DNA of 64,000 bases from Henriciella sp. (GTDB taxonomy: Bacteria > Pseudomonadota > Alphaproteobacteria > Caulobacterales > Hyphomonadaceae), in contig JASJAO010000001.1 of NCBI GenBank assembly GCA_030066975.1, positions 434,001 through 498,000 of the forward strand, given 5' to 3'. Positions 1 through 64,000 of the stretch are shown here, one piece after another (within the stretch, counting starts at the first letter, position 1; each line of letters begins with the position of its first letter). The notes beneath the pieces were generated by a model, which worked only from the letters and a program-made list of their open reading frames with translations, did no database searches and was not told where the DNA came from. Made by a program: the position numbers and the translations under genes.

Positions 1-1
1 A

Positions 2-667
2 GACCGCCTTTGGGATGGCAGCACGCTCGACAATAATCGCCTGGAAGCGGCCAATACCGGTCTTCTGGAAGGGATCGACGAGGTTCGGCAGGCGGAGATC
101 GGCTACAAGTATAACGGTCCGAACTTCGACGCCTTTGTTACAGGCTTCTGGACCGAGTCCGACGAGACACAATCGGAAGTCACGCAGCAACGTGTCTTTA
201 CCCAGACTTATGAAGCCTATGGTATAGAAGTTGAGGCGATTGCCGAGTTTGGTGACTTTATCATCAACGGGAATTTCACCTGGACAGATGCTGAGATTAT
301 CGAGGCAGATGATCCCACGCTGATCGGCAACCGCCCGAACCGTCAGGCTGATTACATTTTTACGGTCACGCCTGAGTATAACCGGGACCGCCTGTCAGTC
401 GGGGCGTCTTTTGTCGGCAGTGGAGACTTCTTCCACGGCGATACCGAAACCGTGAAGCAGGATGCCTATATCCTCGTCCACGGCTTTGTCAGCTACGACC
501 TTACGGACGATCTGACATTGAGCGTGAATGCAAACAATCTGTTCGATGAGTTTGTAAACAGCTTCAGTGAAAGTGGCATCTTTACGGGGCCGAATGGCAC
601 GTCTGTAAACCTTGCGGAAAATCTAAACGGGCGCACGGTATCAGCCTCGCTCAAGTATAGTTTCTGA
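2..667 (+). CDS. TonB-dependent receptor, C-terminal part (5' end outside window)
   Basis: The frame is open from the first bases of the window and gives about 221 residues of the outer-membrane beta-barrel of a TonB-dependent receptor. Visible features are alternating amphipathic strands, the NANNLFDEF segment typical of the last strands, and a C-terminal aromatic residue (ending SLKYSF) as used by the BAM machinery. The start, signal peptide and plug lie upstream of the window. A hairpin follows the stop and a dehydrogenase begins 87 nt later on the same strand, so the receptor probably imports the substrate of the sugar genes that follow. The substrate cannot be read from this fragment. 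Confidence 0.9.
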   Translation, partial: DRLWDGSTLDNNRLEAANTGLLEGIDEVRQAEIGYKYNGPNFDAFVTGFWTESDETQSEVTQQRVFTQTYEAYGIEVEAIAEFGDFIINGNFTWTDAEIIEADDPTLIGNRPNRQADYIFTVTPEYNRDRLSVGASFVGSGDFFHGDTETVKQDAYILVHGFVSYDLTDDLTLSVNANNLFDEFVNSFSESGIFTGPNGTSVNLAENLNGRTVSASLKYSF

Positions 668-677
668 TTGCACAAAT

Positions 678-718
678 AGCCGGTCTTCCTAATCCTCCGT
701 CCCACGGGAAGACCGGTT
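678..718 (+). terminator. Hairpin after the TonB receptor, possible attenuator
   Basis: Arms CCGGTCTTCC (680-689) and GGAAGACCGG (707-716) pair perfectly, and the flanking A-T and G-T pairs extend the stem to 12 bp. No strong T-tract follows, so it is either a weak terminator or an mRNA-stabilising hairpin between the receptor and the downstream metabolic genes. Confidence 0.55.
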
Positions 719-754
719 CCTCCCAAAACTTGTTCTTGCAGAGGATTTTGAACC

Positions 755-1708
755 ATGTTGGCTGCACTTCTGGATCAATCAGGATTTCGAGTTGAAGAAC
801 GAAACGCGCCGGTTCCGGGGCCCGGCGAAGTGCTGGTCAAAACCCTGGCTTGCGGAATCTGCGGTGGGGACCAGCACACATTTTCAGTTCGCGACCGTCT
901 AAAAGACAATGAAATCCTTCTGGGGCATGAAGGCACGGGCAATGTGGTTGCCGTTGGCGAGGGCGTCACCGCGTTTCAGGTGGGCGACCTTGTGACCTCT
1001 CTGCGCGGCGCGTTTGCTGAGTACTTCATCACGCCGGAAGCGGAAACGATGAAAGTGCCCGCGAATGTTGATCCACGCCATGCGCTGGGCGAGCCCGTCG
1101 CATGCTGTGTCCATGCCTCCTGGCGGTTTGGAACCAAGCCCGGCGATACCGTTGCCGTGGTTGGTTGTGGTTTTATGGGGCTGATCTGTATGCAGTTGGC
1201 GAAACTGCAGGGGGCAGGCCGGATTGTTGCCATCGACCCGGTCGACTATCGCCGCGATGTTGCGCTACGCCTCGGGGCAGATGAGGCGATGAGCCCGGAC
1301 AATGTCCCCAATTATGACCCGGACGAGGGGCTGTTCGACATCGTGATCGAAGCCACTGGGGTCCCGTCTGCACTTGAGCTGTCGACTGATCTGGTCAAAC
1401 AGCACGGCATAGTGAGCCTGATCGGCTATCATGAGAGCCAGAACGGGCAACGCTCGGTCAATATGCAACGGTGGAATTTCAAAGCCATCGATGTGATCAA
1501 CGGTCATGTCCGCCGCGATGACGAAAAATTCCAGGCCATGGTTGAAGGGGTCAATCTGATCGCGGACGGTAAGCTCCAAACCGCGCCTTTGGTCGATCAG
1601 TATCAGCTTGAAGATATCTCGGTCGCCTTTGACGACATCTTCGGCCGCCAAAAGGAATTGTTCAAAGTCGTACTTGTGACGGATGAATTATCAGAGACGA
1701 CCGAATGA
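755..1708 (+). CDS. Zinc-type medium-chain alcohol/polyol dehydrogenase
   Basis: A 317-residue MDR-superfamily dehydrogenase. The N-terminal GroES-like domain carries the catalytic-zinc set: Cys36 in GICGG, His58-Glu59 in GHEG and Glu113. The Rossmann domain has VGCGFMG at about 136-142. The four-cysteine structural-zinc lobe of classical alcohol dehydrogenases is absent and the protein is somewhat short for the family. It probably oxidises a hydroxyl of a sugar or polyol with NAD(P). The stop overlaps the next start by 4 nt, so it is translationally coupled to a Gfo/Idh/MocA oxidoreductase. The two probably act in sequence on the same sugar. The substrate is unknown. Confidence 0.85.
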   Translation: MLAALLDQSGFRVEERNAPVPGPGEVLVKTLACGICGGDQHTFSVRDRLKDNEILLGHEGTGNVVAVGEGVTAFQVGDLVTSLRGAFAEYFITPEAETMKVPANVDPRHALGEPVACCVHASWRFGTKPGDTVAVVGCGFMGLICMQLAKLQGAGRIVAIDPVDYRRDVALRLGADEAMSPDNVPNYDPDEGLFDIVIEATGVPSALELSTDLVKQHGIVSLIGYHESQNGQRSVNMQRWNFKAIDVINGHVRRDDEKFQAMVEGVNLIADGKLQTAPLVDQYQLEDISVAFDDIFGRQKELFKVVLVTDELSETTE

Positions 1709-2703
1709 TCCGGATCGGCTTACTCGGGACATCGAGAGTCTGCCTCGATGCCATGATAAAGCCCGCGTCGGCGCGATCCGATGTCGAAATCGCGGCTGCA
1801 GCCTCCCGGTCTCTTGAGCGCGCGAACGCGTTTGCGAGAGCGCATCAGATCAGTCGCGCATTTGGCAGCTATGACGATCTGATCCGGGATCCACAGATCG
1901 ACCTTGTCTATATTGGTCTTCCGCCCAGCGCGCATTGTGAGTGGGTGATCAAGGCTGTGCAGGCCGGCAAGCACGTTCTATGCGAAAAACCTCTGGCCAT
2001 GAATGCCGTTGAGGCCGAACGGATGGCCGGTGTCGCAGAACAGTCAGGCACCTGTCTAATTGAAGCGGTCCATTATCGCTATCATCCCATCATCATGGAT
2101 TTGCTTGAGCGCGTGACACGCGGCAATCTCGGGCCAATTCACCTTATCAAGGCGCATTTCAATATTCCGGTCCCATACCGTGAGGGCGAATTCAGATACC
2201 GAGCAGGCCTGGGCGGTGGCGCGCTTATGGACCTTGGCTGCTACCCTGTACATTGGGCACGAACCATCACAGGCGAGCCTGCAACCGTGCTTCAGGCGAA
2301 CTGCCAGACGCTTGGATATCAAGTTGATGTGGCAAGCTCGGCGGTGTTGCGGTTTCCGTCAGGCTGTGTGGCGGTCATCAATTGCTCCATGGATGAGGCC
2401 CTGCCCGACCGATTGGATGCCGGCCTGACGATCGTTGCTGAAAATGGCTGGATCGAGGTGGACAATCCCCTGCAACCGGAGTTCGGGAGCCGCATGATGG
2501 GCGTGATCAACGGTGATCGGTTCGAGCAGTCTTGTACGGGAACAACTTTCACCTATCAGCTCGATCACGCGCTCGCACAGATCCGGGGTGAGCGAGCTGC
2601 TCTCACGGGTGGCACCGATTCAATCGAAAATATGAGGGTGCTGGATGCCATCAAGGCGATTGCTGTGCCCGAGGACACCCGACCAATCGCGGCAATTGCA
2701 TAG
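1705..2703 (+). CDS. Gfo/Idh/MocA-family oxidoreductase
   Basis: A 332-residue NAD(P)-dependent sugar oxidoreductase. The N-terminal Rossmann fold begins at once (GLLGTS) and the family hallmark EKP is at residues 94-96 (CEKPLAMN), where the lysine is catalytic. The C-terminal half is the family's alpha/beta substrate domain. The start lies inside the stop of the preceding dehydrogenase (ATGA overlap). Members act on glucose, inositol, xylose or amino-sugar derivatives, and some shuttle keto-sugar intermediates. With the neighbouring MDR enzyme it could oxidise and reduce at different carbons of one sugar. That pairing is inferred. Confidence 0.88.
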   Translation: MIRIGLLGTSRVCLDAMIKPASARSDVEIAAAASRSLERANAFARAHQISRAFGSYDDLIRDPQIDLVYIGLPPSAHCEWVIKAVQAGKHVLCEKPLAMNAVEAERMAGVAEQSGTCLIEAVHYRYHPIIMDLLERVTRGNLGPIHLIKAHFNIPVPYREGEFRYRAGLGGGALMDLGCYPVHWARTITGEPATVLQANCQTLGYQVDVASSAVLRFPSGCVAVINCSMDEALPDRLDAGLTIVAENGWIEVDNPLQPEFGSRMMGVINGDRFEQSCTGTTFTYQLDHALAQIRGERAALTGGTDSIENMRVLDAIKAIAVPEDTRPIAAIA

Positions 2704-2740
2704 AAGTAAACGAACGAAGAGACTGGGGAGGAGAGAGCAA

Positions 2741-3970
2741 ATGGCAATTAGATCAGCGAAGCTGGAGGTGCGTCAGTCTTATCTTCTCGTCACTCTGCTC
2801 ACCTACATCATGTTCTTCATGTTCGCGATGACGACCGAGTCGATTGGCGAGGTGATCAAGCTTGCAAAAGGCGAGATGGGCCTCACCAACATTCAGGCGA
2901 GTGCCCTGCATTGGTCGACGATGGCGGCCATCGCCATTAGCGGCATCGGACTGGGATTTCTTGCGGACCGATACGGGCGCAAGTTCACCATTATCCTGGG
3001 GCTAAGCATGTATGGCGTGGCCAGTGCGGTATTCTATTTCGGCGAGACATTCGCCATGTATCTCGTCCTCCTCTTCATCACAGGCATCGCGATCGGCGTC
3101 TTCAAAACTGCCGCGCTGGCTTTGATCGGCGATATTACTTCTGACGCTGAGGAACACACCAAGCAGATGAATATGGTTGAGGGATTCTTTGGTATTGGCG
3201 CGATTGTCGGCCCGCTCTGCGTCGTACAGTTTAGCGAGCGAGGCATCCACTGGAGTTGGCTCTACGTTCTGGCGGCCGGCATGTGCCTGGTGATGATTAT
3301 CATGGCGCTGGCGACTGAATATCCGGACATGAAAAAGAGCGAAAGCGAGGTCACGCTTGGGCGCACGTTTGCGCTGCTCAACAACAAGTACGCCTTGGGG
3401 TTTTCGTTCGCTTGCGCCATGTATGTCGGCTGCGAGGTGGCGATTTTTGTCTGGCTTCCAACCTTCCTTGACGGCTATTCGGGCACAGAGATCGCAACTG
3501 TTCTTGCGACCTATGCGGTGACCATATTCTTCGTTCTGCGGGCGGCTGGTAGATTTCTTGGCGTCTGGTTGCTGAACCACTTTGATTGGAAGCTGATTCT
3601 GCTCGTCTATTGCCTGGCAATCTTCCTGTGCTTCCTGTTCAGCGGTCTGCTCGGACAGACGGCGTCGATTTTCCTGTTGCCGCTTTCCGGGGCATTCATG
3701 TCGGTAGTCTACCCAACCTTGAACTCCAAGGGCATCAGTTGCTTTGACAAATCCGAGCATGGTGCGGTCGCCGGTCTAATCTTGTTCTTTACCGCGGCCT
3801 CGGCAGCCATCTTCCCATTGCTGATGGCCTTTGCAGCCGATTGGATCGGCGGTGGCGACATGCGTTATGGCTTCTATCTGGCGACGCTGTTGGCAGCAGG
3901 ATTGTTCGGCTTCTCTCTCTATAATTTGAGCCAAGACCCGGCTGGCCGCGTCCTGGCCGAGACCCGATAG
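2741..3970 (+). CDS. MFS transporter
   Basis: A 409-residue major facilitator with about 12 hydrophobic segments and the conserved loop-2/3 motif GFLADRYGRK. I start at the ATG at 2741, which has GGGGAGGAGAG just upstream. A longer in-frame start at 2645 would lie inside the previous gene and has no such site. It follows the Gfo/Idh/MocA gene by 37 nt and probably moves the sugar delivered to the periplasm by the upstream TonB receptor across the inner membrane. The substrate is not determinable from sequence. Confidence 0.85.
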   Translation: MAIRSAKLEVRQSYLLVTLLTYIMFFMFAMTTESIGEVIKLAKGEMGLTNIQASALHWSTMAAIAISGIGLGFLADRYGRKFTIILGLSMYGVASAVFYFGETFAMYLVLLFITGIAIGVFKTAALALIGDITSDAEEHTKQMNMVEGFFGIGAIVGPLCVVQFSERGIHWSWLYVLAAGMCLVMIIMALATEYPDMKKSESEVTLGRTFALLNNKYALGFSFACAMYVGCEVAIFVWLPTFLDGYSGTEIATVLATYAVTIFFVLRAAGRFLGVWLLNHFDWKLILLVYCLAIFLCFLFSGLLGQTASIFLLPLSGAFMSVVYPTLNSKGISCFDKSEHGAVAGLILFFTAASAAIFPLLMAFAADWIGGGDMRYGFYLATLLAAGLFGFSLYNLSQDPAGRVLAETR

Positions 3971-3989
3971 TCTGCCGGAGCCTGGATGT

Positions 3990-5099
3990 ATGCTCGATCC
4001 GTTTGTCCCTGTTCCACCGGCAGAATCCGAGCCGTTTCGCGGCGGTATTGTTCACCCAAAGCTGTGGCTCTGGGACAGTTGGTGCTGTTCCGCGAACGGT
4101 GTCTCTCACCTCTTTTGTCTGGCGTTGAACCGGCGCGACCAGCAAGGAAATCCTATTCAGCCGATCGAGCGGAATAGTTTCAGCTTTCACATTCGTCACT
4201 TCGTCTCTAACGATGAAGGCCAAAGCTGGCGCGATCAGGGATGTGTTTTGCGTCCGTCAACTGATCCCAACAGTTTCTATGCGAAGTCTGTTTGGAGCGG
4301 GGGTGTTATGCCTTTGCCGGATGGCCGCCTATTGATGGGTTTCACCGGTATCCCGCAGAAAGGGCCGAACCGAAATTTCTTCCAATCCATTGGGCTCGCC
4401 CATCTTGATTCATCTGGACGGCTCATCTCGGTTCAGCCAGAGCCGATCTCGTGCCCGGAAAGGGACTATGACACCATTGTCCGAGCCGGCTACTATCTCG
4501 GTCCGCGCGACAGTCTGGGCTCAGACCGCGGGGAAGAGGGTGGTCCCATCATGGCATGGCGCGATCCCTTCATCTATGTTGGTGAAACGGGGCAGCTGGA
4601 GGCGATCTGGTCGGCAAAGATCTCGCCGAATGAAGGGGCGATTGCGCGTGCGACCCTGGTTGAGACCTCGACTGGCTTCGAGCTCGGTGAACTGCTACCA
4701 CCCGTGCGGCTGCCCAGCGCAGAAAGCTATGCTCAAACTGAAGTTCCGAAACTCTACCATGATCCCACAACAGCGGGTTATCTGCTGCTGATCTCGTCGT
4801 GTGATCGCATGTATGAGGGCCAACCCGATTCCGAAGTCTCGAAACGGATGCGTCTTTATTCCAGCCGGAATGTGGCTGGGCCATGGTCAGCGTTTCGGGT
4901 CGCGGGCAGTGAGATCACGAATGACGGCCTGCTGTTTGGTGGCTCCTTGCTGAACGCCGAATTTAAGTCTGGACAGCTGACTTTCGTCACCCCAGTCACG
5001 GAGGAGGCTGAGGCAGACCGGCAGCTCACAATAGGCCCGCTGGCCAAGCTGGATTTGAACCATGAGGCCTCATTCCTGAATAGCCAAAAAAGCTCTTAG
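3990..5099 (+). CDS. GH32/GH68-like (clan GH-J) five-bladed propeller enzyme
   Basis: A 369-residue soluble protein with no signal peptide. It resembles the levansucrase/invertase clan: a WDSW block with the would-be nucleophile Asp29, WSGG at 102-105 followed by a strand like GH68 (LLMGFTG), an RDP triad at 191-193 (transition-state stabiliser Asp192) and TEVP with a candidate acid/base Glu251. These are seen in the right order. The family assignment is by motif only, overall similarity looks distant, and the linkage cleaved is unknown. It ends the sugar operon 19 nt after the MFS gene and its stop overlaps the convergent LacI gene by 4 nt. It could be a cytoplasmic glycoside hydrolase or phosphorylase for the imported sugar. 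Confidence 0.6.
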   Translation: MLDPFVPVPPAESEPFRGGIVHPKLWLWDSWCCSANGVSHLFCLALNRRDQQGNPIQPIERNSFSFHIRHFVSNDEGQSWRDQGCVLRPSTDPNSFYAKSVWSGGVMPLPDGRLLMGFTGIPQKGPNRNFFQSIGLAHLDSSGRLISVQPEPISCPERDYDTIVRAGYYLGPRDSLGSDRGEEGGPIMAWRDPFIYVGETGQLEAIWSAKISPNEGAIARATLVETSTGFELGELLPPVRLPSAESYAQTEVPKLYHDPTTAGYLLLISSCDRMYEGQPDSEVSKRMRLYSSRNVAGPWSAFRVAGSEITNDGLLFGGSLLNAEFKSGQLTFVTPVTEEAEADRQLTIGPLAKLDLNHEASFLNSQKSS

Positions 5100-6124
5100 C
5101 TATCAGATTTCAGCTTGCTTCCGCACGATTCTCGGACGATCAGTTCTGCTGGTAACAGGGTTGAACTTACCTGTTCTCCTGCGGTCAGTTTCAAAAGGGA
5201 ATCGACCAAGATCGCACTGGCCTGATGGATCGATTGGTGGATCGTCGTCAGGGGCGGGCCAAATAGCTTGGCGGCAGAAACATCATCATAGCCGACGATT
5301 GACACGTCCTCTGGTACAGAGATGCCGGCCTCGGAAAGCCCTCTCATCAGGCTCATGGCGATCACGTCGCTGGAGGCAAATATGGCATCGAAATTGATCC
5401 CGGCTTCCAAACGCGTTTGCAGCTGTGTGTAGGCAGAAAGTTGGTTGTACGGGGTCTCGACCAGAAGTGCACTATCAACCGTGTGTCCCAGTTTCTTGTG
5501 CGCATCCTTGTATCCCTGATAGCGCAGCTTCGTTTCGAGCGCGCTTGTATCCCCAAAGAATGCAACACGTTTCCGCCCGAGTTTTAAAAGATGCATGGTT
5601 GCAAGTTCACCGCCCCTGCGATTATCCGTGCCAACAGCGCAATAGTTCAGATCCGGAACGATACCGCCCCACACTACGAGATTCGGGATCTCCCTTGCGA
5701 TCGCTCTTAATCGGTGATGCGAGCGCAGTTGACCAAAGATAATCAGGCCTTCGCTGGGCCCCGCTGACAAGAGCGCCTGTATCGCGTCATCCTGAGCGAG
5801 CGGATACTTCGTCAGCAGCGTATTATAGCCCCGGTCAGTAAGCTCGTCGGCAATAGCGCCGACCATTTCCATCTTGAAGGGAGACGAGAAACGTTCGGTG
5901 TGAACCCGCCCGGTTGGCAGCACCAATGTAATATTGGGCACGCTGTCCTGACGCCACTCCCACACAGATGAAGTCAGCCGATAATTGTGCTCATAGGCAA
6001 GTTTTCGAATCTTGGTTTTCGTTCGCTCGGACACCTGGTCGCTGTCCTGAAGCGCTCTTGATACAGTTGACTTGGAGACGCCCGCCATCTGGGCAATGTC
6101 ATCCATTCTGATCTTTTTGCTCAT
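5096..6124 (-). CDS. LacI-family transcriptional repressor
   Basis: A 342-residue regulator. The N-terminal helix-turn-helix (residues about 5-25) contains the classic AGVSKSTVSRAL block, followed by the hinge region and a periplasmic-binding-protein-like sensor domain ending in the dimer lobe (SIVGYDDV near residue 280). It is convergent with the GH32/68-like gene and their last 4 nt overlap. By position it should control the dehydrogenase/MFS/glycosidase operon and the upstream TonB receptor in response to a sugar. Its likely operators upstream of the receptor are outside the window. Confidence 0.92.
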   Translation of the reverse strand: MSKKIRMDDIAQMAGVSKSTVSRALQDSDQVSERTKTKIRKLAYEHNYRLTSSVWEWRQDSVPNITLVLPTGRVHTERFSSPFKMEMVGAIADELTDRGYNTLLTKYPLAQDDAIQALLSAGPSEGLIIFGQLRSHHRLRAIAREIPNLVVWGGIVPDLNYCAVGTDNRRGGELATMHLLKLGRKRVAFFGDTSALETKLRYQGYKDAHKKLGHTVDSALLVETPYNQLSAYTQLQTRLEAGINFDAIFASSDVIAMSLMRGLSEAGISVPEDVSIVGYDDVSAAKLFGPPLTTIHQSIHQASAILVDSLLKLTAGEQVSSTLLPAELIVRESCGSKLKSDS

Positions 6125-6201
6125 AACCCGCCCGCATCTACAGTTTCAAGCTATATCCGAGCGTTGCGAGACGGCAAGTTCTTGTTCTCGAGCACGTGTA
6201 G

Positions 6202-6213
6202 GAATACCGATAC
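6202..6213. promoter_or_regulatory. 12-bp element shared with the 12501-12512 promoter region
   Basis: GAATACCGATAC lies about 80 nt upstream of the LacI gene. The identical 12-mer is at 12501-12512 upstream of the TonB receptor, in the same orientation relative to its gene. On the coding strand it reads GTATCGGTATTC, a CG-centred imperfect palindrome as LacI-family operators tend to be. Function is inferred only. Confidence 0.3.
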
Positions 6214-6312
6214 TCTGGCAAGGAATGCATCAGAACCGTTGCAGGCACAGTCACACCGGGCGCTAACTCAGACAGACGCGAACACCCTGCTGCCGCCCGA
6301 TTAAAGGTCGAG

Positions 6313-7275
6313 CTAGAGGTTTAACACCAGAACCGACCCAGGTTTTGCGCGAGAGACACAGCAAGCGATCATGTCCCCTGCTTCCTTCTCATCATCGTAG
6401 AGACAGGAATCCAGATGGATGAGATCACCCTCTACAACTTCGGTCAGGCAGGTTCCACATGTCCCCTCCTGACAAGAGGAGGGAACGTCCACGCCATTCT
6501 CCGCCAAAACGCCCAACAAAGTCTTGTCCTCTGGTACGACAAGCTCTGTGTTGGATTTTTGTAGCCGGACTGAAAATGCGCCTGAGTTATCTGCCGACAA
6601 GGCGATCTCCTGGGCTTCGAAATATTCCTTTCGCACGGCGCCTGATGGCCAATGGCCGGTGGCGGCATCCAGGCCATCCATGAGGTTTTGAGGGCCACAG
6701 GCGTAGATTTGCGCGCCCTCGCGTGCAGTTTTCAGCAAGTCATTGAGGTTGAGGCGTTCGCCATCAGGGGTTTTGCTAAAGTGCACCTGAGTGTGTTCGC
6801 CCAGGCGTCCAGACGTCAACTCATCCAGAAAGGCTGATTTTTCAGGCGTCTGAGCACAATAGTGCAGTTCGAAAGACGCGTTCTGATCCAACAAAGCATC
6901 TGCCATGGCCCGGATCGGTGTAATGCCGATACCGCCTGCAACCAGGATATAGTGGGATTTGTCGGCCTCCAGTGGAAAATTGTTCCGCGGTGGCGAGATG
7001 GTGATTTGATCTCCGACCGAGACCTGGTCGCAGAGCTCTAACGATCCTCCGCGCCCGTCAGCTTCTCGCAGCACAGCGACACGATATTCTCCGGGGATCT
7101 CGGAAATACGGTGCAGCGAATATTGTCGCAGCAGACCGCTCGGCAGTTGAACATCAATATGTGCGCCAGCCTGTCCACGGTCCAGATTCTCTTTGTTCGC
7201 CAGAAACGTGAAACTGAAAATGTCGCGGGCAATCTCTCGCTTTTCCGTAACGGTCGCCTCTACCAGATCCGACAT
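6313..7275 (-). CDS. Rieske oxygenase reductase component (phthalate dioxygenase reductase/VanB type)
   Basis: A 320-residue flavoprotein with the domain order of the phthalate dioxygenase reductase/VanB family. The flavin-binding domain has RQYSL, the NAD-binding domain has GGIGITPI, and a C-terminal plant-type [2Fe-2S] ferredoxin domain has ligands Cys268, Cys273, Cys276 and Cys305 (or 306). It passes electrons from NAD(P)H to the terminal oxygenase encoded divergently 192 bp away. The C-terminal ferredoxin position marks a class IA two-component system with no separate ferredoxin. The aromatic or other substrate is unknown. Confidence 0.9.
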   Translation of the reverse strand: MSDLVEATVTEKREIARDIFSFTFLANKENLDRGQAGAHIDVQLPSGLLRQYSLHRISEIPGEYRVAVLREADGRGGSLELCDQVSVGDQITISPPRNNFPLEADKSHYILVAGGIGITPIRAMADALLDQNASFELHYCAQTPEKSAFLDELTSGRLGEHTQVHFSKTPDGERLNLNDLLKTAREGAQIYACGPQNLMDGLDAATGHWPSGAVRKEYFEAQEIALSADNSGAFSVRLQKSNTELVVPEDKTLLGVLAENGVDVPSSCQEGTCGTCLTEVVEGDLIHLDSCLYDDEKEAGDMIACCVSRAKPGSVLVLNL

Positions 7276-7352
7276 TTTGTTTCCCTTTCGTCTTGTTGTC
7301 TTCGCCTATTTGCGAGCAGTGCAAAGGAACGGCAATTCATCGGGAAAGAATT

Positions 7353-7381
7353 CGGACGAATCGCCAGATATCTGGACAGAT
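7353..7381 (+). promoter_or_regulatory. Candidate AraC-type activator site upstream of the Rieske oxygenase
   Basis: CGGACGAATCGCCAGATATC begins at 7353 and is followed by TGGACAGAT. It contains two GGAC boxes 20 bp apart (7354 and 7374), as expected for direct-repeat AraC sites, and a perfect palindrome CCAGATATCTGG at 7364-7375. Over the first 25 positions it matches 20 in the element at 12467-12494 upstream of the TonB receptor, in the same orientation to its gene. It lies between the divergent reductase and oxygenase genes. Confidence 0.55.
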
Positions 7382-7467
7382 GATTGGTCAAACAATCCGG
7401 GTTTATCCGTACAACAATCAGTAACAGCGCTCGAATAGCGCCTTAAGCTTTGATTGGAGGTTATAAG

Positions 7468-8856
7468 ATGGCAGACGGCTCCCCGCATACGTTGATCGAT
7501 ACTGAGGAACGGTTTGAACAGGTCGCGCCGACAACATCCTATGGCGGAAAGTTTAAACGGGGCACGGCCGATATGCTGTCGCGCAAGGCGCGTAAACTCT
7601 TCGGATCAATCCCCGGCTTTGGTGGTTTAAAGCGCAAGCTGGATGAACCAAGCCTGCAAGTCCTGTCGTCTGAAAGCGACTTCATGGCTAAGTGGTACAA
7701 GCAGGATTTCGGCACGCCGGATAAGCCGAATGAGCTGCAGGACATGCCCTGGGACTATATCGAAGAACATCAGGAAGACATTCCGTTTTTCGGTCTGCGT
7801 GAATATTGGTATCCAGCCTGCGAGTCGCATGAGCTGAAGCATAATGAGCACAAAGCCGTACGGTTGCTGGGCGACAATCTCGTGCTCTTTCGAACCGCAG
7901 ACGGCTCACCTGGAGCCCTCGAAAATCGCTGCCCGCATCGCGGCGCACTTCTGACGCTTGGCCAGGTTAATGTCTGGGAAGTCGGAACCATTACGTGTCG
8001 CTACCATGGTATGACGTTTGACAAAGATGGTGAGTGTGTCGCGTTCCTGGCAGACGGCCCGAATAGCCCGACTTGCGGCAAGATCAAAGCGAAGTCTTAT
8101 CCTGCTGATGAAGTTGGCGGCATTATCTGGGTGTATATGGGCGTGAAGGAAAATCCGCCGTCCATTCTGGACTCAATGCCTCATGCGCGTGAGGTGCTGA
8201 CGGATGATACATTGATCCGGAACCGCATGACCGTGCCTTACAACTATCTCAATCAGCTCGATAATACGGTCGATATGACCCATGTCGGCTGCCTGCACCG
8301 AACCTGTTACCTGTTCGGGGATCAGAAAATGGGTGGCGGTGTGAAGTTCACCGAACTGCCTGGTGACGGTGTCCATGCCACTCTTCGAGAAGAAGGCGGG
8401 CATGGTGGAACGAAGGCGATCGATGAAATTCGATGGTTCATGCCGAATCTGGTCCATCACGGTGAAGAGTTCATGGAGGGCGGCGTCCACGGCATCTGGT
8501 TCTGGTTTGTCCCGGATGATGCCGGTTCGTTTACGGCCTGGATGATCGGTGCGATCAAGAGCAAAAAAGTGGGTAAGACCAAAGCCCGCATGATGTCGAA
8601 AATGCTGAAAGAAGCGTTGCAGTCGGATGCCATGCCCGGCATGGCCTGCTTCATCGGTGGCGACGCGCCCATGCAATTGTCGCAAGGCCGCGTTGTGCGC
8701 TGGGATCAGGAACAGCTGACCCGTACAGATCGCGCTGTGCTTAAAGTGCGCCAGATGATGAAAGAAGCCCACAAAGCTGAACAGGAAGAGCGGCGCAAGC
8801 GTGGCCTTGATCCCCTTGCCCACCGTGTTTCACGCCAGCCTGTTGAAACAAGCTAA
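7468..8856 (+). CDS. Rieske non-haem iron oxygenase, large subunit
   Basis: A 462-residue terminal oxygenase. The Rieske [2Fe-2S] site is Cys155/His157 and Cys177/His180 (CPHRG and CRYHG). The mononuclear-iron segment NTVDMTHVGCLH gives Asp269 as bridge and His272/His277 as ligands. The WYPACES block before the Rieske domain is typical of the phthalate/vanillate-type group of homomultimeric oxygenases. I start at 7468 because GGAGG lies 7 nt upstream; a TTG at 7450 is also in frame. It works with the divergent reductase to hydroxylate or O-demethylate an aromatic or polycyclic compound. A hairpin terminator follows. Confidence 0.93.
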   Translation: MADGSPHTLIDTEERFEQVAPTTSYGGKFKRGTADMLSRKARKLFGSIPGFGGLKRKLDEPSLQVLSSESDFMAKWYKQDFGTPDKPNELQDMPWDYIEEHQEDIPFFGLREYWYPACESHELKHNEHKAVRLLGDNLVLFRTADGSPGALENRCPHRGALLTLGQVNVWEVGTITCRYHGMTFDKDGECVAFLADGPNSPTCGKIKAKSYPADEVGGIIWVYMGVKENPPSILDSMPHAREVLTDDTLIRNRMTVPYNYLNQLDNTVDMTHVGCLHRTCYLFGDQKMGGGVKFTELPGDGVHATLREEGGHGGTKAIDEIRWFMPNLVHHGEEFMEGGVHGIWFWFVPDDAGSFTAWMIGAIKSKKVGKTKARMMSKMLKEALQSDAMPGMACFIGGDAPMQLSQGRVVRWDQEQLTRTDRAVLKVRQMMKEAHKAEQEERRKRGLDPLAHRVSRQPVETS

Positions 8857-8884
8857 GCTTCAAAAACCGAATCTCCCTACTTAA

Positions 8885-8921
8885 AATGGTTAGTCGCTTC
8901 GGCGGTTAACCATTCTTTTTT
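8885..8921 (+). terminator. Rho-independent terminator after the Rieske oxygenase
   Basis: A 13-bp stem (AATGGTTAGTCGC paired with GCGGTTAACCATT, including two G-T pairs) closes on a TTCG tetraloop and is followed by CTTTTTT. This is a textbook intrinsic terminator 28 nt after the stop. Confidence 0.93.
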
Positions 8922-9036
8922 AGCGGGTCTCAGCCTCCTCATCGACCGTCAAAACATCAAAAGTTGTCTTCTGAAGCGTTTTCACGGATGTTGTCTCTCA
9001 GTGATCAGGCAATAGCGAGAGTCTTGAGGACAGGCC

Positions 9037-9924
9037 GTGTCGGTACAGAACATCGTCGTGAACGAGCTTGAAGCAGGCTTGGTGAGACTTGAAGAGGACA
9101 CCGAGTATTCAGTGCCAGCCCAGCGATATTCTGCGCTGTATATGCCCGAGAACAAGAAGATCATTCTGTCGATTGAGGGCCGGGATCAACATGTCATTCC
9201 ACCCGGCGCGGTCGCCTGTTTACCTACGGGACTTGCCCACACAATTTGCCTGACAAGCGGGCCCTGTAAGCACCGCGCCGAGTTGCAGCCGCCTTTCGAA
9301 GCCTCAATGCCGCCTGAACGGGAAGAAGATGCGGGTGTCGCCATCTTCGCTGCGCGTGTCCCCACCTCCGCAAATCCTGTCGCAGACATTGTTCCGTCTT
9401 TCATCTACATTGATGATGAACAGCTGCAGGCCGCGCAAGAGCTTGGACCTATCCTGAAACTTATTCGCGACAATGTGGTCATGCATGGCAATGACAAGAC
9501 CCACGTGACGCGGCGCCTTGCGGAAATCGTTGCGATGTCACTGATCGAGCATTCGCTTGAAAAGCTGACATCAGAGGGTCTGAACACGGCGCAAGGGGTT
9601 GGCGATACGCAATTGCGTCGAGCCATTGTCGCCATTCATGAAACGCCCGACCAGGACTGGTCTTTAGAACAATTGGCACGGCATGCCGGTCTCAGTCGCT
9701 CTGTTTTCGCTGAACGGTTCAAACAAGTGCTCGGCGAAACGCCGATGACCTATCTTGCCCAGGTCCGAATGGCCCGCGGGACGATGCTGCTCAAGACAAG
9801 TGACTTGTCGGTCTCTGAAATCGCATACCGGTGCGGATATCAATCTGACACGGCCTTCCACAAGGCTTTCAAACGCCTCGTTGGGATGACCCCTAAAGAG
9901 TATCGACAATCCCATGCAACATGA
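9037..9924 (+). CDS. AraC-family transcriptional regulator
   Basis: A 295-residue regulator. The N-terminal half is a cupin-like sensor domain of the AraC-binding type (HVIPPGAVACLPTG around residue 53). The C-terminal about 100 residues carry both AraC helix-turn-helix units: LARHAGLSRSVFAERFK, then SEIAYRCGYQSDTAFHKAFK. It starts with GTG at 9037, which has TTGAGGA 6 nt upstream. It sits between the Rieske oxygenase genes and the TonB receptor. A closely related direct-repeat element in front of both suggests that it activates both. Confidence 0.93.
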   Translation: MSVQNIVVNELEAGLVRLEEDTEYSVPAQRYSALYMPENKKIILSIEGRDQHVIPPGAVACLPTGLAHTICLTSGPCKHRAELQPPFEASMPPEREEDAGVAIFAARVPTSANPVADIVPSFIYIDDEQLQAAQELGPILKLIRDNVVMHGNDKTHVTRRLAEIVAMSLIEHSLEKLTSEGLNTAQGVGDTQLRRAIVAIHETPDQDWSLEQLARHAGLSRSVFAERFKQVLGETPMTYLAQVRMARGTMLLKTSDLSVSEIAYRCGYQSDTAFHKAFKRLVGMTPKEYRQSHAT

Positions 9925-9961
9925 GGCATCTGTGTCGATGCGCGACGTCGCATGGGATTGT
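9906..9961. repeat. 12-bp perfect inverted repeat spanning the AraC stop codon
   Basis: ACAATCCCATGC (9906-9917) and GCATGGGATTGT (9950-9961) pair perfectly across a 32-nt loop. The loop itself holds a small GCATC/GATGC stem (9926-9941). It lies between the convergent AraC and TonB-receptor genes and the left arm is inside the AraC coding end. No T-tract follows on either strand. A bidirectional terminator or mRNA 3'-end structure is the likeliest role. Confidence 0.5.
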
Positions 9962-10023
9962 GCTGATCTGCAGCGTGCGGGCTGGGAGGAGATGACCCGC
10001 AAGCTGCCGACAGAACCGTCGTC

Positions 10024-12399
10024 CTAGAACGTCTTCCGCGCCTGCAAGAATACGGTCCGGCCCACGCCGACATACTGGCCGCTGGTATTCGCCAATGTTG
10101 CCGGGGCGCTATAAAGAAGAATGTCATCCTCATCGGTGACGTTCTTGGCATTGATCGACAGTTCCCAGTCGCGATTTGGGCTGTCGAGACCGATACGCAC
10201 GTCAAGCGTTGTATATGCATCAGCCCGATCGGCATCCAGATCGGCGCCATCAAACGACATTTCGTCATTGTAGTTGACCTGGACACGACTGTTCAGACCG
10301 TAGCCGCTGCTGCCGAGATCCCAATTGCCTGACACGTACGCCATCGCGGACCATTCCGGTGCGAAGGGCAGAGGATTTCCTTCCGCAATAACCTGAACGC
10401 CATTAAAGAAGACATCTTCGACATACTGCGTATCAAGATAGCTGAGCGCGCCACCGGCAAGCAAAGCCTCGCTGAGTTCGACTGTGCCGTCCAGTTCAAC
10501 GCCGAAGACTTCTGCATCAGCATTGAAGGTCACAAACCCAACTGCCGCCGCGTCGACGACCTGGTTTTGCAATCCGTCATACTCGGCAAAGAAGATTGAA
10601 CCGTTGAGCCGAGCGCTTCCGTTCAGCAAAGTGGATTTGAAACCTAGCTCATAATTGGTCGCTTCTTCTTCCTCAATGGTCAGGATATCGGCTGAGAATG
10701 GCATGACAGTGCGTCGCGTAAAGAACTCGAAACCACCGGCTTTGGTGCCTTGCGCGAACGTGCCGTAGACCATGGTCTCGGGTGACGCATCCCACTGAAC
10801 GGTCACGACGGGATCAAAGCTGTCCTCAGACCGAGACAGTGCTTCGGCGTCGCCCGGTTGATCAAAATTGAATGTCTGCGTCGCCGCAGCGGGATCGAAG
10901 TTTGAAACGGACACTTGCGCAGCTGGAGATGTCGGCCCGGTTGCGGTTTGGATCCCGAGATAGCGATACGTTGTCGGATCAAAATCCTTTTCTTCACTGG
11001 TAAAGCGTCCGCCCACGGAAGCGCGCACTGTGTCACTGAAATTCCACGTGAGCTGCCCGAACAAGGAATAAGCTTCTGACTCCTGCGTGGCGTCGATGAC
11101 ATCGGTTAGAATTTGCCACCCGTCTGGCAGAGGGCTCGCATCATTCGGATTAAGATCTGCGGGTATGGCCAGGCCGATCGACTGTAAATAGTCGTGGGTT
11201 TGCTCAAGATAAAGCGCACCGAAAACATATTCGAACTGACCGCCCGTCGGAGACAGCAGTCTGATCTCTTGGCTGAACTGCTCAAAGTCTTCGTCAGCGC
11301 TCGAATTGGCGAGGCCGACGGCACTTCGGTCAAGGCCATCCTGATTGGCGGTCGTGTAAGCCGAATAACCGCTCAGAAGCTCAAGCGTGTGGTCTCCAAG
11401 CGCCCAGTCGATCTTCAGCGCGACATTGTCCGCATCATTTTCGCCAAAGTCTGTGCCCGGCCCGAAGGTCTCTGAGAAAGGTCCCGCGGCTGCACCTGAT
11501 GAGAGATTGGTGTCGAACACACATTCGACGGCAACACCACCTGGCAGTGTTGGCAGGCCGAAATAGACATCTGTCGTCTCTGTGGCCCCATCATTACAAA
11601 CAATCTGGGTGCGCCGATCTTGTTCACGTGTGGAATGCTCGACTTTAAAAAAGACTCCCACATCCTCGTTGACATCCCATTCCAGACTGCCGCGGATCGC
11701 CAGATCCTCAGACCCGCCAACATCTTCACCGGTTGAGGTATCAAACAGATAGTCGCCGCGCTCATTATAGCGCATAGCCAACCTACCACGCAGAGAGTCG
11801 CCCGCGATCGGACCGGAAACTACACCTTCAGCGAAGTAGCCCTCATTCTCGAGCTCATACCCGGCATTGATGCTGGCATAGAAGTCGTCGGTTGGGCGGG
11901 CTGTATTGATCGAGACAGCGCCAGCGGTGGCGTTCTTACCGAAGAAAATCGCCTGCGGACCGCGAATGACTTCAACCCGGTCGAGATCAAAGAATGGTGC
12001 GAGGAATTGCCCGGAACGTCCTCCAAATACACCGTCGACAAAGAAGGGCGCCGATTGCTCAATCCCGACATTACCGCCTGTAGAGCCGACGCCGCGAATG
12101 GACACGGTTCTCTGGAACGGGGACTCAGCCGTGGCGACGCCGGGTGTTTCCGGCGCAAGGGATTCAATGTCGAGGATCGCGCGTGTCTGAAATTCCTCTC
12201 CGCCGATGGCCGCGATCGCGATCGGAACGTCTTGAAGAGACTGTTCCCGGCCTTGTGCAGTGACTGTAACGGTTGCAAGACGGCTGAGTTCGTTTTCCGT
12301 TTCTGACGGTGTCGCTTCCTGGCCATGCGCGACACTCGCCATAACCAGGCTGCTGACGGAAACAAGTATAGCATTTTGGTATCGTCTGGTCTGACGCAT
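10024..12399 (-). CDS. TonB-dependent receptor
   Basis: A 791-residue outer-membrane receptor. It has a signal peptide of about 26 residues ending at VAHGQ, then a TonB-box-like segment (TVTVTAQ) and plug domain (QDVPIAI, VEVIRGPQAIFFGKNATAG), then a 22-strand barrel closing on a C-terminal Phe. GAGGAGGAG precedes the ATG. It belongs to the broad Caulobacterales/sphingomonad group of receptors for glycans, aromatics and lipophilic molecules. The shared promoter element and position next to the AraC/Rieske genes suggest that it imports the oxygenase substrate. Confidence 0.95.
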   Translation of the reverse strand: MRQTRRYQNAILVSVSSLVMASVAHGQEATPSETENELSRLATVTVTAQGREQSLQDVPIAIAAIGGEEFQTRAILDIESLAPETPGVATAESPFQRTVSIRGVGSTGGNVGIEQSAPFFVDGVFGGRSGQFLAPFFDLDRVEVIRGPQAIFFGKNATAGAVSINTARPTDDFYASINAGYELENEGYFAEGVVSGPIAGDSLRGRLAMRYNERGDYLFDTSTGEDVGGSEDLAIRGSLEWDVNEDVGVFFKVEHSTREQDRRTQIVCNDGATETTDVYFGLPTLPGGVAVECVFDTNLSSGAAAGPFSETFGPGTDFGENDADNVALKIDWALGDHTLELLSGYSAYTTANQDGLDRSAVGLANSSADEDFEQFSQEIRLLSPTGGQFEYVFGALYLEQTHDYLQSIGLAIPADLNPNDASPLPDGWQILTDVIDATQESEAYSLFGQLTWNFSDTVRASVGGRFTSEEKDFDPTTYRYLGIQTATGPTSPAAQVSVSNFDPAAATQTFNFDQPGDAEALSRSEDSFDPVVTVQWDASPETMVYGTFAQGTKAGGFEFFTRRTVMPFSADILTIEEEEATNYELGFKSTLLNGSARLNGSIFFAEYDGLQNQVVDAAAVGFVTFNADAEVFGVELDGTVELSEALLAGGALSYLDTQYVEDVFFNGVQVIAEGNPLPFAPEWSAMAYVSGNWDLGSSGYGLNSRVQVNYNDEMSFDGADLDADRADAYTTLDVRIGLDSPNRDWELSINAKNVTDEDDILLYSAPATLANTSGQYVGVGRTVFLQARKTF

Positions 12400-12466
12400 C
12401 GTCTGCTCCTCCTCTATTTGTTATGGCGAATGAGCTAGATGAAATAGTGTCGTAGTTTACCGACCG

Positions 12467-12494
12467 ATCGTCCGGATATCCTGCGAAACGTCCG
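12467..12494 (-). promoter_or_regulatory. Candidate AraC-type activator site upstream of the TonB receptor
   Basis: On the - strand this reads CGGACGTTTCGCAGGATATC, then CGGACGAT. It matches 20 of 25 positions of the element at 7353-7377 and keeps the two GGAC boxes 20 bp apart. It ends about 70 nt before the receptor start, a plausible place for an activator next to the -35 region. Confidence 0.55.
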
Positions 12495-12500
12495 GAGTGC

Positions 12501-12512
12501 GAATACCGATAC
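12501..12512. promoter_or_regulatory. Second copy of the 12-bp element at 6202-6213
   Basis: GAATACCGATAC is identical to the copy upstream of the LacI gene. Here it is followed at once by the inverted repeat ATACC-AAAAA-GGTAT (about 12508-12522). It may be a regulator operator. Chance occurrence is possible. Confidence 0.3.
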
Positions 12513-12595
12513 CAAAAAGGTATAGCCTGTTGATGGCTTTAGGAATAGCGATTTGCGGCCTGAAGTGGCGAAGCTGGATCCCGGCACGGGTGGCG

Positions 12596-13345
12596 TCAGT
12601 GTTGGCCTTGCTCGGCCGTCAATACGGTTTCGAGCGCTTCTGCCAGGGGTGCGGCAATGATTTGCACGCCTTCCTCGGACGGATGCAGACCGTCAGGTAA
12701 GAGAAGGTGTGGTTGATCATAGATCGGCTCCAACAGTCCCTCATATAACGGGATCGAAAATGCACTTGCCAATCGTGGATATATGGCAGCGAAATCAGCC
12801 GCGCGCGGGTCAGCCTCAGCAGATGATCGCGCCGATATGCTGACCAGAAAGACATCAATGCCTTCCGACAAGGCCAGTTCTATAATCGTAGATAGATTAG
12901 CTTCTGTTTGGGCCGGATCCATTCCGCTCAGATAGTCATTCGCGCCGAGTGCCAAGATGAGGAGGTCGGGCGACAATGAACCAACACTCCAGTCAAAACG
13001 CGCCAAACCGCCCGCGCTCGTGTCACCTGACACCCCGGCATTAATCAGATCGGTGCGGAAGCCGTCGGCGTTCAAGAGTTTTTCGACCTGATCGGGCAAG
13101 GCTGCGCTCGAGGGCAGGCCAAAGCCTGCAGTCAAACTGTCACCAAGCATGACGATTTTAAGTTCTGGGTCTGACCCAGTCGGCTGCATCGCCGGATCTG
13201 CGGCCACCTTTTCAGGTGTCAGCTCCGATTCACTATCGTTGGTGCTGTTGGCGCCGACGGATGGCTGAGCGCGCTCGCACCCCACCATAAAGACGAGCAA
13301 GATCGCACAAAGAGCAGGCACGACGCTCAACGATCTGATGTTCAT
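12596..13345 (-). CDS. TesA-like SGNH esterase, predicted lipoprotein
   Basis: A 249-residue SGNH/GDSL hydrolase of the arylesterase/lysophospholipase L1 (TesA) group. Catalytic blocks are GDS (Ser70), the oxyanion GAND (about 134-137) and DGLH (Asp218, His221). The start at 13345 is chosen because GAGGAG precedes it. A signal peptide ending FMVGC23 fits a lipobox, so the enzyme is probably membrane-anchored in the periplasm, whereas E. coli TesA is soluble periplasmic. An acidic, Ser/Thr-rich linker (about 25-60) separates the anchor from the domain. It is divergent from a YbbA/YbbP-type ABC system, the same partnership as tesA-ybbAP in E. coli. Confidence 0.9.
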   Translation of the reverse strand: MNIRSLSVVPALCAILLVFMVGCERAQPSVGANSTNDSESELTPEKVAADPAMQPTGSDPELKIVMLGDSLTAGFGLPSSAALPDQVEKLLNADGFRTDLINAGVSGDTSAGGLARFDWSVGSLSPDLLILALGANDYLSGMDPAQTEANLSTIIELALSEGIDVFLVSISARSSAEADPRAADFAAIYPRLASAFSIPLYEGLLEPIYDQPHLLLPDGLHPSEEGVQIIAAPLAEALETVLTAEQGQH

Positions 13346-13405
13346 CTTCATCTCCTCGTGATCTGCAATCGACATGGCATCGAAACGCGCTACCTAAATA
13401 GCTAC

Positions 13406-14071
13406 ATGGCACATCCTCTTATTATGACCAGTGTCGGCCTGACCTTGCGCTCTGCTTCAGGTCCGATCGAAATATTGCGCGGTGTGGATTTCACCTGCGC
13501 GTCGGGTGAGTCAGTGGCGATTGTCGGCCCATCTGGCTCTGGAAAGTCATCCTTGATCTCAATCGGCGCCGGGCTGGAGCGCGCTACGTCCGGACAGGTC
13601 AAACTCCTTGAGACCGATATCGCAGGCCTTGACGAAGACGCCCTCGCGCGATTGCGACGCGGCCGCGTGAGCATGGTGTTCCAGTCCTTTCATTTGCTGC
13701 CGACAATGACAGCCCTCGATAATGTGCGCTCAGCGCTGGAGATCGCGGCCATGGACAACACACTTGAGCGGGCAAAAGAGGCTCTGGCTGCGGTCGATCT
13801 GTCTTCGCGACTGGGTCACTATCCCGGGCAACTGTCCGGGGGGGAGCGCCAGAGAGTGGCGGTTGCGCGTGCGCTGGCCTGTGACCCCGATCTGGTCTTT
13901 GCAGACGAGCCGACAGGAAATCTCGATTCGCAGACAGGCGCGGCGGTCGCTGATCTTCTGTTTCAGATTGCCAGCGACCGTGGGGCGAGCCTGGCGATTG
14001 TAACCCATGATGAAGCCTTGGCAGCCCGCGCCGACCGAACCGTCAGAATGCAGGATGGTCAGCTGCAATGA
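13406..14071 (+). CDS. ABC transporter ATP-binding protein, YbbA/LolD type
   Basis: A 221-residue ATPase with Walker A GPSGSGKSS, Q-loop region VFQSFHLLPTMTALDNV, signature LSGGERQR, Walker B LVFADEP and the H-loop VTHD. This is the MacB/LolD class that pairs with FtsX-like permeases. The ATG at 13406 gives the usual family length; the longer frame from 13358 would run back into the divergent esterase gene. Its stop overlaps the permease start (ATGA), so the two are coupled. Likely exports or extracts a lipid or hydrophobic compound together with the next gene. Confidence 0.93.
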   Translation: MAHPLIMTSVGLTLRSASGPIEILRGVDFTCASGESVAIVGPSGSGKSSLISIGAGLERATSGQVKLLETDIAGLDEDALARLRRGRVSMVFQSFHLLPTMTALDNVRSALEIAAMDNTLERAKEALAAVDLSSRLGHYPGQLSGGERQRVAVARALACDPDLVFADEPTGNLDSQTGAAVADLLFQIASDRGASLAIVTHDEALAARADRTVRMQDGQLQ

Positions 14072-16590
14072 GCCGTTTGGCCATCACGATTGCCGTGCGT
14101 GAGCTGGCAGGCGGCATTCGCGGCTTTGGCATTTACCTCGCCTGCATCGCGCTCGGCGTGTTTGCGATCGCGGCGGTCGGGTCGGTCACCGAAGGCTTCA
14201 GCCGGGGCCTCGCCTCAGAAGCGCGAACACTGCTGGGCGGCGACGCGATGTTCACCGCGGCGCAGCGGCGGGCCACACCGGAAGAGCGCGCCTGGCTGGA
14301 CGCGCGTGGCCAGGTGTCTGAGCGGATCGATCTCAATGTTATGGGGCAATCGGGTGAGACGCGCCAGCAAGTCGACATCCGGGGGGTGGACGGTTCTCAC
14401 CCCTTGATTGGAACTGACACGGTATTTGGCACAGAGACCTTGGATGAGGCTTTGGCGTTTCAGGACGGGCAGTGGGGCGTGGCGGTAACGCCGTCCTTGC
14501 TGGAAGCGTTTAACGTTTCGATCGGGGATGAAATTCAACTCGGGGGCATCACCGCGACCATCCGCGCGCGCCTCGATGCAGAAGCCGATGGCATCGGAAC
14601 ACCGGGCGTGTTCGGTCCTGAAGCGACCATCCGTATCGCAGCGTTGGAAGAGGCGGGCCGGCTATCGAACGGGCAACTGTTTCGATCGCGGTATTTGCTG
14701 CTCTTGTCAGGCGGCCAGACCGGCGATTCCATCGCCCGCACGGCTGTTGCAGAATGGGGCGCGAGCGGTCTTCGTTATCGCGGCCCCGAAGACGCCATCG
14801 ACGGATTGCAGCGCCTGCTTGAGATGTTGAACACCTTTCTTTCCATGATCGGGATTGCCGCTCTGGTCGCAGGCGGTGTGGGGATCGCGCAGGCCTGTAC
14901 CGCATTTCTTCAAAGTCGAGTTCTGTCGATTGCGGCATTCAAAGCACTGGGCGCTGAGGCGCAGACGCTTCGCCTGGCTTATATGCTTCAACTCGGGGCA
15001 TTGGCGCTGCTCGGAGCCTTGATTGGAGCAGCTTTAGGTGCGGCCATCCCATTTCTGATCGCCGCCTTCCTTGGGGATCGAATTCCCTTGCCTTCTGTTC
15101 TGGCGATTTATCCGCTGCCTTTGCTGCGCGGGATATTGCTTGGGGTTTTGGCGGCGGCCATGTTCGCGCTGCCTCCACTTGGGCGCGCCCGAGCGACACG
15201 TCCAGCGGCCCTCTTTCGCACACTTGGCACAGAAGATCAGGCGAAAGTACCGCGATTGGAGCGTGCCGGGTCGATCCTTGCCGCGATCGCTTTGGTCGGG
15301 GTCGCGATCCTGACGAGTTCAACCCCGGTCGTAACGGGGTGGCTGCTCGCTGGCTCCGGCTTGGCGTGGGTGATGTTTCTGGGTGCCGCCTGGGTCATTC
15401 GGACGCTCGCCCGGCGCGTGTTACCACTGTCTCGCGGTTTTACGGGATTGGTCTTGTCGAACCTGGCAGGGCCTGGATCCCTGGCACCGACTGTGGCGCC
15501 TGCGCTCGGGTTGGGGCTGGCTCTTTTGGTCTTTGTCGTCGCGATACAAGCCAATCTTGTCCGGCAGGTTGAGGAAACAGCCGCCGCAAACCTTCCGTCT
15601 TTGTTCGTCACACAGATCCCACATGCACAGACCGATCTGTTTGACGCCCTTATAGTGGAACAAGGCGTCGAGGTTAAAGACCCCGAACAGTTCCGACGCA
15701 CACCGCTGATTATTGGTCGAGTGACGACGCTTAAAGGCGAGCCTGTAATTGAGGACAATGTCAGTGAATCAGAACGCTGGGTGGTCGATGGCGAGGTGGG
15801 AATCCCTTATATTGCCCGCCAGCCGCCAGAGGTTGATCTTGTGGAGGGAGCCTGGTGGCCGGAAGACTATGATGGGCCACTTTTGGTCTCAATCGAAGCC
15901 GATGCTGCGCGCGGGCTGGGCCTGACGCTTGGCGACCGGATCGGGTTTCGCGTCTTCGGCAGAGACATTGAGGCGACCGTGAGTTCCCTCCGAAACGTTG
16001 ATTGGGGCAGCTTTGGCGCCAACACAGCGTTCATACTATCGCCCGGCACGTTGGAGGCGGCTCAACCGCAGCACATCGCGATCATCCAGACCCCAGCCGA
16101 CCGCGAAGCAACGCTTATCCGCGCGCTCGCCACAGACTTTCCAAACGTGGTTGTCTTCCAAACCCGGCAGGCGCTGGCAACGGCGGGTCGCCTGCTCGGC
16201 AATATTTCCATCGCGATCAACGCTGCCGCGAGCATTGTCCTGATTGCCGGGTTGCTTGTCTTGTTCGGTGCCTTCGCCGCAATGGCCCGCGAACGTCGCA
16301 AAGAGGCCGCTTTGCTCAAGACATTTGGCGCAAGCCGTCCGCAAGTCCTTGCTCTCTATGCGGCGGAGTTTGGCATCACGGGTGTGGCTGCAAGCTTGAT
16401 GGGTGCTGCGATCGGCCTCATCGCCGCGTGGCCGGTGGTCACCCAACAATTTGAAGCGCAGTGGACCCTTCCTTGGATTTCCGTTGGCGTAATACTGGTG
16501 GTGGCAGCGTTCGTGTCTGCCGCGGGCGGGCTGGTCGTTGGAATGCGCACCTTGGCCCACCCCCCAATGCGGGTCTTACGCAGCCTTTGA
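14068..16590 (+). CDS. ABC transporter permease, YbbP type
   Basis: An 840-residue permease with an N-terminal membrane anchor, a large periplasmic domain (about 45-250), a first FtsX-like transmembrane cluster (about 260-480), a second periplasmic domain and a final FtsX cluster (about 710-830). This duplicated layout and length are typical of YbbP homologues. It overlaps the ATPase gene by 4 nt, and the divergent TesA-like esterase completes the conserved tesA-ybbA-ybbP neighbourhood. The transported substrate is not established from sequence. Confidence 0.92.
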   Translation: MSRLAITIAVRELAGGIRGFGIYLACIALGVFAIAAVGSVTEGFSRGLASEARTLLGGDAMFTAAQRRATPEERAWLDARGQVSERIDLNVMGQSGETRQQVDIRGVDGSHPLIGTDTVFGTETLDEALAFQDGQWGVAVTPSLLEAFNVSIGDEIQLGGITATIRARLDAEADGIGTPGVFGPEATIRIAALEEAGRLSNGQLFRSRYLLLLSGGQTGDSIARTAVAEWGASGLRYRGPEDAIDGLQRLLEMLNTFLSMIGIAALVAGGVGIAQACTAFLQSRVLSIAAFKALGAEAQTLRLAYMLQLGALALLGALIGAALGAAIPFLIAAFLGDRIPLPSVLAIYPLPLLRGILLGVLAAAMFALPPLGRARATRPAALFRTLGTEDQAKVPRLERAGSILAAIALVGVAILTSSTPVVTGWLLAGSGLAWVMFLGAAWVIRTLARRVLPLSRGFTGLVLSNLAGPGSLAPTVAPALGLGLALLVFVVAIQANLVRQVEETAAANLPSLFVTQIPHAQTDLFDALIVEQGVEVKDPEQFRRTPLIIGRVTTLKGEPVIEDNVSESERWVVDGEVGIPYIARQPPEVDLVEGAWWPEDYDGPLLVSIEADAARGLGLTLGDRIGFRVFGRDIEATVSSLRNVDWGSFGANTAFILSPGTLEAAQPQHIAIIQTPADREATLIRALATDFPNVVVFQTRQALATAGRLLGNISIAINAAASIVLIAGLLVLFGAFAAMARERRKEAALLKTFGASRPQVLALYAAEFGITGVAASLMGAAIGLIAAWPVVTQQFEAQWTLPWISVGVILVVAAFVSAAGGLVVGMRTLAHPPMRVLRSL

Positions 16591-16635
16591 GATGGCATCG
16601 CGGTGACAATCGTTAGCCGAGCCGATTCAGCGCTG

Positions 16636-17544
16636 TCATGCTCCGGCGTGCTCGAACAGCTTCCCAAATATTCGGGCCGCCTGTTCGGGGTCTTCCGGGC
16701 GCAGGAACGGGATCAGAATGTCTTCTTTGCCCTTCCAGGCATAAGGATCTTCGCCGCTGATCAATTCGAAGTCTCGGAAATCGTCCCGGGGTTGCGGTGG
16801 CAATCCCATCGACCATGGCAGCAGCGACCGCGTACTCATAACATGATTGACCAGTGCCCTACGGTAACCCTGCTCGCGCGTATTGTTGAGCGAGCGGTGC
16901 AGGACATAGCCATGAAAAATCACAACATCACCAGCATCTGCCTCGACCGGGACACCGCCTTCCCTTGGATAAGGAAAATCATGCGCTTCGGCAGAAGAAT
17001 CGAATCTCGGGTCACCATGAGGTTTGGTTGGCCATAGAATCCCATGCTTATGACTGCCGGGATGCATCCACAGCCCGCCATTATCAACACGCGCGTCGTC
17101 AAGCGCGATCCAGATCCCGGCCAAAGACTGGTCCCGTGTAGGGATGTAGTGCTCATCCTGATGCCAAGCCTGACCGGGTTTGCCGGCGTTTTTCACAAAC
17201 AACATCGACTGCATACACTTGATATCAGGTCCGATGATTGCGTTCAGCGCCTGCACGATCGCCGGCTTGGTCAGCGTGGCTTTCATCGTTTCGGAGATTT
17301 TGTGCGGAAAGTGGATCGCAAGTACATTCTGCATAGCGGCTTCGGCATTCGCCGCATTTGTCGAAACTTCTTCAGCGCCGATTAGGTCACCGCGATCACC
17401 ATTGCAGATAGAGATCGTCTCGGATCGCAAGGTTGCTATGTCACGGGGGTCGAACACGCCCTTCAAAACAAAATAGCCATCACGGTCATACGCTGCCGAG
17501 ATTTCGTCCGGGTTCAGGGCGTTGGCTGCAAATTCAGCCGTCAT
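16636..17544 (-). CDS. Phytanoyl-CoA dioxygenase (PhyH) family Fe(II)/2-oxoglutarate enzyme
   Basis: A 302-residue cupin-fold dioxygenase. The HxD iron motif is in AWHQDEH, the distal His is in VLHRSLNNT and the following arginines (GYRRALVNH) are placed to bind 2-oxoglutarate. GGAGG precedes the start. It is divergent from a GPH sugar symporter, and two copies of a palindromic element lie between them, so it probably belongs to the sulfatase/TonB locus. A role such as oxidative demethylation or hydroxylation of a modified sugar is an inference. Confidence 0.88.
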   Translation of the reverse strand: MTAEFAANALNPDEISAAYDRDGYFVLKGVFDPRDIATLRSETISICNGDRGDLIGAEEVSTNAANAEAAMQNVLAIHFPHKISETMKATLTKPAIVQALNAIIGPDIKCMQSMLFVKNAGKPGQAWHQDEHYIPTRDQSLAGIWIALDDARVDNGGLWMHPGSHKHGILWPTKPHGDPRFDSSAEAHDFPYPREGGVPVEADAGDVVIFHGYVLHRSLNNTREQGYRRALVNHVMSTRSLLPWSMGLPPQPRDDFRDFELISGEDPYAWKGKEDILIPFLRPEDPEQAARIFGKLFEHAGA

Positions 17545-17620
17545 ACTTATCCTCCGAGTTCAACTGAGCCTCGCCTATTTTGAGGGCTCGATAGCGAGCG
17601 CGGTAACCCTGCTCATTTCA

Positions 17621-17636
17621 TTATCCAATTAGATAA
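17621..17636. promoter_or_regulatory. Palindromic operator candidate, copy 1
   Basis: TTATCCAATTAGATAA differs at one position from the pattern TTATCCA-nn-TGGATAA shared by four sites in this locus. It lies 77 nt upstream of the PhyH gene and in the shared promoter region with the GPH symporter. It is a probable TetR-type repressor site. Confidence 0.55.
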
Positions 17637-17717
17637 TCACGATGGAAAGATATCTGTCCAGCTGTTTGCCTCAATGTGTAAGGCTTCGCAAAAAGCATTG
17701 ACGGGCCGACAGTTTCG

Positions 17718-17733
17718 CTGTCCACTCGGATAA
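17718..17733. promoter_or_regulatory. Palindromic operator candidate, copy 2
   Basis: CTGTCCACTCGGATAA matches 13 of 16 positions of TTATCCA-nn-TGGATAA and lies 21 nt before the GPH symporter start, where a bound repressor would block transcription or clearance. Confidence 0.45.
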
Positions 17734-17754
17734 CAAATATTCGGGGGGGGTCGC

Positions 17755-19125
17755 GTGGCCACAACTGCAGCGTCAAAAGACAGGTTGAGTATCGCCTCGC
17801 GGACCGGGTTCGGCATAGGTGATTTCGGTTTCAATCTCTACTATACCGGGCTCAACCTCTTTTTGTTGTATTACTATACGGATGTGCTGGAGATCCGGCC
17901 GGCGATCGCCGGGTTGATCTTTGCGTTGCCGCTGATCTGGGATGCGATCACGGATCCCTTGATGGGAGTGATTGCCAGCCGGACGCGAACCCGGATGGGA
18001 AGCTATCGTCCTTACATTATCTTCGGTACACCATTTTTGGCGCTGAGCTTCGTCTTGATGTTTGCCGCACCACTTCTTTTTCCGGGTGCGGTGATCGCTG
18101 CGGCGGCGCTCTCGCACGTCTTCTTTCGAACCTGCTATACGGTCGTTTCCATTCCCTACACGTCACTCTCAGCGAATATGACTCGCGATAGCGGAGAGCG
18201 TGGGGCTTTGGCTGGCGTGCGTATGATTTTTGCCACATTGGGAGGGCTATTCACAGTCTTCTTGACCTTGCCACTCGCCCTGAGATTTGGTGACGGGGAC
18301 CTTAAACTCGGCTTCTTCTGGGTCGCAGTTGCCTATGCAGTGATCGCGTCCAGTATTTTCCTTGTGACCTTTGTATCGACGAAGGAACGTGCGGATTTAG
18401 ACAAACCGATCCAGGTTTCGATTGCCAGTATGGGACGTCTGATACAGCGGAATCATGCACTCCTGATCCTGATCGGAGCGATTGTGATGGGCGCCACGGG
18501 AAGCGCCATATTCAGCAAAGCTCTGATCTATTATGTTAAGTACGTCGCAGGATTGGACCTCTCGATCACCAATGCCCTTGTGGCACTAACGGCATCTGTG
18601 TCGCTCTCTGTACCGATCTGGATGCTGCTGTCGAAGTTTATTGCCAAGCGAACGGCATGGCTCTGGGGCGCGGGTCTGGCCTTGAGCATGCAAGCGGCAC
18701 TTTATCTGTTTCCGCCGAACAGCGCCGGTGTATTCATGGCGCTATTGGTGATCATGGGATTGGGGAATGGCGCATTTGTAGTGACCTTCTGGTCAATGCT
18801 GCCGGATACCGTGGAATATGGCGAATGGAGATCCGGGGTGCGCGACGAGGGTCTCGTCTTCGGTTTGAATCAACTGGCGTTGAAGGCAGCGTCTGGTCTT
18901 GGAATCGGCGTATTGGGCTTTGCGCTTGAAGCCGTTGGCTATATCGCCAATCAGGAACAATCGGACCAGACGGCGACGGGGCTGCGCGCGATTTCGATTC
19001 TGGTGCCGTTTTTTTGTGGGTTGGCAGCAGCAGCTTTGATTTCGATGTATCCCATCGACAAGGCGCTGCATTCGAGGCTGGTTCGCGCAATCGATTACCG
19101 TCAGCAGCGGAGACAGGCGACTTGA
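17755..19125 (+). CDS. GPH-family (glycoside-pentoside-hexuronide) cation symporter
   Basis: A 456-residue, 12-segment MFS-type protein of the GPH family. The N-terminus FGIGDFGFNLYYTGLN and the DAITDPLMG motif in the first cytoplasmic loop are characteristic. It starts with GTG after a run of seven G as ribosome-binding site. Family members import melibiose, xylosides or glucuronides with Na+ or H+. Here it would move sugars released by the periplasmic sulfatases. It is divergent from the PhyH gene and upstream of the TetR gene. Confidence 0.9.
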   Translation: MATTAASKDRLSIASRTGFGIGDFGFNLYYTGLNLFLLYYYTDVLEIRPAIAGLIFALPLIWDAITDPLMGVIASRTRTRMGSYRPYIIFGTPFLALSFVLMFAAPLLFPGAVIAAAALSHVFFRTCYTVVSIPYTSLSANMTRDSGERGALAGVRMIFATLGGLFTVFLTLPLALRFGDGDLKLGFFWVAVAYAVIASSIFLVTFVSTKERADLDKPIQVSIASMGRLIQRNHALLILIGAIVMGATGSAIFSKALIYYVKYVAGLDLSITNALVALTASVSLSVPIWMLLSKFIAKRTAWLWGAGLALSMQAALYLFPPNSAGVFMALLVIMGLGNGAFVVTFWSMLPDTVEYGEWRSGVRDEGLVFGLNQLALKAASGLGIGVLGFALEAVGYIANQEQSDQTATGLRAISILVPFFCGLAAAALISMYPIDKALHSRLVRAIDYRQQRRQAT

Positions 19126-19151
19126 CGTACAATGCTTCTCCTTCCACTCCG

Positions 19152-19168
19152 TTATCCAGATTGGATAG
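19152..19168. promoter_or_regulatory. Palindromic operator candidate, copy 3 (TetR gene)
   Basis: TTATCCA-GAT-TGGATAG has perfect TATCCA/TGGATA arms with a 3-nt centre. It lies only 10 nt before the chosen TetR start, so it suits autoregulation. Other copies have a 2-nt centre. Confidence 0.55.
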
Positions 19169-19178
19169 TGAGGATGCG

Positions 19179-19835
19179 ATGACCGCTGAAGCCATAGCGC
19201 CGCCGGGGAGCCGAGCGCGACAGAAAGCTGAAACCAAGGCTCGGATTCTGCAATGTGCCTTGGATGCATTCGCTGAACGCGGCTTTGACGGCGCCAGTGT
19301 ACGCGACATTGCAGCAGCCGCTGGCGTCAATCATGGCCTGATCAAATATCACTTCTCGGATAAGGATCGGTTGTGGAAAGCTGCTGTCGATTTCCTGTTT
19401 GAACGTCTCCATCGGGAGTTGGATCAGGATATCAGCCAAGCGGATTTGTCTCCACTTGAGTATCTGAAAGACTGGATACGCGGTTACGTTCATTATTGCG
19501 CACGTCATCCCGAACACGCGCGAATTATGGTTCAGGAATCGATTCGCGATTCAGATCGCCTAAGCTGGGCAGTCGACAAACACATCAAGCCGGATCACGA
19601 GCGCTTCAAGCCGCTGAACGAAGCTTATATGCGCAAGGGGATATACCCAAAGATTACAAACTATTCGATGAGCTACATTCTCGTAGCGGCCTCACAGACG
19701 CTCTTCATGCTGGGCCCTGAGGTTCAGCGGGTGTATGGGGTAGATGTCACAAAGGACGACGTCATTGATGCCCATGCAGATGCGATCATCACACTGTTTT
19801 TCGATCACAAGGCACCCCCGGATGAGGTGACTTAG
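19179..19835 (+). CDS. TetR-family transcriptional regulator
   Basis: A 218-residue regulator with an N-terminal TetR DNA-binding domain: ILQCALDAFAERGFDGASV followed by VRDIAAAAGVNHGLIKYHF. The C-terminal helical domain resembles TetR_C-type ligand domains. The ATG at 19179 has GTGAGGA upstream and gives normal family length. A longer in-frame start at 19014 would run through the symporter gene. It is followed 21 nt later by a sulfatase, so the two are probably co-transcribed. It is the best candidate to bind the TATCCA-nn-TGGATA palindromes in this locus. Confidence 0.92.
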   Translation: MTAEAIAPPGSRARQKAETKARILQCALDAFAERGFDGASVRDIAAAAGVNHGLIKYHFSDKDRLWKAAVDFLFERLHRELDQDISQADLSPLEYLKDWIRGYVHYCARHPEHARIMVQESIRDSDRLSWAVDKHIKPDHERFKPLNEAYMRKGIYPKITNYSMSYILVAASQTLFMLGPEVQRVYGVDVTKDDVIDAHADAIITLFFDHKAPPDEVT

Positions 19836-19856
19836 GGCCCTTCAGGGAGGCACACC

Positions 19857-21194
19857 ATGCGCTCAATATACTCTGCTCTTCTGGCCTTCATGTCTCTCAG
19901 TCTGGTCGGGTGTATGACGGTTACCGAGGACGCGCCTGAGCCAGGCCTTTCACCCATCGCCTCGAAGCCGAACACTATCTTCATTCTCGCTGATGATCTC
20001 GGGTATGGCGATATCGGCGCCAATGGTGCGACTCTGATCGAAACACCTGCGATTGATGCTATGGCGGCAAATGGCGTTCGGCTGACCAACTTCTACGCGC
20101 CTGCAAATGTCTGCACGCCCTCACGCGCTGGTTTTCTGACGGGTCGTTATCCGATCCGGATGGGACTGGCGGCCGGCGTCATTTTTCCTGACTCCACGCA
20201 CGGTCTGCCCGCCGAGGAAGTCACCCTGGCTGAAATGCTAAAGCGCGAAGGCTACCGAACTGCCATGATCGGCAAGTGGCACCTCGGTCACACTGAGGAG
20301 CATTGGCCGACCGCACATGGATTCGATCGCTTCTTTGGGGTCCCGTACTCGAATGATATGTCACCCTTCCCGCTCTACGAGGATGACGTGAAGCTTGAAG
20401 AGCCAGCCGACCAGACGGTTCTGACCAAGCGCTATACAGAAGCGACTGTCGAGTTCATCGAAGCGGAGCATGACGCGCCCTTCTTCATCTATTTGGCCCA
20501 CACATTTCCGCATATTCCGCTTTTCGCGTCTGACGCATTTAGCGGAGGGTCGGCGGCGGGTGCCTATGGTGATACGGTTGAAGAACTCGACTGGAGTGTT
20601 GGGCAGATTGTCAGTGCACTTGAACGCAATGGCAAAATACGTGATACGCTCATCGTCTTAACATCTGACAATGGCCCCTGGTTTGAAGGCTCCTCCGGCG
20701 CGGCGCGAGCGGGGAAGGGGACCGGCTGGCGTGGCGGTTACCGGGTCCCCTTTGTGGCGCAATGGCTCGCATCTCTGCCAGCTGGTGAAGTGCGTGACGC
20801 GCCGGTCAGCGGCCTCGATTTGATGCCGACACTTGCCGCGCTTGCGGGCGCCTCAGACCTGCCGCCGAGCGATGGCAAAGATATTTGGTCGGTCCTGGCA
20901 AACGGCGATCCCACACCGCATGAAGAGCTGATCTTCTTCAACGAAGACCGGATCGCCGCAATCCGCCGTGGCGATTGGCGATTGGTGGTGCAGAGCTATT
21001 ACAAAACGTTCGATGTTCCACTGGATCAGCTGGGGTATCCCCTACTATTCAACCTGAGATCCGATCCGGGCGAATCCTATAATCTTCGCCGATCTGCGCC
21101 AGATGTCGCCGCAGACCTTTTGGCCCGTTTGGACGCAGCTCGAGAACGACTGGACGTGCCCGAGACCCCTCCTTTCTCGACGGATGCCGATTAA
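19857..21194 (+). CDS. Type I sulfatase, predicted lipoprotein
   Basis: A 445-residue formylglycine-dependent sulfatase. It has a lipoprotein signal ending LVGC19, metal ligands Asp46-Asp47 in ADDLGYGD, and the maturation motif CTPSRAGFLTG with Cys86 to be converted to formylglycine. GKWHLGH and TSDNGPW supply further active-site residues. CAGGGAGG precedes the ATG. It is probably anchored at the periplasmic face of a membrane and removes sulfate esters from a glycan imported by the TonB receptor that follows. Requires a formylglycine-generating enzyme, not encoded here. Confidence 0.95.
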   Translation: MRSIYSALLAFMSLSLVGCMTVTEDAPEPGLSPIASKPNTIFILADDLGYGDIGANGATLIETPAIDAMAANGVRLTNFYAPANVCTPSRAGFLTGRYPIRMGLAAGVIFPDSTHGLPAEEVTLAEMLKREGYRTAMIGKWHLGHTEEHWPTAHGFDRFFGVPYSNDMSPFPLYEDDVKLEEPADQTVLTKRYTEATVEFIEAEHDAPFFIYLAHTFPHIPLFASDAFSGGSAAGAYGDTVEELDWSVGQIVSALERNGKIRDTLIVLTSDNGPWFEGSSGAARAGKGTGWRGGYRVPFVAQWLASLPAGEVRDAPVSGLDLMPTLAALAGASDLPPSDGKDIWSVLANGDPTPHEELIFFNEDRIAAIRRGDWRLVVQSYYKTFDVPLDQLGYPLLFNLRSDPGESYNLRRSAPDVAADLLARLDAARERLDVPETPPFSTDAD

Positions 21195-21243
21195 TTCGCT
21201 CTACACTCGTATAATGAGATTGACAGGCCTCGAAATCAGTTGA

Positions 21244-21259
21244 ATATCCACTTGGATAA
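21244..21259. promoter_or_regulatory. Palindromic operator candidate, copy 4 (TonB receptor)
   Basis: ATATCCACTTGGATAA contains perfect TATCCA and TGGATA arms around CT. It lies 45 nt before the TonB receptor start in the short gap after the sulfatase, suggesting that the receptor has its own promoter under the same regulator. Confidence 0.55.
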
Positions 21260-21304
21260 CGAAATAGCGGCAGTTCACGACCGCTCGTATCCAGGAGGAA
21301 ACCT

Positions 21305-23659
21305 ATGCGTTCAACGATCTTACTATGCGGTGCCGCGGGCGTTGCTCTTGCAGCCACAGGCAGAATCAACCCCGCTTTGGCCCAGGCCAGTGACGAAGAC
21401 AGTGCGCGTCGGCTTGGAGCGATTACAGTTACATCGCAAAAGCGCGAGGAAAACCTTCAGGACGTCCCGCTCTCTGTCTCGGCTTTGACAGGTGACGACC
21501 TAGCAGCGCAGCAGGTCACGGCGGTAATCGATCTATCGCAGATCTCGCCCTCCGTAACCTATACCCAATCTACCAACCCACTTAACTCTTCGGTTCGTAT
21601 TCGAGGGATTGGTACGGACGTGTTCTCATCGGCTGTTGAGCCGAGCGTATCCTTTGTGGTCGACGGTGTTGTGATGTCTCGACAAGGCCAAGCGTTTGCC
21701 GACCTTATAGACATTGAACGTGTGGAGATCCTGCGTGGGCCGCAGTCCACGCTGTTCGGAAAGAACGCTTCTGCCGGCGTGATCTCAATCATCACAGAGG
21801 ATGCCAGCGACGAGTTTGAGGCAACTGCTGAACTGATTGTTGCCGAGATGGACGAGTATCAGGTCCGCGGAACCATTTCAGGCCCGTTGTCTGACCGCGT
21901 AGGCGGGCGCTTGACCGGATATTACAAAGAGATCGGAGGTCACATCGACAACGTGTTTGATGACCGCGACCTCAATGGCGCACAGAGTATGGGGCTGCGG
22001 GGCAAGCTCAATATTGAGACGAGCGACGCCGTCGACCTGACGATCATTGCGGACTACCGAGAGTCCGAGGACGAGTGTTGTGCCTGGCAGTACCGATCGC
22101 TGGAAGATCCCTTCCTCACAAATGCGATCCTGCCCGTTGTCCCGAGCGAAGATAATCGACAAACAAATATTGACGGCGACACAGTCAACGAGACGGAGCA
22201 ATGGGGTTTTTCGGTGCAAGCCGACTGGGGACTGGAAAACCACACCCTGACATCGATTTCGGCCTATAGAGAATGGGATTTTGACAATACGATCGATATT
22301 GATGGCACGCCGAGCCAGGGCGATTCAAATGCTTTGACCGGCGGTCTGATCGGGTTTGATGTAAATGACGGTACAACCGGGCTCAATCAGTTGAGCCAGG
22401 AGTTCCGGCTGGCATCCGAGTTTGACGGCAACGTGAATTATGTTGTCGGCGCGTATTACGCCAACCTTGATCTCGATCGTCGATTTGAACGGCGTATCTG
22501 CTTGATCAACCTCAACACGGAAGCATGTCCTGCGACCATCCCTTTATCCCCAACTTTCGCTATTCCGGGTGCGCAATCGGGCTTCTTTGACGGGACCGTC
22601 GACAATACCAACTACGCCTTGTTCGGCCAGCTCGATTGGGAGTTTGCTGACCAGTGGACCTTGAGCGCTGGAGCTCGCGCTCTAAGCGACTCAACTGATT
22701 TCACCTTCGATCGACCGTTCGAGCCGCTTGTGGAAGGAGATACCGTCGATCCCGTTGCAACACCGGACGGATCGCCCGATGGCCCCGACAATCCGGCGCG
22801 TTTTGGGGCCGGTACCGTCGATGATGAGGCGCTGACCTGGAAGTTCGCACTACAATATGCGTTCAATGAGAACGTGAACGTCTATGGCAGCTACACTCGC
22901 GGCTACAAGGGGCCAACGGTCGATATTGCCTATGAGTCCGACCCGGATCCGATCGACCCAGAAACGTCTGACGCTTTCGAGTTTGGTCTGAAATCCGTAT
23001 TGGCTGACGGCCGAATTGTCTTCAATGCAGCGATTTTCAACGTTGAGTACGAGGACTATCAGGCACAGACGTTCTCAGCTGACGAAGGCAACTTCAATCT
23101 GGAGAATGCGGGGAAAATCTCCACTTCAGGTGTTGAAGTGGATTTCACGGCTCTGGTGACGGACGCCTTCACGCTAGGCCTTTCTGCAGCCTATACCGAC
23201 GCGAAAATCGATGAATTCCCGGATGGTCAGTGTTTCAATCCTGCGGCGCAAGATCCCGATTGCCGTGCGAATGGAACCAAGGATCTGAGCGGCGGCGACC
23301 TCACGAACTCGCCGGAATGGAAGTTCAACGCGAACGGGCGTTATGATGTGGCACTGGACAGTATGCCATTCGACGCATTCATCACCGGCGCGTATCGCTG
23401 GCAGGATGATGTTCAATTCTCGATCACGCAGAACCCGAACACGATCCAGGAGAGCTATGGCATCTTTGATGCGAGTGTTGGACTGACCGACAAAGGATCT
23501 CGTTACACGGCCACGCTCTTCGTGAAGAACCTGTTCGACCAGAGTTATGCGGCCTTTCTGTTACAGGATCCGGTAAGGACCGGCTCTGTCAACATCGCCC
23601 ACTACCTATCGAAAAACTCCGAGCGCTATTTCGGGTTTTCGCTACGTGCCGATTTCTAG
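21305..23659 (+). CDS. TonB-dependent receptor of the sulfated-glycan locus
   Basis: A 784-residue outer-membrane receptor. It has a signal peptide to about residue 26 (ALAQA), a TonB-box-like segment GAITVTSQKREENLQDVP, a plug with VEILRGPQSTLFGKNASAG, and a barrel ending in SLRADF with a C-terminal Phe. AGGAGG precedes the ATG. It lies between two sulfatase genes and is followed by a strong terminator. It is the probable importer of the sulfated oligosaccharide. Confidence 0.95.
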   Translation: MRSTILLCGAAGVALAATGRINPALAQASDEDSARRLGAITVTSQKREENLQDVPLSVSALTGDDLAAQQVTAVIDLSQISPSVTYTQSTNPLNSSVRIRGIGTDVFSSAVEPSVSFVVDGVVMSRQGQAFADLIDIERVEILRGPQSTLFGKNASAGVISIITEDASDEFEATAELIVAEMDEYQVRGTISGPLSDRVGGRLTGYYKEIGGHIDNVFDDRDLNGAQSMGLRGKLNIETSDAVDLTIIADYRESEDECCAWQYRSLEDPFLTNAILPVVPSEDNRQTNIDGDTVNETEQWGFSVQADWGLENHTLTSISAYREWDFDNTIDIDGTPSQGDSNALTGGLIGFDVNDGTTGLNQLSQEFRLASEFDGNVNYVVGAYYANLDLDRRFERRICLINLNTEACPATIPLSPTFAIPGAQSGFFDGTVDNTNYALFGQLDWEFADQWTLSAGARALSDSTDFTFDRPFEPLVEGDTVDPVATPDGSPDGPDNPARFGAGTVDDEALTWKFALQYAFNENVNVYGSYTRGYKGPTVDIAYESDPDPIDPETSDAFEFGLKSVLADGRIVFNAAIFNVEYEDYQAQTFSADEGNFNLENAGKISTSGVEVDFTALVTDAFTLGLSAAYTDAKIDEFPDGQCFNPAAQDPDCRANGTKDLSGGDLTNSPEWKFNANGRYDVALDSMPFDAFITGAYRWQDDVQFSITQNPNTIQESYGIFDASVGLTDKGSRYTATLFVKNLFDQSYAAFLLQDPVRTGSVNIAHYLSKNSERYFGFSLRADF

Positions 23660-23677
23660 TGAAATGCGTTGCCTGAA

Positions 23678-23719
23678 TGCCCCGGCCTTCCTCCCAATTT
23701 CCGGCCGGGGCACTTTTTT
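23678..23719 (+). terminator. Rho-independent terminator after the TonB receptor
   Basis: Arms TGCCCCGGCC (23678-23687) and GGCCGGGGCA (23703-23712) form a perfect 10-bp GC-rich stem, followed by CTTTTTT. It separates the receptor from the second sulfatase, which must have its own promoter or depend on read-through. Confidence 0.95.
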
Positions 23720-23820
23720 ACGGTTACGTTATGTATCGAATACGGTTCCCTACTATGCTCAGCCGCGACGTGCAGAACTCTGGATCGCTCTGCTCCACAC
23801 TCGTACCTGGAGGAAGCTGA

Positions 23821-25542
23821 ATGGCCATCCATAAGACACTGAAAGCGGCCATTCTCGCTTGCTTGACCGCGTTGGCTGGATGCGAAACGCTGTCAGCACC
23901 CGATAGTAGTCCGGACGAGGTCTCGCTTGACCTGACTGCGCCTCATTATGAACGACCAAACATTGTTCTGGTCCTATTTGAAGATATGAGCCCACGTGTT
24001 GGGGTCTACGGAGATCCTCTTGCGCGAACACCAAACTTTGACCGGATAGCTGCCGAAGGCGTGACCTATACGCGTGCCTTCACCACATCAGGAGTGTGTG
24101 CGCCCAGTCGTGCTGCGCTCATTCTGGGCCGCCATCAGATGACAACCGGCACACAACATATGCGAACGCATGGTTATCTCGGCGCAGAAGGCGGCGGGCC
24201 GCAAGACTATTACGCGGTCCCGGCCCCGGAGGTTAAAGCCTTTCCGGAACTTCTTCGTGCGGCGGGCTATCACGCGACCAATAACTGGAAGACAGATTAC
24301 CAGTTCGGTGAGCCCTTTACCGTTTGGGATGCCTCTAAAGATGGTGCCGATTGGCGCAGCCGCGAGCATGGACAAGCTTTCTTCCACATGCGGACTTTGC
24401 TGACGACCCATGAAAGCTTTGTCTGGCCTGTCGATATGCCGACCTCAAGTCGGTTGGAGGAGTTGGTTGTGGCGCGCAACCAGCAGGTCTTTGCTGACCG
24501 TGTGCCGGTGACTGACCCGGCAAAGGTCAGCGTGCCACCCTACCTGCCTGACACGCCGGAGGTCCGCCGCGACCTTGCCACGCACTACGACAATATCGCG
24601 TTCACCGACGCCCAACTGGGGGCGCTTTATGACGATCTTGAAGCTGAAGGTCTACTCGACGAAACAATCCTGATTGTGTCGACAGATCATGGCGACGGCC
24701 TGCCACGAATGAAGCGCTCGCTTTACGATAGCGGGCTCCACGTGCCGTTTGTGATCCGTTACCCTGATGGTTGGGGTGCGGGAACGGTCGAGACCGAATT
24801 GGTGAGTTTTGTCGATCTTGCCCCGACAATTCTATCCTGGGCAGGTGTCGATATTCCAGAGTGGATGCACGGTCGCGATATTTCAGGCCCGGATCGCGAC
24901 CAGGAAAGAAACCATGTTTTTGCAGCGCACGACCGGATCGATACAGTAATGAACCATCGCCGTGCGGTGCGCGATGAGCGCTTCAAATACATCCGTAACT
25001 ATCGCCTCAACGACCCCTATTTTGAGCGGGTCGACTTCAGAGATGCTCAGCCCAGCATGAAAGCGCTCTGGGCTGGCTTCGCGGCAGGCACGCTCCCACC
25101 GGCTGCGGAGGTTTTGTTCGCTCCGCTTCCCGAAGACCAATTGTATGACACGCAGTCAGACCCTCACGAGGTTGAAAACCTGGCTGGTAATCCAGACTAT
25201 GCGTGGCTGCAGGCCGAGCTGGAAGCCGCTTTGGATGACTGGCTTGGTATAGTTGGCGACATGGCGGCCCAGCCTGAGCACGCCATGATCGAACAAATGT
25301 GGCCAGATGGGCAACAACCCCAAACGCAATCTCCGGAGGTGCGGATAGAACGCGATGGATCAGAGCAGCTCGTATTTTTATCCAGCGCGACGCCGGGCGC
25401 CTCCATTGGCTATCGCATCGGAACGCAAACTCCATGGAAGATTTATGATGGACCGCTTAGGCTCGAGCAGGGAAAGATTGTTGAAGCAAAGGCCGTCCGC
25501 TACGGCTTTGAAGAGAGTCCCGTCATCTCGATCACTCTATAG
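23821..25542 (+). CDS. Type I sulfatase, predicted lipoprotein (heparan N-sulfatase-like)
   Basis: A 573-residue sulfatase with a lipobox LAGC21 and the formylglycine motif CAPSRAALILG (Cys93). The first metal-site pair reads Glu54-Asp55 (LFEDMSPRVGVYGD) rather than Asp-Asp; as far as I recall this also occurs in relatives of the sulfamidase/N-sulfoglucosamine group. STDHGDG supplies the later metal ligands. After about residue 490 there is an extra C-terminal stretch resembling the chitobiase-like C-terminal domain that follows some sulfatases (ISITL end). Strong RBS TGGAGGAAG. It acts with the first sulfatase on the imported glycan, probably at a different position. Confidence 0.93.
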   Translation: MAIHKTLKAAILACLTALAGCETLSAPDSSPDEVSLDLTAPHYERPNIVLVLFEDMSPRVGVYGDPLARTPNFDRIAAEGVTYTRAFTTSGVCAPSRAALILGRHQMTTGTQHMRTHGYLGAEGGGPQDYYAVPAPEVKAFPELLRAAGYHATNNWKTDYQFGEPFTVWDASKDGADWRSREHGQAFFHMRTLLTTHESFVWPVDMPTSSRLEELVVARNQQVFADRVPVTDPAKVSVPPYLPDTPEVRRDLATHYDNIAFTDAQLGALYDDLEAEGLLDETILIVSTDHGDGLPRMKRSLYDSGLHVPFVIRYPDGWGAGTVETELVSFVDLAPTILSWAGVDIPEWMHGRDISGPDRDQERNHVFAAHDRIDTVMNHRRAVRDERFKYIRNYRLNDPYFERVDFRDAQPSMKALWAGFAAGTLPPAAEVLFAPLPEDQLYDTQSDPHEVENLAGNPDYAWLQAELEAALDDWLGIVGDMAAQPEHAMIEQMWPDGQQPQTQSPEVRIERDGSEQLVFLSSATPGASIGYRIGTQTPWKIYDGPLRLEQGKIVEAKAVRYGFEESPVISITL

Positions 25543-25721
25543 GCGCCACGGGAATGAGGCCCGGTTGTCTAACGTTGCCCAACCGAATGGGCGAAAATAT
25601 TTGTTCGCCAAGACGGTTATAATCGACAGAAAACGCGAACTCGACCTGACCAGCTTTAGGCTGGATATGCGATTGGATCATGTTCGATCTGCGCGTCGCC
25701 CATAATTAGAGGACACCAAGC

Positions 25722-27854
25722 ATGAGCAACTATGCCCCGACAAAAGGCCTCAGCGATACAGACATCGCAAACATGGTTGAGGCCATTCTGGTCGAAGCCA
25801 GTCTTGAAGAGAAAGTTGCTATGATGTCTGGGCAGGGCTTTTTTCAGGCCATGCAGGAAGACGGTATGCGCTGGGGTGGGCGACCCTATCGCGCTGGCGG
25901 CGGTTGCGAACGACTGGGTGTTCCAGCACTCTACTTTACCGATGGCCCCAGAGGAGTCGCCCGGGGGCATTCAACCTGTTTTCCGGTGACCATGGCGCGG
26001 GGTGCGAGCTGGGACCGTGACCTGGAACGTCGGATTGGTGAGGTAATGGGCATCGAGGCACGCGCTCAAGGATGTAATCTGTCCGGTGCGGTCTGCGTCA
26101 ATCTCTTGCGTCATCCAGGTTGGGGGCGCGCTCAGGAAACCTACGGAGAGGATCCCTATCACGTGGGTGAACTTGGTGCTGCCCTAAGTCAGGGTATCCA
26201 GACCCACAATGTCGTCGCGACGGTGAAACACTTTGCTGTCAACTCCATTGAGAACGCGCGCTTCAAAGTCGATGTACGGGTCGACGGACGAACCCTGCGC
26301 GAGATTTATCTGCCGCACTTTAAGCGCATCCTGGATGCAGGCTGTGCTTCCGTGATGACCGCCTACAATAAACTCAATGGCGAGTATTGCGGCCAGCACC
26401 GCGAACTTCTGACCGACATTTTGCGTCATGAGTGGGGATTTGATGGTTTTGTACACTCAGACTGGATCATGGGTGTCTATCAGCCCTATGGTGCGGCTGC
26501 TGGGCTGGACGTGGAAAACCCCGAACCAATCCATTTCGGACAAAAGCTCATTGATGCCGTGGACAACGGACAGATCGAGCCTTCAGTCATAGACACCGCG
26601 TGCCGACGAATTCTGACCACGATCTACCGCTTTGCCTGTGCCGAGGATCCTTACGAAGCTTATACCGAAGATATGGTCGCAGCCCCGGCGCATATAGCGC
26701 TCGCGCTCGAAGCGGCTGAGAAATCCGCTGTTCTGCTCGCTAATGACGGGGTCTTGCCACTATCGCAGTCTGCGAAAATAGGCGTCTTCGGTAAGCTGGC
26801 AGACTTGGAGAATACCGGCGATTACGGGTCTTCACGGGTTCGGCCCCCTTATGTCAGAACAGCGCGCGAGGGACTGTCTGCGTATCTTGGAACCGAACTT
26901 GAGGTTCTGGGAGATGAGCAGGACCCCCAGAAGGCAGCAAGCGCGGCGGGCGGCTTGGACGCAGCAATTGTCGTGGTCGGAACCACTGCCAGACATGAAG
27001 GCGAATACATTCCTGGCGATATGGGGGCGGGGCCGGCTTTACCGGAAGGGGTCGGTGGGCAACTTGAAGCTGCGCTGGAGAGCGAAGCGACAAATACCGA
27101 TGCGGGCGCGCTCGGTGGCGGCGGTGACCGGGGCGGGGATCGTGAGAGGTTGCGATTGCCGGAGGACCAGATCGCGTTGATCAAGGCAGTCGCAGCCGCC
27201 AACCCTAAAACCGTCGTGGTGATCGTCTCCGGGTCAGCTATTATCTGTGAGTGGGCAGACCGCGTCGCGGCCATCCTACAAACCTTTTATTCTGGCATGG
27301 AGGGCGGTACGGCACTCGCACGGCTCCTCTATGGCGACGTCAGCCCGTCAGGAAAACTGCCCTTCACGGTGATGGCGGACGAGCGCGATTATCCCTTTTT
27401 CGACAAGAATGCCGACAGCATTGAGTACGGCCCGCTGCATGGCTATACGCTCGCCGCCGCTGGCCAGAAGACGCCGCAATTCGCCTTCGGTCATGGACTG
27501 TCCTATTCGCGGTTTGAATACCGTGCGCTGAAAGCGCGACAGACGGCTGACGGCATCGAAGCTGAGGTGACTATCGTGAATAGCGGCGAGCGTGATGGAG
27601 ACGAGGTCGCGCAGCTTTACGTAGAGTTCCCGAACCGCATGATCGAACGCCCTGCCCCGCTGTTGAAAGGGTTTGAACGTGTTCGATTGGCTGCCGGGGC
27701 GCGCGCAACCGTACGGTTCACCATTCCTGACCGTGATCTCAAGTATTGGGATGAGCCAACTCAAGCATGGCGGCTTGAGCCGGGTCGGCACAGGATCAGA
27801 GTTGGCGGTTCGAGCGCAACCGGATCTGCGCAGGTTGGCGATATGATGCTTTGA
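25722..27854 (+). CDS. GH3 family glycosidase (beta-glucosidase/beta-xylosidase type), cytoplasmic
   Basis: A 710-residue GH3 enzyme. The N-terminal barrel has KHF at 169-171 and the nucleophile Asp247 in HSDW. The alpha/beta sandwich domain and a C-terminal fibronectin-III-like domain follow. No signal peptide is present, so desulfated oligosaccharides are probably imported before cleavage. Between about residues 425 and 468 the usual loop is replaced by a long Gly/Asp/Glu-rich insertion (GGGGDRGGDR) before the RLRLPEDQ segment. A consensus TATAAT lies at 25618-25623, about 100 nt upstream, though without a clear -35. Xylosidase versus glucosidase cannot be settled by eye. Confidence 0.9.
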   Translation: MSNYAPTKGLSDTDIANMVEAILVEASLEEKVAMMSGQGFFQAMQEDGMRWGGRPYRAGGGCERLGVPALYFTDGPRGVARGHSTCFPVTMARGASWDRDLERRIGEVMGIEARAQGCNLSGAVCVNLLRHPGWGRAQETYGEDPYHVGELGAALSQGIQTHNVVATVKHFAVNSIENARFKVDVRVDGRTLREIYLPHFKRILDAGCASVMTAYNKLNGEYCGQHRELLTDILRHEWGFDGFVHSDWIMGVYQPYGAAAGLDVENPEPIHFGQKLIDAVDNGQIEPSVIDTACRRILTTIYRFACAEDPYEAYTEDMVAAPAHIALALEAAEKSAVLLANDGVLPLSQSAKIGVFGKLADLENTGDYGSSRVRPPYVRTAREGLSAYLGTELEVLGDEQDPQKAASAAGGLDAAIVVVGTTARHEGEYIPGDMGAGPALPEGVGGQLEAALESEATNTDAGALGGGGDRGGDRERLRLPEDQIALIKAVAAANPKTVVVIVSGSAIICEWADRVAAILQTFYSGMEGGTALARLLYGDVSPSGKLPFTVMADERDYPFFDKNADSIEYGPLHGYTLAAAGQKTPQFAFGHGLSYSRFEYRALKARQTADGIEAEVTIVNSGERDGDEVAQLYVEFPNRMIERPAPLLKGFERVRLAAGARATVRFTIPDRDLKYWDEPTQAWRLEPGRHRIRVGGSSATGSAQVGDMML

Positions 27855-27928
27855 TCGAGCAGAAGCCTGAGGCCCAAAGCGGTGGCTTCAAACCGTTCCC
27901 ACGAAAGCAGGCTCAGTCAGCCAAGGCC

Positions 27929-29446
27929 TTAGACGACGGCGCCAATCTGCCAAGGCACGAATTCCAGATCTCCCAATCCCAGCGCTTCCGACTTGGATGG
28001 CGCCCCTGATGCGACGTCCAGAATCTTCTGAAAAATCGCATCGCCCATCTGATCGAGACTTACCCCATCGAGCACTGCCGAACAGTCAATATCCATATCT
28101 TCCGACAGCCTTAGCGCCATATCACGATTTGAAGCGAGCTTGATACAAGGCGCAGGCTTTGAACCAAACACAGAGCCACGTCCTGTCGTAAAGGCCAGAA
28201 TGTTGGCCCCTGACGCTGTTTGTCCCGTGGCAGAACAAGGGTCGTAACCTGGACTGTCCATGAAGACGAAGCCTTTTTGATCGATCGGTTGAGCGTAGCG
28301 ATACACGGCTTGAAGCGGCGACGATCCGGACTTTGCCACGGCGCCAAGTGACTTTTCGAGGATCGTGGTGAGACCGCCTGCAATATTACCAGGGGACGGA
28401 TTGTTGTTCAGTTCCGCACCGTTGCTGGCGACATAGTCCTGCCACCACTCAAGGCGCTCATGCAAATGGGTGCGGACCTCGTCTGATACCGCGCGGTCAA
28501 ACAAAAGGGCCTCGGCGCCATAGATTTCCGGAGTTTCTGACAGAATGACAGTACCTCCGGCGGCGACCAACCGATCCGCAGCCCGCCCAAGCGCTGGATT
28601 GGCGGTCACCCCCGACCATCCATCAGAGCCACCGCATTGCAAGCCTAGCGTAAGGTGTTCGGCAGACACCGTCTTGCGCTGCAGGTCGCCGAGCTGTGTC
28701 AGCATCTCCCGGACAATGGACTTGCCTTTTTCGATCGATTTGAGCGTTCCACCTTCATCTTGAATCATCAGCGTGCGCAGCATTGCGCTCTGCTCAAGTC
28801 CTGTATCTTCGCCGAACAGTGAGCCGATCTGCATCATCTCACAGCCGAGTCCGACCATTAGAATACCGGCGAAGTTGGCATGCTTTGCATATCCGTCCAG
28901 CGTTCGCCGAAGGTTCGCGGTACCGTCACTTGACGGCGTCATGCCACAGCCGGTCGTGTGTGTGAGCGCGACAACGCCATCAATGTTCGGTTGATCCTCG
29001 AATATGGCCTCAGGGAAGCTGTCAGCGATCTTGCGGGCGACCGTTGCTGAACAATTCACACTCGTCAGCACACCGATATAGTTGCGGGTCGCAACGCGGC
29101 CATCCGGTCGAATATAGCCTTGAAACTGAGCCGACTGGCGGAGAGTTTCAGGTCTTGCGGTCTGGCTGACGGTATCCAAGGCCTTCGCTTCATGACTGAC
29201 ATTGTGAACATGGACATGCTCACCGGCTTTAATCGCCTGCGATGCGAGCCCAATAATCTGACCGTACTTGAAAATCGGCGCGCCCTTAGCCATCGCCCGC
29301 ACGGCAACCTTGTGACCGGCCGGTACCGCATCGCGCGCAACAGTATCGTCATTGCCGAGGGGATCGCCTGCGGCAATGTCAGAAAGACAGAGCCCGACAG
29401 TATCATCCGGGTTCATGATCAAAACGGATCTGAGAGCGTCTATCAT
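27929..29446 (-). CDS. UxaA-family (altronate/galactarate-type) sugar-acid dehydratase
   Basis: A 505-residue two-part dehydratase of the UxaA/GarD family: an N-terminal SAF domain (about 1-90, including HVHVHNV) and the large C-terminal catalytic domain with NCSAT, TTGCGM, GLGCE and LQCGGSDG blocks whose cysteines suggest iron binding. It removes water from a hexonate or aldarate to give a 2-keto-3-deoxy acid. It is 214 bp downstream of the IlvD-type dehydratase and on the same strand. D-altronate is only one possible substrate; related enzymes use D-galactarate or L-fuconate-like acids. Confidence 0.88.
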   Translation of the reverse strand: MIDALRSVLIMNPDDTVGLCLSDIAAGDPLGNDDTVARDAVPAGHKVAVRAMAKGAPIFKYGQIIGLASQAIKAGEHVHVHNVSHEAKALDTVSQTARPETLRQSAQFQGYIRPDGRVATRNYIGVLTSVNCSATVARKIADSFPEAIFEDQPNIDGVVALTHTTGCGMTPSSDGTANLRRTLDGYAKHANFAGILMVGLGCEMMQIGSLFGEDTGLEQSAMLRTLMIQDEGGTLKSIEKGKSIVREMLTQLGDLQRKTVSAEHLTLGLQCGGSDGWSGVTANPALGRAADRLVAAGGTVILSETPEIYGAEALLFDRAVSDEVRTHLHERLEWWQDYVASNGAELNNNPSPGNIAGGLTTILEKSLGAVAKSGSSPLQAVYRYAQPIDQKGFVFMDSPGYDPCSATGQTASGANILAFTTGRGSVFGSKPAPCIKLASNRDMALRLSEDMDIDCSAVLDGVSLDQMGDAIFQKILDVASGAPSKSEALGLGDLEFVPWQIGAVV

Positions 29447-29660
29447 GAGTCTAACCTATTCAAAGCGGCGCTGCCTGCGGCAGGAGCGGGTTCAAGCTTC
29501 ACTTCGTCAAAATCATCAAGCGAAACTGTCGTATCATGTTTTACCATCAACAGACGTCTGCCAGCACTGGTACATATTTCAACCTAGCTTAACTGACCAG
29601 CCCTTGATGACCCGTTCAACTTTCAAGCACGATCGCGGGAAAGATGGCGAGATTTCTCAG

Positions 29661-31387
<1,727 letters not shown>

Positions 31388-31391
<4 letters not shown>

Positions 31392-32104
31392 GTGTCCATC
31401 TCCGCGAACAGGATGCTTTTTGCCTCGCCGAGCAGCTCCGCCATAGCGGCATGAGCGCCAGCTTCATCTTTGGCCCGTATAGCGTCAAACACGGCGGCGT
31501 GGCGGGGCAGGGCGTCACGCCGCTGGGTGGGGTTTCGAGAACTGCGCTTGAAGCTCTCGATCAGGGCTTTGCGGATGACGCCGAGAAATTGGCCGAAGAT
31601 GACATTGCCGCTGGCCGCGATGATGGCTGCGTGGAAGGCAAAGTCGGCCTCCAGATGTGCGTCACGGTCGGCTTCGGTCGCAGCCATGTCGTCCAGCGCG
31701 GTTTCGATGACCAAAAGATCGGCGGCCCGGGCGCGGCGGGCGGCCATGGCGGCGGCTTCCGGTTCGATCAGCAGGCGTGTCTCAATCAGGGAGGTCAGGA
31801 GCTGCTCCAGCGCCGGACCGGTCTCCATCCAGCTGAGAATATCACCATCCATCATTTGCCAGCGGTCCGGCGTCTGAACCACAGTCCCAATGCGGGCGCG
31901 CGCAACGACCAGGCCTTTCGTCGCCAACACGCGCAGGCATTCGCGAATAACCGAGCGCGAGACGCCAAACAGGTCACACAGCGCGATTTCATTCGGCAGC
32001 GTTTCGCCGGGCACGACCTCGCCATTGACGATCATGGCGCCGAGTCGGCGGCTAACCTCATCATGCATGCGTGGGCGGCGGAGCGGCGTGATGGTGGCAG
32101 TCAT
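31388..32104 (-). CDS. GntR-family regulator, FCD (FadR-C) subgroup
   Basis: A 238-residue regulator. The N-terminal winged helix contains LCDLFGVSRSVIRECLRVL. The C-terminal helical FCD ligand domain has the usual metal-binding type layout (FAFHAAIIAASGN). It is translationally coupled to the IlvD-type dehydratase (4-nt overlap) and divergent from the AraD1/aldehyde dehydrogenase genes, so it probably controls both units in response to a sugar acid. Confidence 0.93.
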
Positions 32105-32148
32105 GTCTAGGGCCTGTCTAAATATCTATAGGCGGAGGCTTGCAATCA

Positions 32149-32174
32149 TCAGACAATTTAGTCAATAAGTCTGA
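32149..32174. promoter_or_regulatory. Inverted repeat in the GntR divergent promoter region
   Basis: TCAGAC (32149-32154) and GTCTGA (32169-32174) face each other with a 14-nt AT-rich centre in the 118-bp gap between the GntR gene and the AraD1-type gene. It is a candidate GntR operator. The arms are short, so confidence is limited. Confidence 0.35.
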
Positions 32175-32222
32175 CATAAATATGTGCGGTCATCCAATGA
32201 CGGAAAGACAGAGGCGAAAGCG

Positions 32223-33215
32223 ATGCTGGTGGTGCAGTTTAGTGACGATAACGCGCAGCCCGTTTGCGGTTTACTCGATCCGGTTTCCGGAGACGTTAAA
32301 GCTCACTCTCGGGGGCTTTCCACCTTTACCTTTATTGAAAACGTGATGGGGTCCGGTCAGGGGCCATTACAGGATTGTGCAAAACAGTTCGAAGGCGAAC
32401 ACCTCGCTTTTGAGGCTTTGGTGCAAGAGCAGCGTTTATTGCCGCCCATCACACACTCTGACCCGTATCGTTGTCTCGTTAGCGGAACCGGGCTGACGCA
32501 CAGAGGCAGCGCCGATACGCGTGATCAGATGCATTCTGGGACCGCGCCAGAGGCGCGAACGGATTCCGCCCGATTGTTCCAGTGGGGGGTAGAGGGTGGC
32601 GCGGCGACCGGGCAACCCGGAACGCTGCCAGAATGGTTCTACAAGGGCGATGGCGCTAGTGTTGTTGCACCCGGTGCGGCGCTAACCTCACCTGCATCTG
32701 GGGAGGGCCCGGGTGAAGAGCCAGAGCTCGCCATGATCTATCTTATCGATGCGAATGGTCGGCCCCGCCGAATCGGCTCGGCGCTCGGCAATGAGTTCTC
32801 CGATCACATCATTGAAAAGCAGAATTATCTCTATCTCGCGCACTCGAAACTGCGCCAGAGCAGTATTGGGCCCGCGATGCGGTTAGGTTTGCCACCGAGC
32901 GACATTCGCGGCGAGGCGCGGATTTTGCGTGGCGGGGAGCCGGTTTGGCAGAAGCCCTTCGCGACCGGCGAGGCGAATATGATCCATTCGCTCAGCAATC
33001 TCGAGCATCATCACTTTAAGTATCAACGCCATTGCCGTCCGGGCGATTTGCATATCCATTATCTTGGCACAGCTGTGCTGAGTTTTGCGGATGGCGTTGA
33101 GCTCACTGATGGCGATGTCATGGAGATCGAGGCGCCCGATTATGGGCCAGCCTTGCGCAATCCGTTGATGATCGAACCTGCAGGTGAAACCCTTATTCAA
33201 GTTGGAGCCCTTTGA
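32223..33215 (+). CDS. AraD1/GguC-type FAH-fold protein, probable 2-keto-3-deoxy-pentonate dehydratase
   Basis: A 330-residue protein of the AraD1 (GguC) family, whose C-terminal half has the fumarylacetoacetate-hydrolase fold (GNEFSDH metal-site region, then HYLGTAVLSFADG). I start at 32223, preceded by AGAGG; an ATG at 32184 is also in frame. Such proteins occur in oxidative pentose clusters, where they are thought to dehydrate 2-keto-3-deoxy-L-arabonate or its xylonate isomer to 2-oxoglutarate semialdehyde. Its position, after an aldonate dehydratase and 1 nt overlapping the semialdehyde dehydrogenase, supports that role. Confidence 0.8.
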   Translation: MLVVQFSDDNAQPVCGLLDPVSGDVKAHSRGLSTFTFIENVMGSGQGPLQDCAKQFEGEHLAFEALVQEQRLLPPITHSDPYRCLVSGTGLTHRGSADTRDQMHSGTAPEARTDSARLFQWGVEGGAATGQPGTLPEWFYKGDGASVVAPGAALTSPASGEGPGEEPELAMIYLIDANGRPRRIGSALGNEFSDHIIEKQNYLYLAHSKLRQSSIGPAMRLGLPPSDIRGEARILRGGEPVWQKPFATGEANMIHSLSNLEHHHFKYQRHCRPGDLHIHYLGTAVLSFADGVELTDGDVMEIEAPDYGPALRNPLMIEPAGETLIQVGAL

Positions 33216-34642
33216 TGGATACATATCAGAGCCGTATTGCTGGTGAATTGCGCGGTGGAGAGGCAACGCTGGAAAACCGCAACCCTTCGGATCTCTCAGA
33301 TCTGATTGGGGTGACGCAACTGGCCGACAAGAACGTTCTGGATGACGCTGTTGGGGCGGCGCAAGAGGCACAGCGATCTTGGGCTGAAACCTCGACCTGG
33401 GACCGCGCGAATATACTCGATACGGCGGGCAATCTCGTCTTTGAGCGCAAGCAGGCTCTGGGCGAATTGCTGGCACGTGAGGAAGGTAAGACGCTGGCCG
33501 AAGGCATTGGTGAAAGTGCGCGGGCTGGACAGCTATTCAAATACTTCGCGGGCGAGGCCCTGCGTCTGAACGGCGATGCCATCGACTCTGTAAGGCCTGG
33601 CGTTGATGTTTCGATCACACGAGAACCGCTAGGCGTGATCGGCGCAATTACGCCGTGGAACTTTCCGATCGCGATCCCTGTCTGGAAGCTGGCCCCGGCG
33701 CTCGCCTATGGCAATGCGGTGGTGATGAAGCCCGCCTCGCTGACCCCGGCAATGGTCGATGCGCTAGCTTTGATCCTGGAGGAGGCCGGCCTGCCCCAGG
33801 GCGTGTTCAATGTCGTGCAAGGCAATGGCCAGATCGGCAGCGAGCTGGTCAGCCATGCCGGGATCGATGCGGTGACCTTTACCGGATCTGTTGGTGTTGG
33901 CGGGTCGATTATTGAGACATGTGGCAAGCTGCGACGCAAGGTGCAGGCCGAGATGGGCGGCAAGAACCCGCTTCTGGTGCTTGATGATGCCGATCTTGAT
34001 ACAGCCGTGGCTTGTGCTCTCAATGGCGCTTTCTTCTCAACCGGCCAGCGCTGCACAGCGTCTTCGCGCCTGATCGTCACGGACGGCATCCATGATGCGT
34101 TTGTCGACAAGCTTCTGGCGGCGATGAAAGATCTGCGGATTGGACGCGCGCTGGAGCCGGAAACCCAGATTGGCCCGGTGGTGTCGCAAGCCCAACTCGA
34201 CAGCAATCTCAGTTATGTTGAGCTGGGAACCAAAGACGGCGCTGATGTTGTTGGTGGCGAGCGCCTCAATCGCGATACGGAAGGCTATTTTCAGGCACCT
34301 GCTCTATTGGTTGGCGCCAACAATCAGATGCGCACAAGCCGGGAAGAGATTTTCGGGCCGGTTGCATCGGTCATTCGTGTGGCCGACTATGATGAAGGGC
34401 TTGAGGTCTCCAACGATACTGACTTTGGCCTTTCAGCCGGCATTTGTACGACATCGCTGAGTGTGGCCCGTGATTTCCAGCGAAGGGCCGAAGCAGGCAT
34501 GGTCATGGTCAATCTGCCCACAGCAGGCGTCGATCCGCACGTGCCCTTCGGTGGGCGCAAAGGCTCCAGCTATGGCGCGCGCGAGCAAGGAAGCTATGCC
34601 CGAGAGTTCTACACCCAGGTCAAGACGGCCTATGTAGGATAA
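33215..34642 (+). CDS. 2-oxoglutarate semialdehyde dehydrogenase (aldehyde dehydrogenase family)
   Basis: A 475-residue NAD(P)-dependent aldehyde dehydrogenase. It shows the PWNFP motif, the general-base Glu in EMGGKNP and the catalytic Cys in STGQRCTA. It starts at the ATG in TGATG, overlapping the AraD1 stop by 1 nt. Context makes 2-oxoglutarate semialdehyde the expected substrate: the product 2-oxoglutarate closes the non-phosphorylating pentose pathway and enters the TCA cycle. Succinate semialdehyde is the main alternative within the family. Confidence 0.9.
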   Translation: MDTYQSRIAGELRGGEATLENRNPSDLSDLIGVTQLADKNVLDDAVGAAQEAQRSWAETSTWDRANILDTAGNLVFERKQALGELLAREEGKTLAEGIGESARAGQLFKYFAGEALRLNGDAIDSVRPGVDVSITREPLGVIGAITPWNFPIAIPVWKLAPALAYGNAVVMKPASLTPAMVDALALILEEAGLPQGVFNVVQGNGQIGSELVSHAGIDAVTFTGSVGVGGSIIETCGKLRRKVQAEMGGKNPLLVLDDADLDTAVACALNGAFFSTGQRCTASSRLIVTDGIHDAFVDKLLAAMKDLRIGRALEPETQIGPVVSQAQLDSNLSYVELGTKDGADVVGGERLNRDTEGYFQAPALLVGANNQMRTSREEIFGPVASVIRVADYDEGLEVSNDTDFGLSAGICTTSLSVARDFQRRAEAGMVMVNLPTAGVDPHVPFGGRKGSSYGAREQGSYAREFYTQVKTAYVG

Positions 34643-35102
34643 TTCTCGAACGCAGCGAGCAGGGCGTGCCCGAGCCCGTTTCCGACACCTCAGCTTGGGC
34701 CGACAGGGATTCCACTGTACAATGCCACGTACTTGAATTCTTGTTCCGACGCAGAACAAAGGAACCGTAGGCGCTGCATCCTTCGGGCCCCGGATTCTTC
34801 GCTGCAAAGTGCAATGTGAGCGTCGTTGGGGTTTCATACCGACTTCCGCCAAAGCAATACGGTTGAAGCGTGTAGCCGATATCAGAGAGCGTATCCTTGT
34901 AACCCGCAAGCTGATTCCAAGCGCTGATAACGTCCCCCAGTTCGTCGCCACTAAAATGATTGCTGAACTGCGCTTCGTGGATGTCTGCCTCAGCGCCGAA
35001 TTCGTGACCCAGATCCGCGGCTGACGTGTGGGCGCAGCCTGTTAGAACAAACCAAACTAAAGGCGTCGCCACAGCATACCAAAAGTTCGACCCTGTCATC
35101 AT
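34620..35102 (-). CDS. Small hypothetical lipoprotein
   Basis: A 160-residue frame with a believable lipoprotein signal (VWFVLTGC23) and four further cysteines (about residues 83, 109, 128 and 148) that could form two disulfides, as expected for a periplasmic protein. No family was recognised. Its 3' end overlaps the aldehyde dehydrogenase gene by 23 nt in antisense. It is isolated, with no obvious partner. The lipobox is the main reason to keep it. Confidence 0.5.
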   Translation of the reverse strand: MMTGSNFWYAVATPLVWFVLTGCAHTSAADLGHEFGAEADIHEAQFSNHFSGDELGDVISAWNQLAGYKDTLSDIGYTLQPYCFGGSRYETPTTLTLHFAAKNPGPEGCSAYGSFVLRRNKNSSTWHCTVESLSAQAEVSETGSGTPCSLRSRIILHRPS

Positions 35103-35536
35103 ACCGTCCGGTGCGGCTTGGTTCGTTTATGCGTTTCGATTTGATCAATTCCAATAGATCAGTCGGTAGCCAGGCTATAGCCGGAGATATCGAAACGGCA
35201 TCAACGAGCCACGGGCTGGCATAATGGCGGCATGAACTCGCGCTCAACCTTGTTAAGGCAGGCCCACTGATGAAGCTGTTTGCGGCGAGCTTCCTCATCG
35301 CGCTTGAACACTCGGCGACACGAGGTTCTCTGTGATGCTGGGCTCAGGAAAGCTTCGGTGCGGAAGACTGATCTGATGGCTCCCAGGCGCGCTCAGGCAT
35401 CACGTACGTGATACATCAGTCGTTATGGGACGGCTGTGATCAAGAAACTCGGTTATGTGCTACCTCGCTTATCGGCCACCCGAGCCGCCTCAAAGAAGGC
35501 AGCCCAGGCCGTGATCTGGGAGGATCGACACAGAGT
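35103..35536. other. Intergenic region, 434 bp
   Basis: I see no convincing gene here. A 21-codon frame from about 35270 begins like a signal peptide (MKLFAASFLIAL) but stops at once and has no good ribosome-binding site. The notable element is the palindrome at 35397-35414. The rest is probably the promoter and leader of the MFS gene. Confidence 0.5.
35397..35414. promoter_or_regulatory. 18-bp palindrome upstream of the spinster-type MFS gene
   Basis: GCATCACGTACGTGATAC is a palindrome except for one outer pair. A similar sequence, GTATCACATATGAGATAC, lies at 40322-40339 in the ECH/SDR divergent promoter. It may be the operator of the IclR regulator encoded next to the MFS gene. Confidence 0.5.
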
Positions 35537-36847
35537 ATGAGCGCACATTCCAAACCAAACTCCGGGTATGATTGGTACATTGTCGGGATCTTGTTCACGA
35601 TCTCTGTCCTTGGATATATTGACAGAGTTGTCCTCAGCTTTCTGGTGGAGCCTATAAAGGCTGAACTCGACCTCAGCGACGCTCAACTCGGCGCCGTCAC
35701 GGGGCTTGCATTTGCATTGCTTTATGTACTCGGCGGGGTGTTTCTCGGGCGCCTTTTGGACAAAGGGCGCCGCGTCTTCATTCTGACAATCTGTATCCTG
35801 GTCTGGTCAATCGCGACGGGGGCTACGGGGTTCGTTACCGGGTTTGCGCTGTTATTTATTGCGCGCATGTTTGTCGGTGTCGGTGAGGCCGGGCTCAATC
35901 CAGCGGCCATCGGGATCATCTCCAACCGGTTTGATGCTGAAAACGTTCAGAAGCCGATCGGTCTGTTCACAATGGGATTGTTTGTGGGTGGGGGCCTCGC
36001 AATGCTTCTGGGTGGCCAATTGCTGCAATTCTTCGAGGCTCAGGGCCCGTATGAACTCCCATTGTTGGGCGAAACTCAGTCCTGGCGGCTTGTGTTCATC
36101 ACCCTGGCATTTCCTGGAATCCTGCTGGCGATCATCCTGTTGTTGACCGTACGCGACCGAAACACAATCGGGACGCCGACCGGGGCGAGCGAGCATCCCG
36201 CTGAGGCCGCGGCTCTGATCAGCGGAGCGGCTTATGCGCAGAGGAACAAGCTTCTTTTGATCCTGCTTTCCGTTTCGGTCGTTTTTTGGAGCATGAACAA
36301 TTATGGTCTTCTGAACTGGTACCCGGCCATGTTGATGCGCACTTATGACATGTCGCCCATGCTCGTTGCGAATACGTATGGGCCTGCCTTCTTGGTTGGC
36401 GGGATAGCCGGCTGTATCGCTGTTACACCCGCCTTGAACTGGTTGAGAAAGAGATATCAGGACCGGGCTGTTGCATTGCTGTGTGCTATCTCCATGGCCG
36501 TATTGAGTGTTACCACGTTTTTGGGTCCTTTGGTCCCGACAACGACGCTCGCCATTGTTCTGGCATTCATTAACTTGTTCGTGTCGGCGATGTCCGTCAC
36601 CAGCGTATATGTCTTACTCGTCGCCGTGGTGCCTCTGCACCTTCGGGGACTGTACACGGGACTATACCTCGCTTTGGTCAACTTAACCGGTGCCGCGTTT
36701 GGATCCGTCTTAGTGGGCCTGATTTCCGATAATATTTTTGGCCCGGAAAGGCTGAATTATTCCATATCATTGATGGCACTTCTGTTCGGTCCGATTGCTG
36801 CTTATCTAATGCTGCGCGCGTCCCGGATTCAGGTTCGATCCAACTGA
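35537..36847 (+). CDS. MFS transporter, spinster-like
   Basis: A 436-residue, 12-segment major facilitator. The N-terminal GYIDRVVLSFLVEPIK block and LGRLLDKGRR loop are typical of the spinster-like group common in catabolic loci of alphaproteobacteria. The start at 35537 follows GGGAGG; a longer frame from 35408 reads through the palindromic operator and is less likely. It probably takes up a carboxylated or lipophilic substrate of the adjoining island. The substrate is not determinable. Confidence 0.88.
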   Translation: MSAHSKPNSGYDWYIVGILFTISVLGYIDRVVLSFLVEPIKAELDLSDAQLGAVTGLAFALLYVLGGVFLGRLLDKGRRVFILTICILVWSIATGATGFVTGFALLFIARMFVGVGEAGLNPAAIGIISNRFDAENVQKPIGLFTMGLFVGGGLAMLLGGQLLQFFEAQGPYELPLLGETQSWRLVFITLAFPGILLAIILLLTVRDRNTIGTPTGASEHPAEAAALISGAAYAQRNKLLLILLSVSVVFWSMNNYGLLNWYPAMLMRTYDMSPMLVANTYGPAFLVGGIAGCIAVTPALNWLRKRYQDRAVALLCAISMAVLSVTTFLGPLVPTTTLAIVLAFINLFVSAMSVTSVYVLLVAVVPLHLRGLYTGLYLALVNLTGAAFGSVLVGLISDNIFGPERLNYSISLMALLFGPIAAYLMLRASRIQVRSN

Positions 36848-36899
36848 GTTAGGAACAATGCGGAGTAGAGAAACTCAGGAGCACTGCCTGCGCTGAACG

Positions 36900-37670
36900 T
36901 CAGGCATAGGGCGTCTCAGTTATGGTCTCTTGCGAGAATTTCGAAATGACTTCGCTCATAATCGAAACGATCCTTTGAGAGTTCTTGCCAATTCTATCAG
37001 ATAGTCCGCCGACGCCTATCGCTTGAGGGACACCATGCGGATCAGTGTCCAGAGGCATCGAAATGGAGGATACTTCCGGGCTCGGACTGTTTGGAACAAA
37101 TGAGTATCCGACGTGCCGAACCCAGTCGACCCGGCGCATGACTTCTTCGACTGACACGTGCTCGCTCTTGTTGAGCTCATAATAATTTGTGTAGCGACAC
37201 AATTTATCGATGTCCCGGTTCTTCATCTTGGACATCATTGCCAAACCGGAGGACGAGTTCACCATGGTCCTCATAGTTCCCACGGGCGGCGCGAGTTTGA
37301 ACTCATGGTTCGGCGTTAACAGGACGTTGTATTGCACGAACAAGTCATTCTGCGCTGCAACCGCAACAGTCTCGTCAGTTCGCGCCTGCAACTCTTCTGC
37401 GAGCCGACGATACGCACCTGAGGAGTGAATATATCCCGAAATCCAGTTCCCAAGTTTAGCCACGAGCGGTGTTGGAAAATAGGTTCGAGATTTGCGATGA
37501 TAATTCAGGTACCCCATCAGGACCATGCTTTTGAGGAGGTTTGTTGTGCTCGATTGCGGATATTCCAACGCGGCATAGACCTCCTGCAAACGCAGGGGGC
37601 GACGTTCGTCGGCAAACAATTCAAGCACTTCGAACGTACGCATTGTCGACTTCACAACGCGCCTTTTCAT
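36900..37670 (-). CDS. IclR-family transcriptional regulator
   Basis: A 256-residue regulator with the N-terminal IclR winged helix (LRLQEVYAALEYPQSSTTNLLKSM split by the turn) and the C-terminal GAF-like effector domain (about 80-250). It is convergent with the MFS gene and follows the acyl-CoA ligase/hydratase operon with a 68-nt gap. Such regulators often control aromatic and lipid catabolic genes. The 18-bp palindromes at 35397 and 40322 are its candidate sites. Confidence 0.9.
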   Translation of the reverse strand: MKRRVVKSTMRTFEVLELFADERRPLRLQEVYAALEYPQSSTTNLLKSMVLMGYLNYHRKSRTYFPTPLVAKLGNWISGYIHSSGAYRRLAEELQARTDETVAVAAQNDLFVQYNVLLTPNHEFKLAPPVGTMRTMVNSSSGLAMMSKMKNRDIDKLCRYTNYYELNKSEHVSVEEVMRRVDWVRHVGYSFVPNSPSPEVSSISMPLDTDPHGVPQAIGVGGLSDRIGKNSQRIVSIMSEVISKFSQETITETPYA

Positions 37671-37738
37671 GAACCTCTCCTAATATGATCGGGCCTTGAG
37701 CCGGGAATTTTTACACGAGTATCGATGGAACACCAAAC

Positions 37739-39340
37739 TCAGCCCTGCGGGTTGTCCGTGGCACCAATGGCGATCTGGAGTGCCTCTCGATAGTTCCCTT
37801 TACCGCTCGCATGACGCGGAAGCTCCGTGCATTGAATAAACGTCTTCGGCACTTTGTAATTTGCCAGTTCGCGTCTGAGCGCCTCCCGGATCACAGTATG
37901 GTCCTGGGGGTGTGTGCAGACCATCAATGCCGTGACTGCCTTGCCCCAAACCGTATCCGGAACGCCGACAACCATGGCATCGTCGACCCCCGGCACGCGT
38001 TTCAGCGCTTCTTCAACTTCCTCCACAAACACTTTTTCACCGCCGGTGTTTATGCACATGTTCCCGCGTCCGATCAGCTTCAATCGCCCATCTTTATCTC
38101 GTTCGGCCATGTCGCCAGGTATCGCATATGTCGTGCCCTCGATCTCTCGATAGGTGGCGGCGGTCTTTTCCGGATCACCGAAATAACCGAGCGCGAACGG
38201 AGGTCGGCGCGCGAGCCAGCCTGTGCCCGGCTCATTTTCCTCGAGTATTCGGTCTGTATCTTCCTCAATCAATACCGTTTGCCGACCCGGTTCAAAACAA
38301 CCGGTTGGCGTATGAGAGCACTGGGTCGTGATAGCATAACCAAAGCCGGAGGCCTCAGAGGCCCCCAAAATGTCAACCAGCGTCAGCTGCGGAATGGCTG
38401 AGATCAGAGCTTGTTTGACTTCCTCGCTCCACATCAGCCCTGCCGATGAAATCACTTTCAACGCGCTGAGATCCCAACGGCCAGGATTATCCTGCAGAGC
38501 CCGCACCATCGGGCGGGCAAAAACATCGCCAACAATCAGAATGCGAGTTGCTTGTGAGCGCTCCGCCTCGCTCCAGAGTTCAATTGCGTCAAAGGTTTCG
38601 CTCTGAAGCAGGACAACCGAACCGCCAATGATGAGCTCGGCCATAGAGCTGTTTAAACCTGCGCCATGCATTAAGGGGCAGGCCGGGATGACGCGCCCCG
38701 GTGTTCGGTTTGCTTCAACGAAAGCGATATGATCACTCATATCATTCATCTTGGTCTTCACCGTTGGCGCTTCCATCTGCACCACTCGGGCATCACCAGC
38801 GCGCCAAATCACACCCTTGGGTCGACCTGTTGTTCCGCCCGTATAAAGCAAATACCCATCTTCAGGTGACCGTTCAATGTCCAGCGGGGATCCGTCTCCC
38901 GTTTTGACTATGTTTTCATACTCACCGTCATGATCGATCTGGACATTGATGCTCAGCGGGTCGAGCCTGTCGAACAAAGGTGCGACAGTCTCGGCAAATT
39001 CGGCTTGATAGAACAGGCCCTTAGCCGCGCAGTCATCGAGGACGTATTCAATTTCGTCTCGCGTGTAGCGATAATTGATGTTGACGTGCATCAGGCGCGC
39101 TTTGAACGCTGCGCAGGCAATTTCGATAAACTGTGGAATGTTACGCGCCATGATGGCAATTCTGTCGCCTGGCTTTGCTCCAGCTTCCAGCATTGATCTG
39201 GCCAACCGGTTGGTTCGCTCATCAAAGTCGCGCCAACTGGTGACCTGATCGCCGTGGATCAACGCTGGTCGATCAGGCGGGACGACACGCGCTGTCGCAT
39301 CCAGTAAGTCACCGAAATTCCAGTTTCCTGCGCAGTCCAT
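37739..39340 (-). CDS. Acyl-CoA synthetase (AMP-forming), FadD-like
   Basis: A 533-residue ANL-superfamily ligase. The P-loop is YTGGTTGRPKG, the adenine-binding GASEASGFGYA follows, then GDMAERDKDG and the C-terminal catalytic Lys region (HASGKGNYR). It activates a carboxylic acid to its CoA thioester for beta-oxidation. It starts 12 nt after the enoyl-CoA hydratase, so it lies in the same operon. The substrate is probably the ring-opened acid produced by the monooxygenase/lactonase steps nearby. Confidence 0.92.
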   Translation of the reverse strand: MDCAGNWNFGDLLDATARVVPPDRPALIHGDQVTSWRDFDERTNRLARSMLEAGAKPGDRIAIMARNIPQFIEIACAAFKARLMHVNINYRYTRDEIEYVLDDCAAKGLFYQAEFAETVAPLFDRLDPLSINVQIDHDGEYENIVKTGDGSPLDIERSPEDGYLLYTGGTTGRPKGVIWRAGDARVVQMEAPTVKTKMNDMSDHIAFVEANRTPGRVIPACPLMHGAGLNSSMAELIIGGSVVLLQSETFDAIELWSEAERSQATRILIVGDVFARPMVRALQDNPGRWDLSALKVISSAGLMWSEEVKQALISAIPQLTLVDILGASEASGFGYAITTQCSHTPTGCFEPGRQTVLIEEDTDRILEENEPGTGWLARRPPFALGYFGDPEKTAATYREIEGTTYAIPGDMAERDKDGRLKLIGRGNMCINTGGEKVFVEEVEEALKRVPGVDDAMVVGVPDTVWGKAVTALMVCTHPQDHTVIREALRRELANYKVPKTFIQCTELPRHASGKGNYREALQIAIGATDNPQG

Positions 39341-39352
39341 CGTTCGCTCGCC

Positions 39353-40117
39353 TTAGCGCCCCTTGAACACAGGTGCCCTTTTCTCGACGAACGCGGCGAC
39401 GGCTTCTGCGGCGTCGTGGGAGGTGGCGAGCTTGGCTGTATTGCCCTGTTCATAGAGGTATCCGTCCCGCAAGGTCATATTCTCAATCGTCCGCATACTG
39501 TCCTTGGCGAGTGCCGTGGCTAGGGGGCTTTTCGAGGCAATGTTACGCGCCATCTCCATCGAATAGTTCATCAACTCGTCCGCGGGTAAACAGGCTTCGA
39601 TCACGCCGCGTCGATAGAGCTCCTCGGCTGGCGCACGATAGCCGGTCAGCATCATCCGTCTGGCGAGAGAGTGAGGCAGGATGCGGGCTGCGTGCTTGCC
39701 GCCGCCCATCAATCCGACATCGACCTCGGGCAAGCCAAACACCGCTTTCTCAGAAGCGATAATGATATCGCAAGAGGCAACCAGACCGAGGCCTGCCCCT
39801 AATGCTGGACCGTTCACGGCAGCAATGGTCGGTTTCTTATTGTCCATGATAGAATAGGCAACTTCACGAACTTTTCTATTGCGATTCCACCGCGCGCCCG
39901 GCGCGGACAAGTCGACACGGTTTTTCAAATCGGCCCCCGCGGAGAAACAGCGGCCGGCACCTGTCAGGACAGCGACACGCACATCGTCGCGGTCATTAAA
40001 TGTATCAAAGACATTGGTCAGCTCTTCGATCAGCTCCAAGGGCTGCGAGTTCACAGGTGGATTGTCCATCGTCACCAATGCCACGAAATCTTTCACGTCG
40101 AGTTTCACTAAGCTCAT
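39353..40117 (-). CDS. Enoyl-CoA hydratase/isomerase family protein
   Basis: A 254-residue crotonase-fold enzyme. The oxyanion-hole blocks are GRCFSAGADLK and GPALGAGLGLVASCDI. The C-terminal region (EKRAPVFKGR) is complete for the family. It would hydrate or isomerise an enoyl-CoA, or act as a ring hydrolase; crotonase reactions cannot be told apart by eye. First gene of the operon with the acyl-CoA ligase and divergent from an SDR. Confidence 0.92.
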   Translation of the reverse strand: MSLVKLDVKDFVALVTMDNPPVNSQPLELIEELTNVFDTFNDRDDVRVAVLTGAGRCFSAGADLKNRVDLSAPGARWNRNRKVREVAYSIMDNKKPTIAAVNGPALGAGLGLVASCDIIIASEKAVFGLPEVDVGLMGGGKHAARILPHSLARRMMLTGYRAPAEELYRRGVIEACLPADELMNYSMEMARNIASKSPLATALAKDSMRTIENMTLRDGYLYEQGNTAKLATSHDAAEAVAAFVEKRAPVFKGR

Positions 40118-40321
40118 TTTGCTTTCTCACTTGTGTCTGATGCACGGTCGCGCATTCAGCAGGGGCATCCTTTCAGCGAGCACAGGCAGGACGCAGTGGC
40201 CCTCTCTTCGCCCTATTCTGGGCAGTGCATTCTCGGCGGCGGGCATGTTACACAGCGCCGCTTCTGCAACATTCGTCATCGCTGCACCGGAGAGTCAAAC
40301 AAGCGCAAAGCCGGCGCACAC

Positions 40322-40339
40322 GTATCACATATGAGATAC
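40322..40339. promoter_or_regulatory. 18-bp palindrome in the ECH/SDR divergent promoter
   Basis: GTATCACATATGAGATAC is self-complementary at 16 of 18 positions and resembles the element at 35397-35414. It lies 205 nt upstream of the hydratase gene and 76 nt before the SDR start, inside a 297-bp gap that otherwise shows no gene. Confidence 0.5.
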
Positions 40340-40414
40340 TCGAAAACCGGTCTCGCCATTGTGGTCTTCCGAGACTTACTGATGCTGCAGAGTATCGGAC
40401 AGGACACCAAAAAA

Positions 40415-41170
40415 ATGCCCGAACGGCTTCAAGGGAAAGTCGCGATCGTTACCGGCGCCTCTCGGGGGTTGGGACGACAGATTGCTGAGACCTTTATCGG
40501 CGAAGGCGCCCGAGTCTCTCTGATCGACCTGAAACAGAAATGGGTGGAGGCGGTCGCTGAAGAATTGGACGCCGATGGGCAATCCTGCCTTGGTCTCGCT
40601 GCTGACGTCTCAGACCGCGAGGCGATCACGCGGGCGATCGACATGACGGCGGAGAAATTCGGTCAAGTGACCACTCTGGTCAATAATGCGATGTGGAACA
40701 GGTATGAGCCGATCAAAGACATTGAGCAGGACACGTTCGACCGGATGATCGGCGTCGGCCTCGGAGGCATCGTCTGGGGGATTCAGGCTGCTTCGAAACA
40801 TATGGCTGCTCAAGGGGGCTCGATTATCAATATCGGCTCTATGGCTGGCCGTTTAGGCAGCCCGAATGCGCTATTATATGCGGGTGTGAAATCTGGGGTT
40901 GATGGCCTGACACGCGCCGCCTCGGTCGAACTCGGGCACCTTGGCATTCGGGTCAATGCGATCGCACCGTCGACGGTTACGACCGAAGGGGTGAAAGCCA
41001 TTCTGACGGAAGAGCTCATCGCCAAACGTCTCGGCAGAACGCCGCTGGGTCGCCTTGGGGCACCAACAGATATTGCAGACGCCGCGCTATGGCTGGCCAG
41101 CGATGAGTCGGCATTTGTTACCGGTCAGAGCATCGCCGTGGATGGCGGATTGGGACATGCATTGATGTAG
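40415..41170 (+). CDS. Short-chain dehydrogenase/reductase
   Basis: A 251-residue classical SDR: cofactor motif TGASRGLG, NNA-type strand (VNNAMWN), catalytic Ser in NIGSMAG and YAGVK with Tyr and Lys. The acidic residue after the second strand (SLIDLK) favours NAD. I start at 40415, giving standard family length, with CAGGA about 10 nt upstream; earlier in-frame starts would add a long unlikely N-terminus. It probably oxidises an alcohol to a ketone. Convergent with the Old Yellow Enzyme gene. Confidence 0.9.
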   Translation: MPERLQGKVAIVTGASRGLGRQIAETFIGEGARVSLIDLKQKWVEAVAEELDADGQSCLGLAADVSDREAITRAIDMTAEKFGQVTTLVNNAMWNRYEPIKDIEQDTFDRMIGVGLGGIVWGIQAASKHMAAQGGSIINIGSMAGRLGSPNALLYAGVKSGVDGLTRAASVELGHLGIRVNAIAPSTVTTEGVKAILTEELIAKRLGRTPLGRLGAPTDIADAALWLASDESAFVTGQSIAVDGGLGHALM

Positions 41171-41179
41171 CCCCGGCGC

Positions 41180-42292
41180 TCAGTAATACGTCTCCAAGGC
41201 AGATACATCAAAAGCGCTGAGTTCATCGGTTCGACCGTGCCGGATTTTTGTCGCCCAATAGGGGTCATTCAATACCGCGCGTCCGATTGCGACGAGATCA
41301 AATTCATCCTTTTCCAAGCGCTCAAGCAGTCGATCAAGACTGGAGGGTTGGGACGTTTCTCCCTGCCAGTTCCCCATATAGTCGCCGTTCAGTCCAACCG
41401 ACCCGACGGTGATCACGGGCGCGTGGGTGACCCGTCTTGTCCATCCAGCGAGGTTCAGCGAGCTGCCTTCGAACTCGGGCTCCCAGAAGCGTCTCTGGGA
41501 AGCGTGAAACATATCAACGCCGGCTTCAACAAGCGGGCCAAGCAACTCTTCCAATTCTCCGGGCGTCTGAGCGAGCCTAGCGCTATAGTCCTGCTGCTTG
41601 AACTGCGAGAAACGAAAGATGAACGGAAAGGTTTTGGGGATCTTGGTGCGTATCGCGTTGACGACTTCGACCGCAAATCGCGTGCGGTCTTTGACAGTGG
41701 CCCCGCCATACTTGTCGGCTCGGAGATTGGTCTCTTTCCAGAAATACTGGTCAATCAAGTATCCGTGGGCTCCATGGACTTCAACCGCGTCGAAGCCGAG
41801 GGCTACGGCTGTCTCAGCTGCTCTCGCATAGGCGTCGATCGTGTCGGCGATGTCCTCTTCACTCATGGCGTGTCCGCAAGGCTCGCGGGGACCGCGCAAT
41901 CCGGACGGGCTCTCAATGCTCTCATCATCACTCTGCCAGGCTGACTTTCGACCCGCAAACGCGCCAACATGCCAGAGCTGTACCGCAATCTTCGCCCCGG
42001 CCGTATGAACGGCGTCAACCACGCGCTTCCAGCCGAGGAGGGCCGCCTCTCCAAATAGATGTGGCACGTTTGGGTCGTCTAACGAACGCGGTCGGTCAAT
42101 CGCGGTCCCTTCGGTGATGATCAGTCCCATGCCCCCAACCGCACGGCGCTCATAATAGGCGGCCACGCGTTGGTCGGGCACGCCAGAAGGAGATTGGGAA
42201 CGGGTCATCGGCGCCATCACGAGACGGTTGTTCAAATCCAGTCCGGCGATACGACACGGACCGAAGAGCTTCGACAATGCAGAACTGGTCAT
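41180..42292 (-). CDS. Old Yellow Enzyme family NADH:flavin oxidoreductase
   Basis: A 370-residue FMN enzyme. It has the N-terminal MAPMTRS block, VQLWHVG, and the substrate-binding pair in EVHGAHGYLIDQ, with the flavin-phosphate region at the C-terminal end. I start at 42292, 1 nt after the upstream SDR stop; a longer in-frame start would lie inside that gene. OYE enzymes reduce the C=C of alpha,beta-unsaturated ketones, the role expected before Baeyer-Villiger oxidation of an enone. Co-transcribed with the SDR. Confidence 0.92.
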   Translation of the reverse strand: MTSSALSKLFGPCRIAGLDLNNRLVMAPMTRSQSPSGVPDQRVAAYYERRAVGGMGLIITEGTAIDRPRSLDDPNVPHLFGEAALLGWKRVVDAVHTAGAKIAVQLWHVGAFAGRKSAWQSDDESIESPSGLRGPREPCGHAMSEEDIADTIDAYARAAETAVALGFDAVEVHGAHGYLIDQYFWKETNLRADKYGGATVKDRTRFAVEVVNAIRTKIPKTFPFIFRFSQFKQQDYSARLAQTPGELEELLGPLVEAGVDMFHASQRRFWEPEFEGSSLNLAGWTRRVTHAPVITVGSVGLNGDYMGNWQGETSQPSSLDRLLERLEKDEFDLVAIGRAVLNDPYWATKIRHGRTDELSAFDVSALETYY

Positions 42293-42293
42293 C

Positions 42294-43109
42294 TCAGTGC
42301 GCCGTCCAACCGCCATCAATCACCAGCTCTGTGCCGGTCACAAAGCTCGCCTCGTCGGAGGCAAGATAGACGACCCCCATGGCAATATCCTGGGGCTGAC
42401 CGAGTCGTCCGATGGGGTGGTGCGCTGCCATCAGGTCCTGGGCTTCTTTCAGCGTGCTCGCCGGAACCACGCCTTCATCAACCCGGTATTGCAGAACATT
42501 GTTGAGCATCGGGGTCTCAATGCCGCCCGGATGCACCGAGTTCACCCGGATGTTGTATTTCTTGGACGCATATTCGATGGCAAGGCCCTTCGACATCAAC
42601 CTGACCGCACCTTTGGAAGTCATATAGGCCAATTGGTCAGCCCGTCCGATCAGGCCGACCACAGAGGAAATATTGACGATGGAAGACGTGCCAACGTCGG
42701 CCACATCTCCGGTACGCTTCAATAACGGCAAGAGCGTTTTCGTCCCCAAAAACACGCCTTCGACATTTACCGCCTGGGTTTTCTTCCAATCCTCAAGCTC
42801 AATCTCCTGAGACGGGCCAAACAGCTCAATCGCCGCGTTGTTCACCAGAACGTCCAGTCTGCCGTAATCGGCTGACAGAACTTCCCTTTCTCTTTGCCAG
42901 GCGCGCTCCTCTGTCACATCAAGTCTACGCGCACAGGCCTCGCCGCCGCGGTCTATGATGGCATCGGCTGTGGTCTGCGCGGCGTCTTGATCTATATCGG
43001 TGGCAATGACCAATGCCCCCGCTGCGGCGAGTTCCGTTGCGATGCTCTCGCCAATGCCCCGCCCCGCTCCGGTCACGAGCGCAACTTTTCCTGTCAATCT
43101 TCCTTGCAA
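42294..43109 (-). CDS. Short-chain dehydrogenase/reductase
   Basis: A 271-residue classical SDR: TGAGRGIG cofactor motif, LVNNAA, catalytic Ser in NISSVVG and YMTSK. ATDID after the second strand favours NAD. Members with the PHPGGIETPM-type segment act on cyclic or steroid alcohols, including cyclohexanol-type substrates, so a role making a cyclic ketone for the monooxygenase is plausible. It leads the OYE gene by 1 nt and follows the TonB receptor after a terminator. Confidence 0.92.
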   Translation of the reverse strand: MQGRLTGKVALVTGAGRGIGESIATELAAAGALVIATDIDQDAAQTTADAIIDRGGEACARRLDVTEERAWQREREVLSADYGRLDVLVNNAAIELFGPSQEIELEDWKKTQAVNVEGVFLGTKTLLPLLKRTGDVADVGTSSIVNISSVVGLIGRADQLAYMTSKGAVRLMSKGLAIEYASKKYNIRVNSVHPGGIETPMLNNVLQYRVDEGVVPASTLKEAQDLMAAHHPIGRLGQPQDIAMGVVYLASDEASFVTGTELVIDGGWTAH

Positions 43110-43138
43110 TTTGAACTCCTGAGTTTTTGTCGCCCCAG

Positions 43139-43170
43139 AAAAAAGGGCGCGCGACTTATGCGGCGCGCCC
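43139..43170 (-). terminator. Rho-independent terminator after the TonB receptor
   Basis: On the - strand, GGGCGCGC and GCGCGCCC form a perfect 8-bp GC stem followed by six T. It lies between the receptor stop and the SDR start, so the SDR/OYE pair either has its own promoter or depends on partial read-through. Confidence 0.92.
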
Positions 43171-43194
43171 AGGCAGTGGAGGAAATCGACGCGA

Positions 43195-45363
43195 TTAGTA
43201 GTTGAAGCTGAGTTCAGCCCCTACAACGCGCCCTTTATTGAGCGTCGTGAACGTGGAGTTGGGGCTAAAGATTGGCACGATCGTATTGGTACCTTCCGTC
43301 ACTTCATCCAGAAGGTTGCGGCCGTAGAGTGACAGCGTCCAACGATCGTCCAAAGTCGAAAGCGCCACATTCGCGCTCAAGATATCGGCCGCGCTCAAGA
43401 TCCCGACATTCACGTCGTCGTAGAACTGGCGATCACGGTGATTGAAGGCCACGTTCGCACGCAGGTTCCCAATTCCAGAGAGTTCCGTGTCGTAAGTCGC
43501 TGTCGCGCCATAGGTCCAGGGCGCAAGCCGCGGAAGCCGCAAGTCGGCGTCCTGAGCGTTGACGACCCCGTCGCGATTGAGGTCAAAGAACGCCTCGGTG
43601 TACTCATCCTCAAGATACCCGGCTTGTATGCCAAGCGAGAAATCTGGGGTTACGTTGAAGAGCGCTTCCAACTCGAAGCCCCAAATCTCTGCGTCTGCGG
43701 CGTTGGCGATTGTTTGGAATGTGATGTTGTTTTCGCCGACAAAGAGGATTTCACGCTGGAGATCATCAATCTCATTGAAAAAGGCGGCAACGTTCACCCG
43801 TGCCGTCGTGCCAAAATCACGTTTCGCGCCGATCTCAAAGGACTGCTGTTCTTCCTGATCGAAAGGACCCGGTATCGTGGTGGCATTGTTCCGGAAGTTA
43901 TAGCCACCGCTACGAAAGCCTTTCGTCCAGAAGCCATAGACAAGCGTGTCATCGTCAGGGGTCCAACGCAGACCAACCTTCGGTGTGACGGCGGACCAGT
44001 CCTCTTTGTCGGAGAAGGTTACATTGCATTCAGACGTCGCAAGGCTACATCCACCCGGCACCAGGTCGGCCAGGTCTGCTTCCTTTTCTTCATATGAATA
44101 TCTGAGGCCGAGATTGATAATGAAATCTTCATTGACCCGCCAGTCAGCGGAGCCAAAGACTGCCTGAGTTTCATAGGTTTGATCGCCGCCGCCGGTCAAT
44201 ACGATCGCGGCGCCCGCAATCTTTCGATCCTCAATGTAGTGGATATCTTGTGTGAAGTAGTAAGCTCCGACTGTCAGATCTACGGCACCCAGAGTGCCCG
44301 AGTAGCGTAACTCATTGCTGAACTGATCTTGATCGGTGAACGTCTCAGCATGAAACCCGAATATCGGAGAGGCATCGATATCTGACAGGGTTGAGGCCTC
44401 ATATTGGCGCCAGGCGGCGATATTCGTAATCCTGCCATTCCCGAACGGAACGTCCCAATTGGTCTCTGAAACCAGACTGCTCCACTCTGAATTTGCAAAT
44501 CCAGGTTCATCGATGCGGATATCAAAGTCGCCTAGATCAGCAATGTCACGGTTTTGAGCGACGGTGCCATCACCATCCATCTCTCCCACTTCCGCCTTCA
44601 GAATGAACTGCAGGTTCTCATTCGGGGCGAAGTTAAGCGCGGGACGAATAATGGTCGTCTCATTCGCGCCATGCTCTTCGCCGGTGAAATCGTTCTCGAA
44701 CCAGCCTTCATCATCTGAATGAAATACCGCGAGCTTACCGCTCAGTCTGTCCTCAATCATCGGCCCTGAGATCGATCCACTGGCGATGTATTTCAGGCCA
44801 GTCTCGACCGCGACGCGGCCCGTGGCCTCAAACTCATCTCCCGGGGTTGTTGTGTTCAACAAGATTGCGCCGCCGGTCACATTTCGTCCGAACAGGAGCC
44901 CCTGAGGGCCGCGCAAAACTTCCACACCTTCAAGGTCAAACGTGTCGAACAAGACGCCGCCACTTACACCCAGATACATACCGTCCACGAACACGCCGAC
45001 TGTGGGGTCGATGGATGGAACTGAGCTGTTGATGCCAAGCCCGCGAATAGAGAAGTTAGCATAGCCCGGAAAGGTGCCGACATCATCGAGTGACACATTC
45101 GGAACACTGTAACCGAGGTCGCCGAGGGCATTGGCCTGCAGATCCTCCAATTGTTCCGTCCCAAACGCGGTTAGCGCTGTTGGAACATCCTGTGCGTCAA
45201 CCCCAGTCGCGCCTTTGGTGGCCGTGACGGTGATCGTGCTCAGCGTTGTTTCTTCATCTTCAATCTCTTGTGCCGCTGCAACATTGATAAAGGAACTGAG
45301 CGCAACGACTGAGGCTGCCAAACACATGCTCGCTTTTGTCATCCGGTTTGAACTGGTTTTCAT
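43195..45363 (-). CDS. TonB-dependent receptor of the cyclic-ketone/lipid island
   Basis: A 722-residue receptor. It has a signal peptide to about residue 31 (VAAAQ), a TonB-box-like TITVTATKG, a plug with VEVLRGPQGLLFGRNVTGG, and a barrel ending in AELSFNY. GGGAGGAAG precedes the ATG. It is divergent from the monooxygenase gene and upstream of the SDR/OYE pair, so it is probably the outer-membrane route for the substrate of this island. Confidence 0.95.
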   Translation of the reverse strand: MKTSSNRMTKASMCLAASVVALSSFINVAAAQEIEDEETTLSTITVTATKGATGVDAQDVPTALTAFGTEQLEDLQANALGDLGYSVPNVSLDDVGTFPGYANFSIRGLGINSSVPSIDPTVGVFVDGMYLGVSGGVLFDTFDLEGVEVLRGPQGLLFGRNVTGGAILLNTTTPGDEFEATGRVAVETGLKYIASGSISGPMIEDRLSGKLAVFHSDDEGWFENDFTGEEHGANETTIIRPALNFAPNENLQFILKAEVGEMDGDGTVAQNRDIADLGDFDIRIDEPGFANSEWSSLVSETNWDVPFGNGRITNIAAWRQYEASTLSDIDASPIFGFHAETFTDQDQFSNELRYSGTLGAVDLTVGAYYFTQDIHYIEDRKIAGAAIVLTGGGDQTYETQAVFGSADWRVNEDFIINLGLRYSYEEKEADLADLVPGGCSLATSECNVTFSDKEDWSAVTPKVGLRWTPDDDTLVYGFWTKGFRSGGYNFRNNATTIPGPFDQEEQQSFEIGAKRDFGTTARVNVAAFFNEIDDLQREILFVGENNITFQTIANAADAEIWGFELEALFNVTPDFSLGIQAGYLEDEYTEAFFDLNRDGVVNAQDADLRLPRLAPWTYGATATYDTELSGIGNLRANVAFNHRDRQFYDDVNVGILSAADILSANVALSTLDDRWTLSLYGRNLLDEVTEGTNTIVPIFSPNSTFTTLNKGRVVGAELSFNY

Positions 45364-45740
45364 AATCTTCCTCCCGAAGTATTTTTTGGTAGCGGCCGAC
45401 CTGAAAGCGCATCGTCACCGGTCTTCGCGGAACTATTGCGTCTTGGTTGCGGTCCTTCGCTCCTGTGGAAGTCTGGCACAGAGGGCGCGGGGCGAGGACT
45501 AAAACACGCCAGACTCAAGCGTTTTCACATATATGATTTGCGCTTCAAGAGAGCGGAGTACGCCTGTCAGCGAAGGCGGGGCAGGGGCCCTAAACGCCAA
45601 ATAACCCTGTCTGCATGGCTCGCTGCCCAGTCGGTGATTTTCGTCACAAATGTGATTTCCGGGGCGTTTCAGCTTTTTTCTTCGCGTGCGGCCCGGCCCC
45701 TGAACTAGGCTAGGAAGCATTGAATTGGAGACCCTTCGCC
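45364..45740. other. Divergent promoter region, 377 bp
   Basis: No gene is supported. The region separates the TonB receptor and the monooxygenase. It holds an imperfect inverted repeat, AAGCG (45517-45521) and CGCTT (45541-45545), around CATATATG (45528-45535), which may be a regulator site. The ribosome-binding site TTGGAG for the monooxygenase lies near its end. Confidence 0.4.
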
Positions 45741-47381
45741 ATGTATGGAAACACACCAAGCTCTCGTGAAACCAGAAAACGACTTGACGCTGTCGTCGTT
45801 GGCGCCGGGTTTGGCGGAATGTACATGGTTCACAAGCTGCGCGAAATGGGTCTGTCGATCCTGGGAATTGAAGCAGGCAGCGACGTTGGCGGCGTATGGT
45901 ATTGGAACCGTTATCCGGGCGCCCGCTGCGATTTGATGTGTATCGACTACAGCTACAGCTTCAATGAGGATATCCAGCAAGAGTGGACGTGGAGCGAGCA
46001 ATTTGCAGCGCAGCCTGAAATCTTGGAGTATGCGAAATTCGTCGCGACGAAACTTAAACTGCGGGAGCATTTCCTATTCGACACACGCGTTGTTCGCGCC
46101 AACTGGGATGATGATCAGAACGTCTGGATCATTGAAACTGACAGATCAGAGATTTTCGAGGCCACATACTGCATCATGGCAACCGGACCATTGTCCAAGC
46201 CAAAAGACCCGGAAATTCCAGGCCTGGATGAGTTTGAAGGCGAGCTTTATCGCGCGGCCAAGTGGCCTCATACGCCCGTGGATTTTGCTGGCAAACGGGT
46301 TGGCCTGATCGGCACAGGCTCGACCGGGATTCAGATCGTTCCGGTGGTCGCCAAGCAAGCCAAAGAGCTTTGTGTCTTTCAAAGGACGCCAAGTTATTCA
46401 ATGCCGATGCGCAATGATAAACTGGACGCTGACTATGTTGCCGAAATCAAGCGCAACTATGAAGGCCTTCGAGCCGCTGCGCGCAATAGTGCATTGGGTG
46501 GCGTCAGGCCATCAACCACCAGACCCTATTTCAGTCTCCCACCGGGTCAGCGCAGAGCTGTTCTGGAGGATTGCTGGAAACAAGGCGGACACGCGGTCCT
46601 CGGAGCGTTCAGCGACATTCTTACAAATCCGGAGGCCAACGAACAGGTTGCCGAGTTTGCGCGGGAGAAGATCAGCGAAATCGTCAAGGACCCGGAGACC
46701 GCAGAAGCACTCAAACCCCGGGGCTATCCGATATTCGCGCGCCGACCATGCCTCGATTCCGGCTATTATGAGGCCTTTAATGAGCCCCACGTCCGTCTGG
46801 TCGACTGTCTGAAGGAGCCGATCGATCGCATTACTGAGACGGGCCTGCAGACACGTGATCAGCACTATGACCTTGATGCCCTAATCCTTGCGACCGGTTA
46901 TGATGGCTTAACCGGAGCGCTGCTGTCATTTGAGATCACAGGTCGCAATGGCCGTAAGCTGAGCGATAAATGGAAAGATGGTGCACGATCGTATCTCGGC
47001 CTTGTGATGGCGGATTTTCCGAACCTGTTTATGATTTGTGGTCCAAACGGTCCGGCAGCGCTCAGCAACATCGTCACTTTGGACGAACAGAATGTGAATT
47101 GGATCTGCGACTTGATCACCCACATGCAAGACCATGAATTAGTAACCATGGAGGCGACGCAAAGTGCAGAAGATGCTTGGATGGAGACGGTATTTGAGCT
47201 GGCGGGTCGCACGCTGCTCGCGAAAGCCAATACCTGGTATGTCGGGGCGAATGTGGAAGGCAAATCACGCGGGCTCTTCATGTATACAGGCGGCTATCTG
47301 AACTATAGCAATGCATGTGAAGCCGCGGCGCGATCTGGCTATTCGGGTCTGTCATTCGCCAAGCAAACGGAGCCCGCTTGA
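45741..47381 (+). CDS. Baeyer-Villiger-type flavin monooxygenase with a variant signature
   Basis: A 546-residue class B flavoprotein monooxygenase. The FAD motif is GAGFGG (21-26), the GVWYWNRYPGARCD block is typical of cyclohexanone/phenylacetone-type enzymes, and the NADPH motif is GTGSTG (191-196). The BVMO signature FxGxxxHxxxW appears as FEGELYRAAKW (165-175), with Arg171 in place of His. I start at 45741 with GGAG 10 nt upstream; an in-frame TTG lies at 45720. It should insert oxygen next to a carbonyl to give an ester or lactone, which the nearby SMP-30 protein could open. Confidence 0.9.
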   Translation: MYGNTPSSRETRKRLDAVVVGAGFGGMYMVHKLREMGLSILGIEAGSDVGGVWYWNRYPGARCDLMCIDYSYSFNEDIQQEWTWSEQFAAQPEILEYAKFVATKLKLREHFLFDTRVVRANWDDDQNVWIIETDRSEIFEATYCIMATGPLSKPKDPEIPGLDEFEGELYRAAKWPHTPVDFAGKRVGLIGTGSTGIQIVPVVAKQAKELCVFQRTPSYSMPMRNDKLDADYVAEIKRNYEGLRAAARNSALGGVRPSTTRPYFSLPPGQRRAVLEDCWKQGGHAVLGAFSDILTNPEANEQVAEFAREKISEIVKDPETAEALKPRGYPIFARRPCLDSGYYEAFNEPHVRLVDCLKEPIDRITETGLQTRDQHYDLDALILATGYDGLTGALLSFEITGRNGRKLSDKWKDGARSYLGLVMADFPNLFMICGPNGPAALSNIVTLDEQNVNWICDLITHMQDHELVTMEATQSAEDAWMETVFELAGRTLLAKANTWYVGANVEGKSRGLFMYTGGYLNYSNACEAAARSGYSGLSFAKQTEPA

Positions 47382-47390
47382 GCTTCTTTA

Positions 47391-47906
47391 TTATCGGCTC
47401 AAGAATGTATAGAGTGGATCGGCTGGGAATTTTTCCCCAACGGGGTGACGGGCTCCGAACCGCTCTTGCTCTGTGCCCTCCGGCAGGGGCATCTCCTCGA
47501 CCCAGTCGTAGACAACTTTTCTGTTGAGAATGCGCCACTCATTGCCGCGTTTGACGAACCAATCGAGGTACCGGCCTTTGAGATCCCATTGCTGCAATTT
47601 ACCACCAGCCCCCACCTGCCGCTGAAACGCAGAGAAGTAGCTTTCGACGGCTACGCCACCTTCATGGAAATCAAACAAGATGTTGTGAATCTGATGAATG
47701 CTTCGATCGACCTGTTCTAGCGCCTGCAACGCCCACGCGATAAACCCTTCGGCGCTGCCCTTGAACGGGCCGTGATCATCACTTCCGTCTGGCCAATAGG
47801 CCGAGCGCAGAGCTGTCTCGTCCGCTCTATCTATGCCGCGACAGTATCGGTACAGGCAGTCGCGAATGGCCTCCCGATCAGAAAGCTGGGCTTGGATATC
47901 GGGCAT
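47391..47906 (-). CDS. SnoaL-like (NTF2-fold) protein
   Basis: A 171-residue protein of the SnoaL-like type: an N-terminal helix (DREAIRDCLYRYCRGID), then the curved sheet with HQIHNILF and the DWFVKRGNEWRILNRKVVYDW segment. Members include ketosteroid-isomerase-like enzymes and small dehydratases in aromatic, terpenoid and steroid loci. It is the last gene of the SMP-30/ACAD operon and convergent with the monooxygenase 9 nt away. The exact reaction is unknown. Confidence 0.85.
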   Translation of the reverse strand: MPDIQAQLSDREAIRDCLYRYCRGIDRADETALRSAYWPDGSDDHGPFKGSAEGFIAWALQALEQVDRSIHQIHNILFDFHEGGVAVESYFSAFQRQVGAGGKLQQWDLKGRYLDWFVKRGNEWRILNRKVVYDWVEEMPLPEGTEQERFGARHPVGEKFPADPLYTFLSR

Positions 47907-47929
47907 TGAACTTCTCCCTGTTATTAATG

Positions 47930-49051
47930 CTATTGGCCCTCTGCATACACCGACCGGTAGTGATCGATCGAGCCATAGGCGAGGTTGAGCATCATTTGGC
48001 GGCGCAGGTGATGGCTAACGATGATCTCATCGCTAAAGCCAATACCACCGTGAAGTTGTACTGCTTGTTGCGTAACGTACAGCCCGCATTGCCCCACTCG
48101 GACTTTGGCAGCGCAGACCGCGAGAGGATCAATCGGCTCGGCCCGATCGGCCAACTGCGCTGCGTCGAACACCATGCTTTCGGCTTCTTCACATCCCATC
48201 ATCATATCGACCATGCGATGCTGCAGAACTTGAAATTTACCGATCGGTTGACCGAACTGTTCCCGTGTTTTCAGATATTCAAGCGTCAGGTCCGCCGCCG
48301 CCCGCATTGAACCGCTCGCTTCGGCGAGGTGGGCGCAATTCGCAAGTGCAACCGCAGACTCAATATTGGCAATAGCATTGTCCTGTTCGCCAATCAGGAC
48401 CGCATTAGTGACCTCTCTAAGGTGTAGCTTGGCATGACGATGCCCATCAATCGCCCGAAACTTCTCGACCTCCAAGCCGGGTGCATCTTTCGGAACAAGA
48501 AATAGACTAATACCCAACCTCTCAGAGCTTGCGCCGGATGTTCGCGCTGACACGACAAACCAATCGGCATCTGCACCATCTTCGACATGACACTTTTGGC
48601 CATTCAGGACGTAGGTGTCGCCCTTGCGGACGGCTTCCAGCTGAACGTGATGCAAGTGATAACCGCTATCAGCCTCGAAAAATGCCCCGCTAGCCTTTGC
48701 CGAGCCGTCACCAATTTTGGCAAGGACAGTCTGCGCGGCGTCTTCGTCGCCCTTCAACAATGCAGGTACAAGAATGCAGGTGGCGACATAAGCACTCGGT
48801 ATAAGGTGTTTCCCCATAGCCTGCATCAGCGCCATGACTTCTCCGGAGCCTGCGCCGATGCCACCAGCGGCCTCATCGATTGTCAGCATCAGCCAACCCA
48901 ACTCGGCCATATCGTGCCAAAGTCGGCCAAGCTCGGCCTGCTCGGGATCGGAGAGAAGCTCAGCTCTGCCGAGACAAGCGAACCGCTCCTGACCAAAGCG
49001 GTCCGCACTCTGAAAGAGCATGTCCTGTTCATCGGAGAAGAGAAAGTCCAT
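47930..49051 (-). CDS. Acyl-CoA dehydrogenase, probable subunit of a heteromeric pair
   Basis: A 373-residue acyl-CoA dehydrogenase. The alpha-helical ends and the middle beta-domain are present. The flavin-binding region is atypical (ADSGYHLHHV in place of SEPxxGSD), and the C-terminus ends in HLRRQMM without the TSEIQ motif. I start at 49051, which has GGGGAAG upstream; a GTG at 49066 is in frame. It follows a second, canonical acyl-CoA dehydrogenase by 15 nt. Such adjacent unequal pairs form alpha2beta2 enzymes in steroid side-chain degradation, which may be the case here. Confidence 0.88.
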   Translation of the reverse strand: MDFLFSDEQDMLFQSADRFGQERFACLGRAELLSDPEQAELGRLWHDMAELGWLMLTIDEAAGGIGAGSGEVMALMQAMGKHLIPSAYVATCILVPALLKGDEDAAQTVLAKIGDGSAKASGAFFEADSGYHLHHVQLEAVRKGDTYVLNGQKCHVEDGADADWFVVSARTSGASSERLGISLFLVPKDAPGLEVEKFRAIDGHRHAKLHLREVTNAVLIGEQDNAIANIESAVALANCAHLAEASGSMRAAADLTLEYLKTREQFGQPIGKFQVLQHRMVDMMMGCEEAESMVFDAAQLADRAEPIDPLAVCAAKVRVGQCGLYVTQQAVQLHGGIGFSDEIIVSHHLRRQMMLNLAYGSIDHYRSVYAEGQ

Positions 49052-49066
49052 GCTTCGCTTCCCCAC

Positions 49067-50251
49067 CTACAAGCCTAAGGCGCGACGCGCGATGATGTTG
49101 TGCTGGATTTCGCTTGTCCCGCCATAGATGGAGGTGACCCGCGAATACAGGGCCCCCTGCAAGGCGTACGGCATGTCTTCATCCAACGGCGAACCGGTCA
49201 ATGCTCGGAAGTGCGAGGCTTCAGGCCCCAGAGCTTCGACCCACAGCGCCGTTCCGGCTTGCAGCAATTGCGACCACCGCAGTTTTACCATCGAACCCCG
49301 AGGCCCGGACTGCGCCCCGCGAGCTGCATCGGCCATAAGACGTCGAACCATGATCTGAAGCGCCCGAACCTCAATCTCAAATTGTGCGAGCTTTGACGCG
49401 AATACAGGTCGATCAATCAGCAAAGAAGAGCCGATTTTACGTCGTGATGCAGCGTCCCGAACGGCGGCGACGGTCTGTTGGAGAAAGATTGCAGTCGATG
49501 CTGTTACCATCCGCTCTCGATCGAGCAAGACTTTTCCATACTCCCAACCCCGTCCCTCCTCACCAACGAGATTTTCGGCCGGTACTCTCACATTATCTAT
49601 GAAAAGCTCATTGGTGTGGTGTTTCTCATCCATGGTGCGAATAGGCCTGATACTCAAACCAGGTGACGTCATGTCGATCAGAAACAAAGAGATCCCTTGT
49701 TGACGTTTTGCCTCAGTAGACGTCCGCGCCAGCACAAACACATGCGTTGCCACATGCGCATAACTTGTCCAGGTTTTCTGACCGTTCAGCACATAGAAAT
49801 CGCCGTCGCGGTCCGCGCGTGTTCGTAGTGAGGCGAGGTCCGACCCTGCGCCTGGCTCCGAATAGCCTTGGCACCACCAATGATCGCCATTCAAAATCGG
49901 GGGTAGGAACTTTTTCTTCTGCTCGTCACTTCCATACGAAAAAATGATTGGTCCGATCAGTTCCAGGCCCTGATGAAACTGATTGGGCGCATAGGCGTTC
50001 GCCGCTTCCCGCCAGAACGTATAGAGCTGCTGCGGCCCCCAGCCAGTGCCGCCATATTCTTTCGGCCAGGTCGGCGCACCCCAACCCCGCGCTGCAAGTT
50101 TCTTCTGGTAGGCTATGAGTTCGTCTGGCTCGAGTCTCAGACCGGCGCGCAAGCGCGTGCGCCAATTCTCGGGGATGCCCTCCGAAAAGAACTCACGAAC
50201 TTCCTCCTTAAAGTCAGGATTAGGATTTGCGGTGGTCAAGTCTGACGCCAT
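49067..50251 (-). CDS. Acyl-CoA dehydrogenase, canonical partner subunit
   Basis: A 394-residue acyl-CoA dehydrogenase with QGYSEPGAGSDLASL for flavin and substrate binding and YGGTSEIQ near the C-terminus for FAD contacts. The HWWCQGYSEP form is characteristic of the FadE-type paired enzymes of steroid and terpenoid loci. It lies 96 nt after the SMP-30 gene and 15 nt before the partner subunit. It should oxidise the CoA ester made by the acyl-CoA ligase of the same island. Confidence 0.93.
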   Translation of the reverse strand: MASDLTTANPNPDFKEEVREFFSEGIPENWRTRLRAGLRLEPDELIAYQKKLAARGWGAPTWPKEYGGTGWGPQQLYTFWREAANAYAPNQFHQGLELIGPIIFSYGSDEQKKKFLPPILNGDHWWCQGYSEPGAGSDLASLRTRADRDGDFYVLNGQKTWTSYAHVATHVFVLARTSTEAKRQQGISLFLIDMTSPGLSIRPIRTMDEKHHTNELFIDNVRVPAENLVGEEGRGWEYGKVLLDRERMVTASTAIFLQQTVAAVRDAASRRKIGSSLLIDRPVFASKLAQFEIEVRALQIMVRRLMADAARGAQSGPRGSMVKLRWSQLLQAGTALWVEALGPEASHFRALTGSPLDEDMPYALQGALYSRVTSIYGGTSEIQHNIIARRALGL

Positions 50252-50347
50252 CTTTGCCCAATAATCTTAGAGCCAATCATCTTATACGCCGCTCAGCACC
50301 CTCAAAATCGAAACGAGATTTGAGGCCAAATTTCGAGGATGTGATAT

Positions 50348-51220
50348 TCAGCACCCGCTGAATCTCGGTTCAGGTCGCCCTCGCGTATCGAGGCCCTGGA
50401 TCGCCAAGACCCGGCCCGCATTCGTGTCGTTGGACGACAGGCGGGCTCCGGAGTCAGAAATCGTGGTGACAAACATGGTCTCATAGTTCTCGCCGCCAAA
50501 ACACGGACATGAAGGAAATGGCACCGGTAAGTCTATCTTGCGAAGAAGCCGTCCGTCAGCAGAAAAACACGCAATGGACTGGTCGAGTACCATCGCGACC
50601 CATAGGTTGCCAACGACATCAACCGTTGCTCCGTCGGGGGCGCCTCCGAATTCTGTGCAATCTATAAACGTTACTTTGTCGCCGATCTTACCCGTTTGAG
50701 CGTCATATCGATATCGGCGGATTTGATGCTCCAAAGAGTCTGAAATGTACAAATAGTCTCCTGAAGGGGAAAAACAGATCGAGTTGGAGATTTGCATCTT
50801 ATCAATAATCTGGCTCAGAGACTTATCTCCTCCGAGGCTCCAAACCACGGCGTCGCCTCCGCCTTCAAAAGCACCTTCGCCGCAAATGAAGCGACCGGCG
50901 GGATCAACCTTGCCATCGTTTAGCCGTATGCCCTGCTTTTGCGGTTTCACCTTCGCCAACAGGCGCGTCGCACCGTCATTCTCGTCAATCGCATAAAAAC
51001 AATCCTGAAGCGCGCCGATCAGACCTGATTGAGCCAGACCTATACTTCCAACCATTTGCTCGAACTGCCAGACGGAGCGATTGGTGCCATCGCGATGCGC
51101 ACTGAAAATCTGCCTGCCGAGGCCATCGACCCACCACAGGCAGTGATGTTTGTCGTCCCAAATCGGGCTTTCGCCAAGCCGACAACGGGCTGTCCCGAAA
51201 TAATCAATCTTTAGCGACAT
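50348..51220 (-). CDS. SMP-30/gluconolactonase-family lactonase
   Basis: A 290-residue six-bladed propeller enzyme. Metal-ligand blocks are GESPIW (Glu17), LNDGKVDPAG and GAPDGATVD. Family members hydrolyse sugar or other lactones using a divalent metal. As first gene of the operon with two acyl-CoA dehydrogenases and a SnoaL-like protein, and near a Baeyer-Villiger-type monooxygenase, it most likely opens the lactone made by that enzyme rather than a sugar lactone. This role is inferred. Confidence 0.88.
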   Translation of the reverse strand: MSLKIDYFGTARCRLGESPIWDDKHHCLWWVDGLGRQIFSAHRDGTNRSVWQFEQMVGSIGLAQSGLIGALQDCFYAIDENDGATRLLAKVKPQKQGIRLNDGKVDPAGRFICGEGAFEGGGDAVVWSLGGDKSLSQIIDKMQISNSICFSPSGDYLYISDSLEHQIRRYRYDAQTGKIGDKVTFIDCTEFGGAPDGATVDVVGNLWVAMVLDQSIACFSADGRLLRKIDLPVPFPSCPCFGGENYETMFVTTISDSGARLSSNDTNAGRVLAIQGLDTRGRPEPRFSGC

Positions 51221-51621
51221 GGTGATACGGCGATCCAGCGAGAGTTGTGATCATAGGCCGAATTCTGAGCGTTTTCGTCGGCTTGGGAAGTCGAGCACCG
51301 CCAACGGTCTGCTTATCACACTCGGAATATTTGCCTTAGCACCTCGCCTTCCGACCAGCGTGAACATCTTGCCGCGTGGGCTATTGTCCCGATACGGGAT
51401 ACTAAAGAATGGTCTCAACGCCGGGCGCCATCCCTATCGACCTCTCAGTGTGTCGAATCTGATGATATTCGACCAAAACATCAGTAGACGAGATGAAATT
51501 TGCTCACGACGCTGACGAAAAAGTTGTTTTTCGCGAAGAAAATGTGACATGGAGATGAACAGGCATACATAGTATCGCAGCGAATGTGCTGTGGAACGAT
51601 TGCTGGCGATAAGGGCTGACA
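51221..51621. other. Divergent promoter region between the catabolic island and the ceramide operon, 401 bp
   Basis: No gene is supported. It holds an inverted repeat TCCCG-ATA-CGGGA (51387-51399), whose right half resembles the palindromes at 35397 and 40322, and a perfect AT-rich hairpin CGAAAAA-GTTG-TTTTTCG (51516-51533) about 90 nt before the ceramide operon. Promoters for both directions must lie here. Confidence 0.45.
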
Positions 51622-53346
51622 ATGCAAGCAAGAACCCCGAACGCGAACAGTATCGAGTTCAATTGCGGTGGCTTTGAAACTCTAAGCGAGGCGTTAGACT
51701 ATGCTGCGACCGGCGTAACCGGCCTAAACTTCTATTCCGTGCGTGGAGAGCTCGAATATGTGCTTACGTATGCAGAGCTTCAGGCGCGCGCGACTGAAAT
51801 GGCAGCCCGATTGTCGACTGAGACCGAACCTGGCGATCTGATCGGTCTCATTGCGGAAACAAGTCCGGATTTCGCGATTATGTTTTTTGCCTGCCAGTAT
51901 GCGGGTGTCTTGCCGGTGCCAGTCTCTGTGCCTGTAACGCTGGGCAGCAACGAATTCTACAAGGATCAGCTCAAGCGCATTTGCGAAACCGCCAATCTGC
52001 ATTGCCTGCTCGCGCCTAAATCGATCTTGAGTGTCGCACAAGATGCGCTTGAGCACACCCAAATCCAGGTCGGAAATCTTGATGGGTCGGATTTGTCGCG
52101 CGAGACCTCCCCGCTGCGCCCATTTGCAGCCGATGGCATGTGTTACATCCAGTTCTCTTCTGGAAGCACAAGCTCGCCCAAGGGCATTGTCGGCAGTCAG
52201 AAAAGCGTGACTACGAATTGCCGTGCCATTCAGCTGGGGCTCGAAGCCCGAGCCGGAGATCGTATCTCGTCGTGGCTGCCACTTTACCACGATATGGGAC
52301 TGATCGGTCAGTTCCTCGCGCCAATGATGGCTCAGCTGTCGGTCGACTATATTGACTCAAAATCCTTTGCGCGCAGACCGTCAACCTGGTTGAAACTGAT
52401 CAGTGAGAACAAGGCCACGCATTCCTACAGCCCAAGTTTTGGCTATGAAATCAGCGCAAAGCGTTGGCGTGGAGGGGAGCTTGATCTCTCCAGCTGGCGC
52501 GTGGCGGGCATCGGCGGTGACATGGTTCGCGAAGAAGCGCTTAAAAAGTTTGCCGATGTGTTCCGCGAGCACGGCTTTTGCGAAAAAGCGTTCGTGCCAA
52601 GCTATGGTCTTGCCGAAGCGACTGTGGCGGTGTCTTTCAGCCCCTTGCGGACAGGCTTTCAAGTCGACGTCATCAACTCCGATATCATGCGGTCTCAACA
52701 AAAGGCTGTCCCGGCGGACACATCGACTGAAGACCGCAATCGGCGGGCTTTGATCGCGTGCGGACAAGCGATCCCCGGACACGAGATGAAAATATGTGAT
52801 GATGACGGGAACGAAGTCGAAGAGCGTGTCGTCGGTCGCATCATGTTTCGCGGTGACAGTGTCTCGCCAGGGATTTTGGATCGCGACGCTGGTATTCTGC
52901 CACTGACCGATAAGGACGGTTGGCTGGACACAGGCGATCTTGGCTATTGGCTAAACGGTCAGCTTGTCATCACGGGGCGTCACAAAGACCTCATCCTGTG
53001 GAATGGACGAAACATCTGGCCACAGGATATCGAGTGGACCGCTGAACATGCCGGTGGCCGTCATATTCCAAAGTCAGCAGCGTTTAAGCTATCCGATGAT
53101 GACGGCAACGGACACATTTACCTGCTGGCGGAGTGTAAAGCCCGCAGACCTGAGCAACGTGAAGAGCTGATGTCTGAAATCACCGCAAACGTAAGACAGA
53201 CAGTAGGGGCACCGATCGAAGTGATTTTCGTTCCCACCCGCAGTTTGATTATGACATCTTCGGGAAAACTGAGCCGGATGCGGACCCGGCAGAAGTTTAT
53301 TTCTGGAGCGTTCGAACTCGAACACGCCAACTCTGAACTCGTTTAA
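51622..53346 (+). CDS. aasR: Fatty acyl-AMP ligase / acyl-ACP synthetase of the sphingolipid locus
   Basis: A 574-residue ANL enzyme of the fatty acyl-AMP ligase type. The P-loop is QFSSGSTSSPKG, LPLYHDMGLIG and SYGLAEATVAV follow, and the C-terminal domain has GRHKDLILWNGRNIWPQDIE. It probably activates a fatty acid and loads it on the ACP two genes downstream for serine palmitoyltransferase. In Caulobacter the corresponding aasR gene has the same neighbours (cerR, acpR, spt). Its stop overlaps the next start (TAATG). AAGGG precedes the ATG. Confidence 0.85.
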   Translation: MQARTPNANSIEFNCGGFETLSEALDYAATGVTGLNFYSVRGELEYVLTYAELQARATEMAARLSTETEPGDLIGLIAETSPDFAIMFFACQYAGVLPVPVSVPVTLGSNEFYKDQLKRICETANLHCLLAPKSILSVAQDALEHTQIQVGNLDGSDLSRETSPLRPFAADGMCYIQFSSGSTSSPKGIVGSQKSVTTNCRAIQLGLEARAGDRISSWLPLYHDMGLIGQFLAPMMAQLSVDYIDSKSFARRPSTWLKLISENKATHSYSPSFGYEISAKRWRGGELDLSSWRVAGIGGDMVREEALKKFADVFREHGFCEKAFVPSYGLAEATVAVSFSPLRTGFQVDVINSDIMRSQQKAVPADTSTEDRNRRALIACGQAIPGHEMKICDDDGNEVEERVVGRIMFRGDSVSPGILDRDAGILPLTDKDGWLDTGDLGYWLNGQLVITGRHKDLILWNGRNIWPQDIEWTAEHAGGRHIPKSAAFKLSDDDGNGHIYLLAECKARRPEQREELMSEITANVRQTVGAPIEVIFVPTRSLIMTSSGKLSRMRTRQKFISGAFELEHANSELV

Positions 53347-54284
53347 TGCAAGAACCGACCGCGACGTGTCGAGCGGGCGAGGGCGTCGTCGCTGTCACAG
53401 GCGCGACAGGCTTTATCGGGTCACACTTACTGTCTCGATTTGACGGGTTTGGTCAGCCAACGCGAGCACTTGTCCGCCACAGACGAAACCGAACGATAAA
53501 AGTCCCCGGTTCCACTGAGATAGTACCAGGATCGCTTCAAGACCGCGAGGCTATTTCGGCGCTGCTGGAGGGAGCACACACCTGTATTCATGCGGCGGGG
53601 GCGACGACTTCGATTGATGTGAACGGTTTCCACTCGGCCAATGTCATTGGGACCTTCAACATGGCTGCATGCGCGGCGACGACGGGCGTGGATCATTTCA
53701 TCTATGTGTCTTCACAGGCTGCGCGCGCGCCATGGATTTCAGACTATGCCGCGTCAAAAGCCATCAGCGAAACCGCCCTGGATCCGTTTCGGTCTCATAT
53801 GAAGATCACCATTATTCGCCCGCCCGCCGTCATCGGTCCGGGTGATCCCATGCTTCAACCGATGTTCGACCTTATGCGCAGCGGCTGGCTGCCAGCGCCG
53901 TCAGATCCACGAGATGAGATCCGTGAATTCGCCGTGATCTCAGTTCATGATCTGGTCGATCAAATCGTCGCGTCGGTATATGCTTCTGACAGCGTCACGG
54001 AACCGGTTGAGCCTTGCTCGATTTCTGCAACGAGTTGGAACCAGGTTGCTCTAGAAGCCAGCGAGACGCTACAGCACAAGGTTCGATTGCTACCAATCTG
54101 GCCAGGCGTTCTGAAGACTATTGGATATCTTGCTGATGGGGTGTCAAAACTCATTCGGCGTCCGTTGCCACTTTCACGCGGGAAAGCGCGAGAGCTGCTG
54201 GCTGCAGATTGGACCTATGAACATCCGGTTTCAGATGCCATGAGTTTGCGCGAGATTTTGAGAGAGTGCTTCCCGGATCATTGA
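53346..54284 (+). CDS. cerR: NAD-dependent epimerase/dehydratase-family reductase, probable 3-ketosphinganine/ceramide reductase
   Basis: A 312-residue extended SDR: TGATGFIGSHL cofactor motif at the N-terminus, catalytic Ser in YVSSQAA and YAASK. Position between the acyl ligase and the ACP/serine palmitoyltransferase genes matches cerR of Caulobacter, whose product reduces the 3-keto group in ceramide synthesis. General epimerase function cannot be excluded from sequence alone, but the locus strongly favours CerR. Confidence 0.82.
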   Translation: MQEPTATCRAGEGVVAVTGATGFIGSHLLSRFDGFGQPTRALVRHRRNRTIKVPGSTEIVPGSLQDREAISALLEGAHTCIHAAGATTSIDVNGFHSANVIGTFNMAACAATTGVDHFIYVSSQAARAPWISDYAASKAISETALDPFRSHMKITIIRPPAVIGPGDPMLQPMFDLMRSGWLPAPSDPRDEIREFAVISVHDLVDQIVASVYASDSVTEPVEPCSISATSWNQVALEASETLQHKVRLLPIWPGVLKTIGYLADGVSKLIRRPLPLSRGKARELLAADWTYEHPVSDAMSLREILRECFPDH

Positions 54285-54315
54285 TCGCGAGTGCACATCC
54301 GGTCGAGGAAGTAGA

Positions 54316-54564
54316 GTGAGCGACAAGTCCAAGATATTTGCAACCATCTGCACGGTGCTGGCAGAGTATATCCCAGAAGGGACTGAGATTACTGGAGATA
54401 CCAAGATCGTTGCTGATTTGGAGATCGATTCAGTTGATGTTTTCGACCTGATCATGGAAGTTGAAGACGCTTATGATATCAGTATCTCGATGGAACTGAT
54501 TTCGACCACGCATACTGTGGGCGAACTTGTAGACGTAGTGGATGACTTGATCGGTGCTGACTAA
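54316..54564 (+). CDS. acpR: Acyl carrier protein dedicated to sphingolipid synthesis
   Basis: An 82-residue acidic four-helix carrier protein. The phosphopantetheine Ser39 is in LEIDSVDVFDL. It starts with GTG 31 nt after the reductase gene and overlaps the serine palmitoyltransferase start by 11 nt. It is not next to fatty-acid synthesis genes, so it should be a specialised carrier delivering the acyl chain to the condensing enzyme, like AcpR in Caulobacter. Confidence 0.9.
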   Translation: MSDKSKIFATICTVLAEYIPEGTEITGDTKIVADLEIDSVDVFDLIMEVEDAYDISISMELISTTHTVGELVDVVDDLIGAD

Positions 54565-55747
54565 AACCAAAGAGAACAAGCCGTTATTCGACAAATTTGC
54601 GGCAATTACCGAGCGTCATGAAGTGGCGAAAATGCTGGGTCAAAGCCCTATTGGTGTGCCTTTTGACAAGATCTTGTCGCCAACTCGGGCGCTGTTTCAG
54701 GGGCGAGAAATCACTTTGGTTGGAACCAATAACTATCTTGGTTTGACCTTTAACGAGAACGTTTGTCGCTCGATGATCCAATCGATCGAAACGATGGGCT
54801 CGGCGACGACGGGCAGTCGCCAAGCCAACGGGACCTATGGCGATCATGCGAAACTCGAGCAGGAACTCCAGACCTTTTTCGAGATGCAAAGCGCGATCGT
54901 CTTCACCACCGGCTACCAAACCAATCTGGGCGCCATAAGTGCGCTTGCGAGTGGGGACGATCATATTTTGATCGACGCTGACAGTCATGCCTGCATCTAT
55001 GACGCTTGCCGCCTCACCGATGCGGCGACCCACCGGTTCCGGCACAACGACCCTGAGAATTTGAACAGGAGATTGCAGCGCTTGCCGGATACGGGGGCGC
55101 GCCTCGTGGTGGTAGAAGGCATGTATTCGATGTTTGGCGATGTCGCTCCGCTGGCAGAGTTGGTGGAAGTTGCACATGCAAACGACGCTATGATTTTTGT
55201 TGATGAGGCGCACTCCGTCGGATGTTTCGGAGAAAAGGGAAGAGGGGTCGCCGAAGCCCAAGGCGTGCTCCACGATGTCGACTTCATCTCTGGGACATTC
55301 TCAAAGAGCCTCGCCTCTATTGGTGGGTTTTGCGTATCCAGGCATCCTGAGTTTGAGAGCGTTCGCCTCACCAGCCGCGCCTATATGTTCACCGCATCTG
55401 GGGCGCCGGCGAATATTGCTGCAGCGCGCGCCGCACTCCGGGAGTTGCAACACATGCCGGAATTGCGCGACGCGTTATGGGCGATGTCGAACAAGCTGCA
55501 TGGCGGGCTGGCTGACATGGGGTTTGACCTCTGTGCACCGGCGTCTCCTGTTATTGCCGTCAGACGGCCAGACGAGGCCACAGCCGTTCGTGAATGGAAC
55601 CAGCTTTTTGAACAGGGCGTGTATGTGAACCTTGCCGTTCCCCCTGCCACGCCGGGCGGAACAAGCCTGCTCCGCTTAAGCGTCAGCGCCGCACATTCGG
55701 AAGACGAAATCGACCAGGTGCTCGAGGCGTTCTCGAAGCTCAACTGA
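54554..55747 (+). CDS. spt: Serine palmitoyltransferase
   Basis: A 397-residue PLP-dependent alpha-oxoamine synthase. The pyridine-stacking region is DADSH145, the ring-nitrogen contact DEAH has Asp217 and His220, and the PLP lysine is Lys251 in TFSKSLA. GTNNYLGLTF near residue 57 is typical of bacterial serine palmitoyltransferases. 8-amino-7-oxononanoate synthase is the main look-alike; ACP, CerR and acyl-ligase neighbours decide for Spt. It starts with GTG inside the ACP gene and ends 1 nt from a convergent gene. It catalyses serine plus acyl thioester to 3-ketosphinganine. Confidence 0.9.
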   Translation: MLTKTKENKPLFDKFAAITERHEVAKMLGQSPIGVPFDKILSPTRALFQGREITLVGTNNYLGLTFNENVCRSMIQSIETMGSATTGSRQANGTYGDHAKLEQELQTFFEMQSAIVFTTGYQTNLGAISALASGDDHILIDADSHACIYDACRLTDAATHRFRHNDPENLNRRLQRLPDTGARLVVVEGMYSMFGDVAPLAELVEVAHANDAMIFVDEAHSVGCFGEKGRGVAEAQGVLHDVDFISGTFSKSLASIGGFCVSRHPEFESVRLTSRAYMFTASGAPANIAAARAALRELQHMPELRDALWAMSNKLHGGLADMGFDLCAPASPVIAVRRPDEATAVREWNQLFEQGVYVNLAVPPATPGGTSLLRLSVSAAHSEDEIDQVLEAFSKLN

Positions 55748-55748
55748 T

Positions 55749-56687
55749 CTATCTGAACGCGCCTTTCCGGAACAGTCGCCAGGCCAGGACCGGGGCGTGC
55801 AGGAGTGGGTATTTGCGCGCATGGTCGCTGACTTCGATTTCAGCCCCGCTATGTGATTTTATCTTCTCAAGCACATAGTCGAGGCCCGCATCGAATGTGA
55901 AAAACGCTTTCAGAACGCGAAAAGCGCCCATGGGTTTACCGATCACCCGCCGGGCGATCCAGCGGAGACGGCAAAAGTTACGGCGAAATGTGCCCACGTC
56001 CGGAAGCTGGATCGTAGACCCCGATATCCCGGGCGAAAACATCACCTCTGAAAGCTGCTGGTACCGCTCGGTGTGTTTCGCGACGATCTGTTTTGAACGC
56101 CCAACAGCGTCTTCAGGTCGAAGCTCTGTTCGATAACTCTCCATAAGACCGCGTTCCCAGATCGCCGTCTTCTCGATGTCGCCCCGCAGGAGTGGCGCCG
56201 TTTCTGCCAGGAAATGATGGGTGGCGTGAGCCAGCGTATCCACCAGATCTTCGCGTCGCTTCGGGTCGTTGCAGATTAAGAGCGTTGGTTGTGCAAACCG
56301 CGCCCAGAGCATGGATTCGAGCGCCGCTCCGCGCGCTCTGCGCCGAAACGCCGACAGACTGACGATCGAGTACTTGCTACGCAGACGCTCACCATCCGGC
56401 CCCTCGGCTTCGCAATAGTGAACGCTCGGCGGCGCGAGGAATGAACCGAGCTGTTTCAGACCAATTCCATGGACGTCCCGGTAGGAGTTCACCAGAACAT
56501 AGAAGTCGAGCATCTTGCCTGCAGCCTCTCCTGCGCGAAGACTTGAGCCATAAAACAGAAGCGCCTTTTCAACCCCTCCATGTTTGCGGCGAATTTCTGC
56601 CACCAGAGCCTCAGCGCGGTCACCAATAGGGCGTTGTTCGCGCTCAATGACGCGCCTGATTGAAGTGAGAACCTGTGCATCGGTCAT
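55749..56687 (-). CDS. Nucleotidyltransferase-fold protein of the ceramide head-group operon
   Basis: A 312-residue protein. The block FYGSSLR...LDFYVLV (about 45-67) matches the nucleotidyltransferase pattern hG-S-x12-D-h-[DE], but the second acidic residue is Tyr63 (Asp61-Phe62-Tyr63). The rest is helical with no recognised domain. It starts inside the stop of the ceramide-kinase-like gene (ATGA). Its place next to that kinase recalls the cpgA/cpgC genes of Caulobacter ceramide-phosphoglycerate synthesis, but I cannot say which, so no symbol is given. ATG at 56687 is preferred to one at 56702. Confidence 0.75.
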   Translation of the reverse strand: MTDAQVLTSIRRVIEREQRPIGDRAEALVAEIRRKHGGVEKALLFYGSSLRAGEAAGKMLDFYVLVNSYRDVHGIGLKQLGSFLAPPSVHYCEAEGPDGERLRSKYSIVSLSAFRRRARGAALESMLWARFAQPTLLICNDPKRREDLVDTLAHATHHFLAETAPLLRGDIEKTAIWERGLMESYRTELRPEDAVGRSKQIVAKHTERYQQLSEVMFSPGISGSTIQLPDVGTFRRNFCRLRWIARRVIGKPMGAFRVLKAFFTFDAGLDYVLEKIKSHSGAEIEVSDHARKYPLLHAPVLAWRLFRKGAFR

Positions 56688-57649
56688 CGGACAAACTCCC
56701 AAGACGGCGAGACCGACACATTGAACGTTTGATCGTCTGGAATTGGCAACGCTTCACCATCCAAAAGAACGGGGCCGTCTGTTCGAAAGGTCATCGCCGA
56801 ACACCCTTGGCTTGACAAGCCATGGTGTTCCAACCCGTTACGGGCACCGGTCAGAAGCGCTCTCGCGATGCCGAGGCGCATTTGGCGAATAGGCCACGTC
56901 GCCTCGGTGTAACCAATCGGTGCCTCACCGCGACCCCAGAACGGACTTAACCGCAGGCTCAACTCTCGAAATGTCGAAAACACAGAAAAAGTCTGTTCGG
57001 AGACATTCACTGGCATGCCCTCAGCGAGGGTTGAGAACTCAGAGGGACGCACCACGGGCAGACCGTCTGAGAATTTGGTCGAGTTAGGGAACAGTGCGAG
57101 CTGAGCAATGGCACGCGCGATTGAAACCACACCTCGCGTTTTTCCGTGCAGGTTCTGTTGTGTGTAAAGCATCAAGCGCGCCAAGGAGCCCGTCGAGAGC
57201 AAAAAACCCAGATAGGGCGTTTTGGTTTCCGAGGTCTCGACCAGTAGCGCTGTATGCATCGTGGACTCGTGAGTTTGGGGATCGCGTTTTCTTTGACCGA
57301 TGCGCTGCTTCAATGCCTGTGGATCCACGACCTTTACCCCGAGTAACTTATGGGCGAGGTTTGTGCTGCCGCCCGGCAAAACGGCGATGCGCGGCAACGC
57401 TAATCCCTGAGACGCGCCTTCGAAGCAAGCCGTGAGTGCGGCGACGACGGTGCCATCCCCACCTTCAACATAAACCGCGTCGCTTTCCTGCGATAATAAA
57501 GGTATCAGTGTCTCGCTCAATGGCTTGCTGCCATCGAAGTAGACGACCGGAATGTCTCCAAAGTCGACTGCGACCTGCGACAAGACCGACCCTTTTATAC
57601 TCACTCTGTGACTTTTGGGATTGATGATGAAGATCGGGTTCTGCGTCAT
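56684..57649 (-). CDS. cpgB: Diacylglycerol-kinase-fold lipid kinase, probable ceramide kinase
   Basis: A 321-residue lipid kinase of the DAGK/sphingosine-kinase fold: INPKSH at the N-terminus, the nucleotide loop GGDGTV (63-68), PGGSTN (92-97) and a C-terminal DGEALP motif. It probably phosphorylates ceramide, as CpgB does in the similarly organised Caulobacter locus. Both ends overlap neighbours by 4 nt, so it is tightly coupled to the LptG-like permease upstream and the nucleotidyltransferase-like protein downstream. A role on diacylglycerol is the alternative. Confidence 0.85.
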   Translation of the reverse strand: MTQNPIFIINPKSHRVSIKGSVLSQVAVDFGDIPVVYFDGSKPLSETLIPLLSQESDAVYVEGGDGTVVAALTACFEGASQGLALPRIAVLPGGSTNLAHKLLGVKVVDPQALKQRIGQRKRDPQTHESTMHTALLVETSETKTPYLGFLLSTGSLARLMLYTQQNLHGKTRGVVSIARAIAQLALFPNSTKFSDGLPVVRPSEFSTLAEGMPVNVSEQTFSVFSTFRELSLRLSPFWGRGEAPIGYTEATWPIRQMRLGIARALLTGARNGLEHHGLSSQGCSAMTFRTDGPVLLDGEALPIPDDQTFNVSVSPSWEFVR

Positions 57650-58701
57650 TTGACCCGCTCAAGGCTCAGATTGAGATGAAGACCTAATCCCAGCAGCAAT
57701 GCGATTGGAAGGCCGATGGCCATAGGCACAGAGACGCCGCCGCCCTCAGCCACCGTCTTTAGAACGCCATCGCATATGAAATACCCAAACCCGATGGCCA
57801 CCCCGATCATCAATCTTTGATCGCCGGTTTGGCGGCGTCCCAGGGCTTGCATCAGAGGGACTGCGATCAGCAAGAACCCCAGCGCGATAATCGGCATGGT
57901 GAGGCGGTCGAAGAACCAAACCAGATAGGCGGTCGAGGGACGCACACCTGAGCCTCTGATCTGCGACAGTTGATACTGGTCAACAAGAGACAGGTTGCGG
58001 GGGGAGGTTCCTAGCTTCTGTAATGTTATAGGTGTCTGATCTGTTTGCCATATTCGCGGGGGTGTCACCTCGCCATAGTCCAGACTGGTGCTTTTTGGCG
58101 AACTCAGAACCCAAGCCTGGCCTGCAAACCGTGCCTGCTCCGCATAGGTGACGGCTGAGATCTTGCCGCCTCCATCCCGGTGATAGATGACAATATCGGA
58201 TAGCTCATCGCCGCGGAGACCGCCAATCTCAACGAATGTATTCTCGTCTGCGATCCACAAGGTCCGCGGCTTGCCTGCATCCTCCTCCATAAACGCGTCA
58301 CCGCCGAGCCAGTTCTCAAGAGCAGATACGGTGCGCGGCAGCGTTTGATCAATCACAACCAGCGATAAGACAGCGACAAACAGAACCGCGGGAACAAGCG
58401 CCCGGATCTGCATGAATGGTGAGACGCTCATTGCTACAAATCCGACCAATTCCTGTCTCCGGATAAGGGACAGAAATGTGAGGAGCAAACTGACGAAAAG
58501 TGCGAACATGAAAATGCGATCATACAAGGAAGGCAGGCGCAGAAGTGCAAACTTAATGGCGTCTGCTGATGTCGCATCGTCTGGAAGAATATCGGCAGCG
58601 CCAATCGAGTCGACGACGCTAAGAAGCGCAAGCAGCGCGAACGTCGTGACGAACCAGCGGGCCAAAAACAGCTTTCCGAAATACCCCCGGACTATTCTCA
58701 T
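57646..58701 (-). CDS. LptF/LptG (YjgP/YjgQ) family permease, LptG-like
   Basis: A 351-residue inner-membrane protein with three N-terminal helices, a periplasmic beta-jellyroll (about 130-250) and three C-terminal helices, the LptFG layout and length. The ATG at 58701 overlaps the stop of the LptF-like gene by 4 nt; an earlier in-frame start would lie inside that gene. Canonical LptFG extracts lipopolysaccharide with the LptB ATPase. Coupling here to a ceramide kinase suggests a sphingolipid-dedicated paralogue. No ATPase gene lies in the window. Confidence 0.88.
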   Translation of the reverse strand: MRIVRGYFGKLFLARWFVTTFALLALLSVVDSIGAADILPDDATSADAIKFALLRLPSLYDRIFMFALFVSLLLTFLSLIRRQELVGFVAMSVSPFMQIRALVPAVLFVAVLSLVVIDQTLPRTVSALENWLGGDAFMEEDAGKPRTLWIADENTFVEIGGLRGDELSDIVIYHRDGGGKISAVTYAEQARFAGQAWVLSSPKSTSLDYGEVTPPRIWQTDQTPITLQKLGTSPRNLSLVDQYQLSQIRGSGVRPSTAYLVWFFDRLTMPIIALGFLLIAVPLMQALGRRQTGDQRLMIGVAIGFGYFICDGVLKTVAEGGGVSVPMAIGLPIALLLGLGLHLNLSLERVK

Positions 58702-59882
58702 GGGGAGGATCGTCTGGACTTGTCGGCGCCGTTCAGGAACCGCGGCAAACGGATCGACGGAAGCCCCGAAAGCGGAGGTTGAGCCATCGTCATTGCACTG
58801 CGCAGGAAAAGCGCCAATGCGAACACGATCACAACACCAATCACCGTCCAACTGCCGGCCCAGTGTGGGATGGCACCATCCAGAGCGAGCGATTTACCGA
58901 GTTCGAGAAATTGTTGGATCGCAATGAGAGTGACAAGCCCGATCAAGATCGCGTTTGATGGAGGATTGCGCCCGTAGCTCAGGCCGAAGGGCACGGCGAT
59001 CAGGGGCAAAACCAAGATCAGAATGAAACGGGCCAATTGATCATGGATTGAGACCATCGCTTCGATGGGTTCGATGGTCGAGTTCGCAAATTGAGGCGCG
59101 GTCGTTGCTGGCGCCCACAACTCCCATAGCGTCAGTTCGCGGACATCCTTTCCGCGCGCTCGGAACTGAGTGAGCGCTTCTGGAGGCCGCCAGTTCAGCT
59201 CATCAAACTCAAGTCGAGAACTCAGCGTTTGATCCGGGCGCAAATCAGCGCCCATGCCATTGTCGAGCTGCAACTCATCAATTGACCCGCCATTGCGAAC
59301 AAGGGCTCCGGACTCCGCTACGATAACGCGTTTGCCCCCATCGGGGTATCTTTCAAGGATGAAGGAACTCTCCAGGGCACCTGTGCTGCGATCGACATTT
59401 TCAGTCCAAATGGTCCAATCCTCTGCTTCAACAAACTTGCCCTCAATGAAAACCGTTTCGATGCTGGATTCCGCAATGGAATTGACCAAACCGCGATATT
59501 GATAACGCGAAAGCGGTTGCAGGATCGCGGATGTGATCAACAACACGCTCGCCAGTATGATGGCCATGATCATGAAGGGTTTGGAAATCATAAAGAGTGA
59601 CTTTCCCATGCTCCAAACCGCGACGAGCTCTCCGCTTCGACTGATCCGGCTGACAGTGATCAACACAGCGAGAAAGAAAGCTGCGGGAATGCCGATACCA
59701 GCATAGTGCGGGATCAAGTTGGCGAGCATGTAAACGGCTTCGCTTAAATTGCCGGGCGAACGAGAGACAAGGTCTGCAATTCGTAATAACCGCTCCAGCA
59801 AGAGAATGCTGACGATGAGCAAAAGTAGCCCGCCAAATACGCGCGTGCATTCGCTGAAAATATATCGCTGGATACGCTGCAT
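58698..59882 (-). CDS. LptF/LptG (YjgP/YjgQ) family permease, LptF-like
   Basis: A 394-residue permease: N-terminal helices (about 10-125), a periplasmic jellyroll (about 130-260) and C-terminal helices with PLIAVPFGLSYG. The start is uncertain: 59882 (MQRIQRYIFSE, as in LptF proteins) is preferred, but an in-frame ATG at 59924 is also possible, and neither has a strong ribosome-binding site. First gene of the four-gene - strand operon and paired with the LptG-like gene by a 4-nt overlap. Confidence 0.87.
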   Translation of the reverse strand: MQRIQRYIFSECTRVFGGLLLLIVSILLLERLLRIADLVSRSPGNLSEAVYMLANLIPHYAGIGIPAAFFLAVLITVSRISRSGELVAVWSMGKSLFMISKPFMIMAIILASVLLITSAILQPLSRYQYRGLVNSIAESSIETVFIEGKFVEAEDWTIWTENVDRSTGALESSFILERYPDGGKRVIVAESGALVRNGGSIDELQLDNGMGADLRPDQTLSSRLEFDELNWRPPEALTQFRARGKDVRELTLWELWAPATTAPQFANSTIEPIEAMVSIHDQLARFILILVLPLIAVPFGLSYGRNPPSNAILIGLVTLIAIQQFLELGKSLALDGAIPHWAGSWTVIGVVIVFALALFLRSAMTMAQPPLSGLPSIRLPRFLNGADKSRRSSP

Positions 59883-60018
59883 ACGGACGATTAGCTCACT
59901 TTTCGAATGTGTACACCCGTTCATTTTACGACCGCTCAGGATTTCCGCACACGAAAACTTGATTGCGATCTCTGCTTTTTTGCCTACCTATTGCCGCGAG
60001 CAGAAGAGATGAAGCTGC

Positions 60019-60495
60019 ATGATCTATCGTTTGTCCAGTTTGGCCCTGATGGCCATGACACAGGCTGCCGTCGCGCAGCCTGAGCTTGATATTCGCGACC
60101 ATGAAGCGCCGTCGACCTGCATTCCCGAAACAGGGCAGGTACAGGTGACTGTGGAAGGTGTTACGGCGGGCGGTATCCTGGCAGTTGAACTGTATCGCCC
60201 CAGCAACCGCGACTTCCTGAAAAAAGAGTCGCGGGTTCATCGGATCCGAGTTGCAGCAGAAGATGGCCCGCAAACGGTTTGCTTTGAGCCGCAACCGCCG
60301 GGACAGTATGCGGTGGCAGCTTATCACGACGAGAATGGTAATCGTGATCTCGATCAAAAGTTCAATCGCATGCCGAAAGAGCCGTTCGGGTTGTCGACAA
60401 ATCCAAAACTTCGATGGGGCATCCCAAAGTTCGAAGATGCAGACTTCGAGGTTCCGTCAGAAGGCGCCGCCATCACCGTTCGACTGCTGAAATAG
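60019..60495 (+). CDS. DUF2141 secreted protein
   Basis: A 158-residue protein with a signal peptide ending AAVAQ (about residue 20) and the DUF2141 pattern: GGILAVELY, then YAVAAYHDENGNRDLD, an Asp/Asn-rich loop that may bind calcium, and NRMPKEPFG. It is periplasmic by prediction. It is the first gene of the operon with the ceramide-synthase-like acyltransferase and divergent from the LptF-like gene. Its function is unknown; the context suggests a role in sphingolipid handling. Confidence 0.85.
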   Translation: MIYRLSSLALMAMTQAAVAQPELDIRDHEAPSTCIPETGQVQVTVEGVTAGGILAVELYRPSNRDFLKKESRVHRIRVAAEDGPQTVCFEPQPPGQYAVAAYHDENGNRDLDQKFNRMPKEPFGLSTNPKLRWGIPKFEDADFEVPSEGAAITVRLLK

Positions 60496-60534
60496 CGCTT
60501 GCCCCTCAGGGCGGCACGATTACTACTAACCTCT

Positions 60535-61680
60535 ATGACGGTGTCAGTAGAACAGGTCAAAAACGCGAGCGATATCAAAACGTTCGTTGAGTTGCCCTAT
60601 CGCGCTTATCGCGGCGAGCCGCACTGGCGGGCACCGCTCCGCATTGAGCGACGCGAACACTTCGATCCGGCCAAGAACCGCTCGCTCAACCAATTGAAGC
60701 CAAGTTACTTTCTCGCGTCGCGGCAGGGGCAAGTGGTTGGACGTATCGCGTCATTTGTGAATCCAATCCATCTGCAAAACCACGATGATCAGACCGGCCA
60801 TTTCGGATTTTTGGATACGCTTCATGCGCGCGATGACGAAACCGTGGTTGCGCTTCTCCAGGCCGCCGAAAGCGACCTTCGAGCGAAAGGCATGTCGCGC
60901 ATTGGCGGTCCCTACAATTTTTCAGTGAACGATGAGTGTGGGTTGCTTGTTGATGGGTTTGACACCCCGCCAAGCGTGATGATGCCCTATGGCCGCAGCG
61001 ACCTGCCTGAGATGCTGGAAGAAGCGGGCTATCTAAAAGCCATGGATATGTACGCGTTTCGCCACCGCATGGGCGATACGTTCTCAACCCCGCCTTTTGT
61101 ATCGCGCGTCAAGAAACGTTTTGAGACCGATCCAGCCGTGTCGGTGCGTCCTCTCAATATATCTCAACTCTATGAAGACATCGCACTGATTGTTGGCATT
61201 TTTAACGATGCTTGGTCAGAAAATTGGGGTTTCCTCCCGATCAGCGACGCAGAAGCCAGATTTCTGGCAGACTCAATGAAGCCCGTTTTGCAATCAGAAT
61301 CGCTGTGGATCGCCTTTGTCGACGACGAACCTGCAAGCTTCACGCTGATGATCCCAAATTTGAACGAAGCCACATTGGGACTGGATGGTCGGTTACTACC
61401 GTTCGGCTGGGCGGCCCTCCTCTATCGCATTAAGGTTGCGGGCGTGAAGTCGGCGCGTATTCCGCTGGCCGGAACGCGCAAGAAGTTTCACAAGACGAGG
61501 CGTGGCATGACGGCGACCGTTGGCGCCTGGGAGGCGTGTTTAAGCGCGCAACATGCTAAAGGGGTTCGTGAAGTTGAGTTTTCTTGGGTATTGGAAACGA
61601 ACAAAGACCTTTTAGGTCTTGCGGACATCTATGATTGCGACCGATACAAAACCTACCGGATCTATGAAAAAGCGCTCTAA
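60535..61680 (+). CDS. bcerS: GNAT-fold N-acyltransferase, probable bacterial ceramide synthase
   Basis: A 381-residue acyltransferase of the GNAT-like group. The N-terminal YRAYRGEPHWRAPLR block, GGPYNFSVNDECGLL and the C-terminal WVLETNKDLLGLADIY are conserved in the family I associate with bacterial ceramide synthase of Caulobacter. It would acylate the amino group of the sphingoid base. The ATG at 60535 gives the expected length; a TTG at 60499 is in frame. It lies 39 nt after the DUF2141 gene and overlaps the next gene by 17 nt. Confidence 0.82.
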   Translation: MTVSVEQVKNASDIKTFVELPYRAYRGEPHWRAPLRIERREHFDPAKNRSLNQLKPSYFLASRQGQVVGRIASFVNPIHLQNHDDQTGHFGFLDTLHARDDETVVALLQAAESDLRAKGMSRIGGPYNFSVNDECGLLVDGFDTPPSVMMPYGRSDLPEMLEEAGYLKAMDMYAFRHRMGDTFSTPPFVSRVKKRFETDPAVSVRPLNISQLYEDIALIVGIFNDAWSENWGFLPISDAEARFLADSMKPVLQSESLWIAFVDDEPASFTLMIPNLNEATLGLDGRLLPFGWAALLYRIKVAGVKSARIPLAGTRKKFHKTRRGMTATVGAWEACLSAQHAKGVREVEFSWVLETNKDLLGLADIYDCDRYKTYRIYEKAL

Positions 61681-62476
61681 AACGCTGGCTCCCGAGCCGC
61701 CACGGTCTGTCGAGACATTTGTTTTGGCCGGTGCGCGCGCGACCGGTGATCCGCTCGCTGAGGCGCACGGGGTGTCGTCTAAAGCCCACATAACAGTTGC
61801 CGGAACATCAATGATTGGGAGGGTTCTGGATGCCGTGTCCCAAAGCGCACAAGCAGGCGATGTGACCGTCATTGGCTTGCTGGACTATGACAATCTGCAA
61901 ATAACGGAAGCTTGGCCTTCTGCGCGCTTCGTGGATGGCGAGGACGGTCCGGCAGCAAGCGTCGATCGCGCGCTGGGCGGCACCCCAATGTCTGAGCCTT
62001 TTCTTGTCACAACCTGCGATCATGCTTTGCTCACGCCCATGATCGTCGACAAATTCTTACGAGACTCAACCACATCGAACGCTGACCTCACCGTCGCGCT
62101 GGCTAGGCGCGCCGATATTGAAGCGCGCTATCCGGACGCGAACCGGACCTATTTGAAGTTTGGTGACGGCGACTATTCAAGCTGCAACCTGTTCTGTCTT
62201 CTCACACCTGCTGCGCGAGAGGTCGTGAAGTTTTGGCAGGCGGCGGAGCAAGATCGTAAGCGCCCCTGGCGTATCGCCTGGCGGTTTGGGGTCATACGAG
62301 CGTTACGGCTCCTGATCGGTCGCCCCGACCTTGATCAGGTGTTTGCGATCATCTCCGGGCGCCTAGGCGTGAACATCCGACCGGTTGTGCTGCCTTTCGC
62401 CGATGCGGCGATTGATGTCGATAAGCCCGAAGACCTTACTCTTGTCGAGCGCGTTCTATCGGAGCGAAGCGTATGA
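61664..62476 (+). CDS. MobA-like nucleotidyltransferase-family protein
   Basis: A 270-residue Rossmann-like protein resembling MobA-type NTP transferases: TFVLAGAR at the start of the nucleotide site, SKAHITVAG, TTCDHALLTP in the metal-site position, and DVDKPEDL near the end. The usual GGxSxRMG loop is replaced by a looser GARATGDP. Its stop overlaps the flippase start (ATGA). It might activate a head group for the lipid, but the substrate is unknown. An in-frame ATG at 61631 is an alternative start. Confidence 0.78.
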   Translation: MKKRSKTLAPEPPRSVETFVLAGARATGDPLAEAHGVSSKAHITVAGTSMIGRVLDAVSQSAQAGDVTVIGLLDYDNLQITEAWPSARFVDGEDGPAASVDRALGGTPMSEPFLVTTCDHALLTPMIVDKFLRDSTTSNADLTVALARRADIEARYPDANRTYLKFGDGDYSSCNLFCLLTPAAREVVKFWQAAEQDRKRPWRIAWRFGVIRALRLLIGRPDLDQVFAIISGRLGVNIRPVVLPFADAAIDVDKPEDLTLVERVLSERSV

Positions 62477-63873
62477 GCTATCCCGCGCCGCCTCAGGCCG
62501 ATGGCATGGTCGGCAGGATCCTCAAGAATATGGGATTGCTGTTCGGCGGAAAGACATCCGCGGTTCTGATTGGACTGGCCGTGCTGGCTATCGCGGCGCG
62601 CGCCCTGACAATTGAAGAGCTTGGTATCCTGCTTCTGCTGTACGCCTTCATCGCGCTGATGACGGGCATCGCGACGTTCAAATCCTGGCAGGCCTTGATC
62701 CAATTTGGTGCCCAGCCTGTGGAAACAGGTGATTTGCCCAGATTTCACCGGCTGTTGCGGTTCTTGATCGGGCTCGACATTGCTGCGGCCCTGTTTGCGG
62801 CGCTTCTAAGTGTGACCGTCTTTCTGGTCATTCGTGCTCATCTTGGCTTACCGGATGAGATATTCTGGATCGTGATCGCCTACTGCCTGCTCTCGGCCAC
62901 CAACTTGCGATCAAGTCCGCTCGGCGTGTTGCGCTTGTATGACCGATTTGATCTGATCAGCTTGCATGACCAGGCCGTGCCGATCGTGCGGCTCACCGGC
63001 GCGAGTTTGGGCCTGATGTTCGGAGGCGGCCTCACCTGGTTTATTCTTGTATGGATGGCAGCGGCTTTAGCGACCAATCTGCTGATGCCCGCTCTCGCCA
63101 TTAGAGAACTCGCGCGTCGGGGGGCACTCAACGGACTTTTCTCCAGGCGCCTCACTCTGAAAGCCCCTGAGGCTGGCATCTGGCGCTATGTCTGGATGTC
63201 CAATATCGATGCGACGATCAACCTGGTGGATAAACAGATGCCCACCCTTCTGGCCGGGGCGTTGCTGGGCCCTGCCTTCGCGGCGATGTTCAAGATTGCG
63301 CGGGACATTTCTGATGTGCTGGGCAAAGGCGCGCGGTTGCTCAATCAGGTTTTGTACCCTGAGCTTGTGCGTTTGATGATCGCCGGCAGCGCCGCCCGTG
63401 CCGTTCGGGTCATCATCCATACAAGCGCATATTTGCTCGGCGCCGGGATTGTGCTTGCCGCGCTGATCAACCTATTCGGCCCGCCACTTTTCGCGATTGC
63501 ACTGACCGATGCATATGAAGGTGTGGCGCCGATCGCCATGATGCTGGTGATCGCTGCCGCTTTGTTGGGAGCAACAATCCCGATCTATTCTGGCCTGTAC
63601 GCGCTGGGAAGCCCCGGCCAAGCGGCCTTGTCTCGTGCAATTTCGGTTGCCCTAACTCTCATTCTCTTTGTGACGCTTTCGCATGCGACCGGGCAGTCCG
63701 GGCCGGGGTGGGCGATGGTTATTGGCGCCGGTGCGGGGCTCGTGCTTGCCAGCACGATCGCGCTCTTGCGGGCTCAGGGCGTGCGCGATGCATCCGGCCA
63801 GGCGGATTTCAGCGATCTGGTCAATGACGCCACAAGCTCGCCATCAGCGGATCCAACCGCCAAATCGGGCTGA
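62473..63873 (+). CDS. Oligosaccharide/lipid flippase-like membrane protein (MOP superfamily)
   Basis: A 466-residue protein with about 12-14 hydrophobic segments. The arrangement (GLLFGGKTSAVLIGLAVLAI, then IEELGILLLLYAF) is that of Wzx/MurJ-like polysaccharide flippases. It overlaps the MobA-like gene by 4 nt and closes the ceramide-synthase operon. It may flip a lipid-linked or sphingolipid precursor. The hydrophilic C-terminal tail (about 30 residues) is encoded over the 3' end of the antisense HIT gene. Confidence 0.8.
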   Translation: MSYPAPPQADGMVGRILKNMGLLFGGKTSAVLIGLAVLAIAARALTIEELGILLLLYAFIALMTGIATFKSWQALIQFGAQPVETGDLPRFHRLLRFLIGLDIAAALFAALLSVTVFLVIRAHLGLPDEIFWIVIAYCLLSATNLRSSPLGVLRLYDRFDLISLHDQAVPIVRLTGASLGLMFGGGLTWFILVWMAAALATNLLMPALAIRELARRGALNGLFSRRLTLKAPEAGIWRYVWMSNIDATINLVDKQMPTLLAGALLGPAFAAMFKIARDISDVLGKGARLLNQVLYPELVRLMIAGSAARAVRVIIHTSAYLLGAGIVLAALINLFGPPLFAIALTDAYEGVAPIAMMLVIAAALLGATIPIYSGLYALGSPGQAALSRAISVALTLILFVTLSHATGQSGPGWAMVIGAGAGLVLASTIALLRAQGVRDASGQADFSDLVNDATSSPSADPTAKSG

Positions 63874-64000
63874 CCAGGCCATCCCCCATCGGTCAAAGTC
63901 CAGTTTTCATATGTTACCGGCCCGGCATACCGAGGAATCACGTGATAGTGCACGTTCGGGTCTACCATCATCAGCATCAGATAGTTGATTTTGTCATAGC
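63774..64000 (-). CDS. HIT-family protein, C-terminal part (5' end outside window)
   Basis: The frame is open to the window end and ends at 63774. It reads YDKINYLMLMMVDPNVHYHV, then IPRYAGPV, the C-terminal HIT region of Ap4A-hydrolase-like proteins. The HIT motif HxHxHxx appears as Asn-Val-His-Tyr-His-Val-Ile, so the first His is replaced by Asn while the catalytic middle His remains. Its last 100 nt overlap the flippase gene in antisense. The N-terminal half is outside the window. Confidence 0.75.
   Translation of the reverse strand, partial: YDKINYLMLMMVDPNVHYHVIPRYAGPVTYENWTLTDGGWPGQPDLAVGSADGELVASLTRSLKSAWPDASRTP

Follow-up and report, generated by a model that had tools for sequence, protein, structure and literature searches.

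The LptFG permease pair normally lifts lipopolysaccharide (LPS) off the inner membrane. Solved structures of the canonical LptB2FG extractor of LPS include 5l75, 6s8h, and 6mhu (PMC5548808, PMC6744409). For Caulobacter crescentus, Olea-Ozuna et al. (2024, PMC11324152) named LptC2, LptF2, and LptG2, encoded by CC_1168, CC_1156, and CC_1155, and also reported orthologues from Hyphomonas neptunium and Sphingomonas wittichii. That study proposes that the three proteins move phosphosphingolipids from the inner to the outer membrane; transport itself was not investigated there, the word LpxC is absent from its main text, and the sections consulted contain neither a tree of LptFG proteins nor a count of LptB nor an analysis of residues. 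The bacterial sphingolipid route to the outer membrane is stated to be open in passages of both PMC11324152 and PMC11087976.

A 64,000-nucleotide stretch of DNA from Henriciella sp. (the window) was analyzed and found to carry another case of the type already proposed for Caulobacter, to which comparative genome evidence is added here. As in Caulobacter, second copies of LptFG are located inside an spt/ceramide phosphoglycerate cluster. The Caulobacter gene order differs, and the operon lptF2-lptG2-cerK-cpgC is a feature of the window. A second LptC, seen in Caulobacter L100, was absent from a profile search of the window's genome, a search that a divergent LptC2 could escape.

Within the ceramide and ceramide phosphoglycerate cluster, four genes follow one another in the order lptF2, lptG2, cerK/cpgB-like, and cpgC-like (Table 1). 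The original prediction was of two LptF/LptG-like permeases, a lipid kinase with a DAGK fold, and a nucleotidyltransferase-like gene, overlapping one another by exactly 4 nt. The sequence and its open reading frames confirm the overlaps, as three ATGA junctions. Both permeases score above the PF03739 cut-off (27.9 bits) and the kinase above that of DAGK_cat (23.6 bits), with a GGDGT loop visible in its translation. LptF2 matches a solved LptF (E = 2e-8) and LptG2 a solved LptG (phmmer, E = 1.8e-14 over residues 5–332); the latter match, by alignment only, covers the TM3–TM4 region, the place of the periplasmic beta-jellyroll. The nucleotidyltransferase label for the fourth gene did not hold, as Pfam and NCBIfam profiles give no match. 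Its counterpart in Caulobacter L100 is the gene after spt, in the CC_1161/CpgC position, for which a Pfam match is absent too; a head-group role for cpgC is described in parts of PMC12275187 and PMC11324152. Serine palmitoyltransferase (SPT), an acyl carrier protein, and an epimerase-type CerR adjoin (Pfam/NCBIfam), in line with the spt, acpR, and cerR neighbors named in the prediction. It had also placed no ATPase gene nearby, and the nearest LptB-like ABC match is indeed ~42 kb away on the same contig (C1:447469-448011, 79.7 bits).

Table 1. Features of the sphingolipid cluster, by position in the window
Feature	Position	Strand	Evidence
aasR-like fatty acyl-AMP ligase	51622..53346	+	NCBIfam NF006624 655.4 bits, cut-off 600
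cerR-like reductase	53346..54284	+	Pfam Epimerase 67.9 bits; position
acpR, acyl carrier protein	54316..54564	+	Pfam PP-binding 37.4 bits
spt, serine palmitoyltransferase	54554..55747	+	NCBIfam NF047599 567.3 bits, cut-off 500
cpgC-like head-group gene (CC_1161 position)	55749..56687	-	33% identity to Caulobacter L100 gene
ATGA overlap cerK/cpgC, 4 nt	56684..56687	-	sequence
Ceramide-kinase-type gene (cerK; DAGK fold; CpgB/CC_1160 position)	56684..57649	-	Pfam DAGK_cat 34.7 bits, GGDGT loop
ATGA overlap lptG2/cerK, 4 nt	57646..57649	-	sequence
lptG2 (LptG-like permease, type IIa)	57646..58701	-	Pfam PF03739 146.4 bits, 6s8g_G match
ATGA overlap lptF2/lptG2, 4 nt	58698..58701	-	sequence
lptF2 (LptF-like permease, type IIa)	58698..59924	-	Pfam PF03739 187.5 bits, 6mhu_F match
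DUF2141 protein	60019..60495	+	Pfam PF09912 98.2 bits; same place in nearest relatives
cerS-like ceramide synthase (CC_1154 position)	60499..61680	+	41% to gene after lptG2, Caulobacter L100; no Pfam match
NTP transferase (CC_1153-like by position)	61619..62476	+	Pfam NTP_transf_3 42.1 bits
Possible lipid flippase (CC_1166-like)	62473..63873	+	Pfam Polysacc_synt 25.5 bits, below cut-off 28.2

Overlap between lptF and lptG is commonplace (the two genes have one base in common in E. coli), and overlaps alone were discarded as evidence. The unusual feature is that lptG2 is coupled to genes for the head group. Overlaps were compared in 20 loci, the window included, that have all four genes on one strand. 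All three recur with ATG starts in three loci (L044, L047, and L049) and with GTG at the second junction in two more (L043 and L045). Recurrence in these five indicates that the closest relatives preserve the coupling and that it loosens with distance.

The pair was predicted to be a dedicated paralogue, and a second, canonical lptF/lptG pair is present in the genome, beside holC and pepA as in E. coli. The window pair has 20.6 and 16.7% identity to it. The genome has one LptB above cut-off (364.7 bits; next match 143.5) and one LptC above cut-off (26.2 bits), the latter located beside LptA and LptB. The single LptB indicates that the motor is shared, as had been suggested; none of 20 two-pair genomes of the class has two (one in 19, none in G290). 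The proposal of a separate route to the cell surface stands for the inner-membrane permease only, as both pairs seem to use the same motor and probably the same LptC/LptA bridge.

These sequence comparisons make it likely that LptF2/LptG2 make up the membrane-spanning half of a second extractor of the LptB2FG type, dedicated to the (phospho)sphingolipids of their own cluster and most likely to ceramide phosphoglycerate lipids. We infer the identity of the substrate, the physical use of LptB, and the use of an LptC/LptA/LptD bridge. The cluster would make the sphingolipid, which would be flipped across the inner membrane and would enter the LptF2/LptG2 cavity from that membrane's outer leaflet. 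The single LptB dimer would then bind the conserved coupling helices and drive the lipid out to the periplasmic bridge (LptC and LptA, encoded once, with LptB), from which it would reach the outer membrane. Comparison of genomes thus sharpens the published suggestion to a testable assignment of one permease pair per surface lipid, with one motor for both.

A tree of 121 LptFG pairs separates a canonical clade from the remainder (SH-aLRT 100), and the same split comes from a bootstrapped mixture-model analysis of 46 rows (100/100 and 100/99). The window pair is placed among the spt-linked pairs of type IIa, outside the canonical LPS clade. Neither of the two observations that would have counted against the original prediction, a lack of a second LptFG pair or placement with canonical LPS LptFG, was therefore made. 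All 35 placed pairs from genomes with SPT and without LpxC are outside that clade, and each of the 32 alphaproteobacterial two-pair genomes with both pairs placed has one of each type. There is also a second sphingolipid-linked clade, IIb, distinct from IIa, which points to at least two recruitments. A common origin of all spt-linked pairs was rejected when they were held together as a clade (AU P value 2.65e-5), the group having been chosen after inspection of a tree that has long branches.

How many LptFG pairs there are, and of which type, depends genome-wide on SPT and LpxC, with LpxC alone used as the marker for LPS and SPT as the marker for sphingolipids. At least four LptFG genes were found in 8 of 23 genomes with SPT and in 1 of 120 without it in a class sample of 143 genomes (Fisher P value 1.1e-6). 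A class sample of 389 genomes was searched and all 58 with SPT were examined. Two pairs are present in 20 of the 21 that also have LpxC; the 37 without LpxC have one pair (28), none (6), or another arrangement (3), a difference with a P value of 2.3e-13. Exactly two LptFG genes occur in 15 of 23 new genomes without LpxC. Among 37 named genomes chosen from 80 spt loci, with at least two of these genomes also in the class sample, 22 of 23 with LpxC have at least four LptFG genes and 12 of 14 without it have one pair, including Sphingomonas, Sphingopyxis, and Blastomonas. LptFG pairs in genomes with SPT count as LPS plus sphingolipid. LptFG, LptB, and LpxC are all missing from seven genomes with SPT, namely five of genus code g50, Reyranella soli, and Enhydrobacter, so ceramide making is not always accompanied by LptFG. 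Single genomes show other combinations: G377 has SPT and LptB and no LptFG, G057 has SPT and LpxC yet only a canonical pair, and G254 has two type-II pairs despite having no LpxC.

Where LptFG lies near spt, cerK/cpgC genes usually lie there too. Among 48 spt loci with long flanks, 29 have both, 4 have LptFG only, none has head-group genes only, and 15 have neither. LptFG is located elsewhere in the genome for 6 of these 15, and in 9 of 28 one-pair genomes without LpxC part or all of the pair is on another contig or more than 15 kb from spt; linkage of spt and LptFG is thus frequent, not universal. The pair L176 (G187) is ~25 kb from spt, and the pair L204 (Blastomonas G417) is on a contig other than the spt contig.

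These loci bear on the possibility that a glycosphingolipid, or more than one ceramide lipid, is the main substrate in place of ceramide phosphoglycerate. Sphingomonads make glycosphingolipids instead of LPS and have only one LptFG pair, of type II, as a broader substrate would allow. Their lack of LPS is described in parts of PMC11324152 and PMC10964400. The four LptFG-bearing spt loci (of 33) without cerK/cpgC nearby point the same way. A broader substrate is nonetheless unlikely, since cerK/cpgC accompany LptFG in the window and in the other 29 loci, with translational coupling between them in the window.

An ordinary extra LPS exporter, kept for dosage or as a backup copy and present in the cluster by chance, would belong to the same Pfam family as the canonical pair, as the window pair does. 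A type-II pair can also pass the LPS-export equivalog cut-offs, as does that of the LPS-less Sphingopyxis L093 (270.7 and 299.1 bits). The window pair scores below them (TIGR04407, 190.4, cut-off 230; TIGR04408, 166.9, cut-off 240), and the canonical LptF of the same genome misses as well (211.8). Since a canonical LptF misses and the Sphingopyxis pair passes, these cut-offs do not separate the types and were rejected as a type marker; database models can label the only LptFG pair of LPS-less sphingomonads as LPS export. The separate clade, the divergence from the genome's own canonical pair, the retention of the window pair's type in genomes without LpxC, and the tracking of SPT by second pairs argue against an extra LPS exporter, which was ruled out on clade and retention and is very improbable.

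Dedicated sphingolipid extraction by LptF2/LptG2 is also consistent with their residues. Sequence family, the F-G gene pair, and Y6/E84/R292 and Y10/E88/R301 are common to canonical LptB2FG and the window pair, which keeps the LptB-facing LptF Y6, E84, and R292 and the equivalents of LptG E88 and R301. That the pair is a scaffold or regulator of head-group enzymes and not an exporter of finished lipid is hardly credible: the 4-nt overlaps with cerK, conserved in nearest relatives, would suit such a role, but nearly all members retain the glutamates of the coupling helices and the arginines that contact the nucleotide in a working LptB2FG, and many lineages have lptF2G2 apart from cerK, on the opposite strand near cerS (e.g., L083, L089, L100, and L101).

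The motor side is kept in both types, whereas the LPS-contacting side of TM1 is switched between them. Type IIa differs from canonical pairs in its linkage to sphingolipid genes, in a new acidic-basic pair at LptF 29-30 beside R33, and in loss of the basic residue at LptG 40 that meets the lipid A 4' phosphate. In a signature derived from the very rows counted (64 type IIa and 44 canonical pairs), LptF 29 is acidic in 64/64 type IIa and 0/44 canonical pairs, LptF 30 is basic in 61/64 and 4/44, and LptG 40 is not basic in 63/64 and 6/44. The window residues (LptF E29 and R30, LptG A at 40) all fit type IIa, and this short signature tells the LptFG types apart. LptG 41 is basic in 13/64 type IIa versus 29/44 canonical pairs. 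E. coli LptG K34 was rejected as a type marker, the position being mostly acidic in both alphaproteobacterial types (38/44 and 60/64).

On balance, we lean toward a wider reading in which Lpt would be a general lipid exporter, its substrate set by interchangeable LptFG pairs on a common LptB motor and bridge. Sphingolipid bacteria would have recruited a pair on at least two occasions, giving clades IIa and IIb. Lineages losing LPS would have dropped the LPS pair, leaving the whole of Lpt as a sphingolipid exporter. The assignment of one permease pair per surface lipid would also give a reason for the persistence of Lpt genes in LPS-less sphingomonads. LPS-less genomes mostly retain the bridge genes beside LptB, with LptA in 15 of 18 and LptC in 14 of 18. 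One gene, in L244, is LptA by BLAST and LptC by Pfam and was counted as LptC.

Four minus-strand genes in the window, lptF2, lptG2, a DAGK-fold kinase gene, and a fourth gene, meet at three junctions, and the window sequence confirms an exact 4-nt overlap (ATGA) at each, as first observed. Directly beyond the window on the same contig (L007), a HIT-like gene scoring under the Pfam cut-off is followed by a CDP-alcohol phosphatidyltransferase (CpgA type), a HAD phosphatase, a nucleotidyltransferase, and a GMC oxidoreductase. By position, similarity to the Caulobacter spt locus (L100), and the roles given in the available text of PMC11324152 and PMC12275187, the cluster is a ceramide and ceramide phosphoglycerate pathway. 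Between aasR and the NTP transferase, loci of Henriciella and Hyphomonas (L043, L044, L045, L047) share the window's gene order; in Henriciella the flippase-like gene comes next, and in Hyphomonas it is upstream of aasR. The Caulobacter cluster includes an LptC2-like gene (Pfam LptC, 54 bits), for which no counterpart was found in the window's own genome.

Locations of genes discussed in the text (G, genome; L, locus or fetched stretch; C, contig)
Feature	Location	Strand	Remark
lptF2	window 59924-58698	minus	
lptG2	window 58701-57646	minus	
DAGK-fold kinase	window 57649-56684	minus	stands at position of CpgB, ceramide kinase
Fourth gene of row	window 56687-55749	minus	stands at CpgC position
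aasR, cerR, acpR, spt	window 51622-55747	plus	facing the lptF2-to-fourth-gene row
DUF2141 gene, cerS-like gene, NTP transferase, flippase-like gene	window 60019-63873	plus	other side of the row
Canonical LptFG pair	own genome C22:125039-127221		
LpxC	own genome C13:200458-201276		
LptC2-like gene	L100:3233-3922		Caulobacter spt cluster
LptFG pair	L093:15750-18061		Sphingopyxis
Two tandem SPT genes	G377:C37:12838-15522		
Single PF03739 match	G406 C5:238445-239494		Azospirillum picis
Single PF03739 match	G406 C31:36111-37160		Azospirillum picis

The original prediction took lptF2/lptG2 for a second LptFG pair, suggestive of a separate surface route for anionic sphingolipids that perhaps shares LptB, and a canonical pair was indeed found elsewhere in the genome. 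Four LptFG genes exceed the PF03739 cut-off in the assembly (99.98% complete), namely the window pair and the pair on C22; a fifth match, at 20.2 bits, falls short of it. One flank of the C22 pair carries holC (Pfam DNA_pol3_chi, 98.7 bits) and pepA (Peptidase_M17, 406.3 bits), and the opposite flank carries topA; E. coli lptFG likewise adjoins holC and pepA. The C22 pair is sister to the canonical pair in the genome of Henriciella L043 (72.6 and 70.1% identity), which makes the organism a probable member of the Hyphomonadaceae. A single LptB exceeds the cut-off, scoring 364.7 bits against 143.5 for the ABC protein ranked second, and is located with an LptA and the sole LptC found in the genome. 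Taken together, the searches yield LpxC, a lipid A synthesis protein, alongside two LptFG pairs and a single motor.

LptFG counts were compared with serine palmitoyltransferase (SPT), a ceramide marker, and LpxC, a marker of LPS making, in a class sample of 143 genomes at least 95% complete (E ≤ 1e-100 for SPT, 1e-12 for LptFG, and 1e-20 for LpxC). SPT was found in 23, LptFG in 137, and LpxC in 122. At least four LptFG genes occur in 8/23 SPT+ versus 1/120 SPT- genomes (G015; Fisher p 1.1e-6); p values are descriptive only, because the genome sets were selected via SPT and are related by descent. A widened sample of 389 genomes yielded 58 with SPT, including the first 23 and G182, recognized via a fragment that narrowly missed the family cut-off, and LptFG and LpxC were scored in all 58. 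Two pairs are present in 20 of the 21 SPT+ LpxC+ genomes, among which G018 has an additional fifth gene; the remaining genome, G057, has one pair. The 37 SPT+ LpxC- genomes comprise 28 with exactly two LptFG genes, G308 with only one, located where its contig ends, G181 with three, G254 with four, and six with none (G048, G206, G266, G319, G368, G377). Both genes are on the spt contig, ~15 kb or less from spt, in 19 of the 28; in the other nine the pair is not wholly near spt (G358 has one of two genes there). Within families f1, f13, f25, f38, f45, and f95, four genes occur in SPT+ LpxC+ members and two in an SPT- LpxC+ member; f27 shows four in its LpxC+ member and two in each of five LpxC- members. 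A further 37 named genomes were hand-picked from 80 spt loci; two of them (G397, G401) have match places identical to those of class-sample genomes G092 and G200. At least four LptFG genes were found in 22/23 LpxC+ genomes, the exception being an incomplete-looking Hellea MAG with two (G424), and one pair in 12/14 LpxC- genomes, with none in two. In Azospirillum picis, two PF03739 matches are single genes on separate contigs, and the spt-linked pair is together.

In 48 of the 80 named spt loci, the flanking sequence reaches 5 kb or more before spt and 7 kb or more beyond it, and LptFG is close to spt in 33 of these 48. LptFG occurs with cerK or cpgC in 29 and alone in 4, the head-group genes alone in 0, and neither in 15, indicating that LptFG near spt accompanies head-group genes. 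Among the 15 are Reyranella-type loci, both of whose searched genomes (G402, G408) are without LptFG, and six (L046, L064, L074, L078, L113, L115) with LptFG elsewhere in the genome.

A tree was constructed from 121 joined LptF+LptG pairs (100 from fetched stretches, 19 from named loci, and the two of the window's genome, window and canonical), with all fetched pairs retained. It covers 34/43 LptFG-bearing LpxC- SPT+ genomes (23/31 class, 11/12 named) and 36 genomes with both pairs; G124, G181, G194, G253, G292, G307, G308, G358, G412, G169, G304, G424, and the unlinked genes of G406 and G407 are outside it. A single branch (SH-aLRT 100, length 0.7) sets 77 pairs apart from the 44 canonical ones, which comprise 32 unlinked pairs and those of G057, G042, and all 10 placed SPT- LpxC+ genomes. 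The 29 pairs labelled spt-linked (28 within ~15 kb; G187 at ~25 kb) all fall outside the canonical clade. The 77 also include all 35 pairs from LpxC- SPT+ genomes (G254 counted twice), nine more second pairs, and pairs of canonical appearance from four genomes outside the Alphaproteobacteria (G413, G414, G415, G422). All 32 alphaproteobacterial genomes with both pairs in the tree have one per type. Separate LptF and LptG trees recovered the same canonical clade (support 100 each), and a 46-row tree (mixture model, bootstraps) supported the canonical alphaproteobacterial clade (100/100) and two sphingolipid-linked clades, type IIa, which holds the window pair (100/99), and type IIb (100/100). 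One LpxC- genome, G254 (L200, L201), has two type-II pairs, one on a very long branch.

Type IIb (L073, L168, L169, L177, L178, L179, L208, L217, L223) is spt-linked in Nitrospirillum-like alphaproteobacterial genomes and, outside that class, in gammaproteobacteria and others, with MAGs of Thiogranum, Wenzhouxiangella, Nitrospirales, Thermodesulfobacteriales, and Pseudomonadales. Its grouping with IIa was rejected (AU p 2.65e-5, for a group defined after tree inspection). Because IIb does not join IIa, the sphingolipid-linked pair probably arose at least two times. The available text of PMC11324152 suggests that gammaproteobacterial clusters derive from an alphaproteobacterium; the LptFG sequences here, a set from which the species it names are absent, do not show this origin.

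Residues were compared in 44 canonical and 64 IIa rows (E. coli numbering), with LptB and lipid A contacts taken from the available text of PMC5548808 and PMC6744409. LptB-facing positions are conserved in both types: LptF E84 in 44/44 canonical and 64/64 IIa rows, and LptG E88 in 44/44 and 61/64. A basic residue is found at LptF 292 in 44/44 and 62/64 and at LptG 301 in 40/44 and 61/64. Substrate-side positions differ between the types: an acidic residue is found at LptF 29 in 0/44 canonical versus 64/64 IIa rows, and a basic one at LptF 30 in 4/44 versus 61/64 and at LptG 40 in 38/44 versus 1/64. As described in the accessible part of PMC6744409, lipid A is contacted at its 1' phosphate by R33, which is near LptF 29/30, and at its 4' phosphate by LptG K40. 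The LptF signature, derived from the same rows it describes, is present in 34/34 LPS-less IIa rows and missing from 9/9 IIb rows. LptG 34 (lysine in E. coli) was uninformative as a type marker, being mostly acidic in both alphaproteobacterial types.

LptB was searched for in 64 genomes, with one found in 54, two in G110, and none in nine; apart from G146 and G290, these nine (seven genomes) are also without LptFG and LpxC. Of the 20 class genomes with two pairs, none carries a second LptB: 19 carry one, and G290, a 620-contig assembly, shows none. Surroundings of LptB in 18 LpxC- LptFG-bearing genomes have an LptA-like gene in 15 and an LptC-like gene in 14, most calls being weak BLAST matches to own-genome proteins, with Pfam checks in six genomes (LptC of G041 is below the cut-off); neither gene was found near LptB in the two Sphingopyxis genomes. 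These counts suggest that LPS-less bacteria mostly retain motor and bridge genes alongside a single type-II pair. The genome with tandem SPT genes, G377, has one LptB and no LptFG or LpxC match. Reyranella/Enhydrobacter and genus g50 (L103, L086, G048, G206, G266, G319, G368) have SPT and no LpxC, LptFG, or LptB match; lipid export to their outer membrane must run without the Lpt ABC transporter.

The core idea, a second LptFG for sphingolipids, has already been proposed. Olea-Ozuna et al. 2024 (PMC11324152, available text) named CC_1168, CC_1156, and CC_1155 LptC2, LptF2, and LptG2 and proposed them as phosphosphingolipid movers, transport itself being outside that study; CC_1168 and CC_1156 mutants co-fit with the CC_1159 mutant. 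In the accessible text of PMC11087976, the Klein laboratory stated in 2024 that a sphingolipid flippase or lipid transporter was not yet identified. A literature search covering few preprints and subscription journals found no other work on LptFG or LptB with sphingolipids and no report of the LpxC/SPT relation, a shared LptB, or the residue signature. Our genome comparisons support the separate sphingolipid route, with separateness limited to the permease pair, and what they add is evidence pointing to one LptFG pair per surface lipid over one motor. The sole LptFG pair of an LpxC- Sphingopyxis (L093) exceeds the NCBI LPS-export equivalog cut-offs, and annotation would therefore call a likely sphingolipid transporter an LPS exporter.
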